Shown here: positions 1 through 64,000 of the stretch, one piece after another
How the letters are laid out: each line of letters starts with the position of its first letter
How positions within the stretch are numbered: the stretch's first letter is position 1
Assembly: GCA_902781655.1 (NCBI GenBank)
Contig: CACZJZ010000013.1
Location: forward strand, 17,363-81,362
DNA length: 64,000 bases
Origin: an uncultured Lachnospiraceae bacterium
GTDB taxonomy: Bacteria; Bacillota; Clostridia; Lachnospirales; Lachnospiraceae
Direction: 5' to 3'
Notes under the pieces: generated by a model
Databases searched by the model: none
What the model was told of the DNA's origin: nothing
Seen by the model: the letters and a program-made list of their open reading frames with translations, nothing else
Made by a program: the position numbers and the translations under genes

Positions 1-383
1 ACATCAAACGTGCCGTCCTGCGCCATGGTATTAATCTTGTTCAGACGCTCGATCCGGCTCTGGATCGTCTTGAAGTTCGTCAGCATGCCGCCGAGCCATC
101 TCTGATTGACATAATACATACCGCAGCGCTCAGCCTCGGACTTGATGGCATCCTGCGCCTGCTTCTTCGTGCCGACAAACAGAATCGTGCCGCCCTGCTC
201 GACAATCTCGAAGACCGCCTTGTATGCTTCATCGACCTTCACCACAGACTTCTGCAGATCAATGATGTGGATCCCGTTTCTCTCCGTGAAAATATACGGA
301 GCCATCTTGGGATTCCATCTTCTCGTCTGATGGCCGAAATGGACACCCGCTTCCAGCAGCTGCTTCATCGATACTACGCTCAT
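1..383 (-). CDS. rpsB: 30S ribosomal protein S2 (partial, C-terminus outside window)
   Basis: Ribosomal protein S2 of the small subunit. The minus-strand frame opens at the ATG complementary to 381-383 and runs off the left edge, giving about 127 N-terminal residues. Visible family signatures are the start [19 protein letters not shown], the [12 protein letters not shown] stretch and the [12 protein letters not shown] stretch, all hallmarks of bacterial S2. A GGAGG ribosome site lies 7 bases before the ATG (391-395). It sits 198 bp downstream of codY with its own promoter between them; tsf would be expected to follow outside the window. Confidence 0.97.
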
Positions 384-535
384 TTTGTTTCCTCCATCCT
401 TTTGGTTTCTACTTCCGCGTTCTGTTCTGCAGACAGCGGAGCGGCTGCTCCGCCGGAAGGACCAGTCTGCCACTTCCCGCTGAGGGAAGCACCGGCAGCT
501 GCGCAGAACGCGTGCTTTTTAGTCACAACAGATAA

Positions 536-564
536 ATTGTAGCAAACCACGGCACAGATGGCAA
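536..564 (-). promoter_or_regulatory. Predicted SigA promoter of rpsB
   Basis: On the minus strand TTGCCA (559-564) is followed after exactly 17 bases by TACAAT (536-541), a near-consensus vegetative promoter. The predicted transcript starts about 150 nt before rpsB and contains a GC-rich hairpin CGGAGC-AGCC-GCTCCG (437-452). S2 mRNA leaders are often autoregulatory in bacteria, but no specific motif was recognised here, so that role is only a possibility. Confidence 0.7.
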
Positions 565-581
565 GAAAAAATTGTCCCTTC

Positions 582-1373
582 TCACTCGCCGCGGAGCTGT
601 CTGCGGATGTTATCAATTTCGGAATAGACAGCGTCGTTCAATACCTTGATGTAGGTGCCCTTCATGCCGGAGGAACGGGACTCGAGGACGCCGGCGGACT
701 CGAATTTGCGCAGGGCGTTGACGATGACGGAGCGGGTGATGCCCTCCTTGTCCGCGATTTTACTGGCGACGAGGATGCCCTCCTTGCCGTTAAGTTCGTC
801 AAAGATATGGACGATCGCTTCCATCTCGGAGTAGCTCAGGGTGCTGATGGCAGATTTGACGACATCGACCTTGCGTTTTTCTTCCTCGTTTTCCTCAGTC
901 ACGGCGCGGAGCATCTCAAGGCTCACGACGGTTGTGCCGTACTCGCACAGGATGATATCGTCGATGTCGTACGCGTCGCTGTGGCGGTAAAGAAATACCG
1001 TGCCAAGACGCTCCCCGGCGATCTCGATCGGGGAGACAATGGCATTGCTCTCCGCATCCGCGCTCTGCTCGAAGCCGAGTGTCGCCAGATTCACGTTTTC
1101 CTTGGTGGAGAGAACGGAAAGCAGCCGCTCGTTGAGGCTGTCGTCGATGAAGGTCCCGACCTTGCCCGTGATCAGCTCGTTCAGCGGGTTGACATCCGGG
1201 CATCTGCCGACGCCAAGGACCTTGCCCTTTCTCGAGATGATGTAGATATTTGACTTCAGGATATCTGCCATGACCGAGCAGATATCGCTGAATACGACCT
1301 TTCCGGTACTGTTGTTGTGGAGCAGTTTTCCTATTTTTCTTGTTTTGTCTAGTAAAATCACGTTGCTGTTCAT
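582..1373 (-). CDS. codY: GTP- and branched-chain-amino-acid-sensing repressor CodY
   Basis: Global nutritional repressor of low-GC Gram-positives, cytoplasmic, binding DNA when isoleucine/valine and, in many species, GTP are abundant. The 263-residue length is close to typical CodY. The first ~160 residues form the GAF effector domain. The last ~70 hold the winged helix-turn-helix, with the highly conserved ASKIADKEGITRSVIVNALR segment followed by SAGVLESRSSGMKGTYI. The ATG at 1373 is preceded by AGAAGGAAGG. Upstream is topA and downstream rpsB, a common clostridial order. No good AATTTTCWGAAAATT CodY box is visible in its own upstream region. Confidence 0.97.
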   Translation of the reverse strand: MNSNVILLDKTRKIGKLLHNNSTGKVVFSDICSVMADILKSNIYIISRKGKVLGVGRCPDVNPLNELITGKVGTFIDDSLNERLLSVLSTKENVNLATLGFEQSADAESNAIVSPIEIAGERLGTVFLYRHSDAYDIDDIILCEYGTTVVSLEMLRAVTEENEEEKRKVDVVKSAISTLSYSEMEAIVHIFDELNGKEGILVASKIADKEGITRSVIVNALRKFESAGVLESRSSGMKGTYIKVLNDAVYSEIDNIRRQLRGE

Positions 1374-1716
1374 ACTGCATCCTTCCTTCTGTGAACCTGC
1401 ACAGAGCGCGAACCGGGGTCTCTTAAAAAGGTATCAAAATTACACAAATTGGCCCATCAAGAAAAGGGTATCACGTTTATTTTCGTACTGCAATACAATT
1501 ATCTGTTTTTTCATGCATTTCAAATTTGTTACATTTATTGTCGTAATAGTAACATTATTCCGGCCATTCATGGTTTATTTTGCATGTTCAACAGTATCGC
1601 GCCGCCATGTTCAGGCCATCCCGTTCATGCTGACATTCATTGCATAAATAAATCCCCTCGGAATATTCCGGAGGGGATCCGACGAGCAGACCAGGTTCCT
1701 GGACCGAATCGATGTC
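1374..1716 (-). other. codY upstream region with likely promoter
   Basis: This 343-bp AT-rich gap between topA and codY holds the topA terminator (1651-1680). It also holds a plausible codY promoter on the minus strand: TTGCAG, 17 bases, TACCCT, preceded by a TG dinucleotide as in extended -10 promoters. This leaves a leader of about 100 nt ending in the strong Shine-Dalgarno. No ORF, riboswitch consensus or repeat was recognised in the rest. Confidence 0.45.
1651..1680 (-). terminator. Rho-independent terminator of topA
   Basis: On the minus strand just after the topA stop, ATCCCCTC and GAGGGGAT form an 8-bp stem around an inner GGAA/TTCC palindrome. It is followed by TTTATTTATG. Confidence 0.8.
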
Positions 1717-3849
1717 TTATCCCTCATCAGCCGCAGGCATGTCTTCCACATAGCCGCACTTTTCGTTCCAGCAGACAAGCTTCCTGCCCTTCTCCAGCAT
1801 CAGTCCGCCGCAGCGCGGGCACTTGATTTTGGACGGCTTCTGCCAGACCATGAAGTCGCATTCCGGATTGCCCATGCACCCGTAATACGTGCGCCCCTTG
1901 CGCGTCCGCCTGACGACGATATCTTTGCCGCACTTCGGACAGGCGACGCCCGTTTTTTCAAAATATGGCTTTGTATTGCGGCATTCCGGGAAGCCCGGGC
2001 ACGCGAGGAATTTGCCGTGCGGACCGTACTTGATGACCATATGACGGCCGCAGTTCTCGCAGATGACATCGGTCTCCTCGTCGGCGACCTTCACCTCGGA
2101 CAGCTCCTTCTCAGCCTTTTTCACCGCCTCGTCGAGATCCGGATAGAAGTTCTCGATCACGGTCTTCCAGTTCACCTTTCCCTCCGCCACACCGTCGAGC
2201 AGTGCCTCCAGGTTCGCCGTGAAGCGCGTATCGACAATGGTCGGAAAGGCCTCCTTCATCATGTTGTTCACCACCGTGCCAAGCTCGGTCATATAGAGGT
2301 TCTTGTCCTCCTTGACCACATAGTGCCGGGCAAGAATGGTCGTGATGGTCGGCGCATAGGTGGACGGACGGCCGATGCCCTGCTCCTCGAGCGCCCGGAC
2401 AAGCGATGCCTCCGTGTAGTGCGGAACCGGCTGCGTGAAATGCTGCTGCGGATGGAACGCGCGGAGGGTCAGCACCGACCGCTCGTCAATGCCGCCTGTC
2501 ATGCCGGCATTCAGCCCCTCATCCTCCTCGTCGGTGTAGACAGTCAGAAAGCCCTGGAATTTGACATGAGATGCCGAGACCGTGAAGACATGGCTCTTCG
2601 TTTTCCCCTCTCCCGCGATGCGCACCTGAGTCGTCTCGTATTTTGCCGGCGCCATGCGCGACGCGGCGAACCGTCTCCAGACAAGCTGGTAGAGCCGGTA
2701 CTGATCCCGCGGCAGCTGCGCCTTGACCATTTCCGGCGTCAGCGTGATGTCGGTGGGACGGATGGCCTCGTGCGCGTCCTGGATGTGGACCGCGCCGGTC
2801 TGCTTCTTCTCCGCCGGAACCGTCTCGACAAATTCCTCGCCGTACTTCCTGCCAAGGTATTCGCGCGCCGCAGCGGCAGCCTCCTCGGAAATGCGGGTAC
2901 TGTCGGTACGCAGATATGTGATCAGGCCAATCGTGCCGCGCCCGGCGATATCGACGCCCTCGTAGAGCTGCTGCGCGATCCGCATTGTCTTCTGCGTCGA
3001 AAAATTCAGTGCCTTGCTCGCCTCCTGCTGCATCGTGGAGGTTGTGAAGGGAAGCGGCGGCTTCTTGCTGCGCTCGCTGCGCCGCACGTCGCTCACGGCG
3101 TACGAAGCCCCGGCGAGATCCGCGGTCACAGCGTCCACCTCTGCCTGCGTGTGAAGATCAGTCCGCTTCTCCTTCCCGGCTTCCGCTCTGTCCGCCGATC
3201 CATAGTAATGCGCGGTGACCGGCTTCTTCTCCCCTTTGACATCAAAATCCGCGTCGATGCTCCAATATTCTTCCGGGATGAAGGAATTGATTTCATCCTC
3301 CCGGTCTCCGATCATGCGGAGCGCCACGGACTGAACGCGGCCGGCGGAGAGGCCGCGCTTGACCTTTGCCCACAGAAGCGGGCTGATGCGGTATCCGACC
3401 ATGCGGTCCAGCACACGGCGCGCCTGCTGCGCATCGACGAGATTCATGTCGATTTCCCGAGGGTGCCGTATGGCCTCCTTCACTGCATTCTTCGTTATTT
3501 CATTGAAAGTGATGCGGGAGATCTGTTTGTCCTTGTTCTTCTCATCATTTAGCCCAAGTGCCGCGATGAGATGCCAGGAAATGGCTTCCCCCTCGCGGTC
3601 AGGGTCGGTTGCGAGATAAATACGGTCCGCCTTCTTCACCTCCTTGCGGAGGGAGGCCAGCAGCTCGCCTTTTCCGCGGATGGTGATGTATTTCGGCTCA
3701 TAGTCATGCTCGATATCGATACCCATCTGGCTCTTCGGGAGATCGCGGACATGTCCCTGAGACGCCACCACCTCGTAGCCTGACCCCAAAAATTTTTTAA
3801 TCGTCTTCGCCTTCGCCGGAGACTCCACAATGACCAGATTCTTTGCCAT
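1717..3849 (-). CDS. topA: DNA topoisomerase I (type IA)
   Basis: Relaxes negatively supercoiled DNA by single-strand passage. The 710-residue protein starts with the Toprim domain (MAKNLVIVESPAKAKTI; acidic triad region ATDPDREGEAI near residue 90). The catalytic tyrosine is Y312 in TYLRTDSTRIS. The C-terminus carries three four-cysteine zinc ribbons (from about residue 580: CENCGRH, CPKCGKD, CPRCGGL). The ATG at 3849 follows AAGGAAG. It stands upstream of codY and is separated from hemZ by 220 bp; dprA, often next to topA in Firmicutes, is not here. Confidence 0.98.
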   Translation of the reverse strand: MAKNLVIVESPAKAKTIKKFLGSGYEVVASQGHVRDLPKSQMGIDIEHDYEPKYITIRGKGELLASLRKEVKKADRIYLATDPDREGEAISWHLIAALGLNDEKNKDKQISRITFNEITKNAVKEAIRHPREIDMNLVDAQQARRVLDRMVGYRISPLLWAKVKRGLSAGRVQSVALRMIGDREDEINSFIPEEYWSIDADFDVKGEKKPVTAHYYGSADRAEAGKEKRTDLHTQAEVDAVTADLAGASYAVSDVRRSERSKKPPLPFTTSTMQQEASKALNFSTQKTMRIAQQLYEGVDIAGRGTIGLITYLRTDSTRISEEAAAAAREYLGRKYGEEFVETVPAEKKQTGAVHIQDAHEAIRPTDITLTPEMVKAQLPRDQYRLYQLVWRRFAASRMAPAKYETTQVRIAGEGKTKSHVFTVSASHVKFQGFLTVYTDEEDEGLNAGMTGGIDERSVLTLRAFHPQQHFTQPVPHYTEASLVRALEEQGIGRPSTYAPTITTILARHYVVKEDKNLYMTELGTVVNNMMKEAFPTIVDTRFTANLEALLDGVAEGKVNWKTVIENFYPDLDEAVKKAEKELSEVKVADEETDVICENCGRHMVIKYGPHGKFLACPGFPECRNTKPYFEKTGVACPKCGKDIVVRRTRKGRTYYGCMGNPECDFMVWQKPSKIKCPRCGGLMLEKGRKLVCWNEKCGYVEDMPAADEG

Positions 3850-4069
3850 GAACGTTCTTCCTTGTCCCCTCTATCCTGCCCGGCCTGCCTGATTTCGCCC
3901 ATCATGCCGCACAGATCATGCGCCTTTTCCAAACAAAAACGTGTTTCTACTTAAATAAATGACCCGCCGGATAGCCCGACGATTTTGAACAATACTACAA
4001 AAAGAAATCCTTGGCAAGTCCGTCAGAACGGGAGAACGGCAGAATCAGACCGCAAAGTCGATGGCATAT

Positions 4070-5578
4070 TCAGGAGAACAGCCGGATTTTGCGGGCAATC
4101 ATCTCGTCGATATTCGAAAGGTAGGTAGGAATATCCCGGGCGTCGTCGCAGCGGGCGATGGTCACATTGCCGTCCTCCCCTCTGCGCACACATTTGGAAA
4201 CGCTGCCGGGGCCGAGCGCCACAATGGACTGCACCTCCTCAATGATGAGCATGTTGTAGATTCCATAGCGCGCAGGCTTGCGTGTGCCATCCGGCAAAAT
4301 CCGTTCCGGCCTCGCGTATCCGACATTCTCGAAATTGCCGGACATATTTTTCTGCCGGTACAGGTAATAGGGAACAAGCCCCATCGCCTCAGCGCCGCGC
4401 GCCGCGAGTTCCACCGTCTCGTCCGTGACACACGAATGAATCGCGTCGTACCCCAGCGTTTCGATCCACTGCTGCATTCTCGAGCCGCGCTTCACGGCAA
4501 GCGTGTGCACGGTGAGGTCGTCCGGCCCGAGCTTCTGGATTTCCTGCAGCGTCCGCGCCACATCCGCGTCCGACTCTCCCGGAAGGCCCAGGATGATGTC
4601 CATATTGATGTTGTCCATGCCGGCCTCGCGGGCCATGCAGAACGCGTCGATCACCTGCTGCACCGTGTGGCGCCGGCCGATCAGCGCGAGCGTCCGGTCG
4701 TTCATCGTCTGCGGATTCACACTGATCCGACTCACGCCGTGCGCTCTGAGCACCGCAAGCTTCTCCGGCGTGATGCTGTCCGGTCTTCCCGCCTCCACCG
4801 TGAATTCCAGCACCTGACCGGTCTCCGGAAAGAACCGTTCGATGCCGGAGAGAAGACGCTCCAGCTCCGCAGGCTCCAGCGTGGTCGGTGTGCCGCCGCC
4901 AATATAGATCGTCTCCAGATGCTTTCCCTGCGAAGCCATCAGCTCCGCCATGGCCTGCATCTCCCGCTCGAGCGCGGAGAGATACTCGCCGACCCTGGTC
5001 TTCCAGCCCGCAATCGCGTAGCTCGGGAAAGAACAGTACAGGCAGGTCGTCGGGCAGAACGGCACGCCAAGGTAAAGGCTGTATCCCTTCTCCCGGTCAA
5101 GCCTTGACAGAATCTCCTCCTCGCGCACGGCGATCTCCGCCGCGAGGTCAGCCTTCCGGCGGCTCACCCGGTGCTCCTCCATCAGCATCGCGGCAGCCTC
5201 CTCCGGCGTCCTGCCCGCCCGCAGCTGCGCTGAAACAAGCTTGGTCGGACGGATGCCGATCAGCTCTCCCCATGGGAGCCGCTGGCCCGTGATCTTCGCG
5301 AGATTGTCATAGAGGCCATGCTTCAGCGCCGCCTTGAGCACAGGCCCCTTCCTTGCAAAATCCTCACCCTCCGGCGCCGGAATCCGGGAGGTGCTGAGAT
5401 GAAATGTCAGGGTAAGGCTGTCCTCCGCGTAGCAGACCTCGAGAAAGGGTTTGCTCTCACACTCGTTCCCTTTCTGCTCACCAAAAAGGACCTTCACATC
5501 CTCTGCAGGATAGAAGGCCTTGAGCATGGCGTGAATTTCATATCGGTACAAATCCAGATTGACGCAGGCAGTGATCAT
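4070..5578 (-). CDS. hemZ: Coproporphyrinogen III dehydrogenase-type radical SAM protein HemZ
   Basis: 502-residue radical SAM enzyme of the HemN/HemZ family. HemZ proteins are linked to oxygen-independent conversion of coproporphyrinogen III to protoporphyrinogen IX. The 4Fe-4S binding CxxxCxxC motif is seen in PFCPTTCLYCSFPSYAI (about residue 180). The glycine-rich SAM segment YIGGGTPTTLE and the NINMDIILGLPGE stretch follow. The ~160-residue N-terminal extension is typical of HemZ. No other heme genes are nearby, so an actual heme role is uncertain. It follows the MBL hydrolase by 21 bp and is probably cotranscribed with it and relA. Confidence 0.9.
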   Translation of the reverse strand: MITACVNLDLYRYEIHAMLKAFYPAEDVKVLFGEQKGNECESKPFLEVCYAEDSLTLTFHLSTSRIPAPEGEDFARKGPVLKAALKHGLYDNLAKITGQRLPWGELIGIRPTKLVSAQLRAGRTPEEAAAMLMEEHRVSRRKADLAAEIAVREEEILSRLDREKGYSLYLGVPFCPTTCLYCSFPSYAIAGWKTRVGEYLSALEREMQAMAELMASQGKHLETIYIGGGTPTTLEPAELERLLSGIERFFPETGQVLEFTVEAGRPDSITPEKLAVLRAHGVSRISVNPQTMNDRTLALIGRRHTVQQVIDAFCMAREAGMDNINMDIILGLPGESDADVARTLQEIQKLGPDDLTVHTLAVKRGSRMQQWIETLGYDAIHSCVTDETVELAARGAEAMGLVPYYLYRQKNMSGNFENVGYARPERILPDGTRKPARYGIYNMLIIEEVQSIVALGPGSVSKCVRRGEDGNVTIARCDDARDIPTYLSNIDEMIARKIRLFS

Positions 5579-5599
5579 ACTTTTCCTCGTTTCTACATA

Positions 5600-6349
5600 T
5601 CAGATAAACCACGGATTGCTCCGCCGCTCCGTCCCCAGATCTGTCAGCGCACCGTGCCCCGGATACAGGACAGTGTCGTCCGGCAGCGGGAGAATTTGAT
5701 CATGGATTGAGCGCAGAAGCGCGCTCTGCGATCCCGTCGCCATATCCGTTCTCCCGACAGAACCCTGGAAAATCGTATCGCCGCAGAGCAGCGCGCGGCG
5801 CGGCGAGTCCTCCGTGCCGTCCGCCGTCACCGGAGCGGTGCCTTCGCCGGAGTTCTGCGCGGCATTCTTCCCGACCGCCTTCGCCGGGAGTCTGCCGAAC
5901 TGCTCCACATCAAAATAATAGCAGCAGCTTCCTTCTGTATGTCCCGGCGTCGCCAGCAGCCGGAAGGTCATACCCGCCGCGGTGAGAATATCCCCGTTCC
6001 GCAGAAAGCAGTCCGGCTTCACCGTGCAAGGCCTGCCATAGTCCGCAGAGCCATTGCGTTCTGCGTCCGCACACAGACGCTTCTCCCCCTCCCAGGCATA
6101 GAGCGGCGCACCCGTCTCCGCCAAAAGCGCCTCCGCGCCCCAGATATGGTCAAAATGCGCGTGCGTGAGGAACACCGCCTCCACGCGCAGGCCAAGACTT
6201 TTCAGTGCGCGGGCAATCTCAGCTCCCTGATCTCCGGGATCGAAAACCACGCAGGACTGTTCATCCGAACCCGGATTTTCAAGATATGCATAATAGCAGT
6301 TCGTCGGCAGCATGCCCACCGCGAACGCACCGATTTTGAATCTGGCCAT
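5600..6349 (-). CDS. MBL-fold metallo-hydrolase (glyoxalase II-like)
   Basis: Small 249-residue cytoplasmic hydrolase of the metallo-beta-lactamase fold. Metal ligands are visible in THAHFDHIWGAE, TPGHTEGS, CGDTIFQGSVGRTD and the final PGHG. This matches the YcbL/glyoxalase II-like group, which hydrolyses thioesters such as S-lactoylglutathione-type compounds; the true substrate is unknown. A roughly 35-residue low-complexity insertion (nt 5800-5900) precedes the CGDT motif. It lies 29 bp after relA and 21 bp before hemZ; a relA-MBL-hemZ order is common in Clostridia. Confidence 0.9.
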   Translation of the reverse strand: MARFKIGAFAVGMLPTNCYYAYLENPGSDEQSCVVFDPGDQGAEIARALKSLGLRVEAVFLTHAHFDHIWGAEALLAETGAPLYAWEGEKRLCADAERNGSADYGRPCTVKPDCFLRNGDILTAAGMTFRLLATPGHTEGSCCYYFDVEQFGRLPAKAVGKNAAQNSGEGTAPVTADGTEDSPRRALLCGDTIFQGSVGRTDMATGSQSALLRSIHDQILPLPDDTVLYPGHGALTDLGTERRSNPWFI

Positions 6350-6378
6350 TTCCCGATTCCTTTCAGAACTGCGCTGTT

Positions 6379-9057
6379 CTATGCGCGCTGTACATCCCGC
6401 ACACTGCGGATCTGACCGATTTTGCCCATGATCGTCTCCAGCTGGGATTTGCCGGAGATGTGGAAGGTCACAGACAGCGTCGCGATGTGCTGCTTGCTCG
6501 TGTTCGTGTTGATGCTCGTGATGTTGATTCCGTTGTCCGTGAACACATGCGAGACATCGCTCAGCAGTCCGTTGCGGTCATCGGCGTGGATGACAATCTC
6601 CGCCTCAAAATCTCCGCTCAGACTGGTGGTGTCGACGCCTTCCTCCCACTCCGCCTCGATGAGGCGCGGCCGGTCGATCTCCGGCATATGAAGGATATTC
6701 ACGCAGTCCGTCCGGTGAATGGTGACGCCGCGCCCGCGCGTGACAAACCCGACGATCTCGTCTCCCGGCACCGGATTGCAGCACTTTGAGAGATGGACCG
6801 CCACGTCGTGAACGCCCTTGACCACGATCGGATTGCTTCCGCGCGCATGGATCTTCTGTGCATTCTCTTCCACCTGCCGCAGAATATCCTCGTCCGACAC
6901 GTCCTTCCGGTGGTCCGCGTCGTACAGCTCCTTGAGCTTGTTGACAATCTGCCCTTCCTTAACGCCGCCGTGGCCGATGGCTGCGAGCACAGCCTCCCAG
7001 TCGCGGAAGCCGTACTTGCGGAGCACCTCGCTCCTGTAAGCATCCTGCTCCAGCTCCGCCTGATTCAGCCCCTTCGTCTTACAGTAGGCGGCGATCAGAT
7101 CCCGCCCGCGCTCAATATTCTCGTCCTTCAGCTCCTGCTTGAACCACTGATTGATCTTGTTGCGCGTCTGCGGACTTTTCGCGAGCGCGAGCCAGTCCCG
7201 GCTCGGACCCTTCGAATTCTGACTCGTCATGATCTCGACGCGGTCGCCGTTCTGAATCTGATAGTCCAGTGTGACAAGCTTGCCGTTGACACGCGCGCCG
7301 ATCATCTTGTTGCCGACGGCGGTGTGAATCGCGTAGGCAAAGTCAATCGGCGTCGAACCGGCGCGGAGCGTCTTCACCTCTCCGTTCGGGGTGAAGCAGT
7401 AGACATCGTCCGAGAACAGATCCAGGTTCGACTTCAGGCCGTCCATAAAGGTCTTATTGTCCGGCATGTCTTGCTGCCATTCCAAAATCTGACGCAGCCA
7501 GGTGAGTTTTTCTTCCTCCTGATTGTCGACCTTCTGTCCGTTGCTGACTTCCTTATATTTCCAGTGCGCCGCGATACCATACTCCGCCTCGCGGTGCATC
7601 TCATAGGTGCGGATCTGAATTTCAAAGGGCTGTCCCGACGAGCCGATCAGGGTCGTATGCAGCGACCGGTAATTATTCGGCTTTGGCATCGCGATATAGT
7701 CCTTGAACCGCCCGGGCATGGGCGTGTACATCTCATGAATGATGCCGAGCGCGGCATAGCAGTCCTTTACCGTGTTGACAATGATCCGGACCGCAAAGAG
7801 ATCGTAAATCTGGTCGAGCGTCTTGCCCTGGTTCACCATCTTCTTGTAGATGCTGAAGAAGTGCTTCACGCGTCCGTCCACCTTCGCCTCGATGCCGGAC
7901 TCCTCCATCTTCCGCGAGACTTCCTCCGCGATCTGCGCCACATACTGTTCCCGCTCGCGCTTCCGCTCGCCGACCTTCTCCACCAGATCATAATAGACAT
8001 CCGGCTTGAGATATTTCAGCGACAAATCATCCAGTTCCACCTTGATACGGCTGATGCCGAGGCGCTGGGCGATCGGCGAATAAATGTCAAGCGTCTCCTG
8101 TGCAATCCGCTTCTGCTTCTCAGCCGGCTGATGCGCGAGTGTCCGCATATTGTGCAGCCGGTCCGCCAGCTTGATCAGAATAACGCGGATATCCTTCGCC
8201 ATGGCGAGAAACATTTTCCGCAGATTGAGCGCCTGATATTCCAGCTGCTCGGCAGTCTTTTCCTTATCCCCGCCGCCCTGATTGTAATTTTTGGCAAATT
8301 CAAGCTTCGAAAGCTTCGTCACGCCATCGACAAGAAGCGCCACGTCCGGGCCAAAATCCGCCTCGATCTGTTCTCTGGTGAGCAGGGTGTCCTCCACCAC
8401 ATCGTGCAGAAGTCCGGCCGCAATTGTCTCCTTGTCCATTTCCAGATCGGCCAGAATGATTGCAACATAGAGCGGATGAATGATATAGGGTTCGCCGGAC
8501 TTGCGCAGCTGCCCCTCGTGCGCCCTGTCCGCGGTGTGATATGCCTTTTCAATCAGTGATATGTCGTCCGAAGGATGATATTTGCGCACCCGCTCGATCA
8601 GATCCTGATACAGCACATCCGGAGAGACATACTCCGCGATGCTCTCGATCCGACCGTCGTCAAATCCGATTCCCTTCCGTCCGGATGCCGTATTGTGAAT
8701 GCTGCGGTCGAGTGCCTCGATCTCGCTGTGCGTTCTCTCCCCCTCCCGACCGCTCAGAAGCTGCACCGGCGTTCCCGCCTCCATCACCCGTTTCGCTGTT
8801 TCAGCATCCCGGATCACCTTCTGCGTCGCAGAGTCCATCTTCTGCTCTGCCTGCAGCATTCCCTCTCCGTTCGCGGAATCCATGTCGAGCAGCGTCTTCT
8901 CTTTCTCCGGAAGAATTTCGACCTTCTCCGTCACAGATGAACTTTCCGGAGCAGCATATTCTCTCCCAGTGCTGCGGACAGGTTCTGCGCCACCCTGCTT
9001 CTTCTCCGATGCCGCATTATTCATTTTCCATTGCTCTGCTCTCTTGTCTGCCGCCAT
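6379..9057 (-). CDS. relA: Bifunctional (p)ppGpp synthetase/hydrolase (Rel)
   Basis: Stringent-response enzyme making and degrading (p)ppGpp. Domains in order: HD hydrolase (YIIHPLYVAIILADLEMD, LLHDVVEDT), synthetase (ADRLHNMRTLAHQ, GRFKDYIAMPKPNNYRSLHT), TGS (TPNGEVKTLRAGSTPIDFAY), a Cys-containing linker and a C-terminal ACT domain. The intact HD motif suggests a bifunctional Rel. The frame stays open to 9270, but the first 70 codons overlap a promoter and look non-coding. ATG at 9057 gives 892 residues; ATG at 9024 (881 aa) is an alternative and neither has a strong Shine-Dalgarno. Even so, about 130 poorly conserved residues precede the HD domain. Likely cotranscribed with the MBL and hemZ genes. 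Confidence 0.95.
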   Translation of the reverse strand: MAADKRAEQWKMNNAASEKKQGGAEPVRSTGREYAAPESSSVTEKVEILPEKEKTLLDMDSANGEGMLQAEQKMDSATQKVIRDAETAKRVMEAGTPVQLLSGREGERTHSEIEALDRSIHNTASGRKGIGFDDGRIESIAEYVSPDVLYQDLIERVRKYHPSDDISLIEKAYHTADRAHEGQLRKSGEPYIIHPLYVAIILADLEMDKETIAAGLLHDVVEDTLLTREQIEADFGPDVALLVDGVTKLSKLEFAKNYNQGGGDKEKTAEQLEYQALNLRKMFLAMAKDIRVILIKLADRLHNMRTLAHQPAEKQKRIAQETLDIYSPIAQRLGISRIKVELDDLSLKYLKPDVYYDLVEKVGERKREREQYVAQIAEEVSRKMEESGIEAKVDGRVKHFFSIYKKMVNQGKTLDQIYDLFAVRIIVNTVKDCYAALGIIHEMYTPMPGRFKDYIAMPKPNNYRSLHTTLIGSSGQPFEIQIRTYEMHREAEYGIAAHWKYKEVSNGQKVDNQEEEKLTWLRQILEWQQDMPDNKTFMDGLKSNLDLFSDDVYCFTPNGEVKTLRAGSTPIDFAYAIHTAVGNKMIGARVNGKLVTLDYQIQNGDRVEIMTSQNSKGPSRDWLALAKSPQTRNKINQWFKQELKDENIERGRDLIAAYCKTKGLNQAELEQDAYRSEVLRKYGFRDWEAVLAAIGHGGVKEGQIVNKLKELYDADHRKDVSDEDILRQVEENAQKIHARGSNPIVVKGVHDVAVHLSKCCNPVPGDEIVGFVTRGRGVTIHRTDCVNILHMPEIDRPRLIEAEWEEGVDTTSLSGDFEAEIVIHADDRNGLLSDVSHVFTDNGINITSINTNTSKQHIATLSVTFHISGKSQLETIMGKIGQIRSVRDVQRA

Positions 9058-9161
9058 GCTGCCCACTGCTTTCAAAGATGAATATGAACCCGGCGTTAAA
9101 GCATCTCGCGCCCGGCGATCCCGGATTCTGTGTATCAAGCTCTCATCAAATTCGCATACTA

Positions 9162-9190
9162 CATTAATTAGAAAATTTTGAATTGTCAAT
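9162..9190 (-). promoter_or_regulatory. Predicted SigA promoter of relA
   Basis: On the minus strand a perfect TTGACA is followed after 17 AT-rich bases by TAATGT, roughly 105 bp before the proposed relA ATG and just beyond the groEL terminator. The -10 match is weak, the -35 perfect. This supports a start of relA inside the open frame rather than at its extreme 5' end. Confidence 0.6.
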
Positions 9191-9274
9191 AAACCCCACC
9201 GTTGAGCTATGATACCCGCATAAACCAGCTGCAGAGCTTCGGCATTCACGGTATGGTGTCTGCGAAACACACAA

Positions 9275-9306
9275 CAAAAAAGAGAGGGCCTTTCGGTCCT
9301 CTCCTC
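9275..9306 (-). terminator. Rho-independent terminator of groESL
   Basis: On the minus strand after groEL, GAGAGGACC and GGCCCTCTC form a stem (one mismatch) with a GAAA tetraloop. It is followed by TTTTTTG. Confidence 0.88.
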
Positions 9307-9329
9307 AGATTCTTGATTTTGTTACGGAA

Positions 9330-10967
<1,638 letters not shown>

Positions 10968-11037
10968 TCAAGTTAATTTTTATATGCTAAAATAAATATA
11001 ACCCGCGGCGCTGCCGCAGCCCTTCAGCCGTCTCAGA

Positions 11038-11322
11038 CTATTCCACAACAGCCAGAATATCGTTCTGCCGGACAATGACATACTCCTCATTGTCAAGCTT
11101 GACAGTCGTTCCTGCATACTTGGAATAGACAACCGTATCGCCGACCTTGACTTCCATCTTGACTTCCTTGCCGTCAACCACTCCGCCAGGGCCTACCGCA
11201 AGCACGGTCGCTTCCTGCGGCTTTTCCTTCTCATTGTCGGTCAGGATAATGCCGGTCTCCGTCTTGCTCTCCGCTTCCTTCTGCTTGAGAACAACTCTGT
11301 CTGCCAAAGGTACTAACTTCAT
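11038..11322 (-). CDS. groES: Co-chaperonin GroES (Hsp10)
   Basis: Small lid subunit of the chaperonin. The start is set at the ATG at 11322 (MKLVPLADRVVLKQ, 94 aa), because a perfect AGGAGG lies 8 bases before it. A longer frame beginning at 11343 would place the Shine-Dalgarno inside the gene. The mobile loop (ESKTETGIILTD) and the GDTVVYSKYAGTTVKLD core are present. First gene of the groESL operon under CIRCE. Confidence 0.98.
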   Translation of the reverse strand: MKLVPLADRVVLKQKEAESKTETGIILTDNEKEKPQEATVLAVGPGGVVDGKEVKMEVKVGDTVVYSKYAGTTVKLDNEEYVIVRQNDILAVVE

Positions 11323-11412
11323 GATCCATGCCTCCTTAATCATCTCCAGATGCGCTGCATGCTCCTTTTCTATCGGACCAGCACCCGGATACTTATTGCT
11401 TCTCTGATTTTG

Positions 11413-11439
11413 TTAGCACTCGTTATTCTTGAGTGCTAA
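11413..11439 (-). promoter_or_regulatory. CIRCE operator (HrcA binding site)
   Basis: Perfect consensus inverted repeat TTAGCACTC-N9-GAGTGCTAA, the binding site of the heat-shock repressor HrcA, about 90 bp before the groES ATG. It sits immediately downstream of the promoter, so HrcA would block transcription initiation of groESL. Confidence 0.97.
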
Positions 11440-11451
11440 CTTACGATGCAT

Positions 11452-11479
11452 ATGATAACACATCCCCGATACAATGCAA
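11452..11479 (-). promoter_or_regulatory. Predicted SigA promoter of groESL
   Basis: Minus-strand TTGCAT (11474-11479), 16 bases, TATCAT (11452-11457). The predicted start falls just before or within CIRCE, the usual arrangement for HrcA-controlled promoters. Confidence 0.6.
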
Positions 11480-11531
11480 GCATGAATTTCACGTTTCACA
11501 ATTTGTTAATAATTGGTAGATTGTCCATGAC

Positions 11532-11578
11532 AAGTTCAGCTTGTTCGGGACAAAAATTGTCCCGAACAAGCTGAACTT
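11532..11578. repeat. Long palindromic repeat, copy 1 (22-bp arms, AAA loop)
   Basis: A perfect inverted repeat: 22-bp arms (11532-11553 and 11557-11578) around a 3-base AAA loop. It begins one base after the stop codon of the 84-aa gene (minus strand), so it may end that transcript, but it lacks a U-tract. It shares the core TGTTCGGGACAA/TTGTCCCGAACA and most of its outer arm with the palindrome at 54241-54309. Confidence 0.9.
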
Positions 11579-11579
11579 C

Positions 11580-11834
11580 TTATGCCATCTTCCAGCTCAC
11601 GCCGTACATCTGTTCCATCAGTTTGCGAAGCTCGTCCTTCATGCCGAGGCAGGCGGACTGTTCATCCCTGAACCGCAGGATGCCTACCTTCTGCCTGTGA
11701 TCACTGAAGTAAACCTCCCACTGATCGCCGGCTCTGTCCATGCAGATCCGGCCGTTGTGAGAGCCATTCAGCTTGTAAAGTTTCGACGGGACAAGGTGTT
11801 CCTTCAGAAAAGTGTGCAATTCTTTACTTGTCAT
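11580..11834 (-). CDS. Hypothetical 84-aa protein with dual-operator promoter
   Basis: Small acidic-basic soluble protein without a signal peptide, membrane segment or cysteine motif. The middle (GDQWEVYFSDHRQKVGILRF, then DEQSACLGMKDELRKLM) recalls small orphan or immunity-like proteins of Lachnospiraceae with a W-x-VYY-x-ERG pattern followed by E-x-x-AC. That is a resemblance by eye only, and no function is assigned. ATG at 11834 is preceded by the purine run AAGAAAGAGAGTGAG. Its promoter is bracketed by two copies of one palindrome, implying tight control by a dimeric regulator. It stands alone, with a long palindrome directly after its stop codon. Confidence 0.65.
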   Translation of the reverse strand: MTSKELHTFLKEHLVPSKLYKLNGSHNGRICMDRAGDQWEVYFSDHRQKVGILRFRDEQSACLGMKDELRKLMEQMYGVSWKMA

Positions 11835-11961
11835 ATCTCACTCTCTTTCTTCCCGAATATGCCGTTCGGGCGGGCACAGGATCAACGGTTTGTTGCAGAC
11901 AAAATATGTGTTTCCCCGGCAGGAACTGAGATCTCAGCACACGGGATGCAATGCCCTGCCT
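11835..11961 (-). other. 5' leader of the 84-aa gene
   Basis: About 140 nt separate the predicted transcription start from the ATG. The leader contains a 12-bp palindrome CTGAGATCTCAG and, just before the ribosome site, a CCCGAA/TTCGGG hairpin. No known riboswitch consensus was recognised. Confidence 0.35.
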
Positions 11962-11980
11962 TGTAGTTTTGAAAACTATA
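11962..11980. promoter_or_regulatory. Operator-like palindrome, copy A
   Basis: TGTAGTTTTGAAAACTATA, whose inner 15 bases TAGTTTTGAAAACTA are a perfect palindrome around one G. It covers the predicted transcription start just downstream of the -10 box (11984-11989). The same pattern recurs at 12013-12034. Confidence 0.6.
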
Positions 11981-11983
11981 TTT

Positions 11984-12012
11984 ACACTATCATTGCATTA
12001 TCACGATGTCAA
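11984..12012 (-). promoter_or_regulatory. Predicted promoter of the 84-aa gene
   Basis: Minus strand: perfect TTGACA (12007-12012), 17 bases, TAGTGT (11984-11989). It lies exactly between two matching palindromes. Confidence 0.6.
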
Positions 12013-12034
12013 CATGTAGTTATTAAAACTACAT
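12013..12034. promoter_or_regulatory. Operator-like palindrome, copy B
   Basis: CATGTAGTT and AACTACATG arms separated by about 4-5 AT bases, abutting the -35 box on its upstream side. Shares TGTAGTT...AAACTAYA with copy A; the centres are about 53 bp apart, close to five helical turns. Confidence 0.6.
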
Positions 12035-12187
12035 GAATATTTTATAAACATCACAGGCTGTCTGCATGCCCGTTCCCCTCTATATTCCCTGTGCCGCGTT
12101 CCTTGCGGTCCTTTGCAGGCGGCGTATAGGGCGCTACTTGCAAGCTTTTTCCAGTGCAGTGCTGCGCCCGCTGGGCGCAGCAAAAAC
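12035..12187. other. Intergenic region, no gene seen
   Basis: Between the operator pair and the oxidase terminator I see no supported gene. It contains a further GC-rich hairpin, GCTGCGCCC-GCT-GGGCGCAGC, followed by AAAAA on the plus strand. On the minus strand it directly follows the oxidase terminator. Confidence 0.4.
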
Positions 12188-12219
12188 CGCGGGACAGTTC
12201 AAGCTGCCCCGCGGTTTAA
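12188..12219 (-). terminator. Rho-independent terminator after the alpha-hydroxy-acid oxidase
   Basis: Minus strand: AACCGCGGGGCAG and CTGTCCCGCGGTT pair (one wobble) around CTTGAA. The stem is followed by TTTTTGC. Confidence 0.85.
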
Positions 12220-12291
12220 TCGACACCGTTTCCATTGCAAATCAGTGGATAGCGTTTCCGTTACAGATCAGAAGATTTTTCACAAAAGCAG

Positions 12292-13305
12292 TCAGCTCCG
12301 CACGCAGTCCGATGTGATGGCTTCAAGATTCTTTGCTCCGCACATCTTCATGGTGTCCACAAGCTCCCCGCCGATCTTGTTCAGATAGCAGGCGACGCCT
12401 TCCTCCGCACCGCCGTAAACTGCGGTGACGAAGGGTCTCGCGATCAGGACGCCATCCGCCCCCATCGCCAGCGCCTTGAAGACATCGACGCCGCTTCGGA
12501 TGCCGCCGTCCACCAGGATAACCATATCCCTGCCAACCGCATCCACAATCTCCGGCAGCACCTCCGCGGTGGCCGGACACTGGTCCTGCACTCTGCCGCC
12601 ATGGTTCGATACCACGATGGCGTCCGCTCCGGCATCTCTTGCCTTCCGCGCTCCGCGGACCGTCATGATGCCCTTCACGATAAACGGCTTCCCGGCTGCC
12701 CGGATAATTTCCCCGAGCTCTTCCACGGATTTTGAACCGGCCGGCGGATTGAGATTCTGCAGGAACGGAAGTCCCGCCGCGTCCACATCCATCGCCACGG
12801 CAAAGCAGCCGGACTGCCCGACCAGCGCAAACTTCTCCTTCAGCGTATTCACATCCCACGGCTTCACGGTCGGAATGCCGCGCCCGCCGCCTGCCGCGAT
12901 CGCCTTCACAGCAGCCTTCATCACATCGGGATTCGTCCCGTCTCCGGTGAACGCCGCGATTCCAAGGTCTGCGCAGGCCCTGACAAGAATGTCATTATAC
13001 TGGACATCGTTGAGCTTATCGCCGTAATGAAGATTCACCGCGCCGACCGGCCCGGCAAAAATCGGATATTTCATGTGGCAGCCGAAGAAATCAAACGAGG
13101 TATCCGGTGTGAACGTCTCATGAAGCGTATCCATGTTCACACGGATCTTCTTCCACGCGTCATAATTCCGGATAGCCACATCGCCCACGCCCTTTGCTCC
13201 GGGTCCCGGCATGTGATTGCCGCACGCCCTGCCATTGCATTCCGGGCATGCCTTGCACGGCCCCATGCACTGCCGTGCGTTTTCAAGTAACTCCTGATAA
13301 GTCAT
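12292..13305 (-). CDS. FMN-dependent alpha-hydroxy-acid oxidizing protein
   Basis: 337-residue TIM-barrel flavoprotein of the lactate/glycolate oxidase (LldD) family, predicted to oxidise a 2-hydroxy acid using FMN. The phosphate-binding and catalytic region is seen in GADAIVVSNHGGRVQDQ (catalytic His) followed by VDGGIRSGVDVFKALAMGAD. The N-terminus carries a cysteine-rich segment (CMGPCKACPECNGRACG, residues 13-29) not found in classical oxidases but usual in clostridial members; it may bind a metal or FeS cluster. ATG at 13305 follows AGAGGAG. It lies 15 bp downstream of ppdK, so the two are likely cotranscribed, linking 2-hydroxy-acid oxidation with pyruvate metabolism. Confidence 0.9.
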   Translation of the reverse strand: MTYQELLENARQCMGPCKACPECNGRACGNHMPGPGAKGVGDVAIRNYDAWKKIRVNMDTLHETFTPDTSFDFFGCHMKYPIFAGPVGAVNLHYGDKLNDVQYNDILVRACADLGIAAFTGDGTNPDVMKAAVKAIAAGGGRGIPTVKPWDVNTLKEKFALVGQSGCFAVAMDVDAAGLPFLQNLNPPAGSKSVEELGEIIRAAGKPFIVKGIMTVRGARKARDAGADAIVVSNHGGRVQDQCPATAEVLPEIVDAVGRDMVILVDGGIRSGVDVFKALAMGADGVLIARPFVTAVYGGAEEGVACYLNKIGGELVDTMKMCGAKNLEAITSDCVRS

Positions 13306-13320
13306 ACAGTCTCCTCTGTC

Positions 13321-15954
13321 CTACTGCTTCTCGCGCTCCAGCTTAATCTGCGCCTGTGCGGCCGCCAGTCTCGCGATCGGCACGCGGAACGGCGAGCAGG
13401 AGACGTATGTGAGTCCCACCCGGTTCACAAATTCGATCGAAGCCGGATCGCCGCCGTGCTCCCCGCAGATGCCGAGATGGATATCCGGGCGCGTCTTCTT
13501 ACCCTTTTCAACGGCGATCTGAATCAGCTGGCCGACGCCGTTCTGGTCGAGATGGGCGAATGGATCCTGCTCGTAAATCTTGGACTTGTAATAGTCGGTC
13601 AGGAACTTGCCTGCATCGTCTCTCGAGAATCCGAAGGTCATCTGCGTGAGGTCGTTCGTGCCGAAGCTGAAGAACTCCGCCTCCTCGGCGATCTGATCCG
13701 CCATCAGGGCAGCGCGCGGAATCTCGATCATCGTTCCGATGTGGTAGCGGATGTCGGAATGCATCTCTTCCTTCACCTTCTCCGCCGTCCCGACGATGAT
13801 ATTCTTGACGAACTTCAGCTCCTTGACGTCGCCGACCAGCGGCACCATGATCTCCGGCTCGATCGCGTAGCCGTCCTCGCGGCTCACCTCGATGGCAGCC
13901 TCCATGACTGCTCTCGTCTGCATTCTCGCAATCTCCGGGAAGGTGACGGACAGACGGCAGCCGCGGTGGCCCATCATCGGATTGAACTCCTTGAGGTCGT
14001 CGCAGCGGCGCTTCACCTCATCGACGGACTTGCCCATCTCTTCGGCCATCTGGCGGATCTCCGCTTCGGTGTTCGGAACAAACTCATGCAGCGGCGGATC
14101 GAGGAAGCGGATCGTGACCGGTCTGCCCTCCATCGCCTTATACAGTCCCTTGAAGTCGCCCTTCTGGAACGGAATCAGCTCATTCAGCGCGGCCTCTCTC
14201 TCCTCCGTGGTGTCGGAGAGGATCATCTTGCGGATCTTCGGAATGCGGTCCGGATTGAAGAACATATGCTCCGTGCGGCACAGGCCTATGCCCTCCGCAC
14301 CGAGGCGCACCGCGTTCGCCGCGTCCGTCGGCGTATCGGCATTGGTCCTTACCTCGAGTCTCCTGTACTTGTCCGCCCAGTTCATGATGCGCTCGAAATT
14401 GCCCGAGATCGTCGCTTCCACGGTCGGAATGTCGCCGAGGTAGATTTTGCCGGTGGAGCCGTCCAGCGAGAGGTAGTCCCCCTCGTGAATTTCGTGATTT
14501 CCAAGTTCAAAATACTTCTCCGCCTCGTGAACTTTCATGTCGCCGCAGCCGGAGATGCAGCAGGTGCCCATGCCTCTCGCGACCACCGCCGCGTGGCTCG
14601 TCATGCCGCCGCGCATCGTCAGAATGCCCTCCGCGGCGTGCATGCCGTCGATGTCCTCCGGCGAGGTCTCCTGACGCACCATGATGACACGCTGTCCCTG
14701 TGCGTGCGCCGCGACCGCGTCCTCCGCGTTAAAATATACGCGCCCCGCGGCAGCGCCCGGAGAAGCCGGAAGCGCCTGCCCGATTTCCCGCGCGAGCTTC
14801 AGTTTTGTCTGATCAAAGCCGGGATGCAGCAGCTGATCGAGCGACTGCGGCTCGATGCGGAGCACCGCCTCCTTCTCGTCGATCATGCCCTCGTCCACAA
14901 GGTCGCAGGCGATCTGAATGGCGGCCTGCGCGGTCCGCTTGCCGTTTCTGGTCTGCAGGAAGAACAGATGCCCGTCCTCGATCGTGAACTCCATATCCTG
15001 CATATCCCTGTAGTGGTTCTCGAGGCTCTTCGCGAGCTTCATGAATTCCTCGTAGCAGGCCGGAAGATCCTCCGCCAGCTTCGTGATCGGCTGCGGCGTG
15101 CGGATGCCGGCGACAACGTCCTCGCCCTGCGCATTGATGAGATACTCTCCGAAAATGCCCTTCGCGCCGGTGGCCGGATTTCTTGTGAACGCGACGCCCG
15201 TCCCCGAGGTATTCCCCATATTACCGAAGACCATGGACTGGACGTTCACCGCCGTGCCGAGTTCATAGGGAATATCATACATTCTGCGGTACGTGTTTGC
15301 TCTCGGGTTATCCCAGGAGCGGAAGACCGCCTTGATGGCTTCCATCAGCTGCACCCGCGGATCCTGTGGGAAGTCCTCGCCCTGCTGCTCGCGATAAAGC
15401 TTCTTGTACTCCGCGATCACATTCTGCAGATCCTCCGCCTGCAGCTCCGTGTCGTAGACATACCCGTGCTTTTTCTTCTCGTCCTCCAGAATCGCGTCGA
15501 AGAGCGTCTTGGGCTGTCCCATGACCACGTCCGAGAACATCTGGATGAAACGGCGGTAAGAGTCATAGGCAAATCTCGGATTGCCCGTCTTTCTGGCAAA
15601 ACCTGCGACGGACCTGTCATTGAGTCCGAGGTTCAGGATAGTATCCATCATCCCGGGCATGGAAACCGGTGCGCCGGAGCGGACCGACACAAGCAGAGGA
15701 TCGTTCTCATCCCCGAATTTCTTGCCGCGCACGCCTTCGAGCCATTCCAGCGCGTCAAAGATCTGCTTCTTTGTCTCGTCGTTGATCTCCCTGCCGTCGT
15801 TGTAGTAATCCGTGCAAGCCTCGGTGGAAATAGTAAATCCAGGCGGAACCGGCATGCCCAGATTTGTCATCTCGGCCAGATTTGCCCCCTTGCCGCCGAG
15901 AAGATTGCGCATCTTCGCGTTTCCCTCTTCGAACTTGTAGACCCTCTTGTTCAT
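13321..15954 (-). CDS. ppdK: Pyruvate, phosphate dikinase
   Basis: 877-residue enzyme interconverting pyruvate + ATP + Pi and PEP + AMP + PPi. Domains: N-terminal ATP-grasp (KGANLAEMTNLGMPVPPGFT), central phosphohistidine domain with the swivelling catalytic His in GGMTSHAAVVARGMG, and C-terminal PEP/pyruvate TIM barrel (GICGEHGGDPASI, FGTNDLTQMTFGFSRDD). The start is set at ATG 15954 (MNKRVYKFEEGN) because AAAGGGT lies 7 bases upstream; the frame continues to 15972 without support. PPDK is a usual glycolytic/gluconeogenic PPi-linked enzyme of Clostridia. It leads an apparent operon with the oxidase. Confidence 0.98.
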   Translation of the reverse strand: MNKRVYKFEEGNAKMRNLLGGKGANLAEMTNLGMPVPPGFTISTEACTDYYNDGREINDETKKQIFDALEWLEGVRGKKFGDENDPLLVSVRSGAPVSMPGMMDTILNLGLNDRSVAGFARKTGNPRFAYDSYRRFIQMFSDVVMGQPKTLFDAILEDEKKKHGYVYDTELQAEDLQNVIAEYKKLYREQQGEDFPQDPRVQLMEAIKAVFRSWDNPRANTYRRMYDIPYELGTAVNVQSMVFGNMGNTSGTGVAFTRNPATGAKGIFGEYLINAQGEDVVAGIRTPQPITKLAEDLPACYEEFMKLAKSLENHYRDMQDMEFTIEDGHLFFLQTRNGKRTAQAAIQIACDLVDEGMIDEKEAVLRIEPQSLDQLLHPGFDQTKLKLAREIGQALPASPGAAAGRVYFNAEDAVAAHAQGQRVIMVRQETSPEDIDGMHAAEGILTMRGGMTSHAAVVARGMGTCCISGCGDMKVHEAEKYFELGNHEIHEGDYLSLDGSTGKIYLGDIPTVEATISGNFERIMNWADKYRRLEVRTNADTPTDAANAVRLGAEGIGLCRTEHMFFNPDRIPKIRKMILSDTTEEREAALNELIPFQKGDFKGLYKAMEGRPVTIRFLDPPLHEFVPNTEAEIRQMAEEMGKSVDEVKRRCDDLKEFNPMMGHRGCRLSVTFPEIARMQTRAVMEAAIEVSREDGYAIEPEIMVPLVGDVKELKFVKNIIVGTAEKVKEEMHSDIRYHIGTMIEIPRAALMADQIAEEAEFFSFGTNDLTQMTFGFSRDDAGKFLTDYYKSKIYEQDPFAHLDQNGVGQLIQIAVEKGKKTRPDIHLGICGEHGGDPASIEFVNRVGLTYVSCSPFRVPIARLAAAQAQIKLEREKQ

Positions 15955-16090
15955 TTTGTACCCTTTCTGCACATAGCCATGTGCCGTGATCTATTGAACA
16001 CCGCCCCTCTTTTCAGATCTGCGGATGGTTCCATGATAGCAGCGCCGTTTCGCCCGGTACCCGTTTTCTGCCCTGAGTAAATGTGTCCGG

Positions 16091-16948
16091 TCAGACCGGT
16101 GCGCCGTCCTTCAGCTCCGGTACGAAACTGTCGAAAATCATGACGTCAAAATGCCCCTCTGCCTCCTCCAGCTCCTTCTCGCTCCGGACGGTCCAGGCCG
16201 CAGCCAGGTTCCGGAAAAGTCCATGGCACAGACAGCGGGACGGATTGTGGCGGTATTTCACATTGTATGCGATGAAATCAGGGGCGGTATAGCAGTTCCA
16301 GAGAAGGAACTGCAGTGTGAACAGAAAAACAGTCTTATGGAAGACGCCGCGCATCTTCGGATCATACAGAAAACCGTCCGACAGCTGTCCGCGCATCACA
16401 CTGGAATGATGTCTGCGGTACCAGCCAAGCACAAGCGGATTGAACGATTCGATGCAGTACTCCGCTGTGTATTCCTTCTGATATGCCGTCAGCATGGCAT
16501 CGATCGGCGGGCAAAGCGACATATCCGTGTCCTCCGTCTTGTACTCCACGATCATCGGCACCCTGCCGCGCACAAGAGAGAGTACCTCCGAAAATTTCGG
16601 CATATGCTGACCGGACCCGCAGAGCGGCATCCGCGAGAGTTCATCATAGGTATAGTCCTTTACCCTGCCATCCACGCCGCATACTCGTTTTAACGTCAGG
16701 TCGTGAAAGACCACCGGCACCCGGTCCTTCGACATCTGCACATCAAGCTCGATCCCGAATCCGGCCTCCACCGCCCTTGCAAAGGCCGGCAGGGAATTCT
16801 CCGGCGCCTCCGAGCGATTGTCAAACAGCCCGCGGTGCGCAAACAATTTTGTCCGAAACGCCGATCTGTCCGGCTTGTGTACCACGCGCGGACAGATCAG
16901 AATGAAATATACAATTACAAGAATCAGAACAACTCTCAGTGCTGCCAC
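16091..16948 (-). CDS. Membrane-anchored glycerophosphodiester phosphodiesterase family protein
   Basis: 285-residue GDPD-fold hydrolase. An N-terminal hydrophobic segment (ALRVVLILVIVYFILI) anchors it in the membrane. The catalytic core shows FAHRGLFDNRSEAPENSLPA, GFGIELDVQMSKDRVPVVFH and IVEYKTE, matching the HR, E-x-D and K positions of the family. Expected to cleave glycerophosphodiesters such as deacylated phospholipids or teichoic-acid-like polymers; the substrate is not determinable. Start codon is GTG at 16948, supported by AAGGGAAC just before it. It lies 103 bp downstream of an esterase gene. Confidence 0.88.
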   Translation of the reverse strand: MAALRVVLILVIVYFILICPRVVHKPDRSAFRTKLFAHRGLFDNRSEAPENSLPAFARAVEAGFGIELDVQMSKDRVPVVFHDLTLKRVCGVDGRVKDYTYDELSRMPLCGSGQHMPKFSEVLSLVRGRVPMIVEYKTEDTDMSLCPPIDAMLTAYQKEYTAEYCIESFNPLVLGWYRRHHSSVMRGQLSDGFLYDPKMRGVFHKTVFLFTLQFLLWNCYTAPDFIAYNVKYRHNPSRCLCHGLFRNLAAAWTVRSEKELEEAEGHFDVMIFDSFVPELKDGAPV

Positions 16949-17051
16949 GTTCCCTTGCTCCCGAACAGATTCTGAATCAATGTATTTATTTTACCATGAA
17001 GCGGGACTGCCTGCCATAACAAAGCGGGACCGTTCCCCGGAGCGATGCCGG

Positions 17052-18191
17052 TTATTTTGCCAGATGCCTGCGGAAGAAATCGCACTCATCGTCGTTGCAC
17101 TGATCCGCCTCGTCGAGCTTCACGTTCACATGGAACACATGCACCATGAAGGCCTGTTCCTTCTTTCCGTAGACATGCAGCTCCGCTTCCGCGCCGAGCG
17201 ACCGAAGATGCTGCTCCATGGGCTCCGCCATCGGCAGCAGAAAATCGTGGGAGGCACTCATGACAAAGGCGGGCGGAAAGTCCTTTGTCTGATAATTCCA
17301 GGAATCCACCAGCTTCGCGGCGAGATCACGGTCCGTGTCGCCGACAAAGGCGCCGAACGCTTCATCCTGACCGCCGCTCATCATGGTGACCATATCATAG
17401 ACACCACAGTTCAGAGCGCAGGCCCGCACCGTGAGTCTGTCGAAGGGCACCGTAAACGAATATGTCTCATCCGGTACGAGATTCTCTGCAGGGATATCCC
17501 TTGTCTTCTCATCCGGCTCGCCCGCCGCCCTGTACTGGTCCATCGTGAATGCCACGGCCTCGCGGCGGGCGCCGGCGATCGGGAAGCTCTGCTCATACAG
17601 CGCCCGGAATGCGGGACTCGTCATCAGGGTGCAGTACCAGGACGCCATCTGTCCGCCGGCGGAATCGCCGAGGATAAACACATTCCTGCGGTCAAGGCCA
17701 TACTTTTCGGCGTTGGCGGCGACCCAGCACATGCAGCGGTTCACATCGATAAATTCCGCCGGGAACGCGTTTTCCGGAGCCAGACGGTACGTGAAATTGA
17801 CGACCGCGAACCCGCGCTCCGCGAGGCTCATGCAGTAGTACTGATAAAGCTCCTTTTCTCCGTACATCCATCCGCCGCCGTGGATGCTAATGATAACGGG
17901 CAGCCGGTCGAGCACGGCGCCCTCGTACGTCCTGCCATTTCCGTCCGTCACGGTCACCCGGGCCGACTCTGCCATATCCAGCAGAATCTGTCCCTTCCGG
18001 ACGGCCTTCTTCGGATAATACAGGTCCAGCGAATTCCAGTGCCCGTACGGCCCGTAGAGAAGATTGTCGATCCTCACCACATCGTCCGGCTGTCGGTTTC
18101 CCGCGTCCCTTGCCGCGTCGCCGCACTTCCAGCTCGTCCGCATCCCCTCTGCCATCCGCTTCAGTGACTCATACTGTTCTTCCGACATCAT
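17052..18191 (-). CDS. Alpha/beta hydrolase of the HSL (hormone-sensitive lipase-like) family
   Basis: 379-residue cytoplasmic esterase/lipase-like hydrolase. The oxyanion-hole motif HGGGW and the nucleophile elbow GDSAGG are clear; a C-terminal SASHDFLLP offers the acidic/His region. Substrate unknown; short-chain esters are typical of the family. The start is taken at the ATG at 18191 (MMSEEQYESLKRM), because GGAGGAG lies 10 bases upstream. The frame stays open to 18413, but that stretch overlaps promoter-like sequence and reads as non-coding. No signal peptide. Confidence 0.87.
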   Translation of the reverse strand: MMSEEQYESLKRMAEGMRTSWKCGDAARDAGNRQPDDVVRIDNLLYGPYGHWNSLDLYYPKKAVRKGQILLDMAESARVTVTDGNGRTYEGAVLDRLPVIISIHGGGWMYGEKELYQYYCMSLAERGFAVVNFTYRLAPENAFPAEFIDVNRCMCWVAANAEKYGLDRRNVFILGDSAGGQMASWYCTLMTSPAFRALYEQSFPIAGARREAVAFTMDQYRAAGEPDEKTRDIPAENLVPDETYSFTVPFDRLTVRACALNCGVYDMVTMMSGGQDEAFGAFVGDTDRDLAAKLVDSWNYQTKDFPPAFVMSASHDFLLPMAEPMEQHLRSLGAEAELHVYGKKEQAFMVHVFHVNVKLDEADQCNDDECDFFRRHLAK

Positions 18192-18293
18192 GATTGTAAT
18201 ACTCCTCCTGCGGCAGTCGTTTTGATGGCACAGATCACCCCCCGATTGGTTTCTGATGGTACTGACCGTCTTCCCCCTGCCTTGCTTTTCTAT

Positions 18294-18302
18294 ATTGTAC
18301 CA
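18294..18302 (-). promoter_or_regulatory. Extended -10 promoter candidate for the esterase gene
   Basis: Minus strand TGGTACAAT (TG-n plus TACAAT), about 100 bp before the esterase ATG. No convincing -35 box was found, consistent with an extended -10 promoter. Confidence 0.45.
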
Positions 18303-18375
18303 TATGGCATGTCTGTCAGTCTTACTCTCAGTGAAAACCTGACCGGCCGGAGACGTGCGCCCGCCGGACGCACTC

Positions 18376-18403
18376 AAAAAAGGCCGGACGTAAAGTCCGG
18401 CCT
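18376..18403 (-). terminator. Rho-independent terminator of the Na/Pi cotransporter gene
   Basis: Minus strand: AGGCCGGAC and GTCCGGCCT pair perfectly around TTTAC and are followed by TTTTTTG, 15 bases after the stop codon. Confidence 0.92.
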
Positions 18404-18417
18404 GGCGCAACAAAATT

Positions 18418-20247
18418 CTATTCCTTTTCCTCCGCTGCCTCGTGCGGCCGCTCCGTCAGCTGATTGTCCTCCAGAAAAACGCTGAATTTCATCTGCTGCA
18501 GCGCCATATCAGCGAGGTTCACGCAGCTGTTGCCGATCCGGTCGAGGCTGTGCAGCAGGGCGTTGAACGGTCCGGTGAGGCGGGGACTGCACTTGCCCTT
18601 GCTCACGCGCTCCATGTGCGCCTGCCGCATCTTCTCATCGAGGCTGTCCACTTCGTCCTTCTCCGCCTCCAGCTCATCCATGTCAAAATCCGCCCCTTCT
18701 GTGATGGCCTGCATGGCGTCTGTGTACATCGCAAGAATTTTGCCCGCCGCCTTGCGGAGATCCTTCATCGCGTCCTTAGAATAGTAGAGCTGTCCCTGAG
18801 TGCCGTCGCCGGCATACTCGACATTGCCAGAGGACCGGACAATAGTCCCTCTCTTCTTCCTGCCGTTCTCCTCCTTGCGGCGCACGAGCACGCCGACGCT
18901 GCCGATATTGCCCGCCACTTCTCCGCAGAGGGCGGAGATCCGGTCGATATCGCCGAGGATGAACATGATGCCCGTCGCCTGTTTTGCCTGCTCCTCGGAG
19001 AGCGCACCGGAGGAAAAAATCTTCTCAAGATAATCGCTGATCTTTGCCGAGAGCTTCCGCTCCGTCTCGGATTTTGAACGGACGAGCGACAGCTCCGCGG
19101 CCTGCGCGTCCGGATCCTTCCCGGAAAGTGTGTTGATACCGTTCAGCATCACCTTCACCATCCCGGAGCAGCGCAGGATCTCCTTTGCCGCGAGATGCAG
19201 CGCGGAGAGCGGCTGGCTGACCAGACGGTCGTCGAGGTACAGAGGCTGCTCCTCCGGCTGCGTTTCATCCCTGCGGTCCGGAATCAGGCAGCAGACGATC
19301 TTCACCATGAGCCACAGAAGCGGCGTCCAGACAAGCGTCATGGTGATATTGAAGCCGGTATGCGCGTTTGCAATCTGACGCGAGATCACTTCGAGTTCAT
19401 TGCCCTTTGGGGAGATCGCCGTGATCAGCGCCGCATACGGCTTCACGAACCAGATGAAGATCAGAGATCCGGTGAGGTTGAAAATGCAATGGGCCGCCGC
19501 GGTGCGCTTCGCATCCTTCGTCTGATTCAGCGACGCGAGCACCGCCGTGATGGTCGTGCCGATATTGTCGCCGAGAAGCACCGGAATCGCGCCGACAAGG
19601 CCGATGACAGAATGTACGCCGTCGGGTCCCGCCTGCTGCGCAACATTCTGGAGTACCGCGATCGTGGCCGAGGAACTCTGCGCGATCAGCGTCATCGCGC
19701 AGCCAACCAGCAGCCCGAGAATCGGAATGTGCGCCACGCGCTGAATCATTGCCGCAAACACCGGGCTCTGCGCGAGCGGCTTCATGACCGTCCCCATCGT
19801 GTCGATGCCGAGAAACAGCAGTCCGAATCCCAGAATGGTCCCGCCGACCGCCTTGACCTGCCTCGTTTTCCCGAAAAAATACACCAGAAATCCGACGGCA
19901 ATGATGATCCACACATAGTCGCTCAGTTTGAACGCGATGAGCTGCGCTGTCATGGTCGTGCCGATGTTTGCGCCGAAAATCACGGAGATAGCCTGCGGCA
20001 GTGTCATCAGACCGGCGCTGACAAAGCCGATCGCCATGACCGTGGTCGCCGATGAGCTCTGCAGCACAGCGGTCACCAGGGCGCCCGACAGCACACCCAT
20101 CACCGGATTGATCGTCAGCATACCGAGGATCTTTTTCATCTTCTCCCCCGCCGCACGCTGCAGGTTATCGCTCATCATCGTCATGCCGTACAGAAAAATC
20201 GCCAGTCCGCCCAGCAGCCCGAACAGAATCTGAACCGGTTCGCTCAT
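18418..20247 (-). CDS. Na+/phosphate cotransporter family protein with PhoU-like C-terminal domain
   Basis: 609-residue membrane protein of the NptA/PNaS family. The start is placed at ATG 20247 (MSEPVQILFGLLGGLAIFLYGM), which begins at once with the first membrane helix and follows GGAGGAAGAGAAG; the frame upstream is unsupported. The repeated QSSSATT (LQSSSATTVMAIG and AQSSSATIAVLQN) and NIGTT motifs are the substrate-binding repeats of the family. After about residue 330 a cytoplasmic helical PhoU-like domain follows (about 200 residues), usual for clostridial members. A three-copy Pho-box-like array upstream suggests induction under phosphate limitation. Monocistronic, with its own terminator. 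Confidence 0.93.
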   Translation of the reverse strand: MSEPVQILFGLLGGLAIFLYGMTMMSDNLQRAAGEKMKKILGMLTINPVMGVLSGALVTAVLQSSSATTVMAIGFVSAGLMTLPQAISVIFGANIGTTMTAQLIAFKLSDYVWIIIAVGFLVYFFGKTRQVKAVGGTILGFGLLFLGIDTMGTVMKPLAQSPVFAAMIQRVAHIPILGLLVGCAMTLIAQSSSATIAVLQNVAQQAGPDGVHSVIGLVGAIPVLLGDNIGTTITAVLASLNQTKDAKRTAAAHCIFNLTGSLIFIWFVKPYAALITAISPKGNELEVISRQIANAHTGFNITMTLVWTPLLWLMVKIVCCLIPDRRDETQPEEQPLYLDDRLVSQPLSALHLAAKEILRCSGMVKVMLNGINTLSGKDPDAQAAELSLVRSKSETERKLSAKISDYLEKIFSSGALSEEQAKQATGIMFILGDIDRISALCGEVAGNIGSVGVLVRRKEENGRKKRGTIVRSSGNVEYAGDGTQGQLYYSKDAMKDLRKAAGKILAMYTDAMQAITEGADFDMDELEAEKDEVDSLDEKMRQAHMERVSKGKCSPRLTGPFNALLHSLDRIGNSCVNLADMALQQMKFSVFLEDNQLTERPHEAAEEKE

Positions 20248-20343
20248 ACCGCTTCTCTTCCTCCAACCAGTTTTACGTATTCTTGACGGTCTCTTTACAT
20301 ACCGCCATACCCTCTTCGTCCATTGCCTATTTTCAGGGAGATT

Positions 20344-20372
20344 TCTATGCCGCACAATCAGGGTAATGTAAA
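20344..20372 (-). promoter_or_regulatory. Predicted promoter of the Na/Pi cotransporter gene
   Basis: Minus strand: TTTACA (20367-20372), 17 bases, CATAGA (20344-20349). The -35 element is itself the last unit of the Pho-box-like array, an arrangement known for PhoP-activated promoters in Bacillus. Confidence 0.55.
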
Positions 20373-20394
20373 GTGTATGTAAGATTTATGTAAA
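20367..20394 (-). promoter_or_regulatory. Pho-box-like direct repeats (three units, 11-bp period)
   Basis: Read on the minus strand: TTTACA (20394-20389), CTTACA (20383-20378) and TTTACA (20372-20367), each unit starting exactly 11 bp from the next. Firmicute PhoP boxes are TT(A/T/C)ACA-like direct repeats with this period. The array overlaps the -35 of a phosphate transporter gene, fitting PhoP activation; this is inferred from pattern and context. Confidence 0.6.
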
Positions 20395-20440
20395 ATACGC
20401 TGTCACTGTGTAAAAGCCGGTATCTCATCCGTGAATGTGC

Positions 20441-20473
20441 GTTCGCTGACACGTCGCTGACATGTCAGCGAAC
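20441..20473. promoter_or_regulatory. Operator-like palindrome with an extra half-site
   Basis: CGCTGACATGTCAGCG (20455-20470) is a perfect 16-bp palindrome with no spacer. A second copy of the left half (GTTCGCTGACA, 20441-20451) lies directly before it and could pair instead with TGTCAGCGAAC (20463-20473). It lies about 20 bp before the -35 box of the ABC-F promoter, so it is a candidate binding site for a dimeric regulator rather than an RNA attenuator. Confidence 0.45.
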
Positions 20474-20490
20474 CTCCTATTGAAAAGATA

Positions 20491-20519
20491 TTGAAAAGAA
20501 TTTCTTCTTAAGTTATGCT
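20491..20519 (+). promoter_or_regulatory. Predicted promoter of the ABC-F gene
   Basis: TTGAAA (20491-20496), 17 bases, TATGCT (20514-20519), followed by a leader of about 75 nt. Confidence 0.55.
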
Positions 20520-20601
20520 GACTAGCGGCACACCGCGAAGCCACTTTCAAACTCATTTCAACCGAACATTCTGTATTCCGCAGAAGAAAGGCAGTCAGTC
20601 C

Positions 20602-22239
20602 ATGATCGCAGCAAACAACGTAACCTACCGGGTCGGCAAGAAGGCCCTGTTTGAAGATGTCAACATCAAATTTCTGCCGGGCGAGTGCTACGGCATCATC
20701 GGTGCCAACGGCGCCGGCAAGTCCACCTTCCTCAAAATCCTCTCCGGCCAGCTGGAGACAACAAACGGCACCGTGACCATGGATCCGGGCCAGCGTCTCT
20801 CCTTCCTCGAGCAGGATCAGAACAAATATGATGACCAGATCGTCCTCGATACCGTCATGCAGGGCAACGCCCATCTGTATGAGGTGATGAAGGAGAAAGA
20901 CGCGCTCTATGCCAAGCCCGACTTCTCCGACGCGGACGGCGAGCGCGCCGCTGTGCTGGAGGCAGACTTTGCAGAGATGGACGGCTGGAACGCCGAGAGC
21001 GACGCCGAGACCCTGCTGACCGGCCTTGGCATTGATCCTTCCTTCCATCAGATGACCATGGGCGGGCTGAACGGCGCCCAGAAGGTCAAGGTCCTCCTCG
21101 CGCGCGCCCTGTTCGGCAATCCGGACATCCTGCTTCTCGACGAGCCGACCAACCACCTGGACATGGACGCGATCGCCTGGCTCGAGGAATTTCTCATCGG
21201 CTTTGAGAACACCGTGATCGTCGTCTCCCATGACCGCTATTTTCTCAACAAGGTCTGCACCTATATCGCCGATATCGACTACGGCAAAATCCAGCTTTAT
21301 GCCGGTAACTATGATTTCTGGTTTGAGTCGAGCCAGCTGATGATCCGGCAGATGAAGGAAGAGAACCGCAAGAAGGAAGAGAAAATCAAGGAACTCAAGG
21401 AATTCATCTCCCGCTTCTCCGCGAACGCCTCCAAATCCAAGCAGGCCACGAGCCGTAAGCGCGCGCTGGAGAAAATACAGCTCGAGGACATCCGCCCCTC
21501 GTCCCGCAAATATCCCTACATCGATTTCCGCCCGAACCGTGAGATCGGAAATGAGGTGCTCACCATTGAGAATCTCAGCAAGACGGTCGGCGGCGTGAAG
21601 GTCCTCGACCACTTCAATCTGGTCGTCGGTCACAATGACAAAATTGCCTTTGTCGGCGGGCAGGAGCTTGCCAAGACGACACTCTTTGAGATCCTGATGG
21701 GAAACCTCGAACCCGACGAGGGCAGTTTCAAATGGGGCGTCACCACCTCCCGCGCGTACTTCAGGAAGGACAATACATCCCTGTTCGATTCAGATCTCAA
21801 CATCACCGAATGGCTCTCCGGCTATTCGGAGATCAAGGACGTCTCCTATGTGCGCGGGTTCCTTGGCCGCATGCTCTTTCCCGGCGAGGACGGTGTCAAG
21901 AAGGTGCGTGTGCTCTCCGGCGGAGAGAAGGTCCGCTGCCAGCTCTCCTCGATGATGATCAGCGGCGCGAACGTGCTGATCTTCGATGAGCCCACGAACC
22001 ATCTCGACATGGAATCCATCTCCGCCCTCAATGAAGGCATGATCCGCTTCCCGGGCGTCGAGCTCATTGCCTGCCGCGATCATCAGGTTGTGCAGACTAC
22101 CGCGAACCGCATCATCGAATTCCTGCCGGGCGGCAGCTATATCGACAAGGTCACAGATTATGACTCCTACCTCGAGAGCGATGCGGACGCGAGAAAGAGA
22201 ACCGTTTACGTGTCTGATTTTGACGAGGACGAGAACTGA
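20602..22239 (+). CDS. ABC-F family ATPase (YkpA/YbiT-like)
   Basis: 545-residue soluble protein with two tandem ATP-binding cassettes and no membrane domain, the ABC-F architecture; relatives act on the ribosome as translation factors. Start at ATG 20602 (MIAANNVTYRVG) after AAAGG. NBD1: Walker A GANGAGKST, signature-like LNGAQKVKV, Walker B LLLDEPTNHLD, H-loop VVSHDRYF. A basic coiled linker follows (residues ~250-300). NBD2: LSGGEKVR and LIFDEPTNHLD are intact. However, its Walker A reads GGQELAKTT, and the H-loop region reads ACRDHQVVQ, with Arg where the switch His is expected. The lysine is kept. The first difference may be usual in this subfamily; the second looks odd. Monocistronic or with the PHP-HAD gene 81 bp downstream. 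Confidence 0.92.
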   Translation: MIAANNVTYRVGKKALFEDVNIKFLPGECYGIIGANGAGKSTFLKILSGQLETTNGTVTMDPGQRLSFLEQDQNKYDDQIVLDTVMQGNAHLYEVMKEKDALYAKPDFSDADGERAAVLEADFAEMDGWNAESDAETLLTGLGIDPSFHQMTMGGLNGAQKVKVLLARALFGNPDILLLDEPTNHLDMDAIAWLEEFLIGFENTVIVVSHDRYFLNKVCTYIADIDYGKIQLYAGNYDFWFESSQLMIRQMKEENRKKEEKIKELKEFISRFSANASKSKQATSRKRALEKIQLEDIRPSSRKYPYIDFRPNREIGNEVLTIENLSKTVGGVKVLDHFNLVVGHNDKIAFVGGQELAKTTLFEILMGNLEPDEGSFKWGVTTSRAYFRKDNTSLFDSDLNITEWLSGYSEIKDVSYVRGFLGRMLFPGEDGVKKVRVLSGGEKVRCQLSSMMISGANVLIFDEPTNHLDMESISALNEGMIRFPGVELIACRDHQVVQTTANRIIEFLPGGSYIDKVTDYDSYLESDADARKRTVYVSDFDEDEN

Positions 22240-22320
22240 ACGGCGTTTCCGCCAGAGCGCTGTGACCGGCTGAGGGCCTGTCCTCTTCCAGATACTGTCT
22301 TCCAAATACTGAGGTGATGT

Positions 22321-24177
22321 ATGAACAGAATCGACTTACATGTGCACTCCAGCTGCTCCGACGGGACACTCACCCCGGCAGAACTCGTGCATCACGCAAG
22401 GGAACTCGGGCTGACCGCATTCGCGCTCACGGATCATGACACGACGGCAGGACTGACAGAGGCGGTGCATGCCGGCCTCCGGGAGGGCATCGATGTGGTG
22501 CCCGGGATTGAATTCAGCACCGAATACCGCGGAAAGGACATTCATATCCTCGGCTACTGCTTCGATTACGAGGCGGAGGATTTCCAGAGACGGATCCATG
22601 AATTTGCCGACGCGCGCGACCTGAGAAACCGGCGGATGTGTGAGAAACTCTGCAGCGCCGGATACCCGGTCCCCTATGAGGATCTGATGGCGGAGAATAA
22701 GGGGTCCATCGTCACCCGCGCCCAGTTCGCGGCCTACATGGTGCAGCATGGCATCGTCGCCTCGCGCGAGGAGGCGTTTGACCACTATATCGGCGACGAC
22801 TGCCCGTATTTTGTCCCGCGCGAAAAGATCACGCCGGAAATGGCGGTGCGTTTCCTTCTCGATTACCACGGCGTTCCCGTGCTCGCCCACCCGTATCAGT
22901 ACGGGCTTCCGGAGGAGGAGCTGGAGCAGCTGCTCTCGCACCTGAAGTCCGCCGGACTGATGGGTCTTGAATGTATCTATTCACGCTACCCGGAGGATCA
23001 GGTGCGGGCGCTCACAAGGCTCGCGGATCGATTCGGCCTTCTCGTGACCGGCGGCTCCGATTATCACGGCGCGAACAAGCCGGGACTGGAAATGGGAACG
23101 GGCTACGGTCAGCTCTTTGTCCCTGAACAGTGTCTCACTGCGCTCCGCCGCACGCTCTTTCACACGGGGGAGGAGACGCGGGTTTTCTTTGCAGACCTCG
23201 ATGGCACACTGCTGAACAGCGAGAAGACCGTCTCACCCCGCACCATGGACACGCTGGAGCGCTGGTGCGCCGCAGGCAATCTTCTTGTCCTGAGTTCCGG
23301 CCGGGCTCTCTACGATTGTCAGCAGGTCCTCGACGAGCTGCCTCTCCGGGAGCTGCCGGGTGTCTACATTGAGGCATGCAACGGCGCTCTGCTCTACGAC
23401 TGCGGCACACGGCAGACCATTTACCGCGAGGGCATTCCGCGCGCCCTGCTGAACGAACTTTTCGACGACTGCCGCGCGCACGGCGTCTATGTCCATACCT
23501 ATACAGACCGCGGCATCGCGGTGCGCCTTTACCGGAAAGAGACAAAATTCTACCAGCGCTACCATCACATGACCGTTATCGAGGCCGGCTTGCCGGCAGA
23601 TTCCGATTTTGTGCCGGACGCGGCGGATAAGGAAGCGCGGCAGTCCTACTACGCGGATTCCTCAAACTGCCGGGCGGCCAGTGCGGTGCGCTTCTCAGCA
23701 GATGGCACCCCCGCCGCATTCGGTGGATTCTGCGACGATCCGCGTACCAATCCGGCCGGCGGAGACATCACAAAAGTCCTCACGCAGGACCCCTGCAAGT
23801 GCATCGCCATCGAGCTGGAGGATCCGGAGCGGATTGCGGCGCTCGAAGCCTTTCTCCGGGATAAATATCAGGGAAAGCTCGACGTGTTCATGTCCAACGA
23901 GTGGTACCTGGAGATCATTTCAGAATACGCCGGCAAGGGGCAGGGCCTGACCCGCTTCTGCCGCACGCTCGGCATTCCGGTCTCCCACACCCTTGCAGCC
24001 GGCGACTCAGAGAATGACATCAGCATGCTCCGCGCCGCCGGCACCGGCATCGCCATGTGCAACGGCATCCCGCAGATGCCGGGCATTGAAAAAGCCGCCG
24101 ATGCCGTCACCCTCACGGATAACGACCACGACGGCCTCGTGCCCTTTCTCGAGCAGGCTATGAACGCCCGGCGCTGA
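22321..24177 (+). CDS. PHP phosphoesterase - HAD-IIB phosphatase fusion protein
   Basis: 618-residue two-enzyme fusion. Residues 1-~280 form a PHP domain of the TrpH/YciV type (IDLHVHSSCSDGT, ALTDHDT, PGIEFST, LAHPYQYG, TGGSDYHG), metal-dependent phosphoesterases acting on nucleoside 3',5'-bisphosphates or short RNA. From about residue 288 a Cof-type HAD-IIB phosphatase begins, with nucleophile D292 and acid/base D294 in FFADLDGTLLNS. LSSGRA (motif II) and GDSENDISML (motif IV) follow. The HAD cap includes an insertion of about 50 residues (around nt 23600-23760). ATG 22321 follows GAGGTGATGT. Substrates unknown; both halves have all key residues, so a bifunctional phosphohydrolase is likely. 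Confidence 0.88.
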   Translation: MNRIDLHVHSSCSDGTLTPAELVHHARELGLTAFALTDHDTTAGLTEAVHAGLREGIDVVPGIEFSTEYRGKDIHILGYCFDYEAEDFQRRIHEFADARDLRNRRMCEKLCSAGYPVPYEDLMAENKGSIVTRAQFAAYMVQHGIVASREEAFDHYIGDDCPYFVPREKITPEMAVRFLLDYHGVPVLAHPYQYGLPEEELEQLLSHLKSAGLMGLECIYSRYPEDQVRALTRLADRFGLLVTGGSDYHGANKPGLEMGTGYGQLFVPEQCLTALRRTLFHTGEETRVFFADLDGTLLNSEKTVSPRTMDTLERWCAAGNLLVLSSGRALYDCQQVLDELPLRELPGVYIEACNGALLYDCGTRQTIYREGIPRALLNELFDDCRAHGVYVHTYTDRGIAVRLYRKETKFYQRYHHMTVIEAGLPADSDFVPDAADKEARQSYYADSSNCRAASAVRFSADGTPAAFGGFCDDPRTNPAGGDITKVLTQDPCKCIAIELEDPERIAALEAFLRDKYQGKLDVFMSNEWYLEIISEYAGKGQGLTRFCRTLGIPVSHTLAAGDSENDISMLRAAGTGIAMCNGIPQMPGIEKAADAVTLTDNDHDGLVPFLEQAMNARR

Positions 24178-24200
24178 CATGCCGCATGTGTTTATTTCCA

Positions 24201-24252
24201 GCAGAAGCTGCCCCGCAGCTTCTGCGTTTTTCGGCGCTGAGGCGCCGAAAAA
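24201..24252. terminator. Compound double hairpin, copy 1 (bidirectional terminator)
   Basis: Hairpin A: GCAGAAGCTGC-CCC-GCAGCTTCTGC (24201-24225). Hairpin B: TTTTTCGGCGC-TGAG-GCGCCGAAAAA (24227-24252). B has a T-run on each strand, so it can end transcripts from both sides: the PHP-HAD gene ends at 24177 going right, and the 86-aa gene ends at 24335 going left. The same pair is repeated 79 bp downstream. Confidence 0.85.
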
Positions 24253-24279
24253 ACATCATCCTGGCGTGCCATTTCCCCT

Positions 24280-24331
24280 GCAGAAGCTGCTCCGCAGCTT
24301 CTGCGTTTTTCGGCGCTGAGGCGCCGAAAAA
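24280..24331. terminator. Compound double hairpin, copy 2 (bidirectional terminator)
   Basis: Repeat of the preceding element: hairpin A (24280-24304, loop TCC) and hairpin B (24306-24331), identical except for one base in the loop of A. It ends 3 bases before the stop codon of the 86-aa gene on the minus strand. Confidence 0.85.
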
Positions 24332-24334
24332 CCA

Positions 24335-24595
24335 TTATCCTTCCACAATGAGGTATCTTCCGTCCCCCACGGCAAAAACCTCCGCCTCCTCCAGAATCGT
24401 CTGCTCATCTGCACCATCCAGATCGACCCCGGTCTCCTGAAAGTACTGCCACACCTGCTCCGCATTCTTCACTACCTGCGCGTCACAGTCCTCCAGAAAT
24501 GCCTCCGCCTCTTCCCAGGTCTCGGCTACCGGCTCCGGGAACAGTTTTCCCTGCTGATCCAGAAAACACTGCAGCACCTTTTCATCAAATTCCAT
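24335..24595 (-). CDS. Hypothetical acidic 86-aa protein downstream of ppk1
   Basis: Small, strongly acidic soluble protein (many Glu and Asp, pI clearly low), no signal peptide or membrane segment. Segments such as ETWEEAEAFLEDCDAQVV and ILEEAEVFAVGDGRYLIVEG show no motif I can name. Real coding is supported by AGAGGTACCAGT before the ATG at 24595, by codon use like its neighbours, and by a position 25 bp after ppk1 with a terminator pair right behind it. It is therefore likely the last gene of a polyphosphate operon; function unknown. Confidence 0.7.
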   Translation of the reverse strand: MEFDEKVLQCFLDQQGKLFPEPVAETWEEAEAFLEDCDAQVVKNAEQVWQYFQETGVDLDGADEQTILEEAEVFAVGDGRYLIVEG

Positions 24596-24620
24596 ACTGG
24601 TACCTCTTGTTTTTACTTCC

Positions 24621-26885
24621 TCAGCTTTCCGGCGCCGTCTCCGGGATGAACACGCGCGTATCCCGCGGGTCCGCCACCGCGGCCGCCGCCACTGCCTCGT
24701 TGCAGAAAGTAAGCTGCGAATTCACAATTTCCTTGCCGCGGCGGTCTACTCTATCATAGACGCCGTCCGCATTCATCTCGCACGCCTGCTCGGTGTCGGC
24801 AAGCTCTGTCTTCAGAATGTGCACAGCCTTCGCCGCGATCGCCGGATCCTCAAGCGGGAACATGATCTCCACGCGGCGGTCCAGATTTCGCGGCATCCAG
24901 TCCGCGGAAGCGGCGTACACCTCCGGCGAGCCGCCGTTTTCAAAATAAAAGATACGGCTGTGCTCCAGGAAATACCCGACGATCGAGCGCACATGGATGT
25001 TTTCGGAAATGCCCGGAATGCCGACGCGCAGGCAGCAGATTCCCCGGATCACGAGATCGATCCGCACGCCGGCGGCGCTCGCCTTGTACAGCGCCTCTAT
25101 GATGTCCGGGTCGCAGAGGGAATTCATCTTGGCCATGATGTGCGCTGCCTCTCCCGCTCTCGCGTGCTCCGCCTCCCGACCGATCAGATACAGGAACCGG
25201 TCCTTCAGCCACAGTGGCGCGAGCGTGAGGCGGTTCCAGTGCCGCGGCTCGGAATATCCGCTCAGCATATTGAAGACAGCTGTCGCATCCTCGCCGTACG
25301 CCTCACGGCACGTAAACAGACCGACATCCGTGTAGAGCTTTGCCGTCGAATCATTATAGTTGCCGGTCGCGAGGTGCACGTAGCGGCGGATGCCGTCCTC
25401 CTCGCGCCTTACCACCAGCGTGATCTTGGAATGCGTCTTGAGGCCGACCAGACCGTAAATGACGTGACAGCCAGCCTTTTCCAGCATTTTCGCCCAGCCG
25501 ATGTTGTGTTCCTCGTCGAACCTCGCCTTGAGTTCGACCAGCACCATGACCTGCTTGCCGTTCTCCGCGGCGCGGGCAAGTGCCGCGATGATCGGCGAGT
25601 TGCCGGACACGCGGTACAGCGTCTGCTTGATCGCGAGCACATCCGGATCCACAGCGGCCTGTGCGACAAAATTCACAACCGGCGTGAAGGTCTCATAGGG
25701 ATGATGCATGAAGATATCGCCCTTTCGGATGCAGGCGAACACATCCGCCCCCTCCGGAATCTCCGGCACTGCCTGCGGCCTGGCGTACCGATGCTCCCGA
25801 AACGCGTCAAAACCGTCGAGTCCGTACAGCTTCATCAGGAAGGTCAGGTCCAGCGGCCCGTCGATGAAGAACACTTCGCTTTCCTGCACGCGGAGCTCCT
25901 GCTTCAGCAGAGACAGGAGCCGCTCGTCGATCCCACTCTCCACCTCCAGCCGGATTGCCTCGCCCCACTGGCGCCGCTTCAGCTGCTTCTCGATCTCCTT
26001 CAGCAGATCCTCCGCCTCATCCTCGTCAATCGAGAGATCCGCGTTGCGCATGACGCGAAACGGGCAGGCGCTGACAACATCGTAGTTGAGGAAGAGTTGC
26101 GGCATGTTGTGCCGGATGATCTCCTCAAGGAAGATGATACGCACCGGCCCATCTGCCTGCGCCGGCAGCACCGTGAACCGCGGAAGCCCGCTCGGCACCT
26201 GCACAACCGCGACATCGAGATCGGCAGCTTCCGCGCCCTTCCCGTGCCCCTTCTTCTGTCTCAGAATGCTCGGGCCAGCATCCGTCTTGCGCGTAAGGAG
26301 CGCGGCGATGTTCAGCGTCTTGTTCCGCACAAGCGGGAACGGCCGCGAGGAATCCACCGCGGTGGGCGTGAGAACCGGATAGACCTCCTCTTCAAAATAC
26401 CGTCTGACGAAGGTCTCTTCCTCCTCCGTCAGTTCCTCGTACTGGACCGTCTCAAGGTTCGCTTCCTGCTTCAGCGCGGGCACCAGCATGCGTCCATACG
26501 TCGAATACTGAAGGTCCACAAATTTGTGTGTGGCGGACAGCACCGCCGCTAACTGCGCACTCGCCGTCATGCCGGCAATATCCGTCTTGCGGTAGCCCGC
26601 GTTCTCCATATCCTTCAGGCTGGCGACACGGACCATGAAAAATTCGTCCAGATTGGAACTCGTGATCGACAGGAATTTCAGCCGCTCGAACAGCTTGTTG
26701 TCCCGCCGCCTGGCCTCGCCGAGCACCCGCTCGTTAAACTGCAGCCAGGATAGCTCCCGGTTGATATAGTAAGCCGGATTTCTCCAGTCGATTTCTCCGC
26801 CCTTTACAGCCACCGCGGAGTCTGTTCCGCTCATTGCTCCCGAACCCTGTTTTCTGCTGATCCCGTTCTGATTCTCCGCACTCAT
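24621..26885 (-). CDS. ppk1: Polyphosphate kinase 1
   Basis: 754-residue enzyme reversibly moving the ATP gamma-phosphate to inorganic polyphosphate. The N-terminal domain shows YINRELSWLQFNERVL, the head domain is in the middle, and the two C-terminal PLD-like domains hold the two essential histidines, H485 in KTHSK and H504 in YVHLATGNYN. RVSGNSPI and the VELKARFDEEHNI stretch are also conserved. ATG 26885 follows AAAAGGGCGG. It is followed by the 86-aa gene and preceded 50 bp upstream by ppx/gppA, so synthesis and breakdown of polyphosphate appear coupled in one operon. Confidence 0.97.
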   Translation of the reverse strand: MSAENQNGISRKQGSGAMSGTDSAVAVKGGEIDWRNPAYYINRELSWLQFNERVLGEARRRDNKLFERLKFLSITSSNLDEFFMVRVASLKDMENAGYRKTDIAGMTASAQLAAVLSATHKFVDLQYSTYGRMLVPALKQEANLETVQYEELTEEEETFVRRYFEEEVYPVLTPTAVDSSRPFPLVRNKTLNIAALLTRKTDAGPSILRQKKGHGKGAEAADLDVAVVQVPSGLPRFTVLPAQADGPVRIIFLEEIIRHNMPQLFLNYDVVSACPFRVMRNADLSIDEDEAEDLLKEIEKQLKRRQWGEAIRLEVESGIDERLLSLLKQELRVQESEVFFIDGPLDLTFLMKLYGLDGFDAFREHRYARPQAVPEIPEGADVFACIRKGDIFMHHPYETFTPVVNFVAQAAVDPDVLAIKQTLYRVSGNSPIIAALARAAENGKQVMVLVELKARFDEEHNIGWAKMLEKAGCHVIYGLVGLKTHSKITLVVRREEDGIRRYVHLATGNYNDSTAKLYTDVGLFTCREAYGEDATAVFNMLSGYSEPRHWNRLTLAPLWLKDRFLYLIGREAEHARAGEAAHIMAKMNSLCDPDIIEALYKASAAGVRIDLVIRGICCLRVGIPGISENIHVRSIVGYFLEHSRIFYFENGGSPEVYAASADWMPRNLDRRVEIMFPLEDPAIAAKAVHILKTELADTEQACEMNADGVYDRVDRRGKEIVNSQLTFCNEAVAAAAVADPRDTRVFIPETAPES

Positions 26886-26935
26886 ATTGACCGCCCTTTT
26901 CCCAATCCCATTTATATCCCGTGCCGCACATTCCG

Positions 26936-28480
26936 CTATTTTCGCTTTGTCTGCCGGATGACCGGCCGGATGCCGTAAACCTCCTCAAAGAAATCGGCCC
27001 GGTGGACAAACAGTCCCTTCTCCATCGTCAGATCCACCTCGCCCGGCACCCGGATGAACAGCTGTCCATCGCGCACCTCCACGCGGATATCGTGGAATTT
27101 CTGCTCGTGCGACCGGTCAAGACCGTTCGCCAGCCGCAGGATCGCGGTCAGCTTTGCGATCGTCAGATACGACTGCCTGTCGAGATCCGTCGCCGACTGC
27201 TGGGCGCGGTAATAGATGAAGGTCTCGTGATTGAACTTCACCACGTTCGCGATGATCTCCCGCTCAATATGGGACAGACCGATGATCTCCGTCGCCATGA
27301 TGATGTCATAGGAGCACTTCCCGACATTGACCATGGAAATATACTTGCCGCAGTCGTGCAGAATCGCCGCGATCCGCAGGAGCAGACGCTCCCGTTCCCC
27401 AAGTCCGTGATACTTCTTCGTCGCATCAAAGATTTTGACCGCGATCTCCTCCAGCTCGTGCTGGCGCTCCGGAATGCCGTGATACCGCTCCGCGGTGTTG
27501 TGCGCGATGGAGAGAATGTCTGCCTCGAAATCATGGTCCGGCAGCTTGTATCCCTTCTTCTCCGCGAATTCGTACACCATCCCGTCGCAGAGCGTCACGC
27601 CCGGCGCCCAGATCATCTCGGAACCGAAGGCATCCACGATGCACTCCAGCATTTTACCGGAGACGTAGAGCAGCGGAACATTGTCGTCCGCCATGCCGAG
27701 GCGCTTCGCCACCTCCTGGGCATTCATCGTGCGGACCCGCTCCATCACAGAGCGGAACGTCGCGCAGTCGATATAGCCGGGATCCCGGCCTGTCAGCGTG
27801 CGGTGCTGCAGAATCGGCGAAATATAGTCGTCAACCACGATGATGTTGCGGATCCGCTGCTCTCCGAGATACAGATTCTGGAACACTTTCAACTGAGAAT
27901 TCACCAGTTCCCCGATGACATAGTCAAGCCGTCTCGCCCCGGCGTCGATAGAATGAATCTGATCATAAAGCCGCAGCACGCCGAGCTTCAGATTCTGCGT
28001 CTCGATGAGGCGGTCCTTGTCGAACAGCGAGATCTGGATAGAAGAGCCACCGATATCGACAATGGCGGTTGGCCTCTCGATGAACCTCGTGAAGCCCTCA
28101 CCCCTCGCCGCAATCGATTTGTAATCCAGAAACCGCTGCTCCGAGTTGGAGAGCACATCAATGTGAATGCCTGTGAGAAGCTCAATGCCGTCGAGCACCA
28201 CCGTGGAATTGACCATCTCCCGGATGGCGCTCGTGCCATAGGCCCGATACTCCTTCACGCCGTAGCTGTCCATGATTTTCCGGTACTCGGACAGAAGCGC
28301 CTTGAGTTCCCCGACATGCTCATAGCTGATTTTGCCCGTGCGGAACGTATCTGTTCCAAGATTGATGCGATGAGACACATGATCAATCTCGCGGATGCCG
28401 TTCTTCTTCGAGCACTCGCTGATGGTCAGACCGATCTCATAGCTTCCGACGTCAATCGCGCCGAATAACTGAACTGCCAT
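26936..28480 (-). CDS. ppx: Ppx/GppA phosphatase family protein with HD domain
   Basis: 514-residue exopolyphosphatase/guanosine pentaphosphatase family member. Start placed at ATG 28480 (MAVQLFGAIDVGSYEIGL) behind AGGAGG; a longer frame to 28555 lacks support. The actin-like ASKHA ATPase fold shows phosphate-1 (FGAIDVGSYE) and phosphate-2 (AIVDIGGSSIQISLF) motifs. The C-terminal ~200 residues form an HD-type domain (AAILHDCGKYIS, LSHIEREIIANVVKFH-like). This fused form is usual in Clostridia. Expected to release phosphate from polyphosphate ends or convert pppGpp to ppGpp. It is the leading gene of the ppx-ppk1 pair. Confidence 0.92.
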   Translation of the reverse strand: MAVQLFGAIDVGSYEIGLTISECSKKNGIREIDHVSHRINLGTDTFRTGKISYEHVGELKALLSEYRKIMDSYGVKEYRAYGTSAIREMVNSTVVLDGIELLTGIHIDVLSNSEQRFLDYKSIAARGEGFTRFIERPTAIVDIGGSSIQISLFDKDRLIETQNLKLGVLRLYDQIHSIDAGARRLDYVIGELVNSQLKVFQNLYLGEQRIRNIIVVDDYISPILQHRTLTGRDPGYIDCATFRSVMERVRTMNAQEVAKRLGMADDNVPLLYVSGKMLECIVDAFGSEMIWAPGVTLCDGMVYEFAEKKGYKLPDHDFEADILSIAHNTAERYHGIPERQHELEEIAVKIFDATKKYHGLGERERLLLRIAAILHDCGKYISMVNVGKCSYDIIMATEIIGLSHIEREIIANVVKFNHETFIYYRAQQSATDLDRQSYLTIAKLTAILRLANGLDRSHEQKFHDIRVEVRDGQLFIRVPGEVDLTMEKGLFVHRADFFEEVYGIRPVIRQTKRK

Positions 28481-28607
28481 CCCCGAACCTCCTGCTTCGT
28501 CGCTGCTTTGTCCTGCTCCGAATGATCCCCTGCTTCCGCGAATCACAGCAGCCATCGCGAACTCACATGGTTATATCGTCTCTGTGTATTTCCGGCTATG
28601 CCGCCAA

Positions 28608-29741
28608 TCAGTAATTTCCCAGAATCTTCATATTCATCGTCTCCTCGCGCAGGCCCCTGAGCGCGTTCCGCACGCCGCTCTCCGACAGATTGCCGTCAAA
28701 ATCGACGAAGAACCGGTATTCCCAGTTGCGTCCCTCGATCGGCCTCGACTCAAGACGGTTCATGTTGAGATCATTATAAATGAAATGGCTCAGCGCGTGG
28801 TAGAGAGAGCCGGATTCATGCTTCACCTCGAAGGTAATGCTGATTTTGCGGGCATTCCGGAGGAAAATTTTCTGGTTGGTGCAGATGATAAAGCGGGTCG
28901 AGTTTGTGCTCGACTGATTGATACCCTCCGCAAGAACAGAAAGGCCGTAGGCCTTCGCCGCATACTCCGATGCGATCGCCGCCTCCGCGGGATTCCTATC
29001 CTCCGCGACCTTCTGCGCCGCAAACGCGTTGTTCAGCATCGACACCTGCTGCCAGGCCGGATGTTCCGCAAGAAACCGCGCGCTCTGCATCAGCGACTGC
29101 GCATGGGAGTACACGGTCCGTACCGTTGCCAGCGTCGCGCCCTCCACTGACATCAGGCAGTGGCGGATCGGAATGATCTGTTCTCCGACGATGTAATTCT
29201 CGTACTCGCTCAGCAGGTCGTAGGTCTGCGTCACCGTGCCCGCCGTGGAATTCTCAATCGGCAGCACCGCGTAATCCGCCGTCCCTTCCTCAATCGCCGT
29301 CATCGCGTCGCGGAACGTCTCGACCGCAAAATTCGAGACATCAGCGCCAAAATATTTCTTCATCGCGGCCTCGCTGTAGGAGCCGCGGGCGCCCTGATAA
29401 ACGACCCGGTACGGTCCGTTCCCGGTCAGGGAATCCACCGGAATGAAGGGCAGCCGGTTCATACTGCCGCTCTCCGCGATGAGCTGATACTGCTTCTTGC
29501 GGCTCATCGCCATAATCTGCTCGAAGAGTTCCTTCACGCCGTGGCGGTTGAAGCCGTCATGTGCGAGTGCCTCAACGGAGGCGAGCTTCTGGCGCTCCCG
29601 TTCCGGATCGAGTACCCGTTTTCCTGTCCCGATCTTGTACGCTGCCACCTTCTCCGAGACCGCCATACGCCGCTCATACAGCGCCACCAGCTGCCGGTCG
29701 ATGTCATCGATTTCCTTCCTGTACTCTTCAAGGTCGTTCAT
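28608..29741 (-). CDS. pheA: Bifunctional chorismate mutase / prephenate dehydratase
   Basis: P-protein of phenylalanine synthesis, 377 residues. Residues 1-~90 are an AroQ chorismate mutase (EYRKEIDDIDRQLVALYERR, KRVLDPERE). The prephenate dehydratase domain follows (VVYQGARGSYSEAA, LPIENSTAGTV, INQSSTNSTRFIIC with the TRF motif). A C-terminal ACT regulatory domain (ISITFEVKHESGSLYHAL, ESRPIEGRNWEYRFFVDF) mediates phenylalanine feedback. ATG 29741 follows GGGAGG. It lies downstream of prfA with its own promoter-like sequence and structured leader between them. Confidence 0.96.
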   Translation of the reverse strand: MNDLEEYRKEIDDIDRQLVALYERRMAVSEKVAAYKIGTGKRVLDPERERQKLASVEALAHDGFNRHGVKELFEQIMAMSRKKQYQLIAESGSMNRLPFIPVDSLTGNGPYRVVYQGARGSYSEAAMKKYFGADVSNFAVETFRDAMTAIEEGTADYAVLPIENSTAGTVTQTYDLLSEYENYIVGEQIIPIRHCLMSVEGATLATVRTVYSHAQSLMQSARFLAEHPAWQQVSMLNNAFAAQKVAEDRNPAEAAIASEYAAKAYGLSVLAEGINQSSTNSTRFIICTNQKIFLRNARKISITFEVKHESGSLYHALSHFIYNDLNMNRLESRPIEGRNWEYRFFVDFDGNLSESGVRNALRGLREETMNMKILGNY

Positions 29742-29883
29742 GCCGCCCTGTTCCTCCCTGTGCAGCACTGTCCGGGCAGAGAGCCGGCCCGTCTCATGAG
29801 AAGTCCCGGTGCAGTGTTTACTATATCAAATACAGTCCGACCGGAATGTAAAATATAGGTAAGTAATCGAAGTCCGCCCCGAA
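29742..29883 (-). promoter_or_regulatory. pheA leader with -10 box and hairpin
   Basis: Minus strand TATAGT (29820-29825) is a good -10; the -35 is poor. The leader contains a large imperfect stem made from CACTG-CA-CCGGG and CCCGG-A-CAGTG, about 50 nt apart. No T-box consensus was recognised. Attenuation is possible but unproven. Confidence 0.35.
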
Positions 29884-30975
29884 TCAGCCTTGCTGCCCCA
29901 TTTTCAGGAGCTTTGCCGCCTGGTCAGCCTGGATCAGCGGATCGATCAGCACGTCAAGTCCGCCGTTCATCACATCGTCCAGGCAGTAGAGTGTCAGCTT
30001 GATCCGGTGGTCCGTCACCCGGCTCTGCGGGAAGTTGTACGTCCGAATCTTTTCAGATCGATCGCCGGTTCCCACCTGGCTCCTGCGGAGATCGGCCTCC
30101 GCGTCGTGCCGCTTCTCCTGCTCGAGATCATACAGCTTTGAGCGCAGCAGTGCCCAGGCCTTGGCCTTGTTCTGCAGCTGCGAGCGCTCGGTCTGGGAAT
30201 AGATCACGATACCGGTCGGCAAATGCGTGAGCCGGACCGCAGAGTCCGTCGTGTTGACGCCCTGTCCGCCGTTTCCCGAAGCACGGGTGATGTCCATCCG
30301 CACATCCTCCGGCGGAATGTCGATTTCAATATCGTCGTCGATTTCCGGCATCACCGCGACGGTTGCGGTGGATGTATGAATGCGTCCTCCTGATTCCGTC
30401 TCCGGTACGCGCTGCACGCGATGCACGCCGGATTCATACTTGAGTCGCGAATACGCCCCCTGCCCGTTCACGGTGAACGTCACAAATTTCATGCCGCCAA
30501 GTCCGGTATCCTCCACGTTTTCCGTGGAAACCTTAAAGCCGCGCCGCTCCGCGTAATGCACATACATCCGGTAGAGTTCCGCGGCAAAGAGAGCCGCCTC
30601 CTCTCCGCCGGCACCGGCACGGATTTCGAAAATGACGTTCTTGTCGTCGTTCGGGTCCTTTGGCAGCAGCAGAATCCTCAGCTTCTCTTCGAGCTCCTCC
30701 ACCGCCTGCTTCGAGGCGGACAGCTCCTCGCGAAGCATCTCCTTCATCTCCGGGTCGGATTCTCCCTCCAGAAGCTCCAGAGAATCCCTGATATTCTGCT
30801 CCTGCTTCTGATACTCCCGGAATGTCTCCACCACCGGCGCAAGCTCGTTCTGCTCCCGGCACAGCGCCTGAAAGCGCTTCCGGTCCGAGGCCGTCTCCGG
30901 CGCCGCGAGTTCTCTTGTAATATCCTCACTGCGCAGGCACAGCGCCGTGAGCTTATCCTTCATCGAATCCTGCAT
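29884..30975 (-). CDS. prfA: Peptide chain release factor 1
   Basis: 363-residue RF1, recognising UAA and UAG stop codons on the ribosome. The GGQ peptidyl-hydrolysis motif is in [18 protein letters not shown]. The codon-recognition PxT-type loop lies in [14 protein letters not shown], which with [12 protein letters not shown] is typical of RF1. ATG 30975 follows AAAGGAAACAG. The next gene upstream is prmC, which methylates the GGQ glutamine of this protein; they are 18 bp apart. Confidence 0.98.
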
Positions 30976-30993
30976 CTGTTTCCTTTCCGAAAT

Positions 30994-31857
30994 TTACAGT
31001 CCGAGTTCCCCGCGCACAATGCGGTCCTGTCCGCCGTAATCTCTGATAATCTGGAGATCAAGGAAACCGCTCTGCCGCATCATCGCCGCGACATCCGCCG
31101 CCTCGTCGAATCCTGTCTCCATCATCAGAACGCCGCCAATTTTCAGCTCATCCCGCGCGCCCTCCAGAATTCTCCGGTAGAAGGTCAGCCCGTCCTCTCC
31201 GCCGTCGAGTGCCATCCACGGCTCCATCTTTGCCACCTCCGGCATCAGTGTGCCGATCACGCCGGTGGGGATATACGGCGGATTCGAGACAATCAGATCG
31301 AATTTGGGTAAAGATTCTCCGCCAGCAAGGGCTTCATACAGATCCCCCTGTCTCCACACGGCGCGGTCCGACAGGCCCAGCCGCCTGCCGTTCTCCGCCG
31401 CGACACGGAGCGCCGCCGCGGACAGGTCCGTCCCGACACCGATGGTATCCGCGGAATAGTGCAGGAGACTCAGCAAAATACATCCGCTCCCGGTACACAG
31501 GTCGAGAATCCGCATTCCGCCGTGCACCTCCTTCATCGCTTCCTCCACCAGGTTTTCCGTGTCCTGATTGGGAATCAGAACATCCCGTGTCACGTAAAAT
31601 GGAAGGCCCATGAAGTCCTGTGCACCGAGAATATAGGCGACCGGTTCATGCCCGCCGCGCCGCTCCAGCATCGCCTCATAGCGGCGAAGCTCCTCATCCG
31701 TGACAATTCTCTCGTTTCCGTCCGCGAGCAGCGTCTGATAATCCGTTCCGCAGGCCGCCTCCAGAAGGAGCCTCGCATCGAGCTTCCGGTCAGGATTCTC
31801 CGGTATTGCCGCCTCCAGACGCGCCACGCCTATATTGTAAGCTTCCCGGTATGTCAT
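30994..31857 (-). CDS. prmC: Peptide chain release factor N5-glutamine methyltransferase
   Basis: 287-residue SAM-dependent methyltransferase (PrmC/HemK) modifying the GGQ glutamine of release factors. N-terminal helical domain, then the Rossmann fold with SAM-binding ILDLCTGSGCILLSLL and the catalytic VSNPPYIPTG (NPPY). Start ATG 31857 touches the stop of the DUF1385 gene (TAAATG), indicating translational coupling. Order rpmE-DUF1385-prmC-prfA is a common Firmicute cluster. Confidence 0.97.
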   Translation of the reverse strand: MTYREAYNIGVARLEAAIPENPDRKLDARLLLEAACGTDYQTLLADGNERIVTDEELRRYEAMLERRGGHEPVAYILGAQDFMGLPFYVTRDVLIPNQDTENLVEEAMKEVHGGMRILDLCTGSGCILLSLLHYSADTIGVGTDLSAAALRVAAENGRRLGLSDRAVWRQGDLYEALAGGESLPKFDLIVSNPPYIPTGVIGTLMPEVAKMEPWMALDGGEDGLTFYRRILEGARDELKIGGVLMMETGFDEAADVAAMMRQSGFLDLQIIRDYGGQDRIVRGELGL

Positions 31858-32868
31858 TTACACCTCGTTCTGCGCCTTCTGCGGCATACCCGGCTCCCCC
31901 GCCGGTGCCTCCGCCGTCTCCTCCGTCCAGCCAAACTCCCGCCTCAGATAACGCTTCCAGTCAAAGATCGCCTCCACCGACGCGATCGCGACCTCCAGCA
32001 TGTCATCATCCGGTTCCTTTGTGGTCAGCCGCTGCAGCCACAGCCCCGGAGCGGAGAAAATCCTGACAAAAATATTATCCGAGCGCCCCGCGAACCGGAT
32101 AAGCTCGTAGGAAATACCCGCGATCACCGGGATCAGCGCAAAACGGAGCGCCAGCCTGACCACACGGCTGTCCACGCGGATGAAGAAGAACAAAACGATA
32201 CTCACAAGCAGGACAAGCAGCAGGAAACTCGTTCCGCAGCGCTTGTGGAACCGGCTGCTCTCCCGCGCATTCTCCACGGTTAGCGGCTTTCCCGACTCAA
32301 TGCAATTGATGCATTTATGCTCCGCGCCGTGATACTGATACAGCCTGTGAATATCCTTCATCGCCGTGATCGCCCAGATATAGGCCAGGAAAATGACAAG
32401 CCGCAGCATTCCCTCGGCCAGGGCCAGCACTGATGGACTACGCAGATATTTTGCCAGAAGCTCCGCAAAGAAGTACGGAACAAGCACGAAGAGGAATGCG
32501 GCGAGCACGAAGGCAATGATCATCGTGACGACCTGCATCACCGTCTCGCCGTTTCCCCGCGTCGCACGATCCATCTTCTTGTCGAACTTTGTTGGCTCCT
32601 TATCCTCCTCTTCATAGAACGACGACGAATATCCGAGTGCGCGGAACCCCAGAATCAGCGAATCCAGGAAGACGAAAATACCGCGCAGGAACGGGATCTT
32701 TGAGATCACGTAATTCTCAAGAATCCCATGATACTCATCGACCTGCACCTCAATCTCCTTGTCCGGCCGGCGCACCGCAACAGCGTACATCTTCCTGTTC
32801 TTCATCATGACACCCTCGAGCACTGCCTGCCCGCCGATGCCGGAATAATGCTGCGTTCTCTTTCCCAT
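31858..32868 (-). CDS. DUF1385 (YqhQ-like) integral membrane protein
   Basis: 336-residue membrane protein of the DUF1385 family, of unknown biochemical role, widely linked to prmC/prfA. Family signatures are the N-terminal GIGGQAVLEGVMMKNR and YHGAEHKCINCIESG with conserved His and Cys residues. Several hydrophobic segments are visible (about residues 100-150 and 200-250). ATG 32868 follows GAGGTTCAT. The C-terminal stop codon abuts prmC. Confidence 0.92.
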   Translation of the reverse strand: MGKRTQHYSGIGGQAVLEGVMMKNRKMYAVAVRRPDKEIEVQVDEYHGILENYVISKIPFLRGIFVFLDSLILGFRALGYSSSFYEEEDKEPTKFDKKMDRATRGNGETVMQVVTMIIAFVLAAFLFVLVPYFFAELLAKYLRSPSVLALAEGMLRLVIFLAYIWAITAMKDIHRLYQYHGAEHKCINCIESGKPLTVENARESSRFHKRCGTSFLLLVLLVSIVLFFFIRVDSRVVRLALRFALIPVIAGISYELIRFAGRSDNIFVRIFSAPGLWLQRLTTKEPDDDMLEVAIASVEAIFDWKRYLRREFGWTEETAEAPAGEPGMPQKAQNEV

Positions 32869-32947
32869 ATGAACCTCACTTCTTCATCAGGCAGATCGCC
32901 AGCTCAGCATGCTGCCTGACTTCAGCCTGCATCCCGCTGTATACGCA

Positions 32948-32981
32948 AAGGACCGGGACAGTATAAACAGTCCCGGTCCTT
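32948..32981 (-). terminator. Terminator-like hairpin after rpmE
   Basis: AAGGACCGGGAC and GTCCCGGTCCTT form a perfect 12-bp stem with a 10-base loop, 23 bp after the rpmE stop (minus strand). The T-run is short, so partial read-through into DUF1385 is possible, giving abundant rpmE and less downstream mRNA. Confidence 0.7.
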
Positions 32982-33003
32982 CTATACACATGCTAGGCTT
33001 GCC

Positions 33004-33213
33004 TTACTGCGCAGACTTAACACCGTACTTCCTGTTGAACTTATCGATGCGGCCCTTCGCGGATGCGGCTCTCTGCTGACCCGTGTAGAACGGATGGCAC
33101 TTGGAGCAAACTTCCACGTGAATCTCCGGCTTTGTGGAGCCGGTCACGAACGTATTACCGCAGTTGCAGGTAACAGTCGCCTGATAGTACTGGGGATGGA
33201 TTCCTTCCTTCAT
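33004..33213 (-). CDS. rpmE: 50S ribosomal protein L31 (zinc-binding type)
   Basis: 69-residue L31 starting at ATG 33213 ([20 protein letters not shown]), which follows AGAGGTGAG; a longer frame to 33270 is not supported. It is the zinc-binding C+ form, with CNC near residue 16 and CSKC near residue 37. The HPFYTGQQ stretch is typical. L31 C+ can serve as a zinc reserve and is often replaced by a C- paralogue under zinc limitation; no paralogue is seen here. Confidence 0.97.
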
Positions 33214-33384
33214 ATGTCTCACCTCTTTATCGATCCGCAAATTCGCATTTACTGCAGTAGTCTGTCTCAAAACAGCTTTGTTATTTTAACACGCCCCTGC
33301 TGATGATGCAAGAGTGAATATCAGAGTGAATATCAGCTTTTAACAGAAAAATCTGTTTGCAAAATACACCCCTATAGGCGAGTC
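33214..33384 (-). other. Intergenic region between sigH and rpmE
   Basis: 171 bp. Contains a perfect tandem duplication of the 12-mer AGAGTGAATATC (33311-33334) and a weak hairpin ACAG-AAAAAT-CTGT. No strong terminator behind sigH was found. Confidence 0.4.
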
Positions 33385-34059
33385 TCAGCTATCTCTCTCC
33401 CTCAAGATGCGCCGGATTTTGCTCCGGCCCCGCTGCAGCGCATTATCGGTCGACTTCTCGTCCCGCCCGAGGACGCGGGCGATCTCCGCATATCCCATGC
33501 CTGTAAGAGTGAGGCTCATAACCTCCTCCTCCAGAGGACTCAGCTCCTTCTCTATCTGAGCCAGCAGCTGCCGGATGTTTTCCTCCTCAATCATCTGCTC
33601 CTCAGGATTCGCTCCCGTCTGCCCGCCGTAGGGGGACGAGCCATGGCGGTCAGCGCTGAGAACATCGGCGAGCACCGAGGAACCGCCATCCTCCTCCCTG
33701 CTGATCTCAGAGTAGAGCGAAATAGCGGTGTTGAGCGGCATATTTTTCTTCCTGCCCGAGGCCTGAATCGCGGAAAACATCTGCCTGGAAACGCAGAGAT
33801 CCGCAAAGGTGGCAAAGCTGGTGTCCCGGCCGGCGTCGTAGTCCCGCACAGCCTTGAACAGCCCGATCATGCCCTCCTGGATGAGATCATCCGTACTGCC
33901 TCCCAGAATATACATGGACTGCGCCTTGCTGCGTACAAGTCCCTTGTATTTCTCCATGAGGAACTCCGTGGCTGCGCCGCCCTCGCCGGCGTGCTCGGTG
34001 TCTGCACGGATGATCCGGATGAGTTCTTCATCTGACAAGTTCGCGTATTTATCCGCCAT
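33385..34059 (-). CDS. sigH: RNA polymerase sigma factor, SigH type
   Basis: 224-residue sigma-70 family factor. Region 2 with LIQEGMIGLFKAVRDYDAGR and SFATFADLCVSRQMFSAIQ, region 4 with LSPLEEEVMSLTLTGMGYAE and the helix-turn-helix EIARVLGRDEKSTDNALQRG. This matches SigH, which drives early stationary phase and sporulation genes in Firmicutes. A ~30-residue linker between regions carries an Asp/Gly-rich insertion. The cysS-mrnC-rlmB-sigH order is that of Bacillus subtilis, but yacP is absent between rlmB and sigH. Whether the organism sporulates cannot be told here. Confidence 0.92.
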   Translation of the reverse strand: MADKYANLSDEELIRIIRADTEHAGEGGAATEFLMEKYKGLVRSKAQSMYILGGSTDDLIQEGMIGLFKAVRDYDAGRDTSFATFADLCVSRQMFSAIQASGRKKNMPLNTAISLYSEISREEDGGSSVLADVLSADRHGSSPYGGQTGANPEEQMIEEENIRQLLAQIEKELSPLEEEVMSLTLTGMGYAEIARVLGRDEKSTDNALQRGRSKIRRILRERDS

Positions 34060-34172
34060 CTGGACCCGCCTTCTCCGTACATCCTGTCACCCGCACCGAC
34101 CCCGTCCCGGTGCAGCCGTCCTGATCAAACAAAATCTGATTCAGCCTGTCTCCGCCTGATTCAAAAATCTTA

Positions 34173-35159
34173 TCACGCCTTCTTCGCTGCGTCCCGCTGG
34201 CGCAGAATCTCATATGCGAGCACGCCTGCCGCCACGGAAGCGTTGAGCGAGGTGATCTCGCCGCGCATCGGAATGGCCGCGGTCATGTCGCACTTTTCCT
34301 TCACAAGTCTCGAGACGCCGTTTCCTTCCGCGCCGATCACAAGACCGATCGGCCCCGTCATGGAGAGTTCTCCCATGGGCGTGCCGTCCATATCTGCGCA
34401 CACGAACCACATACCGCGCTTCTTGAGTTCCTCAATCGTATTTCCGAGATTCGTCACCTTCGCCACCGGCGTGTAATTCAGCGCGCCAGCCGACGCCTTG
34501 ACGACAGTTGCGGTGAGACCACAGGCCCGGTCCTTCGGAATGATGACGCCATGCGCGCCCACGATATTTGCGGTCCGGATGATCGCCCCCAGATTGTGCG
34601 GATCTTCAATATCATCGAGCAAAATCAGAAATGGCGCCTCTCCCTTATCTTCCGCCTTCTGAAACATGGTCTCAATGTCCGAATAGGCATAGGCAGCCGC
34701 ATTGGCAATCACGCCCTGGTGCTTCCCGGTCTCGCTCATCAGATCGAGCCGTTCCTTGTCGACATAGCGAACGGGAACGCCATGCTTTGCAGCTTCCCGC
34801 TTCACCGTCTGGATCGCGCCGTCGTTCAGGCCGTCCAGAATATAGATGCGGTCAATTGTCCGTCCGCTGCGGAGCGCCTCCACCACCGCGTTTCTCCCCT
34901 CAATGCGGAAGCTGTCCTGTTCCTCCGTATCCCGGGTCCCTGCCGCGCTGGCTGATGCCTTTTCTCTGCTCCGCTCCTCCAGCTTCCGGCGGGTCTCCCC
35001 ATCAAACCGGCTCGCGCCATACGATCTGCCGCGCGCTCTTCCGCGGCTCTCACCGCCGAACTCCTCTCCACCTTGGACTCTTCCGCGCTTTGTTTCTCCG
35101 CCGCGCGCGGGCCGCTGTCCTCTGCCGCGCCCCTCATTATTTCTTCCGTATCGTTCCAT
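34173..35159 (-). CDS. rlmB: 23S rRNA (guanosine-2'-O)-methyltransferase RlmB (SpoU family)
   Basis: 328-residue TrmH/SpoU-type SPOUT methyltransferase. About 80 N-terminal residues are very rich in Arg, Gly and Glu and low in complexity, an extension of the usual family length, possibly for RNA contact. Then an RNA-binding domain (RIEGRNAVVEALRSGRTIDR) and the trefoil-knot SAM domain with motifs DDIEDPHNLGAIIRTAN, IGAEGNGVSRL and SLNASVAAGVLAYEIL. ATG 35159 follows GAGGATTAACG. Downstream of mrnC, upstream of sigH. Confidence 0.94.
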   Translation of the reverse strand: MERYGRNNEGRGRGQRPARGGETKRGRVQGGEEFGGESRGRARGRSYGASRFDGETRRKLEERSREKASASAAGTRDTEEQDSFRIEGRNAVVEALRSGRTIDRIYILDGLNDGAIQTVKREAAKHGVPVRYVDKERLDLMSETGKHQGVIANAAAYAYSDIETMFQKAEDKGEAPFLILLDDIEDPHNLGAIIRTANIVGAHGVIIPKDRACGLTATVVKASAGALNYTPVAKVTNLGNTIEELKKRGMWFVCADMDGTPMGELSMTGPIGLVIGAEGNGVSRLVKEKCDMTAAIPMRGEITSLNASVAAGVLAYEILRQRDAAKKA

Positions 35160-35211
35160 CGTTAATCCTCGATTCCTCCGTCCATGTTCATTTCATTTGG
35201 TCTTTCACGAG

Positions 35212-35682
35212 TTATTTCCACAGTCCCGCATCCATCAGTCCCTGTCGGACAAGACTGACCAGCCTTGTCTGCTGCCCGCTCATGTAAAGATAGGCGGCAA
35301 GCGCCTCGAGCGCCGTCGCCTTCATATAATCCTCCGCGCTCTGATTCTTAGCCATGTGGGCGGGATGCGAATTGAGACCGCGGCGGTAAATCGCCGTCTC
35401 CTCCGCTGTGAGCGCCGGCAGAATCGCATCTCCGACCTTCGCCTGCGCGCCTGCGCTGACAAGACGTGACGCCTCATTGTGAAGCTTCTCAGCCTGACGG
35501 CTGCATCTGCCTGTGACAATAGTCCGGATGATCGTGGAATATACCGAATCGCCCAGAAAGGCAAGCGCAAGCGGACTGTAGGTTCGAAGGTCCGCCGGCT
35601 CCATGCCAAACTGCTTTAAAATTTCGTCATGTAGCTCCGTCATATCTGGCAGCACGCCGCTGATATTCAGGCCTTCTTCCAT
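35212..35682 (-). CDS. mrnC: Mini-ribonuclease III
   Basis: 156-residue RNase III-like dimeric nuclease without a dsRNA-binding domain, maturing 23S rRNA ends in Firmicutes. The RNase III signature is seen in SPLALAFLGDSVYSTIIR, with the second acidic cluster in NQSAEDYMKATALEALAAY. Starts at ATG 35682, overlapping the last 16 bases of cysS, so it is translationally coupled to cysS; an internal ATG (35643) has a poorer context. Confidence 0.93.
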   Translation of the reverse strand: MEEGLNISGVLPDMTELHDEILKQFGMEPADLRTYSPLALAFLGDSVYSTIIRTIVTGRCSRQAEKLHNEASRLVSAGAQAKVGDAILPALTAEETAIYRRGLNSHPAHMAKNQSAEDYMKATALEALAAYLYMSGQQTRLVSLVRQGLMDAGLWK

Positions 35683-37265
35683 TTCACACCGTCGCGGGTA
35701 TCCTCGAGAAGAATGCCCTTCTCCTTCAGCTCGTCGCGGATTGCATCCGCCTTTGCAAAATCTCTGGCCTTTCTCGCGGCCTGTCTCTCGGCGATCCTGC
35801 CCTCCACATAGGAGGCAAGCTCATCATCGCCCGCAGCGGCGGCCTGTCCGTCCATCTCGCACCTTAGACCAAGAATGCCGGCAAGCGTGTGAAGCTCCGC
35901 GCGCAGTACCGCAAGAAACGCCGCAGAGCTGTCCTCGTCCGCGCTGCTGTTGATCCATTTGACGAGATCAAACAGCACAGAGATGGCGTCTGCTGTGTTG
36001 AAGTCGTCGTCCATCACCTTCTCAAACCGGGCGCGGAATGCGTCTGCCCCGGCGAGCTTCTCCGCCTCTGCCGCCGTCAGTCCGTCCGCGGCGCTCACCG
36101 CGCCGTTCTCTGTCGAGAGCAGCTTTGCCGCCTCCGCCGCCGTCACCGCCACCGGCACAGCGGTTCCGGAAGGGAGGACGGCGGGACCGGCCGACGGGAT
36201 TCCCGCCTGCGGACTCGGTATCTTCTCCTCCTCCGTCAGCGGAGTGACAGTCGCTCCCTTCTTTGTCAGAAGGTAATCCAGATTCGCGGCGCAGTTGCAG
36301 ATACGCTCATACGCAGTCTTCGCGGATTCCATCAGCTCCTGGCTGAAATTCAGCGGGCTTCTGTAGTGCACCGTCAGCATGAAATACCGCACCACCTGCG
36401 GATCGTATTTTGCTACGATGTCGCGGACCGTGAAGAAATTACCGAGCGATTTGCTCATCTTGTGGTTGTCGATGTTGAGGAAGGCGTTGTGCATCCAGTA
36501 ATGCGCGAAAGGCTCGCCGTTCGCCGCCTCGGACTGCGCAATTTCGTTCTCGTGATGCGGGAAGATGAGATCCTCTCCGCCGCCGTGGATGTCAAGCGTC
36601 GATCCCGCGTACTTGCGGCTCATGACAGAGCATTCGATGTGCCAGCCCGGTCGGCCCTGGCACCATGGCGAATCCCAGTACGGCTCACCCTCCTTCTTCG
36701 GCTTCCAGAGGACAAAATCGAGCGGATCCTCCTTCTGATCCTCTCCGGTGACAAGCAGCGTTCTCGCGCCGCTCCGCAGGTCGTCGATGTTCTTGTGGGA
36801 CAGCTTCCCGTATTCCCGGAACTTCCGGGTGCGGTAATACACCGTGCCGTCCTTCGCCACATAGGCGTACCCCTTGTCGATCAGGGTCTGGATCATATCG
36901 ATCATGCCCTGAATCTCCTTCGTCGCCTGCGGATGAATGGTCGCCGGACGGATGTTCAGAGTCTGCATATCCTTTTTGCACTCTTTGATATAGCGCTCGG
37001 AGATGACATCCGCCGGCACTCCCTCCTCCACGGACTTCTTGATGATTTTGTCATCCACATCGGTGAAATTCGAGATAAACAGCACGCGGTATCCCTGATA
37101 TTCAAAATATCTGCGCACGCAGTCAAACACGAGCATGGGGCGCGCGTTGCCGATATGAATCAGGTTGTAGACGGTCGGTCCACATACATACATGCGGACC
37201 TCTCCCGGGTGGAGGGCATGAAATTCCTCCAGCTGCTTCGACATAGTGTTGTAAATCTCGATCAT
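35667..37265 (-). CDS. cysS: Cysteinyl-tRNA synthetase
   Basis: 532-residue class I synthetase charging tRNA-Cys. The start is ATG 37265 (MIEIYNTMSKQLEEFH) behind GGGAG; an open frame to 37370 is unsupported. The HIGH-type motif is HIGN, and KMSKS is intact in HKMSKSLGNF. Zinc ligands are visible in YVCGPTVYN and FPHHENEIAQSE. The family usually has about 465 residues. The excess is an Ala/Pro-rich insertion (about nt 36040-36250) just before the DDDFNTADAI helix, likely a surface loop. Overlaps mrnC downstream. Confidence 0.97.
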   Translation of the reverse strand: MIEIYNTMSKQLEEFHALHPGEVRMYVCGPTVYNLIHIGNARPMLVFDCVRRYFEYQGYRVLFISNFTDVDDKIIKKSVEEGVPADVISERYIKECKKDMQTLNIRPATIHPQATKEIQGMIDMIQTLIDKGYAYVAKDGTVYYRTRKFREYGKLSHKNIDDLRSGARTLLVTGEDQKEDPLDFVLWKPKKEGEPYWDSPWCQGRPGWHIECSVMSRKYAGSTLDIHGGGEDLIFPHHENEIAQSEAANGEPFAHYWMHNAFLNIDNHKMSKSLGNFFTVRDIVAKYDPQVVRYFMLTVHYRSPLNFSQELMESAKTAYERICNCAANLDYLLTKKGATVTPLTEEEKIPSPQAGIPSAGPAVLPSGTAVPVAVTAAEAAKLLSTENGAVSAADGLTAAEAEKLAGADAFRARFEKVMDDDFNTADAISVLFDLVKWINSSADEDSSAAFLAVLRAELHTLAGILGLRCEMDGQAAAAGDDELASYVEGRIAERQAARKARDFAKADAIRDELKEKGILLEDTRDGVKWKKA

Positions 37266-37366
37266 GATACGACTCCCGCCGCTGCTGCGCGGCATTTTCT
37301 GTAAATGATTCTGGTAATGATATATCTGTTGAATATACCTGTTGATCTGTTCCGGCCTGCTGATTA

Positions 37367-37930
37367 TCACATCAGCTGGTCATCGTAGATCGCCCGCTGA
37401 CCGCCGACGTACTTCGGCCTTCGCCTCGCGCAGGTCAGCACCGCGCTTCCGATATGGTCAACGGAGATGCGGAGCGGCACGACGACCGGATGGATATGCA
37501 TGCCAATCAGCGTCTGTCCGATGTCGATGCCGGCGTCCGCCTGCGCGAGAAGGCTCTCCACGAGAACCGGGTGGGCCATCTTGCCGTAAGCCACGGTGGC
37601 AAACGCGCCGCCCGCATGATTTGGCTGCGGTATCGCGTTGACCTGCTCCAGCCGGTACCGTTCCATCGTTTCCCGTTCCACGACAAGTGCCCGGTTCAGA
37701 TGCTCGCAGCACTGTGCGGCCAGCAAAATTCCGCGCGGTGCGAGCACGCCGCTTATGCCCTCGTAAAGCGCCTCCGCGATCTCCACACTCGTATGCGTGC
37801 CGATCTGCTCGCCCAGCACCTCGCTCGTGGAGCAGCCGACGACAAACAGTTGTCCGGCGCGCAGACGCGCCCTGTCACAGACCTCCGCCGCTGCCTGAGC
37901 GGCCTGCTTCTTCAATTCCTCTGGTTCCAT
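37367..37930 (-). CDS. TIGR01440/DUF436 family protein
   Basis: 187-residue cytoplasmic protein of a widespread Firmicute family with no firmly known role. Conserved stretches: FVVGCSTSEVLGEQIGTH, LAAQCCEHLNRALVVER and the DIGQTLIGMHIHPVVVP region with Cys and His residues that could bind metal. ATG 37930 (MEPEELKKQAAQ) follows GGGGTGTAAAG; the longer frame to 37984 runs into ispF. It lies between ispF and cysS. Confidence 0.85.
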   Translation of the reverse strand: MEPEELKKQAAQAAAEVCDRARLRAGQLFVVGCSTSEVLGEQIGTHTSVEIAEALYEGISGVLAPRGILLAAQCCEHLNRALVVERETMERYRLEQVNAIPQPNHAGGAFATVAYGKMAHPVLVESLLAQADAGIDIGQTLIGMHIHPVVVPLRISVDHIGSAVLTCARRRPKYVGGQRAIYDDQLM

Positions 37931-37961
37931 CTTTACACCCCATGCCGCGTCTATTATGTGC

Positions 37962-38525
37962 TCAGGACCGGCGGCAGCCCGCACAGCCGCCGCAGGACTG
38001 CCCGCCCGCCGGAGCTGCGCCGTCGTCCGCCAGCATGCCTGACACCGCGTCCATCGGCGTGGTGAGCAGCGCCGCCGCCTGGACGGCGATGCCCTCGCCG
38101 GCGCCGGTAAAGCCCAGATGTTCCTCCGTCGTTGCCTTCACGGACACCTGGCTGAGATCTATGCCGAGCGCCTCCGCAATATTCTTCCGCATCGTATCGA
38201 TGTAGGGACGCAGCTTCGGCGCCTGCGCGACGACCGTGGCATCCACGTTCTCAATCAGGAATCCATGCTCAGCAAGAAGCCTTGCGACCTTTCTCGTCAG
38301 CTTCATGGAATCCGCCCCTTCATAGCGCGGGTCGCTGTCCGGAAACAGCGCGCCGATATCCCCGAGCGCTGCCGCGCCGAGCAGCGCATCCATGATGGCA
38401 TGCAGCAACACGTCCGCGTCGGAATGCCCGAGCAGTCCCTTCTCATACGGAATTTCAACTCCGCCCAGGATCAGTTTTCTTCCCTCCACCAGCCGGTGGA
38501 CATCATACCCAGTTCCAATTCTCAT
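37962..38525 (-). CDS. ispF: 2-C-methyl-D-erythritol 2,4-cyclodiphosphate synthase
   Basis: MEP-pathway enzyme forming the cyclodiphosphate on the way to isoprenoids, a homotrimer with zinc. Metal ligands and active site seen in [25 protein letters not shown] and the [17 protein letters not shown] signature. At 187 residues it is about 28 longer than usual; the extra C-terminus ends in a small Cys/Gly cluster ([14 protein letters not shown]). ATGA overlap with mscS upstream (38522-38525) shows coupling. Confidence 0.96.
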
Positions 38526-39430
38526 GGTGTATTATCCCGGATTTCCCTTTCCCTCTGCTCCACCGTCAGGCCGCCGAGCAGCTGCATGTGCGGATACGCC
38601 ACCTCGATGCCTGCCCGGCAGAACTCGCGGTAAATCCTCTCCCGGTCGTCTGTGACAGCGCAGTACAGCTTCGATCTCGTGGATGCCGACACCAGAACGG
38701 ACAGATCAATCCCGCTGTCCGCGAGCGCTTCCATCCGGACCGGCACGGGTTTTGACCGGTCAGTCCGGTAATCGACAAAATCCGGGTGCTCACAGACGAC
38801 CTTCTGCATGATTTCCTTCGCCCGGTCGAGGTCCGACTCATAGGTGATCTCGACGACCAGCTTGTCGAGATTGGGCAGCGTGCCGTCAGGCGCCGCGCCC
38901 GCGTTGCTGTCGTTCTGCGCGCTCCCGAGGCGACTGTAGTTCTCCACCGTCAGGGTATCCATCACCTGATTCGGGATGATATCGCGCACATTCGTCACGC
39001 AGTCTCGCACCACCGTGTGCCGCAGCGTCAGCTCCTCCACATACCCGTCGATTGTCTTGCCGTCGGCGTTCACGCGGATGCGGTCCCCCACCTCGAAGGG
39101 CCGGTACACGGAAATGAAGAATCCGTGAATGATGTTCTTTGTCCCCTCCTGGAAGATGAAGCCGAGCACCACGACGATCACGGAGCTCGACATCACCATC
39201 GTGTTGATGAACGTGTCCGCTGTGGACGAGAGCCTTGCGAGCGATGCCACGCCGAGCGCCACAACAATCGCCTCGAGCAGGCTCTCCAGAAATCCGATAT
39301 ACACGCTGTTGCGGTGGGCCTTTACCTTGCGGAAGATCCGTCGCAAAAGGTACACGACAAGCGCCGTGACCGCAATCGTACTGACCAGCGTAAACGCCTT
39401 GCTTTGCAGAATGTCTACAACAATTTTCAT
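38522..39430 (-). CDS. mscS: Small-conductance mechanosensitive channel (MscS family)
   Basis: 302-residue MscS-type channel releasing solutes under hypo-osmotic shock. Three N-terminal membrane segments; the pore-lining helix with Gly/Ala packing ([18 protein letters not shown]) is followed by the beta domain ([17 protein letters not shown]) and the C-terminal cytoplasmic vestibule. ATG 39430, 35 bp downstream of the AICAR formyltransferase gene; the last 4 bases overlap ispF. Confidence 0.92.
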
Positions 39431-39465
39431 CCGTCAAACCCTGCTTCGTTTTGCGGCAGGCGCTC

Positions 39466-40647
39466 TCAGTGGTGGAACAGCCGGATGTGCGTGAAGCACA
39501 TCACCATGTCATGCGCATCGGCAGCCGCGATGACATTGTCGTCGCGGATCGAGCCTCCCGGCTCCGCGACATATTTGACGCCGCTCCGCGCCGCGCGTTC
39601 AATGTTGTCGCCGAACGGGAAGAACGCGTCGGAGCCGAGCGAGACGCCGGTATTCCTGTCAAGCCATGCCCGTTTTTCCTCCGCCGTGAACACATCCGGC
39701 CTGCGCGTGAAGATTGCCTCCCACTTGCCGTCGGCGAGCACATCCATGCAATCCTCTCCCATATAGAGATCAATGGCGTTGTCGCGGTCCGCGCGGCGGA
39801 TATCGTCGCGGAACGGCAGCTCCAGCACCTGCGGACTCTGCCGGAGAAACCAGTTATCCGCCTTGCTCCCCGCCAGTCTCGTGCAGTGAATGCGGGACTG
39901 CTGTCCTGCGCCAATGCCGATCGCCTGACCGCCCTTGACATAGCACACCGAGTTGGACTGCGTGTACTTGAGCGTGATCAGGGCAATCGCCAGATCGTCC
40001 CGCGCCGCGGCAGGCAGATTTCTGTTCTTCGTCACGATGTCCGAGAACAGCGCGTCGTCGATCTTCAGCTCATTGCGCCCCTGTTCGAAGGTCACACCGA
40101 AAATCTGACGCCGCTCCACCGGCGCCGGCACGTAGTCCGGATCAATCTGAAGCACACAGTAATTGCCCTTTTTCTTGGAAGAAAGGAGCTTCAGCGCCTC
40201 GTCCGTATAGCCCGGCGCGATGATGCCGTCCGAGACCTCGCGGTGAATGAGCCGCGCTGTGTCCTCGTCGCAGACATCCGAGAGGGAGATGAAATCCCCA
40301 AAGGAACTCATACGGTCCGCGCCGCGCGCTCTGGCGTAAGCGCACGCGAGAGGAGAAAGCTCCCCGCAGTCGTCAACCCAGTAAATCTTCCGCTCCACCT
40401 CGCTGAGCGGCAGCCCGATCGCAGCGCCAGCCGGGGAGACGTGCTTGAAGCTGGCCGCCGCCGGCTTCCCGGTCGCCTTCCTGAGTTCGCTCACAAGCTG
40501 CCAGCCATTGAACGCATCCATCAGATTGATGTATCCCGGGCGCCCGTTCAGCACAGTAAAAGGAAGCCCGCTGCCGTCCTCCATAAACACGCGGGACGGT
40601 TTCTGGTTGGGATTACAGCCATATTTGAGTGCCAGTTCAGATGCCAT
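39466..40647 (-). CDS. purH: Stand-alone AICAR formyltransferase (PurH C-terminal type)
   Basis: 393-residue phosphoribosylaminoimidazolecarboxamide formyltransferase, the penultimate step of purine synthesis using 10-formyl-THF. It lacks the IMP cyclohydrolase domain that usually forms the first 200 residues of PurH. The conserved catalytic Lys-His is in AAASFKHVSPAGAAIG. The late SDAFFPFGDNIERAARSGV and EPGGSIRDDNVI stretches match the fold. The cyclohydrolase function is supplied by the separate gene just upstream (18 bp), so the last two steps are split between two proteins. Confidence 0.93.
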   Translation of the reverse strand: MASELALKYGCNPNQKPSRVFMEDGSGLPFTVLNGRPGYINLMDAFNGWQLVSELRKATGKPAAASFKHVSPAGAAIGLPLSEVERKIYWVDDCGELSPLACAYARARGADRMSSFGDFISLSDVCDEDTARLIHREVSDGIIAPGYTDEALKLLSSKKKGNYCVLQIDPDYVPAPVERRQIFGVTFEQGRNELKIDDALFSDIVTKNRNLPAAARDDLAIALITLKYTQSNSVCYVKGGQAIGIGAGQQSRIHCTRLAGSKADNWFLRQSPQVLELPFRDDIRRADRDNAIDLYMGEDCMDVLADGKWEAIFTRRPDVFTAEEKRAWLDRNTGVSLGSDAFFPFGDNIERAARSGVKYVAEPGGSIRDDNVIAAADAHDMVMCFTHIRLFHH

Positions 40648-40665
40648 GATTCCTCCCTATAGAAT

Positions 40666-41394
40666 TCAGTGATTCTTATTGATGATCCTCGAGGTGTACG
40701 TCCCGTCAGCCGTCTCAATGAACCGCACGAACAGCGACACCTTGTTGTCCGGATTGAGACTGTGCCAGATACGCTCCGCGAAGGTGTCGATATCTGCCGT
40801 GAACGCCTCATCCAGATCGATTTCCTCCGGCTCGCCGGCAAAACTCGGCAGCGGATTTCCGTCCCCCATATAAGTGTGGATGAATTTCCCCTTCCCGGGC
40901 TTTGGATTGCTGTACGCAAATGTGAACCGGCAGCAGCTGTCCGGGTCGCCGCCGTCGCTCTTCAGAATCGACAGGGCAAAATTACAGCTTCCCTTTTCCA
41001 CATGGCACACACCGGATATGCGCGGCGTGTAGTTCGGCGCGTCCGGCTCGAATTCCCGGCTCCGGAGCGACTGCTCGAATGTGAGCTGCCTGTCGAGTCC
41101 CTCGTAGATGGTGTCCGTCTGGTCGCCGTTTGTCACAATCGTCTTGTTGCCGTAGACGCGCACCGGCGCATAGATAATCAGACTCGGATCCTCCATCTTG
41201 GAAGGGTCGAACGCCTGCGTCCGGATGCCCTCCCCGTCCTCGACGAAGATGCGGTTCCGGCTGTTCCCGCTCCGGCCCATGATGAAGTAGGCGATGACGA
41301 CCCGCCCGCCGTCCGCTGAACGGCCGAGCACAATGCCGCGGCCCGGATACGGATTGGCCGCCAGCAGCTTCTCCAGATCTCTCCCGTTTGCCAT
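40666..41394 (-). CDS. IMP cyclohydrolase (PurO-like family)
   Basis: 242-residue protein of the PurO-type IMP cyclohydrolase family, first known from archaea, closing the last ring to IMP from FAICAR. Visible segments: NPYPGRGIVLGRSADG, VIAYFIMGRSGNSRNRIF and PRISGVCHVEKGSCNFALSI. It lies between purC (stop and start touch: TAAATG) and the stand-alone formyltransferase, making function by context strong. The 'purH' bifunctional enzyme is thus replaced by two proteins. Confidence 0.9.
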   Translation of the reverse strand: MANGRDLEKLLAANPYPGRGIVLGRSADGGRVVIAYFIMGRSGNSRNRIFVEDGEGIRTQAFDPSKMEDPSLIIYAPVRVYGNKTIVTNGDQTDTIYEGLDRQLTFEQSLRSREFEPDAPNYTPRISGVCHVEKGSCNFALSILKSDGGDPDSCCRFTFAYSNPKPGKGKFIHTYMGDGNPLPSFAGEPEEIDLDEAFTADIDTFAERIWHSLNPDNKVSLFVRFIETADGTYTSRIINKNH

Positions 41395-42270
41395 TTATTC
41401 CTCCACTTCTCTGCCTGTGAGCAGACGATACGCCTCACGGTATTTTGCAATCGTCCTGTCAATGACGTCCGACGGCAGATTGTAATCGCTGTCCGGATTT
41501 GCCTTCAGCCAGTCGCGCACGAACTGCTTGTCAAAGGACGGCTGTCCGTGCCCCGGCTCGTAGCCCTCGAGCGGCCAGAACCGGCTGCTGTCAGGCGTCA
41601 GCATCTCATCTCCGAGCACGACATGGCCCGCCTCGTCGAGGCCGAACTCAAACTTTGTGTCTGCAATGATGATGCCGCGGCTCAGCGCGTAGTCCGCGCA
41701 CTTGCGGTACAGCGTGATCGTCGCGTCGCGGATCGTCTCCGCAAGCTCCTCCCCGCGCCCGGGGAAGAACTTCTCCAGCACATCGATGCTGGTTTCAAAA
41801 TCAATATTCTCATCGTGGTCTCCGATCTCGGCCTTGGTGCTCGGCGTGTAGATCGGCTCCTCAAGCCTGCTGCACTCCTTCAGCCCTTCCGGCAGAGCGA
41901 TGCCGCAGACCGTGCCGTTCTTCTGATAGCTTGCCCAGCCGCTGCCCGTGATATAGCCGCGGACAATGCACTCGATCGGAATCATCCGGAGCTTCCTGCA
42001 CAGCATGCTCCGCCCGCGGAACGCGTCCGTGCGGAAAAATTCCGGCATGTCGTTCACATCGGTGCTGATCATATGGTTTGCAATGACATCCTTCGTGTAG
42101 TCGAACCAGAACCGCGACATCTGCGTCAGGACCTTTCCCTTCGACGTGACCTTATTCTTCAGAATCACATCGAACGCGCTGATGCGGTCGGTCGCAACCA
42201 TGACGAGAGAATCGCCAATATCATAGATCTCACGTACTTTGCCTTCTTTTACCGGTTTGAATTCCTGCAT
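41395..42270 (-). CDS. purC: SAICAR synthetase
   Basis: 291-residue phosphoribosylaminoimidazole-succinocarboxamide synthase joining CAIR and aspartate with ATP. Start ATG 42270 (MQEFKPVKEGKVREIYD) with GGAGG in front; the frame continues upstream through the promoter. Signature stretches: VMVATDRISAFDVILKN, PIECIVRGYITGSGW and IIADTKFEFG. First gene of an apparent operon purC-IMP cyclohydrolase-AICAR formyltransferase that may read through into mscS and further. Confidence 0.97.
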   Translation of the reverse strand: MQEFKPVKEGKVREIYDIGDSLVMVATDRISAFDVILKNKVTSKGKVLTQMSRFWFDYTKDVIANHMISTDVNDMPEFFRTDAFRGRSMLCRKLRMIPIECIVRGYITGSGWASYQKNGTVCGIALPEGLKECSRLEEPIYTPSTKAEIGDHDENIDFETSIDVLEKFFPGRGEELAETIRDATITLYRKCADYALSRGIIIADTKFEFGLDEAGHVVLGDEMLTPDSSRFWPLEGYEPGHGQPSFDKQFVRDWLKANPDSDYNLPSDVIDRTIAKYREAYRLLTGREVEE

Positions 42271-42335
42271 GTTGGCCTCCAGTATGGAATACATGATGAT
42301 TGGGCGGATCAATTTCCCGTCCTGCAAACGACTCC

Positions 42336-42341
42336 ATTATA
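42336..42341 (-). promoter_or_regulatory. Consensus -10 box upstream of purC
   Basis: Perfect TATAAT on the minus strand about 65 bp before the purC ATG. The -35 position (TTTCGC at 17 bases) is poor. No purine riboswitch (G-box) structure was recognised between it and the gene. Confidence 0.5.
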
Positions 42342-42436
42342 AGGTAATTTTTCCGTGCGCGAAACGTGTTTTTCCGAACCTGCCGATTGCAATGATCCCG
42401 CAGTGATTCAACAATTATCTCGCGGTTATCCCGCAG

Positions 42437-43855
42437 TCAGCCCGCGTATTGCGTCAGATCGTGGACCCAGTTCCCGCGCCGCACCATCGCGAACCCGATG
42501 AAGCATTTGATAAAATCGATGCACTGCACCGCCAGGAACACCGTGAGAATCGGCCAGTCTGTAAAGTGCGTGAATACATAGGCTGCCGGGATGCTCGCCG
42601 CCCAGACAAAACACGAATCAAACAGGAACGTGACAAAGGTTTTCCCTCCCGACCGCAGGGTAAAATACGACGCATTCTCATACGCGTACACCGGCATGAA
42701 CACGGCGGAGATCCGGATCAGGCCCTCCGCGGTGGCGCGGACCTGTGCGGTGGTATTGTAGATGCGCGGAAACATGCCCGAGACACCGAACAACAGCACG
42801 CCGGAAATCACGCAGAGAAATACCGAGAACACCCGCATCCGCGTGGCGTCATCCTGCACAGTATCCATTTTCCCCGCGCCGAGTTCCTGCCCGAGAATGA
42901 TCGAGATCGCATCTCCCATCGCTATGAACGCAATGTTGAAGACATTGCTGATCGTGTTGCTGATATTGAACCCCGCGACCACATCGAGGCCGAGCGTCGA
43001 ATACTGCTGGGAGAGCACTGTCATGCCGAGAGACCACATCGTCTCATTCATCAGCAGCGGGAATGCCTTCGGCAGGATTCGGCGCACCAGATCCGCCGGA
43101 ATATAAAATCCGCGGTAGAGTCCGTCCGCATACGCGAACCGGCTGCCCGAACACACGCCTGCTCTCGCATGGCGGTGCGTCCAGACAATCACGATCGCTG
43201 CCTCGACAAAACGGGACAGCACCGTCGCCGCGGCGGCACCGGCGACCCCAAATGCCGGCGCACCGAATTTACCGTAGATCAGAATATAGTTCCCGATCAG
43301 ATTGACAAAGACTGCTGCGATACCGGCCTTCATCGGCACGACCGTCTCGCCGCACTCACGCAGCGTGCCGGAATAGACCTGCGACACCGCAAACGGAAGG
43401 AGCCCCGCGTACATCACCAGAAGATACTGCCGGGCAGCCGTCATCGTCGCGCCCGCATCCACGCTCCCGCTGTCGCCGGTGAGCCAGAGCCGCACCAGAT
43501 TCTCCCCCTGCAGCGCAAACAGCATCGCACTCGCCACGGTCAGGACCAGAGACAGCACAAGCTTGAGCCGCATCGTGTACCGCACGCCCTTCTCATCCCC
43601 TTTTCCGGAGAACTGCGCGGTAAAAATTCCGATCCCGGCAAGGCCGCCGAAGATCATCAGATTATATACAAATAGCAGCTGGTTCACGATGGAAACACCG
43701 GACATCTGATCCGTGCCGACCTGTCCCACCATGATATTGTCCAGCATCCCGACAAAATTCGTGATTCCGTTCTGAATTGCAATCGGCACCGCGACCCCCA
43801 GTACATGACTGTAGAAGCCGCGGCTGCCAATATAACGTGATTTCTGAAAACTCAT
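42437..43855 (-). CDS. MATE family efflux transporter
   Basis: 472-residue polytopic membrane protein with about 12 hydrophobic segments and the two-fold repeat of MATE cation/drug antiporters (first half: VPIAIQNGITNFVGMLDNIMVG; second half: PLLMNETMWSLGMTVLSQ). The family exports drugs or metabolites using Na+ or H+; the substrate is unknown. ATG 43855, weak ribosome site (AAGGAT is rather distant). 28 bp downstream of the alpha-galactosidase gene, so probably cotranscribed. Confidence 0.92.
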   Translation of the reverse strand: MSFQKSRYIGSRGFYSHVLGVAVPIAIQNGITNFVGMLDNIMVGQVGTDQMSGVSIVNQLLFVYNLMIFGGLAGIGIFTAQFSGKGDEKGVRYTMRLKLVLSLVLTVASAMLFALQGENLVRLWLTGDSGSVDAGATMTAARQYLLVMYAGLLPFAVSQVYSGTLRECGETVVPMKAGIAAVFVNLIGNYILIYGKFGAPAFGVAGAAAATVLSRFVEAAIVIVWTHRHARAGVCSGSRFAYADGLYRGFYIPADLVRRILPKAFPLLMNETMWSLGMTVLSQQYSTLGLDVVAGFNISNTISNVFNIAFIAMGDAISIILGQELGAGKMDTVQDDATRMRVFSVFLCVISGVLLFGVSGMFPRIYNTTAQVRATAEGLIRISAVFMPVYAYENASYFTLRSGGKTFVTFLFDSCFVWAASIPAAYVFTHFTDWPILTVFLAVQCIDFIKCFIGFAMVRRGNWVHDLTQYAG

Positions 43856-43883
43856 AGAAATGGTAAAAATCCTTTTCCTTTTT

Positions 43884-46154
43884 TTACGCCTTTATCTCTT
43901 TAACCAGATGATACAGCCTGCTCTGGAAATCGCCGAGCGGCGGCATCAGCATGCCCATGTGCATCAGCTCATCTCCGCAGCCCTCCGTCTGCGGAACAAA
44001 AGAACCATATCCATTCTCGACATGCGCGGCTCCGCACTCCTCCGTGATCGTATACGCCGCGTCCGGATCGAGTCCTCGCAGGAATGCCAGCCTCGAATTC
44101 GTGGAAGGCCTGCCGAGCACCTGCACATATGTGACCAGCGCCTCGCTCTTGTCCTTCGACACATTCATCCAGCAGTCCCACGGCTCCTTTTCGTCCCAGG
44201 AATGGATCCGATAATAATCTCCATCCGCGACGAGGCCGTGATATCTGTGGTAGCGGGCAATCTGCTCCGGAATCTTCTCCCGGTCCTCCGCCGGCAGCGC
44301 GGCGATGTTGAGCTCATAGCCAAACGTCCCCGCGAGCGCCACATTTGCCCTCGTATCAAACGGCGTCACCCGCCCGACCTGCTCGTTCGGGCACTTCGAG
44401 ACATGCGCGCCCATCGTGGACATCGGATAGATGAGAGAAGTACCCTCCTGGATCCGGAGCCGCTCGATCGCGTCGGTGTCGTCAGAGCACCAGATCTGCG
44501 GGCTGTAATACATCATCCCCGCGTCAAACCGTCCGCCGCCGCCCGAGCAGTTCTCCAGCAGCAGATCCGGGAAGTCCGTGATCAGCCGCTCCTGCATCTC
44601 ATAGAGGCCCAGTACATAGCGGTGCATCAGCTCGCCCTGTCCCTCCGGCGGCAGGCTCATCCCGCCGACATCTGACAGCGTCCGGTTCATGTCCCACTTC
44701 ACGTAGTCGATCGGTGCGCTCTTCAGAATCCGGTACACCCGGCTGTAGATCTCCTCCCGCACTTCCTTTCTCGACAGGTCCAGCACGCACTGATTCCGCG
44801 CGAGCGTCGGATTCCTGTCCTTGATGTGCAGCATCCAGTCCGGATGCTCGCGGCACAGATCCGAATCCGGCGAGATCATCTCCGGCTCAAACCAGATGCC
44901 AAACTTCATGCCAAGTCCCCGGATCCGCTCCACGAGCGGCGCAAGGCCTCCCTTCAGCTTCGTCTCGTTGACAAACCAGTCCCCCAGCGCACAGTTGTCG
45001 TCGTTCCGTGCACCGAACCAGCCGTCGTCCATGACCATCATCTCGACGCCGGCCGCGTGCGCGTCCTTCGCGATCTCATAGATTTTGTCCTGGTCAAAGT
45101 CAAAATACGTGGCCTCCCAGTTGTTGATGAGCACCGGGCGCGGCTTGTCCTTCCACGGGCTGCGGATGATATGGCCGCGGATGAAGTCATGATATGAACG
45201 CGTCATCTGCCCGAGGCCTTCCGCGGAATACGTGAGGGCAGCCTCCGGCGTCTGGAAGCACTCGCCCGGCCCCAGTCTCCAGGCAAAATTCTCGGGGTGA
45301 ATGCCGGTGATAAGCCGCACAGAGCTGAACTGGCTCTTCTCCGCCACCTCCGTGTGATTCCCGGAGTAGATGAGCTGCATGGCGTAGACCTCACCGCTGT
45401 CCTGGGTCGTCCCGGGCGTCACCAGCGCCATGAACGGCGCCGCCTGATGACTCGTCTCGCCACGCGTGCTGCCGATCTGCGTTTTGCCGAAATTCAGCGG
45501 CCGCTGCTGGATCCGCCGCTCCCGCGCCCAGTTTCCGGTGAGCGTCACCGCCTCAAAGCCACGGTCGTCCATATCGATCGAGGCGCTCAGCGCCCTCGTC
45601 AGCACCAGCTTCTGACTGCCGTCGTTGCGGATGAGCGCGCTCCGTGTGATAACGTCCTCCTTTGGGAACACGGAATAAAGCAGCGTCACCTTCACGCCCA
45701 GAACCGGATCCACGAGAAAGAGAGACAGCGTCTCCACCATGTCGGTCAGCATACCGTCCTCTCTGCGGACGCCGTCGTCCTTCCCCGGAAAGGCGGACGG
45801 CAGGCCCGTCAGCTGCGGCTTCCCCTTCTCAATCGAATAAGAGTCATAGAAAAGCTCGGTTCCATGCTGATTCTGCTCATTCGCAAGATCGAGCGCCGCC
45901 TCGCGGTAGTCCCCCACGCCGGCCGTCGGATACTCAAACGGCAGCGCGTTCAGAAATGTCCCCTTCTCCCGCGGAAGACGGAGCGGCTGCGGATACTCAT
46001 GAAGCCGCAGCAGATACGTTCCGCCCGTGTGTGCCACCTTCCGTCCGTAATAAATGTGCGCGACATATCCTTCCTCCGTCACGCCGATCATGTACGTGGT
46101 GTGGCATGTGTCCAGTTTGAAAATCCGTTTCCCGCTGTCGTACAGAATAGCCAT
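43884..46154 (-). CDS. Alpha-galactosidase, glycoside hydrolase family 36
   Basis: 756-residue cytoplasmic GH36 enzyme hydrolysing alpha-1,6-galactosides such as raffinose or melibiose. N-terminal beta-sandwich, central TIM barrel with nucleophile Asp in YVKWDMNRTLSD and acid/base Asp in WCSDDTDAIERL. VMDDGWFGARNDD and LENCSGGGGRFD are further GH36 signatures. No signal peptide. ATG 46154 follows AGGAGGGTAAG. No sugar transporter lies next to it; the downstream MATE gene is the only partner. Confidence 0.95.
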   Translation of the reverse strand: MAILYDSGKRIFKLDTCHTTYMIGVTEEGYVAHIYYGRKVAHTGGTYLLRLHEYPQPLRLPREKGTFLNALPFEYPTAGVGDYREAALDLANEQNQHGTELFYDSYSIEKGKPQLTGLPSAFPGKDDGVRREDGMLTDMVETLSLFLVDPVLGVKVTLLYSVFPKEDVITRSALIRNDGSQKLVLTRALSASIDMDDRGFEAVTLTGNWARERRIQQRPLNFGKTQIGSTRGETSHQAAPFMALVTPGTTQDSGEVYAMQLIYSGNHTEVAEKSQFSSVRLITGIHPENFAWRLGPGECFQTPEAALTYSAEGLGQMTRSYHDFIRGHIIRSPWKDKPRPVLINNWEATYFDFDQDKIYEIAKDAHAAGVEMMVMDDGWFGARNDDNCALGDWFVNETKLKGGLAPLVERIRGLGMKFGIWFEPEMISPDSDLCREHPDWMLHIKDRNPTLARNQCVLDLSRKEVREEIYSRVYRILKSAPIDYVKWDMNRTLSDVGGMSLPPEGQGELMHRYVLGLYEMQERLITDFPDLLLENCSGGGGRFDAGMMYYSPQIWCSDDTDAIERLRIQEGTSLIYPMSTMGAHVSKCPNEQVGRVTPFDTRANVALAGTFGYELNIAALPAEDREKIPEQIARYHRYHGLVADGDYYRIHSWDEKEPWDCWMNVSKDKSEALVTYVQVLGRPSTNSRLAFLRGLDPDAAYTITEECGAAHVENGYGSFVPQTEGCGDELMHMGMLMPPLGDFQSRLYHLVKEIKA

Positions 46155-46200
46155 CTTACCCTCCTTGATTTTCCCTCATCCGGTGCGCCTGCACCGAGAC

Positions 46201-47058
46201 TCAGCCCTCCGGCTCCTCCAGCCGCTCGCTCTGCTCGTCCGCCACGCGCACCATCCAGTTCTCCGCGATCTGCGCGCTCCGCGTGATCTCCTGGTGCTTC
46301 TCCCGCTCCTTCACGTAGATATAACCGAAGACGCTGTATGTCAGCGCTCCGACAAAATTCACGAGCAGGTCCTTCATCGTGTCGATAATGCCGATGTCCA
46401 GATATCCTCCGTCGATCACATACGTCTTTCCCGACGCCGTCTCGATCGTCGTCTTCGTGATATTCCGCACCGCGATCGGAATCTGCTGATGCGTCGGGTC
46501 GAGCGTCACCGACTGGAACGACCGCACGATGAAATCCTTCTGCATGTCCTGCCCGAAGAACTGATCCCCTGCAAACTCAATGAATTCCCAGCACACGCCC
46601 ACTGTCATGGAGAAGCAGAACGCCACCATGGCCAGATAAAAGGGCGACAGGTTCATCCGCTTCGTGTGCCGGTTCATCAGATCGATCATGGAGAATCCGA
46701 CCGCCGCGCACAGAAATCCGTTGATCGTGTGGAGCACCGTGTCCCAGCCGGGGATATTGATGTAGAAATTATCGACTTCCCCGAGAATCTCCGCCGCAAA
46801 GATAAAGAGATAAATGGAAGCCTCGAAAAAAGGCGGAATTTCAATCTTGAAATGGTCCTCCATGAAGCTCGGAATCAGAAACAAAATCAGAGAAAGCGCG
46901 CAGATTGCCACGCCTTCCCAGTTTCTGATCCAGAACTGCCGGACCATACAGCAAATGACAAGAATGCGCAATACAGAATAGACGATAAACGCCCTCCTGC
47001 TGCTGCGAATCCGGTTTCGAAGATACCCTGCATACTTTGCCGGCGATGAACCTTTCAT
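46201..47058 (-). CDS. Polytopic membrane protein (YjdF/DUF2238-like)
   Basis: 285-residue protein with about six hydrophobic segments between residues 25 and 150 and again near 225-245. The pattern GWDTVLHTINGFLCAAVGF, then VCWEFIEFAGDQFFG and DTMKDLLVNFVGAL, resembles YjdF/DUF2238 membrane proteins, but the resemblance is by eye. A hydrophilic domain (about residues 165-220) separates the last two helices. Start ATG 47058 follows GGAGGCAGAT. It lies 30 bp after the DegV gene. Function unknown. Confidence 0.75.
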   Translation of the reverse strand: MKGSSPAKYAGYLRNRIRSSRRAFIVYSVLRILVICCMVRQFWIRNWEGVAICALSLILFLIPSFMEDHFKIEIPPFFEASIYLFIFAAEILGEVDNFYINIPGWDTVLHTINGFLCAAVGFSMIDLMNRHTKRMNLSPFYLAMVAFCFSMTVGVCWEFIEFAGDQFFGQDMQKDFIVRSFQSVTLDPTHQQIPIAVRNITKTTIETASGKTYVIDGGYLDIGIIDTMKDLLVNFVGALTYSVFGYIYVKEREKHQEITRSAQIAENWMVRVADEQSERLEEPEG

Positions 47059-47088
47059 ATCTGCCTCCGCGTGCCGCGCTCTGCGCAT

Positions 47089-48087
47089 TTATTTCCTCTG
47101 GTTCAGCCGCTCCCCGATCTTCTCGTTTGTGTACGAGATCGTATCCGCGACCTTCGCTGCCTTCTGCTCCAGATTCTCGAGATGCTGCTGGACCGGATCC
47201 AACTGCACAGCCCCGCCGAGGTCAAAGGCCACGATCCCAACCAGTCCCGGACCGGTGTGGATGGCAAGAGACGACACAATCTGCTTCTCCTCGATAATAT
47301 TTGCCTCCGGAAACCGCTCAAGAATCAGCTTTTTGGCCTGCTCCGCGCCGGCCTTCCCGTCCCCGTTCAGAATGACAATCCAGCATTTCGACACATCCGT
47401 CCCCGCCGGGAGCACGTAATCGACCAGCTTCTCCACGCCCCGCGCGGCGCCGCGGAGCTTCGCGACTGTGTAATAAACTCCCTCCCGCGTGCAGGAAATA
47501 ATCGGCTTGATGTTCAGAATTTTGCCGACCAGCGCGACGGAAGGCGTGATGCGCCCGCCCTTCTTCAGATAATCCAGCGTGTTCATGTAGTACCCGAGCC
47601 GCACATCGTAGATTTTGCTCTCCAGCGCTTTCGTCAGGCTGTCAAAATCTCTGCCGGCCGCGAGTTCTCTCGCCGCATAGACGGCGAAAATGCCGCTTCC
47701 CATGGAGATATTCTTTGTATCGAACGCATACACCTTCGACTGCGGATGCTCTTCCCGGTACTCCCCGAGCGCCATATGCATCGACTGAAATGTCGAACTC
47801 ATCGCGCCGGAAATCGCGACGCAGATGAAATTCTCATACCCGTCCGCGTGCGCGGCTTCGATGACATCGAGCACCTCCGCGGCATTGATCGCGGCCGTCT
47901 TCGGAACTTCCTCATCAAAATGCCGGTAGACATACAGTGGATTGGACTGCTCCAGTTCCGTGTCCGTGTAGGCGCGGTCATGATAGTGGATCGTCAGCGG
48001 CACAATACGGATGTCAAACTTCGCCGCCAGCGCGGCGGACACATCGCATCCCGAATCACATATCACAGCAGTTTTGGTTGGATTCAT
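47089..48087 (-). CDS. DegV family fatty-acid-binding protein
   Basis: 332-residue DegV-fold protein. DegV/FakB proteins bind a fatty acid and present it to FakA kinase for phospholipid synthesis. Conserved features: VICDSGCDV near the N-terminus, AISGAMSSTFQS, and the LDYLKKGGRITP motif. No fakA gene is nearby. Its ATG overlaps the helicase stop (ATGA, 48084-48087), so the two are translated together. An ~20-residue C-terminal coil is added. Confidence 0.9.
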   Translation of the reverse strand: MNPTKTAVICDSGCDVSAALAAKFDIRIVPLTIHYHDRAYTDTELEQSNPLYVYRHFDEEVPKTAAINAAEVLDVIEAAHADGYENFICVAISGAMSSTFQSMHMALGEYREEHPQSKVYAFDTKNISMGSGIFAVYAARELAAGRDFDSLTKALESKIYDVRLGYYMNTLDYLKKGGRITPSVALVGKILNIKPIISCTREGVYYTVAKLRGAARGVEKLVDYVLPAGTDVSKCWIVILNGDGKAGAEQAKKLILERFPEANIIEEKQIVSSLAIHTGPGLVGIVAFDLGGAVQLDPVQQHLENLEQKAAKVADTISYTNEKIGERLNQRK

Positions 48088-50336
48088 CCTGCATCCCTCC
48101 TATCTGACCCGGGTGCCGCGCTCCCTGCGGTACCCGACAGCAGCGGCGTCAGCTTGCCGTCCGACAGAATCGTGATCTTCTTTGTCGCGCGCGAAATCGC
48201 CGTGTACAGCCTGTGCCGGGTCAGAAGACGTTTCTCCTCCGAGACCGGGCAGGTCCGCTCGTCCGCATCCGGCAGAATCACCTCATCGAACTCCAGTCCC
48301 TTGGCGTACTGGAGCTCAATGAGAAAGATGCCCTGCGCCGGCAGCTTCTCATCCCCGCGGATCAGCGGCGGCGCGCTCTCTCCCAGCAGCTCCCGCACTC
48401 TCCGGAGCGACCTGCGGTTCTGACAGATCACCGCGATGAGGCCGCTCTTATTCTCTGCCTGAGCAATAGCCTCCCGGAGCAGCGCCGCGTATTCCGCGTG
48501 ATTTCTGCACGCCCGGATCACCGGCTCAAGACCCGGCCGCTGCACCGATCTTGCCTGCAGCTTCTGGTCCTCCGGCAGCAGCCCGGCGAACAGCGCCGTG
48601 ATCTCAGGCGAGGAGCGGTAGCTTGTCTGCAGCGGCAGTTCCACCGTTTCTTTTCCACGCCCGGCAAAAATCTCGTGAATCCGCCGGAACGAGACCGTCC
48701 CCTCCCGGATCGACTGAAACTCGTCTCCCAGCAGCATAAACCGCGCGTTCGGAAAATACTTTGCGAGCGTCATGAGCTGAGCCTCGGTGTAATCCTGCAC
48801 CTCGTCAATCATGACATACTGTGCCATCCGGTCGCATTCGCCGGTCAGCGCCATCCTGACATAGAGCCACTCGATGGCGGTGAGGTGTTTCTTCCCGAGA
48901 ATCCGTTTCCCGATGTGCTCATAATTGAGCCAGCCGTACTCCCGGATCATCTTGAACGCGCCGCCGTAATTGTTGACGATCTCGTTCTCCTCCGCAATGC
49001 TGAGCCGGTCGTCCCCGGCCGCTCTCTCAGACTCTGCCGAAGCATCCCAGGTCCTCCGCCGCGTTCTGTCCATCTCACCGCGTTCTGTCCCGTCCTCCCG
49101 GTCCGCGTCGTCTTCCATCCGGCCTCCGCGCCGCCCGGACTCTTCCGCTTTGGTATCGTCCCGTCCGTCTGACAAGGAAGCATCCTCATCCTCGTCCGCG
49201 CCGCCGCGCCTTCGCCGCAGCGAAACCCTCGCGCGCTCGAGCAGCTCTTCCTCCGCCACATGCGTGAGCCGAACGCCCGTCTCGATCCTGCCGTCATACT
49301 GCGCCAGAATCTCCAGAATCGTATTCCGCTGCAGAACGCATCTGCCCTTCTGACTGATCGGATTGATGTCCTCCGCCGTCAGCCTGTATCCCGGCAGCGC
49401 CGCATCGATCCGCCGCAGATTCTCCGCCGTCGTCTCCTCCGCCGCGCCGCCCGGAACATGCAGTCCGTTCATCAGCTCCTGCCACGTCATCGTGTTCGGA
49501 TTCTGCTCGCCGAGATCCGGCAGCACGCCGGAAATGTACTGCTGAAACACCGGATTCAGCGTCAGCAGATAGACATCGCCCGGCCGCAGCGTCTTGCGGT
49601 GATGGTAAAACAGATAGGCGATCCGCTGCAGGAGCACGCTTGTTTTGCCGCTGCCAGCAATGCCGTTCACCAGCAGCACCGGCACATCCGGATACCGGAT
49701 GACCGCGTTCTGCTCCTTCTGAATCGTCACCGTGATCGCCTGCATTTTATCCGTCCGCTGCTTTGACAGCGACTCGAGCAGCATCGGATCCTCAATGGCC
49801 ACGGACGTGTCAAAATACGCGTTCAGCCTGTCCCTGTTCAGATCGAACTGTCGCCGCAGCTTCAGATCCACGTCGATCCGCCGGTCGTTCACCATGTAAA
49901 ACGTGCGCCCGTTGTCCTGATTGTAATACGTCTCCGCGATCGGCGAGCGCCAGTCCACAATCATCTGGTCGATCCCGTTGTCCGCAGCCAGCGCCGCGCG
50001 TCCGATGTAATAGCTCTCCGGCTCCTCGTCCGGCTCGAACTGCAGCGTGACTCTGGCAAAATATGGCGCCTCGAGCAGCATCCTGACCTTCTTCAGATTG
50101 TCCGACAGCACCGCCGACTTCACATTGTAGCTGTCGATATACCGGTTCCAGGTCTCGATCTCGCCGTACATCTCCGTCTTGACCTCGTCGTCCGCCGTGT
50201 CAAAACGCAGATTGTCCCGGATGTCATTCTTCTCGTCCGACGCCGTCGCGTTCAGCTCCTCGATCTCCTGCTCTTCCAGCTTGCCGTACACCTCCGAAAG
50301 GTGCTCCTGCTCTTCCTCAAAAATCTTCTTATCCAT
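48084..50336 (-). CDS. HelD-like superfamily 1 helicase
   Basis: 750-residue UvrD/Rep-type ATPase of the HelD group, which in Firmicutes clears stalled RNA polymerase. N-terminal coiled coil (EEEQEHLSEVYGKLEEQEIE), Walker A in VNGIAGSGKTSVLLQR, Walker B region DEVQDYTEAQLM and motif VI-like LYTAISRATKKI. Start ATG 50336 (MDKKIFEEEQ) has a weak ribosome site. A roughly 73-residue low-complexity stretch rich in Arg, Glu, Asp and Gly (nt about 49000-49220) is inserted between the motor domains. Coupled with DegV. Confidence 0.9.
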   Translation of the reverse strand: MDKKIFEEEQEHLSEVYGKLEEQEIEELNATASDEKNDIRDNLRFDTADDEVKTEMYGEIETWNRYIDSYNVKSAVLSDNLKKVRMLLEAPYFARVTLQFEPDEEPESYYIGRAALAADNGIDQMIVDWRSPIAETYYNQDNGRTFYMVNDRRIDVDLKLRRQFDLNRDRLNAYFDTSVAIEDPMLLESLSKQRTDKMQAITVTIQKEQNAVIRYPDVPVLLVNGIAGSGKTSVLLQRIAYLFYHHRKTLRPGDVYLLTLNPVFQQYISGVLPDLGEQNPNTMTWQELMNGLHVPGGAAEETTAENLRRIDAALPGYRLTAEDINPISQKGRCVLQRNTILEILAQYDGRIETGVRLTHVAEEELLERARVSLRRRRGGADEDEDASLSDGRDDTKAEESGRRGGRMEDDADREDGTERGEMDRTRRRTWDASAESERAAGDDRLSIAEENEIVNNYGGAFKMIREYGWLNYEHIGKRILGKKHLTAIEWLYVRMALTGECDRMAQYVMIDEVQDYTEAQLMTLAKYFPNARFMLLGDEFQSIREGTVSFRRIHEIFAGRGKETVELPLQTSYRSSPEITALFAGLLPEDQKLQARSVQRPGLEPVIRACRNHAEYAALLREAIAQAENKSGLIAVICQNRRSLRRVRELLGESAPPLIRGDEKLPAQGIFLIELQYAKGLEFDEVILPDADERTCPVSEEKRLLTRHRLYTAISRATKKITILSDGKLTPLLSGTAGSAAPGSDRRDAG

Positions 50337-50435
50337 ACCAATCCAAACCAATTTCTGCAAATTTCGCGTCAATGCGGATCCTGCCGGAAATCCTCTGTAT
50401 CAAAATAGTATACCATGCCCCGCCTGACAGATGGG

Positions 50436-50472
50436 TAAAATAAAAGCCCAGAAATCAAAGATTTCCAGACTT
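50436..50472 (-). terminator. Orphan terminator, probably the displaced tRNA-Met terminator
   Basis: Minus strand: AAGTCTGGAAATC and GATTTCTGGGCTT pair fully (with G-U wobbles) around TTT and are followed by TTATTTTA. It begins 6 bases beyond the copy of the tRNA-Met 3' end at 50479-50495, which is where a terminator for that tRNA would be expected if the intervening element were absent. Confidence 0.75.
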
Positions 50473-50478
50473 GTGACG

Positions 50479-50495
50479 TAGCGAGGGGGGACTTG
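50479..50495. repeat. Copy of the tRNA-Met 3' end (distal attachment site)
   Basis: TAGCGAGGGGGGACTTG equals the last 18 bases of the tRNA-Met gene at 51166-51183 apart from one G in the G-run, in the same orientation. Such a direct repeat is the usual footprint of site-specific integration into the 3' end of a tRNA gene. Confidence 0.8.
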
Positions 50496-50539
50496 GTTCG
50501 ATCGGGCGGCATGTATCAAGCCATATGGAAGAGGACAGC

Positions 50540-50568
50540 ATGACGCTTTCGTTATTTTCCGGCATAAT
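50540..50568 (+). promoter_or_regulatory. Predicted promoter of the antitoxin gene
   Basis: ATGACG (50540-50545), 17 bases, CATAAT (50563-50568), directly followed by operator-like repeats. Confidence 0.5.
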
Positions 50569-50570
50569 AT

Positions 50571-50598
50571 ACTTAGTTCATTACTAAGTTTACTAAGT
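50571..50598. promoter_or_regulatory. Operator-like repeats before the antitoxin gene
   Basis: ACTTAGT (50571-50577), ACTAAGT (50583-50589) and ACTAAGT (50592-50598): one inverted pair plus a direct copy, between the -10 and the ribosome site. RelB/DinJ-type ribbon-helix-helix antitoxins bind such short repeats to repress their own operon. Confidence 0.6.
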
Positions 50599-50614
50599 TG
50601 TGAAAGGAAATATT

Positions 50615-50875
50615 ATGAAAGATAGCAATACCGTAACCTGTTCCTTTACCATGGACAGGGATACTTATAACACCTACAAGAGCATCGTTACCAGGAATGG
50701 TGAAAATGTAAAGGGTAACATTATTAAGTACATGGAACTTGTCATCGAATACAATACTCCAAACCCAGAAACAATAGAGGCCATTGAGGAAGTCCAGCGT
50801 ATGAAAGCCGACCCGACAATCGGAAAGACTTATGACTCTGTAGACGATATGATGAGGGACCTGCTCAATGTATAA
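50615..50875 (+). CDS. RelB/DinJ-like antitoxin
   Basis: 86-residue protein with the make-up of type II antitoxins of the RelB/DinJ family. The N-terminal ribbon-helix-helix (VTCSFTMDRDTYNTYKSIV) and the C-terminal toxin-binding tail (EAIEEVQRM, then DSVDDMMRDLLNV) match that pattern. Start at ATG 50615 (MKDSNTV) after AAAGGAAAT; a GTG 15 bases upstream overlaps the ribosome site. Base composition is AT-richer than the neighbours. Its stop overlaps the start of a truncated toxin gene. Probably still made, autoregulated and without its own partner. Confidence 0.75.
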   Translation: MKDSNTVTCSFTMDRDTYNTYKSIVTRNGENVKGNIIKYMELVIEYNTPNPETIEAIEEVQRMKADPTIGKTYDSVDDMMRDLLNV

Positions 50876-50984
50876 AATCAGACCATCTGCAAAGCAGCCA
50901 CATATATGCAGTGGTATACGGTGGCATGTTGTTATGTGGCTGAGAGCCGCTATAATCCGGCGCATTCCTCCGGCATGTCACTGA
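50868..50984 (+). pseudogene. Truncated YafQ/RelE-type toxin gene
   Basis: An ATG overlapping the antitoxin stop (AATGTATAA) opens with MYKIRPSAK, the usual N-terminus of YafQ/RelE-family mRNA interferases. After about nine codons the similarity ends and the frame closes at 50984 (38 codons). The RNase fold, about 90 residues, is missing. The overlap is exactly the arrangement of an intact antitoxin-toxin pair. Confidence 0.65.
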
Positions 50985-51165
50985 GAAGATGAAGGAAAGA
51001 GAAAATGATATGCTCCGTAACGCAAAAATCTGCTGAGCAAATCACTCAGCAGACCGTCTCAAATCATGGGGCAAATATAGGGCAGAACATTGAGTTATTC
51101 TGCTGTGTCCTGCAATCAGGAATGCCGCAAATGCGCGGTTTGCAGAACCATGCTTTCTTAAAAAA
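50985..51165. other. Non-coding part of the integrated element
   Basis: No ORF with a ribosome site. Contains a perfect 9-bp-arm hairpin (51029-51037 / 51045-51053) and the direct repeats GGGGCAAATA and AGGGCAGAA (51068-51087). Confidence 0.5.
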
Positions 51166-51239
51166 TAGCGAGGGGGGGACTTGAACCCTCGACACTGCGG
51201 GTATGAACCGCATGCTCTAGCCAGCTGAGCTACCTCGCC
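51166..51239 (-). tRNA. tRNA-Met (anticodon CAT)
   Basis: 74-base cloverleaf on the minus strand: acceptor GGCGAGG/CCTCGCT, D-arm GCTC...GAGC, anticodon stem TGCGG/CCGCA with loop TTCATAC, T-arm GAGGG-TTCAAGT-CCCCC, discriminator A, no encoded CCA. The acceptor pairing and start G fit elongator tRNA-Met rather than the initiator; an Ile2 (lysidine) identity is less likely. TTTTTT follows directly, but the hairpin terminator seems to have been moved 670 bp away by an insertion. Confidence 0.95.
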
Positions 51240-51356
51240 ATAAACGCTTCAAAAAGTTTCAAGCGCTCGCGTTTTGCAACGCAAGTGTTATATTACCGTA
51301 TCCTTCTGATTTGCGCAAGAACTTTTTACACGAAAAGCCACAAAACTTTTTGCGCG

Positions 51357-51384
51357 AAAAGGATGGGATTACTCCCATCCTTTT
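51357..51384 (-). terminator. Rho-independent terminator of clpB
   Basis: AAAAGGATGGGA-TTAC-TCCCATCCTTTT, a perfect 12-bp stem just after the clpB stop on the minus strand. The outer A/T runs give a T-tract in both directions. Confidence 0.9.
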
Positions 51385-51411
51385 GCGCGATGCTATATTG
51401 TCGATTCTCCG

Positions 51412-54114
51412 TCATCCTTCCACGGCCGCCTCGAGCTGTCCGCCGCGGCTGTCGATGACAATCGTGCTGCCCTCGTGGACCTTGTCCTCGAGAATCAGCC
51501 TTGCCACCATCGTCTCGACATACTTCTGAATATATCTCTTCAGCGGGCGCGCGCCGTAGCTCGGATCGTATGCATCGTCCGCGACCTGCTTTTTGGCCGC
51601 ATCCGTGAGCTTCACGGTCAGCTGACGGTCTGCCAGCCGCCTGTTGATGTCCGCCACCAGCAGATCGATGATCGCGCTGATGTTCTCCTTCGACAGCGGA
51701 CGGAACATGATAATCTCGTCCAGTCTGTTCAGGAATTCCGGACGGAAGTGCTTGTGCAGCTCCGCCTCCACCGCCGTGCGGCATGCATCGGAGATCTCGA
51801 AGCTCTTCTCCCCACGGCCGGCCGCATGGCCGTCCACAATGGTCTCGCCGGTCTTCGGGTCAACCTCGACCACATTGTTGTTGTCGATGGAGGACATTCC
51901 AGCTGCATTCTCCTGCCGCTCCAGATCCGCCAGAATCTCCTGCGCGCCGATATTTGAGGTCATGATGATAATCGTGTTCTTGAAATCAACCGTGCGCCCC
52001 TGCGAATCGGTGATCCGCCCGTCATCCAGAACCTGCAGCAAAATATTGAACACGTCCGGATGGGCCTTCTCCACCTCATCGAACAGAACAACGGAGTAAG
52101 GATGCCTGCGGACCGCCTCGGTCAGCTGGCCGCCCTCTTCATATCCGACGTAGCCCGGCGCCGCGCCGATCAGTCTCGAGACGGAGTACTTTTCCATATA
52201 CTCGGACATATCGATTCGGATCATGTTCTTCTCATCGTCGAACAGCGCCTGTGCGAGAGCCTTTGCAAGCTCCGTCTTGCCGACGCCGGTGGGTCCGAGG
52301 AACAGGAACGAGCCGATCGGCCTCGTCGGGTCCTTGATGCCCGCCTTCGAGCGCATAATTGCCTCGCAGACCTTGGTCACAGCCTCATCCTGTCCGACCA
52401 CTCTCTTGTGAAGCTCCGCATCGAGATGCAGCGTCTTGTTGCGCTCGGACTCCGTCAGCTTCGTCACCGGAATGCCAGTCCAGCGGGACACGATCGCCGC
52501 AATCTCATTCTCCGTCACTTTCTCGTGCACCAGCGAGGTATCCTCGTCCTTCGTCTTGGACTCCTCTGCCTTCATCTGATTTTCCAGCTCCGGCAGCTTG
52601 CTGTACTGCAGCTCTGCCGCCTTGTTGTAATCCCCCTTCTGCTGCGCGAGCTCGATCTCGTGCTTCGTATCGTCAATCTCCTCCTGCAGCTTGCGGACTC
52701 TGTCTACGTCCGCCTTTTCGTTCTCCCACTGCGCTTTCTTCTTGGCAAACTCATCCTGCAGATCGGCGAGCTCCTTCTCCAGATCCTGCAGGCGCTCCTT
52801 CGACAGCGTATCGTCCTCTTTCTTCAGCGCCGTCACCTCGATCTGCATCTGCATAATCTTCCGGTTCATCTCATCGAGATCCTCCGGGAGAGAATCCATC
52901 TGCGTCTTAATCATGGCGCAGGCTTCATCCACCAGGTCAATCGCCTTGTCCGGCAGGAACCGGTCCGTGATATAACGGTTCGACAGCGTCGCAGCGGAAA
53001 CCAGGGCGGCATCCTGAATTTTGACGCCGTGATAGACCTCGAAGCGGTCCTTCAGACCGCGCAGGATGGAGATGGTATCCTCCACCGTGGGTTCATCGAC
53101 CATGACCGGCTGGAACCGGCGGGCAAGCGCCTTGTCCTTCTCAATGTACTGCCGGTACTCGTTCAGCGTCGTCGCGCCGATGCAGTGCAGCTCGCCGCGC
53201 GCCAGCATAGGCTTGAGCATATTGCCCGCGTCGAGTGAGCCTTCCGTCGCACCGGCCCCGACAATCGTGTGCAGCTCATCAATGAACAGAATAATCTCGC
53301 CATTGCTGTTCTTAACATCCTCGAGAACCGCCTTCAGACGCTCCTCAAACTCACCACGGTATTTTGCACCCGCGACCAGCGAACCCATGTTCAGCGAGAA
53401 AATCTTCTTATTCTTCAGATTGTCCGGCACATCGCCCTTCATGATGCGCTCCGCGAGACCCTCGACGACCGCCGTCTTGCCAACGCCGGGCTCGCCGATC
53501 AGCACCGGATTGTTTTTTGTCTTTCTCGACAAAATCCTTACGACATTGCGGATCTCCTCGTCTCTGCCGATGACAGGATCAAGCTTGTTGTCCTTTGCCT
53601 TCTGCACCAGCTCCTCGCCGTATTTTGACAGCGTGTCGTAGGTTGCCTCCGGATTGTCGCTTGTCACGCGCTGATTGCCGCGAACCGACTGCAGCGCCTT
53701 CAGGAACGTGTCACGGTTTATGCCGTACTCGCGGAACAGATTCTTGATGTTGCCGTTCGCATTCTTGATGAGTGAAAGGAAAAGATGCTCCACCGAGACA
53801 TACTCATCTCCCAGAGCCTTCGCCTCACTCTCCGCGCCGATCAGGACACGGTTACAGTCGCCGCTGACATAAATCTGCCCATTGCCTCCCTGCACCTTGA
53901 CAAGCCCCTCGATCAGCTGCTTGCTCCGGTTTGTGAACTCCTTCGGGTCAATCCCCATCTTCTCGATCAGCTTCGCAATCAGAGAATCGTCCAGCGTCAA
54001 CAGAGAATAAAGCAGATGCTCCTGCCCGATCTCCTGATTGCCATACTCATATGCCAGCTGCTCACAGTTATTCACGGCCTGCACCGAATTCTGTGTAAAT
54101 TTCTGAATATTCAT
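51412..54114 (-). CDS. clpB: ATP-dependent disaggregase ClpB
   Basis: 900-residue Hsp100 that resolves protein aggregates with DnaK. N-terminal Clp repeats, NBD1 with Walker [16 protein letters not shown], a long coiled-coil middle domain (residues ~400-530, rich in Lys/Glu), NBD2 with [15 protein letters not shown], sensor and C-terminal domain. No IGF/L tripeptide for ClpP binding was seen, as expected for ClpB. About 30-40 extra residues (nt about 51795-51925) sit in NBD2 after [18 protein letters not shown] 54114 follows AGGAGGCTTTGAT. A promoter with an inverted repeat but no CIRCE lies upstream. Confidence 0.97.
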
Positions 54115-54204
54115 AATATCAAAGCCTCCTCATACTGCCGACTGCTCCATGTTGCCGCAGCCCTGCATCCAAAGCTATTGTTTCATTGAATCTGTTCTAT
54201 TAGT

Positions 54205-54235
54205 ACTATAACACTTGCATTATGCATGTCAAGTG
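54205..54235 (-). promoter_or_regulatory. clpB promoter with overlapping inverted repeat
   Basis: Minus strand TTGACA (54227-54232), 16 bases, TATAGT (54205-54210), about 90 bp before clpB. CACTTG (54212-54217) and CAAGTG (54230-54235) form an inverted repeat spanning the -35 and spacer, a possible repressor site. It is not CIRCE and not the CtsR heptad repeat. Confidence 0.6.
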
Positions 54236-54240
54236 CAAAT

Positions 54241-54309
54241 TTGTACCAAACAAGATTAGCATGTTCGGGACAAAAATTGTCCCGAACATGCTAATCTTGT
54301 TTGGTACAA
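54241..54309. repeat. Long palindromic repeat, copy 2 (33-bp arms, AAA loop)
   Basis: A perfect 33-bp inverted repeat (54241-54273 and 54277-54309) with an AAA loop, between the divergent clpB and Tim44-like genes. In this place it cannot be a terminator for either. Its inner 22 bp differ from copy 1 (11532-11578) at only three positions, each matched by the complementary change in the other arm. Confidence 0.93.
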
Positions 54310-54377
54310 TGGTGTTGTAAACGATACTCGCAGCATGCGATTCACGCACGTATGGAAGTCATGTGAAAGGAATTTCG

Positions 54378-55490
54378 ATGAAAAAATGGTTCAAGCAGCA
54401 CAGGCGCGCAGTGTCCATTCTCGCGGCGCTGATCTGCGGAATGGTTCTGGTCATCAGCCGTGGGATTCCCGTTCACGCCGGATTCGGCGACTACAATGAT
54501 TACAGCGATAGTGGCTGGGGCGGAAACGACAGCGACAGCGGCTGGGACTCCGGCAGCGATTGGGATTCCGACGACGATGACCGGGACTACGGCGGAACTA
54601 TCTACTACGGCGGCGACTATGGCGGTGGTTCTGGTACCTCGGGCGGCAGCGGCATCGATTTTGCCGATCTGGTCATCATCTTCATCCTGATCGCGTTTAT
54701 CCTGGCAGTTTACTCCAAAACCAGGTCAGGAAAGAATAGAGGGGGAAGAAATATGGACAGCAGTTCGCCGCACCCCGGCAATGTCCCCGGCGCGTTCGCA
54801 GGAGGTCTTGTGGTCGAGCATGACCCTGCCTTCGACGCGCGTGTGTTCCCGAACCGCGACGCGGAGATCGAGCAGACCATCCGCGGGACAGATCCCGCTT
54901 TCTCGGTGAAGGACTTCATCACCTTCGTCAAGAACGTCTATATGGATATCCAGGACGCCTGGTGCAAGCGCGATCTCAGTGCCGTGCGGCCGATTCTGCA
55001 GGAGAACCTGTACAATCAGACAACGGCGCAGATTGAGAAGAAGAAGCAGGAGGGAATCATAAACGCGCTCGAGAGCATCGCGATCGGCAACGCGTATACC
55101 ACCTACCTTGCCCGCGATGCTCAGTTTGAGTATCTTACCGTCTATCTGGTCGCCAAAATGATCGACTATCAGTATCGCGAGCAGACGGGCGAGATCATCC
55201 GCGGCAACAAGACTACCCGCTGGGAACTCGCCTACCGCATGCGCTTCCAGCGCCCGCGCGGGACAAAGACGGGCGACAACGGCAAAATCCAGACGCACAC
55301 CTGTCCGAACTGCGGCGCGCCGCTCGAGGCCGGTGCCTCCGTCCGCTGCCCGTACTGCGGGTCCGTCATCCATACCGGCAGCAACGACTGGGTGCTTGCG
55401 GAGTTCCAGACCGTGCAGCGCACCATGACCGACGAGGGCATCCGCTGGCCAGACGACGGCGCTGACCCGGCGGTAAAAATGAGGCCGTGA
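54378..55490 (+). CDS. Tim44-like domain protein with signal/anchor, acidic linker and zinc ribbon
   Basis: 370-residue protein. An N-terminal signal-type segment (AVSILAALICGMVLVI) ends near PVHAG. A Gly/Ser/Asp-rich stretch (residues ~40-95) follows, then a membrane helix (DLVIIFILIAFILAVY). A cytoplasmic Tim44-like domain comes next (residues ~165-300, ending TTRWELAYRMRFQRP), then a four-Cys zinc ribbon (CPNCGAP ... CPYCGS). Tim44-like domains bind membranes or translocation partners; the bacterial role is unknown. ATG 54378 follows AAAGGAATTT. Transcribed away from clpB, ended by a bidirectional terminator. Confidence 0.85.
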   Translation: MKKWFKQHRRAVSILAALICGMVLVISRGIPVHAGFGDYNDYSDSGWGGNDSDSGWDSGSDWDSDDDDRDYGGTIYYGGDYGGGSGTSGGSGIDFADLVIIFILIAFILAVYSKTRSGKNRGGRNMDSSSPHPGNVPGAFAGGLVVEHDPAFDARVFPNRDAEIEQTIRGTDPAFSVKDFITFVKNVYMDIQDAWCKRDLSAVRPILQENLYNQTTAQIEKKKQEGIINALESIAIGNAYTTYLARDAQFEYLTVYLVAKMIDYQYREQTGEIIRGNKTTRWELAYRMRFQRPRGTKTGDNGKIQTHTCPNCGAPLEAGASVRCPYCGSVIHTGSNDWVLAEFQTVQRTMTDEGIRWPDDGADPAVKMRP

Positions 55491-55544
55491 CAGAGATGAC
55501 GATAAGGCTGTATCAGTCAGCCTGTCACGTGTCCTGATGATATA

Positions 55545-55580
55545 AAGCGGGCGCCCGGGAGAAATCCCGGGCGCCCGCTT
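55545..55580. terminator. Bidirectional terminator between convergent genes
   Basis: AAGCGGGCGCCCGGGA-GAAA-TCCCGGGCGCCCGCTT, a perfect 16-bp stem with a GNRA loop, between the convergent Tim44-like and DUF308 genes. T-tracts are short. Confidence 0.85.
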
Positions 55581-55593
55581 ATTCTGCACTCCA

Positions 55594-56223
55594 TCAGTTC
55601 TTTTCTTCGTCCACTTCCTGCCCGACCGTATCCACGGCATGGACAGCCTGATACAGGTCCTTTGCCGCGCGGTTCGAGGAGCCGGTTACCACAATGTCAA
55701 AGATACCATTGAGGATGAGCACCACGCCGAGGAACGCAACAATCAGATTGGCAAGCCCCATCGGACGGAAAATGGCGAGCAGGCCGAGAACGGAAATCAC
55801 GATACCGATGATCAGGGACACATACCACTTCGAATAGTGGCGCTGCGCCATCGTGATCGCTTCCTTGATGTCGATGATGCCATTGATCAGAATGATCACG
55901 CCAAGAATCACTGCAAAGAACTTTGCCAGAGTCTCCGGCTTCATGAAGATATACATGCCGAGCACCACCGCGATGGCGCCGCCGATCACGCTCAGAATAC
56001 TGCGGATTCCCTCCCGGTCAATCAGAAAACTCACGATCAGGACTACGCCGCCGATCACCAGAAAGGCACCGAAAATTTTGCAGATCACGGTGATGGCCGC
56101 GTTGCTCCAGACAAGAAGAATGAGACCAAACGCAATACTCAGCACCGAGCCGCAGATTTTGCTGGCTGTAATCTTGCGGAGCTTCTTCATGACATCCTTT
56201 TCCAACTCATTGACAGCACTCAT
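55594..56223 (-). CDS. DUF308 (HdeD-like) membrane protein
   Basis: 209-residue protein with six hydrophobic segments in pairs, the HdeD/DUF308 pattern (LSIAFGLILLVWSNAAITVI, then MYIFMKPETLAKFFAVILGV and IGIVISVLGLLAIFRPMG). Members are linked to acid or envelope stress in some bacteria; the role here is unknown. ATG 56223 follows GGAGGTGCAGCG. Short hydrophilic ends. Confidence 0.88.
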   Translation of the reverse strand: MSAVNELEKDVMKKLRKITASKICGSVLSIAFGLILLVWSNAAITVICKIFGAFLVIGGVVLIVSFLIDREGIRSILSVIGGAIAVVLGMYIFMKPETLAKFFAVILGVIILINGIIDIKEAITMAQRHYSKWYVSLIIGIVISVLGLLAIFRPMGLANLIVAFLGVVLILNGIFDIVVTGSSNRAAKDLYQAVHAVDTVGQEVDEEKN

Positions 56224-56312
56224 CGCTGCACCTCCTCATTGTTGACTGAAAGTCAGTCCCATGACCTGATTATAGGCTACTGCCGCTGAATCGAAAAGAC
56301 CGGATTTGCATC

Positions 56313-56942
56313 TCACGCCGGTTCGCCAAGGTATCCGTCGATCACCTGATAAATTTCATCCCGGCCGATCCGGTCCTCTCCCTTTCCCATGCCTCCCCAC
56401 GCGATCAGCGTCATGTCCGAGGTGCCGGACAGACGCACCAGGCTGCGGGCCTCCAGATTTTGACGGATCATCGACAGCTGCCCCTGAACCTGCGACCGCT
56501 TCAGCTTGTCCGCCTTCGTCGCGATAATCACCGGCGTAAGGCCCGACTGCAAAATCCAGTCGTACATCATCACATCGTCGTCCGTCGGCGCGTGACGGAT
56601 GTCGACCAGCAGAAATACCGCGCGCAGCGACGCACTATGATGCAGATAATTCTCGATCATGCGCCCCCACTGTCTCCGTGCCTCCACGCCGGCCGTCGCA
56701 AACCCGTATCCCGGAAGGTCAACCAGATACAGCGCGTCATTCACATTGTAGAAATTGATCGTCTGCGTCTTGCCCGGGTTTCCGCTCGTGTGCGCGTACG
56801 ACTTCCGCCGCATCAGCCCGTTGATCAGCGTCGACTTGCCAACATTGCTCTTCCCGGCAAACGCGAACTCCGGCAGCGAGTGCACCGGCAGCGTGCTCGT
56901 AACGCCACATACCGTCTCAAGATTCACCGACCTGATAACCAT
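56313..56942 (-). CDS. engB: Ribosome biogenesis GTPase EngB/YsxC
   Basis: 209-residue GTPase needed for 50S assembly. G1 in FAGKSNVGKSTLINGLM, G2/G3 in GKTQTINFYNV and VDLPGYGFA, G4 in IATKADKLKR, G5 in RLSGTSD. ATG 56942 follows GGAGGAAGT. In many Firmicutes the order is clpX-lon-engB; here lon is missing and the 102-bp clpX-engB gap holds a decayed palindrome. Confidence 0.96.
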   Translation of the reverse strand: MVIRSVNLETVCGVTSTLPVHSLPEFAFAGKSNVGKSTLINGLMRRKSYAHTSGNPGKTQTINFYNVNDALYLVDLPGYGFATAGVEARRQWGRMIENYLHHSASLRAVFLLVDIRHAPTDDDVMMYDWILQSGLTPVIIATKADKLKRSQVQGQLSMIRQNLEARSLVRLSGTSDMTLIAWGGMGKGEDRIGRDEIYQVIDGYLGEPA

Positions 56943-56953
56943 ACTTCCTCCGG

Positions 56954-56988
56954 ATTGTCCCTAACGAGTTTAGCGTGTTTGGGACAAT
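56954..56988. repeat. Degenerate palindromic repeat, copy 3
   Basis: ATTGTCCC and GGGACAAT arms (plus AAC/GTT inside, after a mismatch) around an 11-base loop. Its right half (56966-56987) matches the left arm of copies 1 and 2 at most positions, but the order of the halves is inverted relative to them. Confidence 0.55.
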
Positions 56989-57005
56989 GTCATGTGCCAC
57001 ATCAG

Positions 57006-57039
57006 AACAGGCAAGGCGCCCGCGGGTGTCTTGCCTGTT
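57006..57039 (-). terminator. Hairpin after clpX
   Basis: AACAGGCAAG and CTTGCCTGTT (10 bp) around a GC-rich loop, 6 bases after the clpX stop on the minus strand. No clear T-tract, so termination may be partial. Confidence 0.55.
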
Positions 57040-57044
57040 GTTTA

Positions 57045-58370
57045 TTACTTCGCTTCCTTCAGTTCCTGCGGGCGTTTCGCCAGGGCGTCCTGCCCCCGCC
57101 GCACGATGAGCGGCCGCGCCGCGCCGGTGATGCATTCTTTCGTGATGATCACTTCCTCGATTGTCTTGTCCGAAGGAATGGTGAACATCACATCCATCAT
57201 GGCGTTCTCCATGATGGACCGCAGCCCTCTGGCGCCGGTCTTGCGCGCGAGCGCCATGTCCGCGATCGCTTCGCACGCGTCGTCGCGCACGGTGAGCTTC
57301 ACGTCGTCGTACTCAAACAGCTTCTGGTACTGCTTGACCAGGGCGTTCTTCGGCTCCTTCAGGATCCGCACGAGCGCGTTCTTATCGAGTCCGTCGAGAG
57401 AAACGGTGATCGGCACACGTCCGATGAACTCCGGAATGATGCCGAACTTGACGAGATCCTGCGGCATGACTTCTTTCAGCAGCGCGCTGATGTCCGCCTC
57501 GTCCCGGCTCTCCACGTCGGCGTTGAAGCCGATACTGCGGTGGTCGAGTCTTGCTCCGATGATTTTATCGAGGCCGTCGAACGCTCCTCCGCAGATGAAG
57601 AGGATGTTCGAGGTGTTGATCGAGATGAGCTCCTGCTGCGGATGCTTGCGCCCGCCCTGCGGAGGCACGGAGGCCTGCGTGCCCTCGACGATCTTGAGCA
57701 GCGCCTGCTGCACGCCCTCGCCGGAGACGTCGCGCGTGATGGAGACGTTCTCGCCCTTCTTCGCGATCTTGTCGATCTCGTCGATATAGACAATGCCGAT
57801 CTCCGCCTTTGGAATGTCATAGTCCGCGGCCTGGATCAGCTTGAGCAAGATATTCTCGACATCCTCGCCGACATAGCCTGCCTCTGTCAGGGTCGTCGCG
57901 TCCGCGATCGCGAACGGGACGCCGATGATTTTGGCGAGCGTCTGTGCGAGGTACGTCTTGCCGGATCCGGTCGGCCCGAGCATCAGAATGTTGCTCTTCT
58001 GCAGCTCTACGTCGTCCTTATTCTTTGCCTGCCGCGGCGCTTTGATTCTCTTGTAATGATTGTACACCGCGACGGAGAGGACCTTCTTGGCCTCGTCCTG
58101 CCCGATGACATACTCGTCCAGAAACTGCTTGATTTCCACCGGCGTCAGTAAATTGATGTCCGCCGCCGGATTCGATGTCTTCTTCCGGGCCGGTCTCCTC
58201 TCGACCTCATCCTCATCTTCCGAGATGATCTGATTGCAGACGTTGACGCAGTCGTCGCAGATATAAATTCCGTCCGGTCCCGAAATCAGCTTATTTACCT
58301 GATTTTCCGTGCGGCCGCAGAAGGAACAGCGCCGCAGTCCGCCCGGTGTCATTCTCTGATTATCTGACAT
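57045..58370 (-). CDS. clpX: ClpXP protease ATPase subunit ClpX
   Basis: 441-residue unfoldase feeding ClpP. N-terminal zinc-binding domain ([11 protein letters not shown] ... CDDCVNVC), AAA+ core with Walker [13 protein letters not shown], Walker [11 protein letters not shown], and the pore motif GYVGEDVE. The ClpP-docking IGF-type loop is IGF in [10 protein letters not shown]. Start ATG 58370 ([11 protein letters not shown]) follows GGGGTGC; the frame to 58388 is not needed. 35 bp behind clpP. Confidence 0.98.
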
Positions 58371-58405
58371 AATTGCACCCCATGCCAAATGATTGACAGC
58401 ATCCC

Positions 58406-59011
58406 TTACTGCGGCAGCTTGATCTCCTTGCGCGTGGTGAAGATCTCATCGATCAGGCCGTACTCCTTAGCCTCCTCTGCAGTCATCCAGTTGTCGCGGT
58501 CCGTGTCGCGCACAAGCTCCTCGTAGGTCCTGCCCGTGTTCTCCGCCAGAATCCGGTTCATCTTCTCCTTCGTGCGCGCCATGTGCGCCGCCTGAATCGC
58601 GATGTCGGATGCCTGACCCTGCGTCCCGCCGAGCGGCTGATGAATCAAAATCTCCGCGTTCGGCAGGGAATACCGCTTGCCCTTCGTGCCGCCCGCAAGG
58701 AGGAACGAGCCCATGCTTGCCGCCATTCCGACGCAGATGGTGGAGACATCGCACTTCACAAAATGCATCGTATCATAGATCGCCATCCCGGCCGTCACTG
58801 AGCCGCCCGGGCTGTTGATATAAAACTGAATATCCTTCTCCGGATCCTCGCCTTCCAGAAACAGCATCTGTGCCACGATCAGCTCGGCGCTCGCATCCGT
58901 CACCTCGTCCCCGAGGAAAATAATCCGCTCCTTCAGCAGTCTGCTGAAAATATCATAGGAGCGCTCACCGTTGCCGGTCTGCTCGACAACGTAAGGAATA
59001 TAATTTGACAT
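58406..59011 (-). CDS. clpP: ATP-dependent Clp protease proteolytic subunit
   Basis: 201-residue serine protease of the ClpP tetradecamer. Catalytic Ser99 in [14 protein letters not shown] and His124 in [10 protein letters not shown]; the Asp of the triad is in the [18 protein letters not shown] region. ATG 59011 with AAAGGTGG eleven bases before. Between tig (upstream, ended by a terminator) and clpX (35 bp downstream), the standard tig-clpP-clpX order. Confidence 0.98.
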
Positions 59012-59144
59012 ACTCTTAAAACCACCTTTCCATCCATCCCGCCGTCTGAAAATTTCGCGGTCAAATGGACACTCTGCTCTTCAGTGTACCAGATTCCGCC
59101 CGGAATGAACATAAATTTAGCGTAAATTCCGGATGCACGCACAG

Positions 59145-59176
59145 AAAAATTCGCAGGCCCGACGGACCTGCGAATT
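59145..59176 (-). terminator. Rho-independent terminator of tig
   Basis: Minus strand AATTCGCAGG and CCTGCGAATT with a 8-base loop, followed by TTTTC. Confidence 0.85.
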
Positions 59177-59278
59177 GGCTGGCTTATAAAGCATCTGAAT
59201 TGTGCCGGAATCGCGTCTCCCCGGCAGATGCCTCCTCTGCCGATCCAGCGTTCTGTTGAAAATCGCGACTTGTTGGAA

Positions 59279-60643
59279 TCACTTCTCCTCAGCCGGTGCT
59301 TCCTCCGCTGCCGGAGCCGCTTCCGCCTTCTCGTCCTTCGGCTCTTCCTTCTTCTCGACCGGCTTTACGTTCTCGTAGACGAAGTCGACAGCCTTCTGCA
59401 CGGCAAGATCCTTCATCATCTGCGTCTTCTGCTCATCCGTGATGAAGCTCTTGATCTTCTCCGGCTCCATGCGGTACTGATCCGCCATCTTCTTCACTTC
59501 CGCCTCAAAATCATCCTCGGAAGCCGTGATGTTCTCTGCCTTGACGATCTCCTCCAGCGCAAGTCTTGTCTTGATTCTCTTCTCCGCCTCAGGCTTCAGC
59601 GTCTCCGCCATACTCTTGCGGTCAGAACCCGTGTACTGGAAGTACTGATCCAGGGACAGACCCTGCGCCTGGAACCGCTGCCCCCACTCATCCACAAGCT
59701 GATCCGCCTGCGTCTGCAGCATCGCCGCCGGAATCTCTACCTCCAGGTTCTCAGCGATTTTGTCGACCGCCTCATTCTCGTAGTCAGTCTTGATCCGCTC
59801 GTCCTTCTCCTTCTGGAGCCTTGCGCGGATTTCTTCCCTGTACTCGTCGACATTCTTCGCGGTCTCGGAAATCTCGTCAACCAACTCGTCCGTCAGCTCC
59901 GGTACAACCTTCTCGCGGATGCTCTTGACGACACAGGCAAACACAGCTGCCTTGCCGGCCAGATCCTTCTCCTGATAATTCTCCGGGAACGTCACATTGA
60001 CCTGCACATCCTTGCCGATCTCCGCGCCGACCAGCTGATCCTCAAATCCCGGAATGAACGAACCGGAGCCGATCGTCAGCGGATAATCCGTACCCTTGCC
60101 GCCCTCGAACTCCACGCCGTCCACCGTGCCGGTGAAATCCAGCTTGATCTGATCCCCGGCCTTCACCGGACGATCCGTAATATCATTGTATTTTGCCTGC
60201 TTGTCGAGTTCCTTCTTGATCTCCGCATCGACTTCCTCGTCCGTGACCGCGCTGTCCTGCTTGGTCACCTCGACGCCCTTATACTCGCCGAGCTTGCACT
60301 CCGGACGCACCGCGACCTCAGCCGTGTAGACAAAATCCTTGCCGTGGCCGATCTGCTCGATCCCGATCTTCGGCATCGACGTGATTTCCTCGCCGGAAGC
60401 CTTCGCCTCCTCCGTGTACGTCTCATTGATCAGCTCATTGGCAGCATCCTCATAGAAGATCCCCTCGCCGTACTCCTTCTCAATGATATAGAGTGGCGCC
60501 TTCCCCTTGCGGAATCCGGGGATCTGAATCCTCCCCTTCTGCCTGTTGTAAACCTTCTTCACTGCCTCCTCAAACTTCTCCGAAGGCTCCGTGATCGTCA
60601 GCTTCACCATGCTCTTCTCGAGCTTCTCTGCCTTAACGCTCAT
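59279..60643 (-). CDS. tig: Trigger factor
   Basis: 454-residue ribosome-bound chaperone with prolyl isomerase activity. Ribosome-binding GFRKGKAP signature near residue 45, FKBP domain (KAGDQIKLDFTGTVDGVEFEGG, FIPGFEDQLVGAEIG), then the helical C-terminal arms. The last ~30 residues are a low-complexity Glu/Ala/Pro/Lys tail. ATG 60643 follows GAGAGG. It has its own extended -10 promoter and a terminator. Confidence 0.98.
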   Translation of the reverse strand: MSVKAEKLEKSMVKLTITEPSEKFEEAVKKVYNRQKGRIQIPGFRKGKAPLYIIEKEYGEGIFYEDAANELINETYTEEAKASGEEITSMPKIGIEQIGHGKDFVYTAEVAVRPECKLGEYKGVEVTKQDSAVTDEEVDAEIKKELDKQAKYNDITDRPVKAGDQIKLDFTGTVDGVEFEGGKGTDYPLTIGSGSFIPGFEDQLVGAEIGKDVQVNVTFPENYQEKDLAGKAAVFACVVKSIREKVVPELTDELVDEISETAKNVDEYREEIRARLQKEKDERIKTDYENEAVDKIAENLEVEIPAAMLQTQADQLVDEWGQRFQAQGLSLDQYFQYTGSDRKSMAETLKPEAEKRIKTRLALEEIVKAENITASEDDFEAEVKKMADQYRMEPEKIKSFITDEQKTQMMKDLAVQKAVDFVYENVKPVEKKEEPKDEKAEAAPAAEEAPAEEK

Positions 60644-60730
60644 CTTAATAACCTCTCTGCTGCTTTAAATTTTCAAATCATGCAATGCAAATACTGCCCC
60701 ACACCCGGGACAGACACACATACGATGGAA

Positions 60731-60760
60731 ATAATACCACAACCTGCGCAAAAATGACAA
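60731..60760 (-). promoter_or_regulatory. Predicted promoter of tig
   Basis: Minus strand TTGTCA (60755-60760), 18 bases, TATTAT (60731-60736) with an upstream TGG giving an extended -10. Leader about 80 nt. Confidence 0.6.
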
Positions 60761-60777
60761 GTCCGTGGCCTTTTTCC

Positions 60778-60802
60778 GCCGGATTGTCAGGGACAATCCG
60801 GC
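60778..60802. repeat. Short palindrome after the sortase-like gene
   Basis: GCCGGATTGTC-AGG-GACAATCCGGC, a perfect 11-bp inverted repeat 6 bases after the stop of the sortase-like gene. It shares CCGGATTGTC with the sequence at 56950-56959 and the TTGTC...GACAA theme of the palindrome family. No T-tract on the minus strand, so a weak terminator at best. Confidence 0.6.
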
Positions 60803-60808
60803 ACCCCC

Positions 60809-61522
60809 TCACTTCGTGCATTCCGCCACGAACCATTTCTTCCCCTGCGGGCAGCACAGGTTCAGAACCGGCGCCTCGGCCTGCGTCTTCTGCTTTCCCG
60901 GCTCCGTTCCTGCTGGTATCTCATCCGCCGAGTACACCGCGCTGACCTGATATACAGCCCGGTTTCCATACACATCCGTGAAGTATACCTTGTCTCCCTC
61001 GCTCACCTCCGGCAGCCGCCCGAGCAGGCTGTCCCGGTTCTCGCTCACGATGGCCCAGGCATCATTTTTCACTGTAATCTGTATGAGACAGGCCATATAG
61101 TCGTAGGCAGCCCATGGCGCGCCGACCGCTGTTCTGCACCCTATGGATGGAATCTCCACAATTCCCGCGCAGTCCACATCATCAATCGAGACGACGGGAA
61201 AACTCCAGCCATTCTGTAGAAATACCGCGTTGCCTGCACCTGATGTGCTCTCCGCTCCGGCCCCCGCCGCGCTCTGCCGGTCTTTCCCCGACACCGCCGT
61301 CGTCTCGCTCTGCCTGTCTTCCTGAGCCTCAGTCTCCGCCGGCGCCTCCGTATACCCCGGGATTTCCTCTCCGAGCTTTTTCAGCACCGCCTCCTGCCGG
61401 GCAGCCGTCTCCTGGTCATAAACCTTTCGTTCCCGGAGGAGATACGCTCCGCCAGCCATCAAAATAAATCCCACAAAAATGAGCAGGAATCGGATTCCTG
61501 CCCATACTCTCTTTTTCTTCAA
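60809..61522 (-). CDS. Sortase-like membrane protein lacking key catalytic residues
   Basis: About 237 residues: a membrane helix (FLLIFVGFILMAGGAYLL), a Glu/Ala/Ser-rich linker, then a domain resembling sortases by order of segments (IVEIPSIGCRTAV, AWAIVSENRDSLLGRL, GDKVYF, VLNLCCPQGKKWFVAE). Where active sortases have GHRD, this protein has SENRD, so the catalytic His is Asn (about N162). The TLxTC site reads LNLCC (C223/C224), and the following Arg is Lys. The start is uncertain: TTG at 61522 with AGAGGG seven bases upstream is preferred, since the open frame beyond overlaps the pilin gene. Last gene of the pilus locus; scaffold or accessory role is inferred. Confidence 0.65.
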   Translation of the reverse strand: MKKKRVWAGIRFLLIFVGFILMAGGAYLLRERKVYDQETAARQEAVLKKLGEEIPGYTEAPAETEAQEDRQSETTAVSGKDRQSAAGAGAESTSGAGNAVFLQNGWSFPVVSIDDVDCAGIVEIPSIGCRTAVGAPWAAYDYMACLIQITVKNDAWAIVSENRDSLLGRLPEVSEGDKVYFTDVYGNRAVYQVSAVYSADEIPAGTEPGKQKTQAEAPVLNLCCPQGKKWFVAECTK

Positions 61523-61593
61523 GCAACTGCCCTCTGCTCTCTTCCCGACCTCAGCCGCGCTGCACGATTGATAACACGCCCGGCGCGCCTCTC

Positions 61594-62775
61594 CTACTTT
61601 CTCTTCTTCATCCCGACCGCGCCCCACAGTGCGAGTACGCTGCCCGCCGCAATGCAGATCACAAGCCAGAGATTCATGCTGGAGTCATCGCCCGTCCGAA
61701 TGCGGTTGAACGCACGTCTTGAGCCAAGAACCGAACCGCCTGACGAATCAGTTTCTCCCGGGGTGCGCCGCGATCCGAGCACCTCTCCGTTGTTTCCATT
61801 GCCTTCTGTCGAATCCGTCGGATTGGACGGCGGCGTTTCCTCCGTCTTGCCCGGATTCTCAGGCTTCCCCGGCTTCCGGTTCGTCAGCGAGAACCATGTG
61901 TATGGATTGCCCTGTCCGTCCGTCCCATGACTGGTGCTGATCGAGACCTGGTAGCTCGTCCCGTCCGCATTCACCGCCGTCCCGTTCTCCGCAACCTGGA
62001 ACTCCGCGTCGGTCCGGTCTGACCATGCCGCCGACCAGTGATTGTCCTCTGACAGCGTATACGTCTGCGCCTCCTTCCAGTCGCCGTAGGATCCATCGCC
62101 CTGCAGATCGCGCCGATACACCGTCACCGAGATTGCCGTGGGCCGTCCCTCCCCCGCGTCATTCAGCCAGTATTTCACCACCGTGTATCCGTGCGGCTTT
62201 TTCTCCTCAGGAACCGTCTCCGTGCTGAATTTCGCATCCGCCGTCGTGTCATACGTCCACGTCTGCCTGTCCCCGGAGGTCGGCACCGACACCACCATGG
62301 GCGAGAAGGTATACTTCTTCCGGTCGACCTGCCTGTTCGTGCCGAGCACCAGATACACGCCCGGCGTCACATTCTGGAACAGCGCCTTCCCATTCCCATC
62401 CGTCTCCGCCGACATCGCTCTGGTAAGGCGCGGCGCATATCCTGCCAGCGTCGCTGCATACTCGCTCCACCTGCCCGACCCCAGATCGATTTTCTTCGCA
62501 TCCCCGAGGTCCACATTCAGCTTCGAAAGCTCCTCCGTCGGCACGAATGCCGCGCCGCCCCTGTCAAACTTCCCGATCTGATAGATTTGGAACGCGAACC
62601 CAGCGCCTGCGTCCATTTTGACCGTGAGCGATCCCTTCCTGTTCTGATCCACATCCGTATACGCGTACGCCGGACGCGCCGGCGTCAAAATACACAATAC
62701 CAGCGCCACCGCAATCATCGGCAAAATCCCTGCCGCATACGATCTGACTTTATGAATCCAGAACTCTCTTCTCAT
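61594..62775 (-). CDS. Cell-wall-anchored pilin-like protein with Cna-B domain
   Basis: 393-residue secreted protein. Signal peptide AGILPMIAVALVLCILT ending PAYA. First a pilin-like domain (residues ~40-200), then a Cna-B-type isopeptide domain (VVKYWLNDAGEGRPTAISV ... DNHWSAAWSD). A Pro/Gly/Asn-rich wall-spanning segment with two VLGSRR repeats and a C-terminal anchor (LWLVICIAAGSVLALWGAV, then MKKRK) follow. The sorting signal is not LPxTG but RIRTGDDS. Start: ATG 62775 (MRREFW, after GGGGGACAG) begins just before the signal peptide. An ATG at 62904 overlapping the sortase stop has a good ribosome site but would add 43 unlikely residues. Substrate of the class C sortase upstream. Confidence 0.82.
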   Translation of the reverse strand: MRREFWIHKVRSYAAGILPMIAVALVLCILTPARPAYAYTDVDQNRKGSLTVKMDAGAGFAFQIYQIGKFDRGGAAFVPTEELSKLNVDLGDAKKIDLGSGRWSEYAATLAGYAPRLTRAMSAETDGNGKALFQNVTPGVYLVLGTNRQVDRKKYTFSPMVVSVPTSGDRQTWTYDTTADAKFSTETVPEEKKPHGYTVVKYWLNDAGEGRPTAISVTVYRRDLQGDGSYGDWKEAQTYTLSEDNHWSAAWSDRTDAEFQVAENGTAVNADGTSYQVSISTSHGTDGQGNPYTWFSLTNRKPGKPENPGKTEETPPSNPTDSTEGNGNNGEVLGSRRTPGETDSSGGSVLGSRRAFNRIRTGDDSSMNLWLVICIAAGSVLALWGAVGMKKRK

Positions 62776-62900
62776 CTTCTGTCCCCCGGCTCCACATTTC
62801 ATTTCGCAGGAACCTGTCCGTTTTCTGCTTTGCTCCGCATGATGCACCTGCAGGAGCCCGTCACACTCTGCCTTGCTCCACACCGGCGAAGCCGTCTTAG

Positions 62901-63920
62901 TCATTCCTTCTCCTCTTTTCTCCGCCGCCCGGAGAAAAGCAGGATCCACAGCGCGATCAGCGCCAGGATCGGCAGCGTCAGGAACGGCACCACATACCGC
63001 GGCTCGATCTGCACCGCGTCCGCGCTCACCGTCAGCTCCGTCTGCGCCTCATCGATCCGGTGTCCCCGCACCAGCAGCCGGTGCGTGTTGACGCCATACG
63101 GTGTGCACGTCACGAGCGTGCAGTAATCCTTGTCCGGGTCAATCGCGAGGTCCGACAGCTCATCCGGCAAAACAATTCTGATCTGGTCGACCTCGTAGGT
63201 GAGCGTCCGGCTCAGAACCTGCAGTTGGAACGTATCGCCATCCTGCAGCTGGTCGATGTCCGTGAAAAGCTTTGCCGAGGGAAGGCCGCGGTGCCCGGAG
63301 ATCACGCAGTGCGTGCCCTTCCCGCCGACCGGCAGGGACGATCCCTCGATATGCCCCACGGCGATCTCGAGCACCGCCGGGTCCGTGCCGTGATAAATCG
63401 GCAGCGAAACACCGATTTTGGGGATATTCACGTACCCCATGATGCCGGTCCCGGTGACGTTGAGTATGCTGTTGTACTCCTTCTTCTCCGCGTCGGTCAG
63501 GAGGAACCGGTCGCCGGACTTCCCGGTCAGCTTCTTATTATATGCCTGCGCTTCCTTCCATATCTGGTCGTTCTTCTCCGCCGACATATCCGCCACCTGC
63601 TCGACGTAGCCCGCGATCGCCCGCGACTGATGAAGATCATTCCACCAGTCCGAGAAACCCGGGTAGGCGAGAAGTCCCGCTCCAATCAGGACCGCCAAAA
63701 TCAGGATCGCATCGACAAGGTGTCCGCGCCGTTTCTTCTTCTGCCGTTTCCTGTCTCCGCCGCCCGGCGCAGCTGCCGCCGTATTCTGCTGGTTTGTTCT
63801 GGGTTTACTATGTTTCACCGTTTTCCTGACAGAGATACTCCCTTCACCGCCCAGAAGAATCAGGATCCTCCGGTCTCCCGGCGTTCCTGACTCTTCTCGG
63901 AGATGAAGGATGCTCTGCAT
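62901..63920 (-). CDS. Class C (pilus) sortase
   Basis: About 339 residues. Membrane helix near residues 70-95 (VDAILILAVLIGAGLLAYPG), class C sortase core with NIPKIGVSLPIYHGT and the catalytic His in VISGHRGLPSAKLF. The catalytic Cys and Arg are in TLVTCTPYGVNTHRLLVRG. A second C-terminal helix (PFLTLPILALIALWILLF) ends in a basic tail, typical of class C. It polymerises pilins by isopeptide bonds. ATG 63920 has GGAGAGAAGG in front; a GTG about 115 bases in (MKHSKPRT) is an alternative nearer the helix. Pilin gene follows. Confidence 0.92.
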   Translation of the reverse strand: MQSILHLREESGTPGDRRILILLGGEGSISVRKTVKHSKPRTNQQNTAAAAPGGGDRKRQKKKRRGHLVDAILILAVLIGAGLLAYPGFSDWWNDLHQSRAIAGYVEQVADMSAEKNDQIWKEAQAYNKKLTGKSGDRFLLTDAEKKEYNSILNVTGTGIMGYVNIPKIGVSLPIYHGTDPAVLEIAVGHIEGSSLPVGGKGTHCVISGHRGLPSAKLFTDIDQLQDGDTFQLQVLSRTLTYEVDQIRIVLPDELSDLAIDPDKDYCTLVTCTPYGVNTHRLLVRGHRIDEAQTELTVSADAVQIEPRYVVPFLTLPILALIALWILLFSGRRRKEEKE

Positions 63921-63940
63921 CCTTCTCTCCAAGATCTTCC

Positions 63941-64000
63941 TCAGGCTTCCTTATCGCTGCTCATTTTCTTTCTCATGACCAGCACCACGCCAGCCGTGAT
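63941..64000 (-). CDS. C-terminal tail of a wall-anchored surface protein (partial)
   Basis: The last 19 codons of a gene that begins outside the window: ITAGVVLVMRKKMSSDKEA then stop. A hydrophobic end followed by basic residues is the C-terminus of an LPxTG-type anchored protein, fitting a pilin subunit at the head of this sortase locus. Too short to say more. Confidence 0.6.
   Translation of the reverse strand: MTAGVVLVMRKKMSSDKEA

Follow-up and report, generated by a model that had tools for sequence, protein, structure and literature searches.

The 64,000-nucleotide stretch of DNA analysed here (the window) contains a tRNA-Met gene that is followed on its own strand by several hundred base pairs of AT-rich DNA, beyond which lie a second copy of the tRNA 3' end and a terminator-like hairpin. 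The locus raises the question of how the gene came to be parted from what looks like its terminator, and of what the DNA between them represents. The features at the two junctions are as follows.

51165–51240, minus strand: tRNA-Met (anticodon CAT), read as restored (ARAGORN; Rfam RF00005, 59.1 bits)
51166–51183, minus strand: proximal att-like repeat, the last 18 bases of tRNA-Met (repeat alignment)
50479–50495, minus strand: distal att-like repeat, read as the displaced host tRNA 3' end, one C shorter and with C as the next base (alignment; relatives)
50436–50472, minus strand: predicted hairpin and U-tract, read as the displaced original tRNA-Met terminator (pattern scan; position after the repeat as in relatives; aligns with the helicase-side terminator of G006)

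The alignment agrees with the original prediction that the last 18 bases of tRNA-Met recur at 50479–50495 in the same orientation and one G shorter. On the tRNA strand, one C of a C-run is absent from the distal copy (G on the plus strand), and the two copies are spaced 687/688 bp apart. The 18-mer has two places within the window at up to 4 edits, namely the proximal and distal copies, and 20 shuffled windows gave no match to it at up to 1 edit. Nor is the 17-bp repeat common by chance in the genome, a possibility that had been raised against an insertion: with up to 2 substitutions allowed, the 17-mer occurs once in the organism's own 2.76-Mb draft genome, a count from which the tRNA itself falls out since the indel separates its end from the 17-mer.

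A tRNA 3' end present twice on the same strand might be the remains of a duplicated tRNA-Met or a tRNA array with ordinary spacer between the copies. The DNA adjoining the distal copy has no detectable tRNA-like body, 513 of 2000 shuffles scoring equally well, and Rfam recognised no second tRNA beside it at E up to 10. Because this adjoining DNA is not tRNA-like, the distal copy is regarded as a 3' fragment, and a second, decayed tRNA at this place was rejected by the shuffle test and Rfam. A tRNA-Met match was found in 45 of the 62 genomes of the genus, the window's own included (the 17 without a match at E 1e-10 are outside all counts below), and 44 of the 45 have one match per genome, the exception being G002, in which it is split at contig ends. 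These results, and the fact that none of the relatives searched has the insert whole (see below), make a duplicated tRNA extremely unlikely.

The hairpin beyond the distal copy occupies 50472–50444 on the minus strand and its U-tract reaches 50436, so that the pattern scan agrees with the prediction of a terminator just past the repeat on the tRNA strand. The predicted fold alone is of moderate strength: its −13.3 kcal/mol (z −1.47) is matched by 19 of 200 shuffles, and the region contains 3 terminator-like sites by the scan where 1.3 would be expected. What makes the call convincing is the placement of the hairpin relative to the repeat rather than its fold energy. On the helicase side, the flank and the terminator also align with the corresponding position in G006, which is the closest of the relatives found (HelD 97% identical in amino acids).

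The DNA that normally follows tRNA-Met was then read across the genus. The base directly after the gene is C in 41 of the 44 other loci, T in two (G002 and G059) and A in one (G071). A scripted terminator test, which asked for a hairpin starting no more than 15 nt after the tRNA and a T-rich tail, was applied to these 44 loci; downstream DNA was readable in 43, the contig of G068 ending 2 bases past the tRNA so that its C was counted and its terminator was not, and for G060 locus L074 was used, its contig position agreeing with that genome. A terminator directly 3' of tRNA-Met was found in 41 of the 43 readable genomes, as against 13 of 430 shuffled downstream stretches. The two failures were G071, which has a prophage at this position, and G057, which has a hairpin with too few T in its tail. 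In the window, the script found no terminator after the tRNA-Met gene; at the distal copy, the next base is C and a terminator follows 6 nt on. Since a C followed by a terminator is the pattern of the relatives, the distal copy and its terminator are taken for the host's original end, and what now follows the tRNA for newcomer DNA. The T that follows tRNA-Met in the window is by itself no mark of insertion, because G002 and G059 likewise have T there and yet have a terminator. An exact empty site, with tRNA-Met running directly into this very terminator, was not found in the relatives searched, all of which are draft genomes of the genus with no same-species strain among them.

The terminators of tRNA-Met vary in sequence between species, so other turnover happens at this locus too. 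At L071 and L072 (G003 and G013), a common 60-base flank upstream of tRNA-Met is joined to differing terminators downstream, a pattern that suggests replacement of the DNA after the gene.

A complete element at the same site is present in G071, where a 40.1-kb prophage is integrated at tRNA-Met (L157–L159, G071:C1, about 124.2–164.4 kb). Its integrase is a 413-aa protein (PF00589, 7.8e-20; PHROG integrase), the 3' end of whose gene lies about 75 nt past tRNA-Met, and the prophage also carries endolysin-like and replicative-helicase-like genes. A 21-bp repeat of the tRNA 3' end stands at both prophage ends, the distal one being followed by C and a terminator. The prophage and the window insert thus have in common the tRNA, the repeat region and the displaced C plus terminator; they differ in that the prophage has a full-length integrase, and there is no significant DNA similarity between them. 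The comparison bears out the proposal that the locus once consisted of tRNA-Met and a terminator that an insertion displaced: a terminator directly follows the gene in 41 of the 43 readable relatives, and the prophage has displaced the same signature.

Further element traces were found in G006 and G048. At the same junction, G006 encodes an 80-aa integrase C-terminus (PF00589, 2.1e-8) that shares 64% identity with the integrase of G071 across 76 aa; between its tRNA-Met and the helicase gene (L031 1–2420), two near-identical terminators stand around the integrase remnant, an ATPase/Schlafen-like ORF and a nucleoside-phosphorylase-like ORF. In G048, a 434-aa ORF beside tRNA-Met overlaps an integrase match (26% identity, E 6.7e-19). 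Both genomes, however, retain a terminator right after tRNA-Met despite the adjoining integrase sequences. Traces of elements are therefore present in at least 4 of the 45 tRNA-Met loci (the window, G071, G006 and G048), a count obtained by searching for relatives of the G071 integrase, so that others may be missed. In viral contigs, none of 14 stretches was confirmed as a relative of this integrase.

From these comparisons, positions 50479–51183 are very probably what remains of an integrative element, one that inserted at the tRNA-Met 3' end and later shrank by deletion. Its insertion would have been a site-specific recombination such as tyrosine integrases carry out. An attP on the element would have brought a copy of the last ~18 tRNA bases, by which the tRNA was restored, and the host's own 3' end, with its C and terminator, would have been pushed to the far side (the distal copy and 50472–50436). 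A later deletion would then have removed the integrase and nearly all of the cargo, so that an antitoxin gene and a toxin stump survive on the distal side, joined to a tRNA-proximal segment that contains a terminator-like hairpin. We infer both the integrase behind the insertion and the deletion itself. Points against a deleted element include that no exact empty site was found and that the distal repeat is one base shorter than the tRNA end. The features of the insert bearing on this reading are the following.

50496–51165, no strand assigned: insert body, 670 bp, GC 0.427, without detected similarity to two tRNA-Met integrases
51027–51055, minus strand: predicted terminator-like hairpin about 110 nt downstream of tRNA-Met (pattern scan; largely within 50980–51052)
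50868–50894, plus strand: start of a YafQ-type toxin gene (~9 codons), after which the sequence is unrelated (by-eye match to the L137 and pRJF2 toxin starts)
50615–50875, plus strand: intact antitoxin-like ORF, 86 aa, whose relatives are paired with YafQ-family toxins
50565–50595, no strand assigned: imperfect inverted repeat upstream of the antitoxin ORF (13-nt arms, 85%), like sequence upstream of the L137 relative

The GC content of the insert (0.427) is below that of the whole window (0.574), low values being usual for intergenic DNA too. The original prediction that the insert has no integrase held up: tblastn with the G071 and G006 integrases gave no match at E up to 10, and no integrase-like ORF was seen by eye among ORFs of at least 40 aa. 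PHROGs gave no trace of a phage gene in the insert, no relic of a conjugation or mobilization gene was recognised by Pfam and PHROGs in the submitted ORFs, and comparison with the G071 prophage or the G006 remnant produced only 14–17 bp matches with E of 0.12 or more.

Flanking direct repeats would also be expected if a transposon or MITE-like element had inserted and duplicated 17 bp of its target. No terminal inverted repeats were found at the insert ends, on which ground a transposon with target duplication was rejected; in addition, the repeat coincides exactly with the 3' end of the tRNA gene, which is where the G071 prophage has it too, and the own genome holds no further copies. An origin of this kind is hardly credible.

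The insert was also searched for in other genomes. Outside the own genome, the only matches in the genus were of 73 bp and 48 bp, at other places, in 2 of the 61 other genomes (drafts of 63–99% completeness). In the relatives searched, the stretch is thus not ancestral and vertically conserved, a finding that had been named as one that would overturn the insertion, and an ancestral spacer was ruled out by the absence of the whole insert from the 61 genomes. Nor did the insert turn up at other tRNA-Met genes: it was not found whole in these 61 genomes or in 396 others drawn from the family, for each of which 2 first-look candidates were scored. The family search gave a match in 13 of 397 genomes, own included, and the longer matches (G337, G150 and G164) fall in the antitoxin ORF. 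A match in G195 to the tRNA-proximal end of the insert was set aside, its locus having no tRNA and the matched stretch being apparently coding.

The 73-bp match brings in another possible origin. Window positions 50980–51052 share 86% identity with DNA downstream of tRNA-Glu in G006 (L032 5581–5653), terminator-like hairpin included; at its own tRNA-Glu, the genome from which the window comes has different DNA across this stretch. The tRNA-proximal part of the insert might therefore have come from the terminator region of another tRNA by exchange between tRNA loci, with no integrative element involved. Such an exchange leaves the displaced 3' fragment, the antitoxin and the toxin stump unexplained, and the shared stretch begins about 12 nt past tRNA-Glu as against about 112 nt past tRNA-Met; we regard it as very unlikely. 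Transcription of tRNA-Met may now end at this hairpin (51055–51027); a T6 run also lies right behind the gene.

The remaining cargo is the antitoxin-like ORF. Its best relatives, among 18 other genomes with a match in a search of 299 (own included), are 61% and 58% identical and belong to two other genera; of 4 plasmid records, the best was Butyrivibrio fibrisolvens plasmid pRJF2 (NC_011376.1), at 64% identity over 94% of the length. In both L137 and pRJF2, the antitoxin relative is followed by a complete YafQ-family toxin. The ORF scores far under the cut-off of the NCBIfam model RelB_DinJ (E 0.081, 13.2 bits; cut-off 45.65) and has no Pfam antitoxin match, so the antitoxin label rests on the YafQ neighbours of its relatives. 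No homolog was matched in phage records, and the viral contigs yielded one partial relative, covering residues 44–84 of 86. The inverted repeat at 50565–50595 is a possible autoregulatory operator. Compared with type II RelB/DinJ-YafQ modules such as that of pRJF2, the window has a related antitoxin and a similar toxin start; it differs in that the toxin gene is cut after ~9 codons, with no intact toxin. The toxin frame opens MYKIRPSAK and then departs, and its end would mark a deletion junction. A perfect 10-bp inverted repeat with arms 28 nt apart (50895–50942) starts right where the toxin frame is lost.

The original prediction had offered two choices, a heavily deleted element or a tiny one moved in trans, and the cut toxin gene favours the first. 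The second would be a very small element unable to move by itself, which carried an antitoxin between its two att ends and was integrated as such by an integrase supplied by a prophage or ICE of the same tRNA-Met specificity. Its two att-like ends are indeed kept, its antitoxin ORF is intact, and integrase sequences occupy the same site in relatives. Against it, no second whole copy was found in the own genome or in the genus and family genomes searched as described above, the 20-base tRNA-proximal junction has no exact match in viral contigs, a search of the own genome for the G071 integrase gave no match at E 1e-15, and a truncated toxin is a sign of deletion; this origin is unlikely. It is distinctly unlikely that the unit is a minimal att-bounded islet with an intact antitoxin that is movable, or was moved, in trans by tRNA-Met-specific phage integrases, as a MITE-like partner of tyrosine integrases. 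If it were, the antitoxin could shield the host from related YafQ toxins on plasmids such as pRJF2. Because it is AT-rich and combines an intact antitoxin-like ORF with a toxin start of ~9 codons, the preferred reading of the insert is an integrative element that has undergone heavy deletion; the cut toxin gene is the strongest indication that the unit is debris of this kind.

The arrangement was compared with two described classes of element. In the Islander database of tRNA-gene genomic islands, an intact tRNA gene and a displaced 3' tDNA fragment in the same orientation mark the ends of an island, and the filters reject candidates shorter than 2 kb or without an integrase, the length range being 2–200 kb (PMC4383910). 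The window likewise has an intact tDNA and a same-orientation 3' fragment downstream, and its repeat, which spans the T-loop to the discriminator, would in our reading correspond to the T-stem-region type of site of that work. The insert differs from Islander islands in its length of 687 bp (~0.69 kb) and in that no integrase was found; on these two features it is not filed as such an island, and the Islander filters would pass it over. The second class is the CIME (cis-mobilizable element), which a review of IMEs gives as an element that has lost its integration and transfer genes but keeps attL and attR (PMC5704250, citing Pavlovic et al. 2004). At the sequence level, the insert looks like a CIME as so defined, having no integration or transfer genes and keeping attL- and attR-like ends; unlike a CIME, it has no sign of ICE/IME ancestry, and its att ends are putative. 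Because its ancestry could be ICE, phage or plasmid, it is not firmly filed there.

Insertion at the end of a tRNA gene is a well-known process, of which this insert is an added example. Comparing the base and terminator after the tRNA across a genus can separate host-derived from element-derived tRNA ends, even for an island below the size limit of a published finder and without an integrase. The comparison also indicates that elements have integrated at tRNA-Met repeatedly in this Lachnospiraceae genus. In G049, about 140 bp separate a distant relative of the G071 integrase (G049:C98:72049–73176, 23% identity) from another tRNA gene (73317–73389), and this may be a further tRNA-targeted element.
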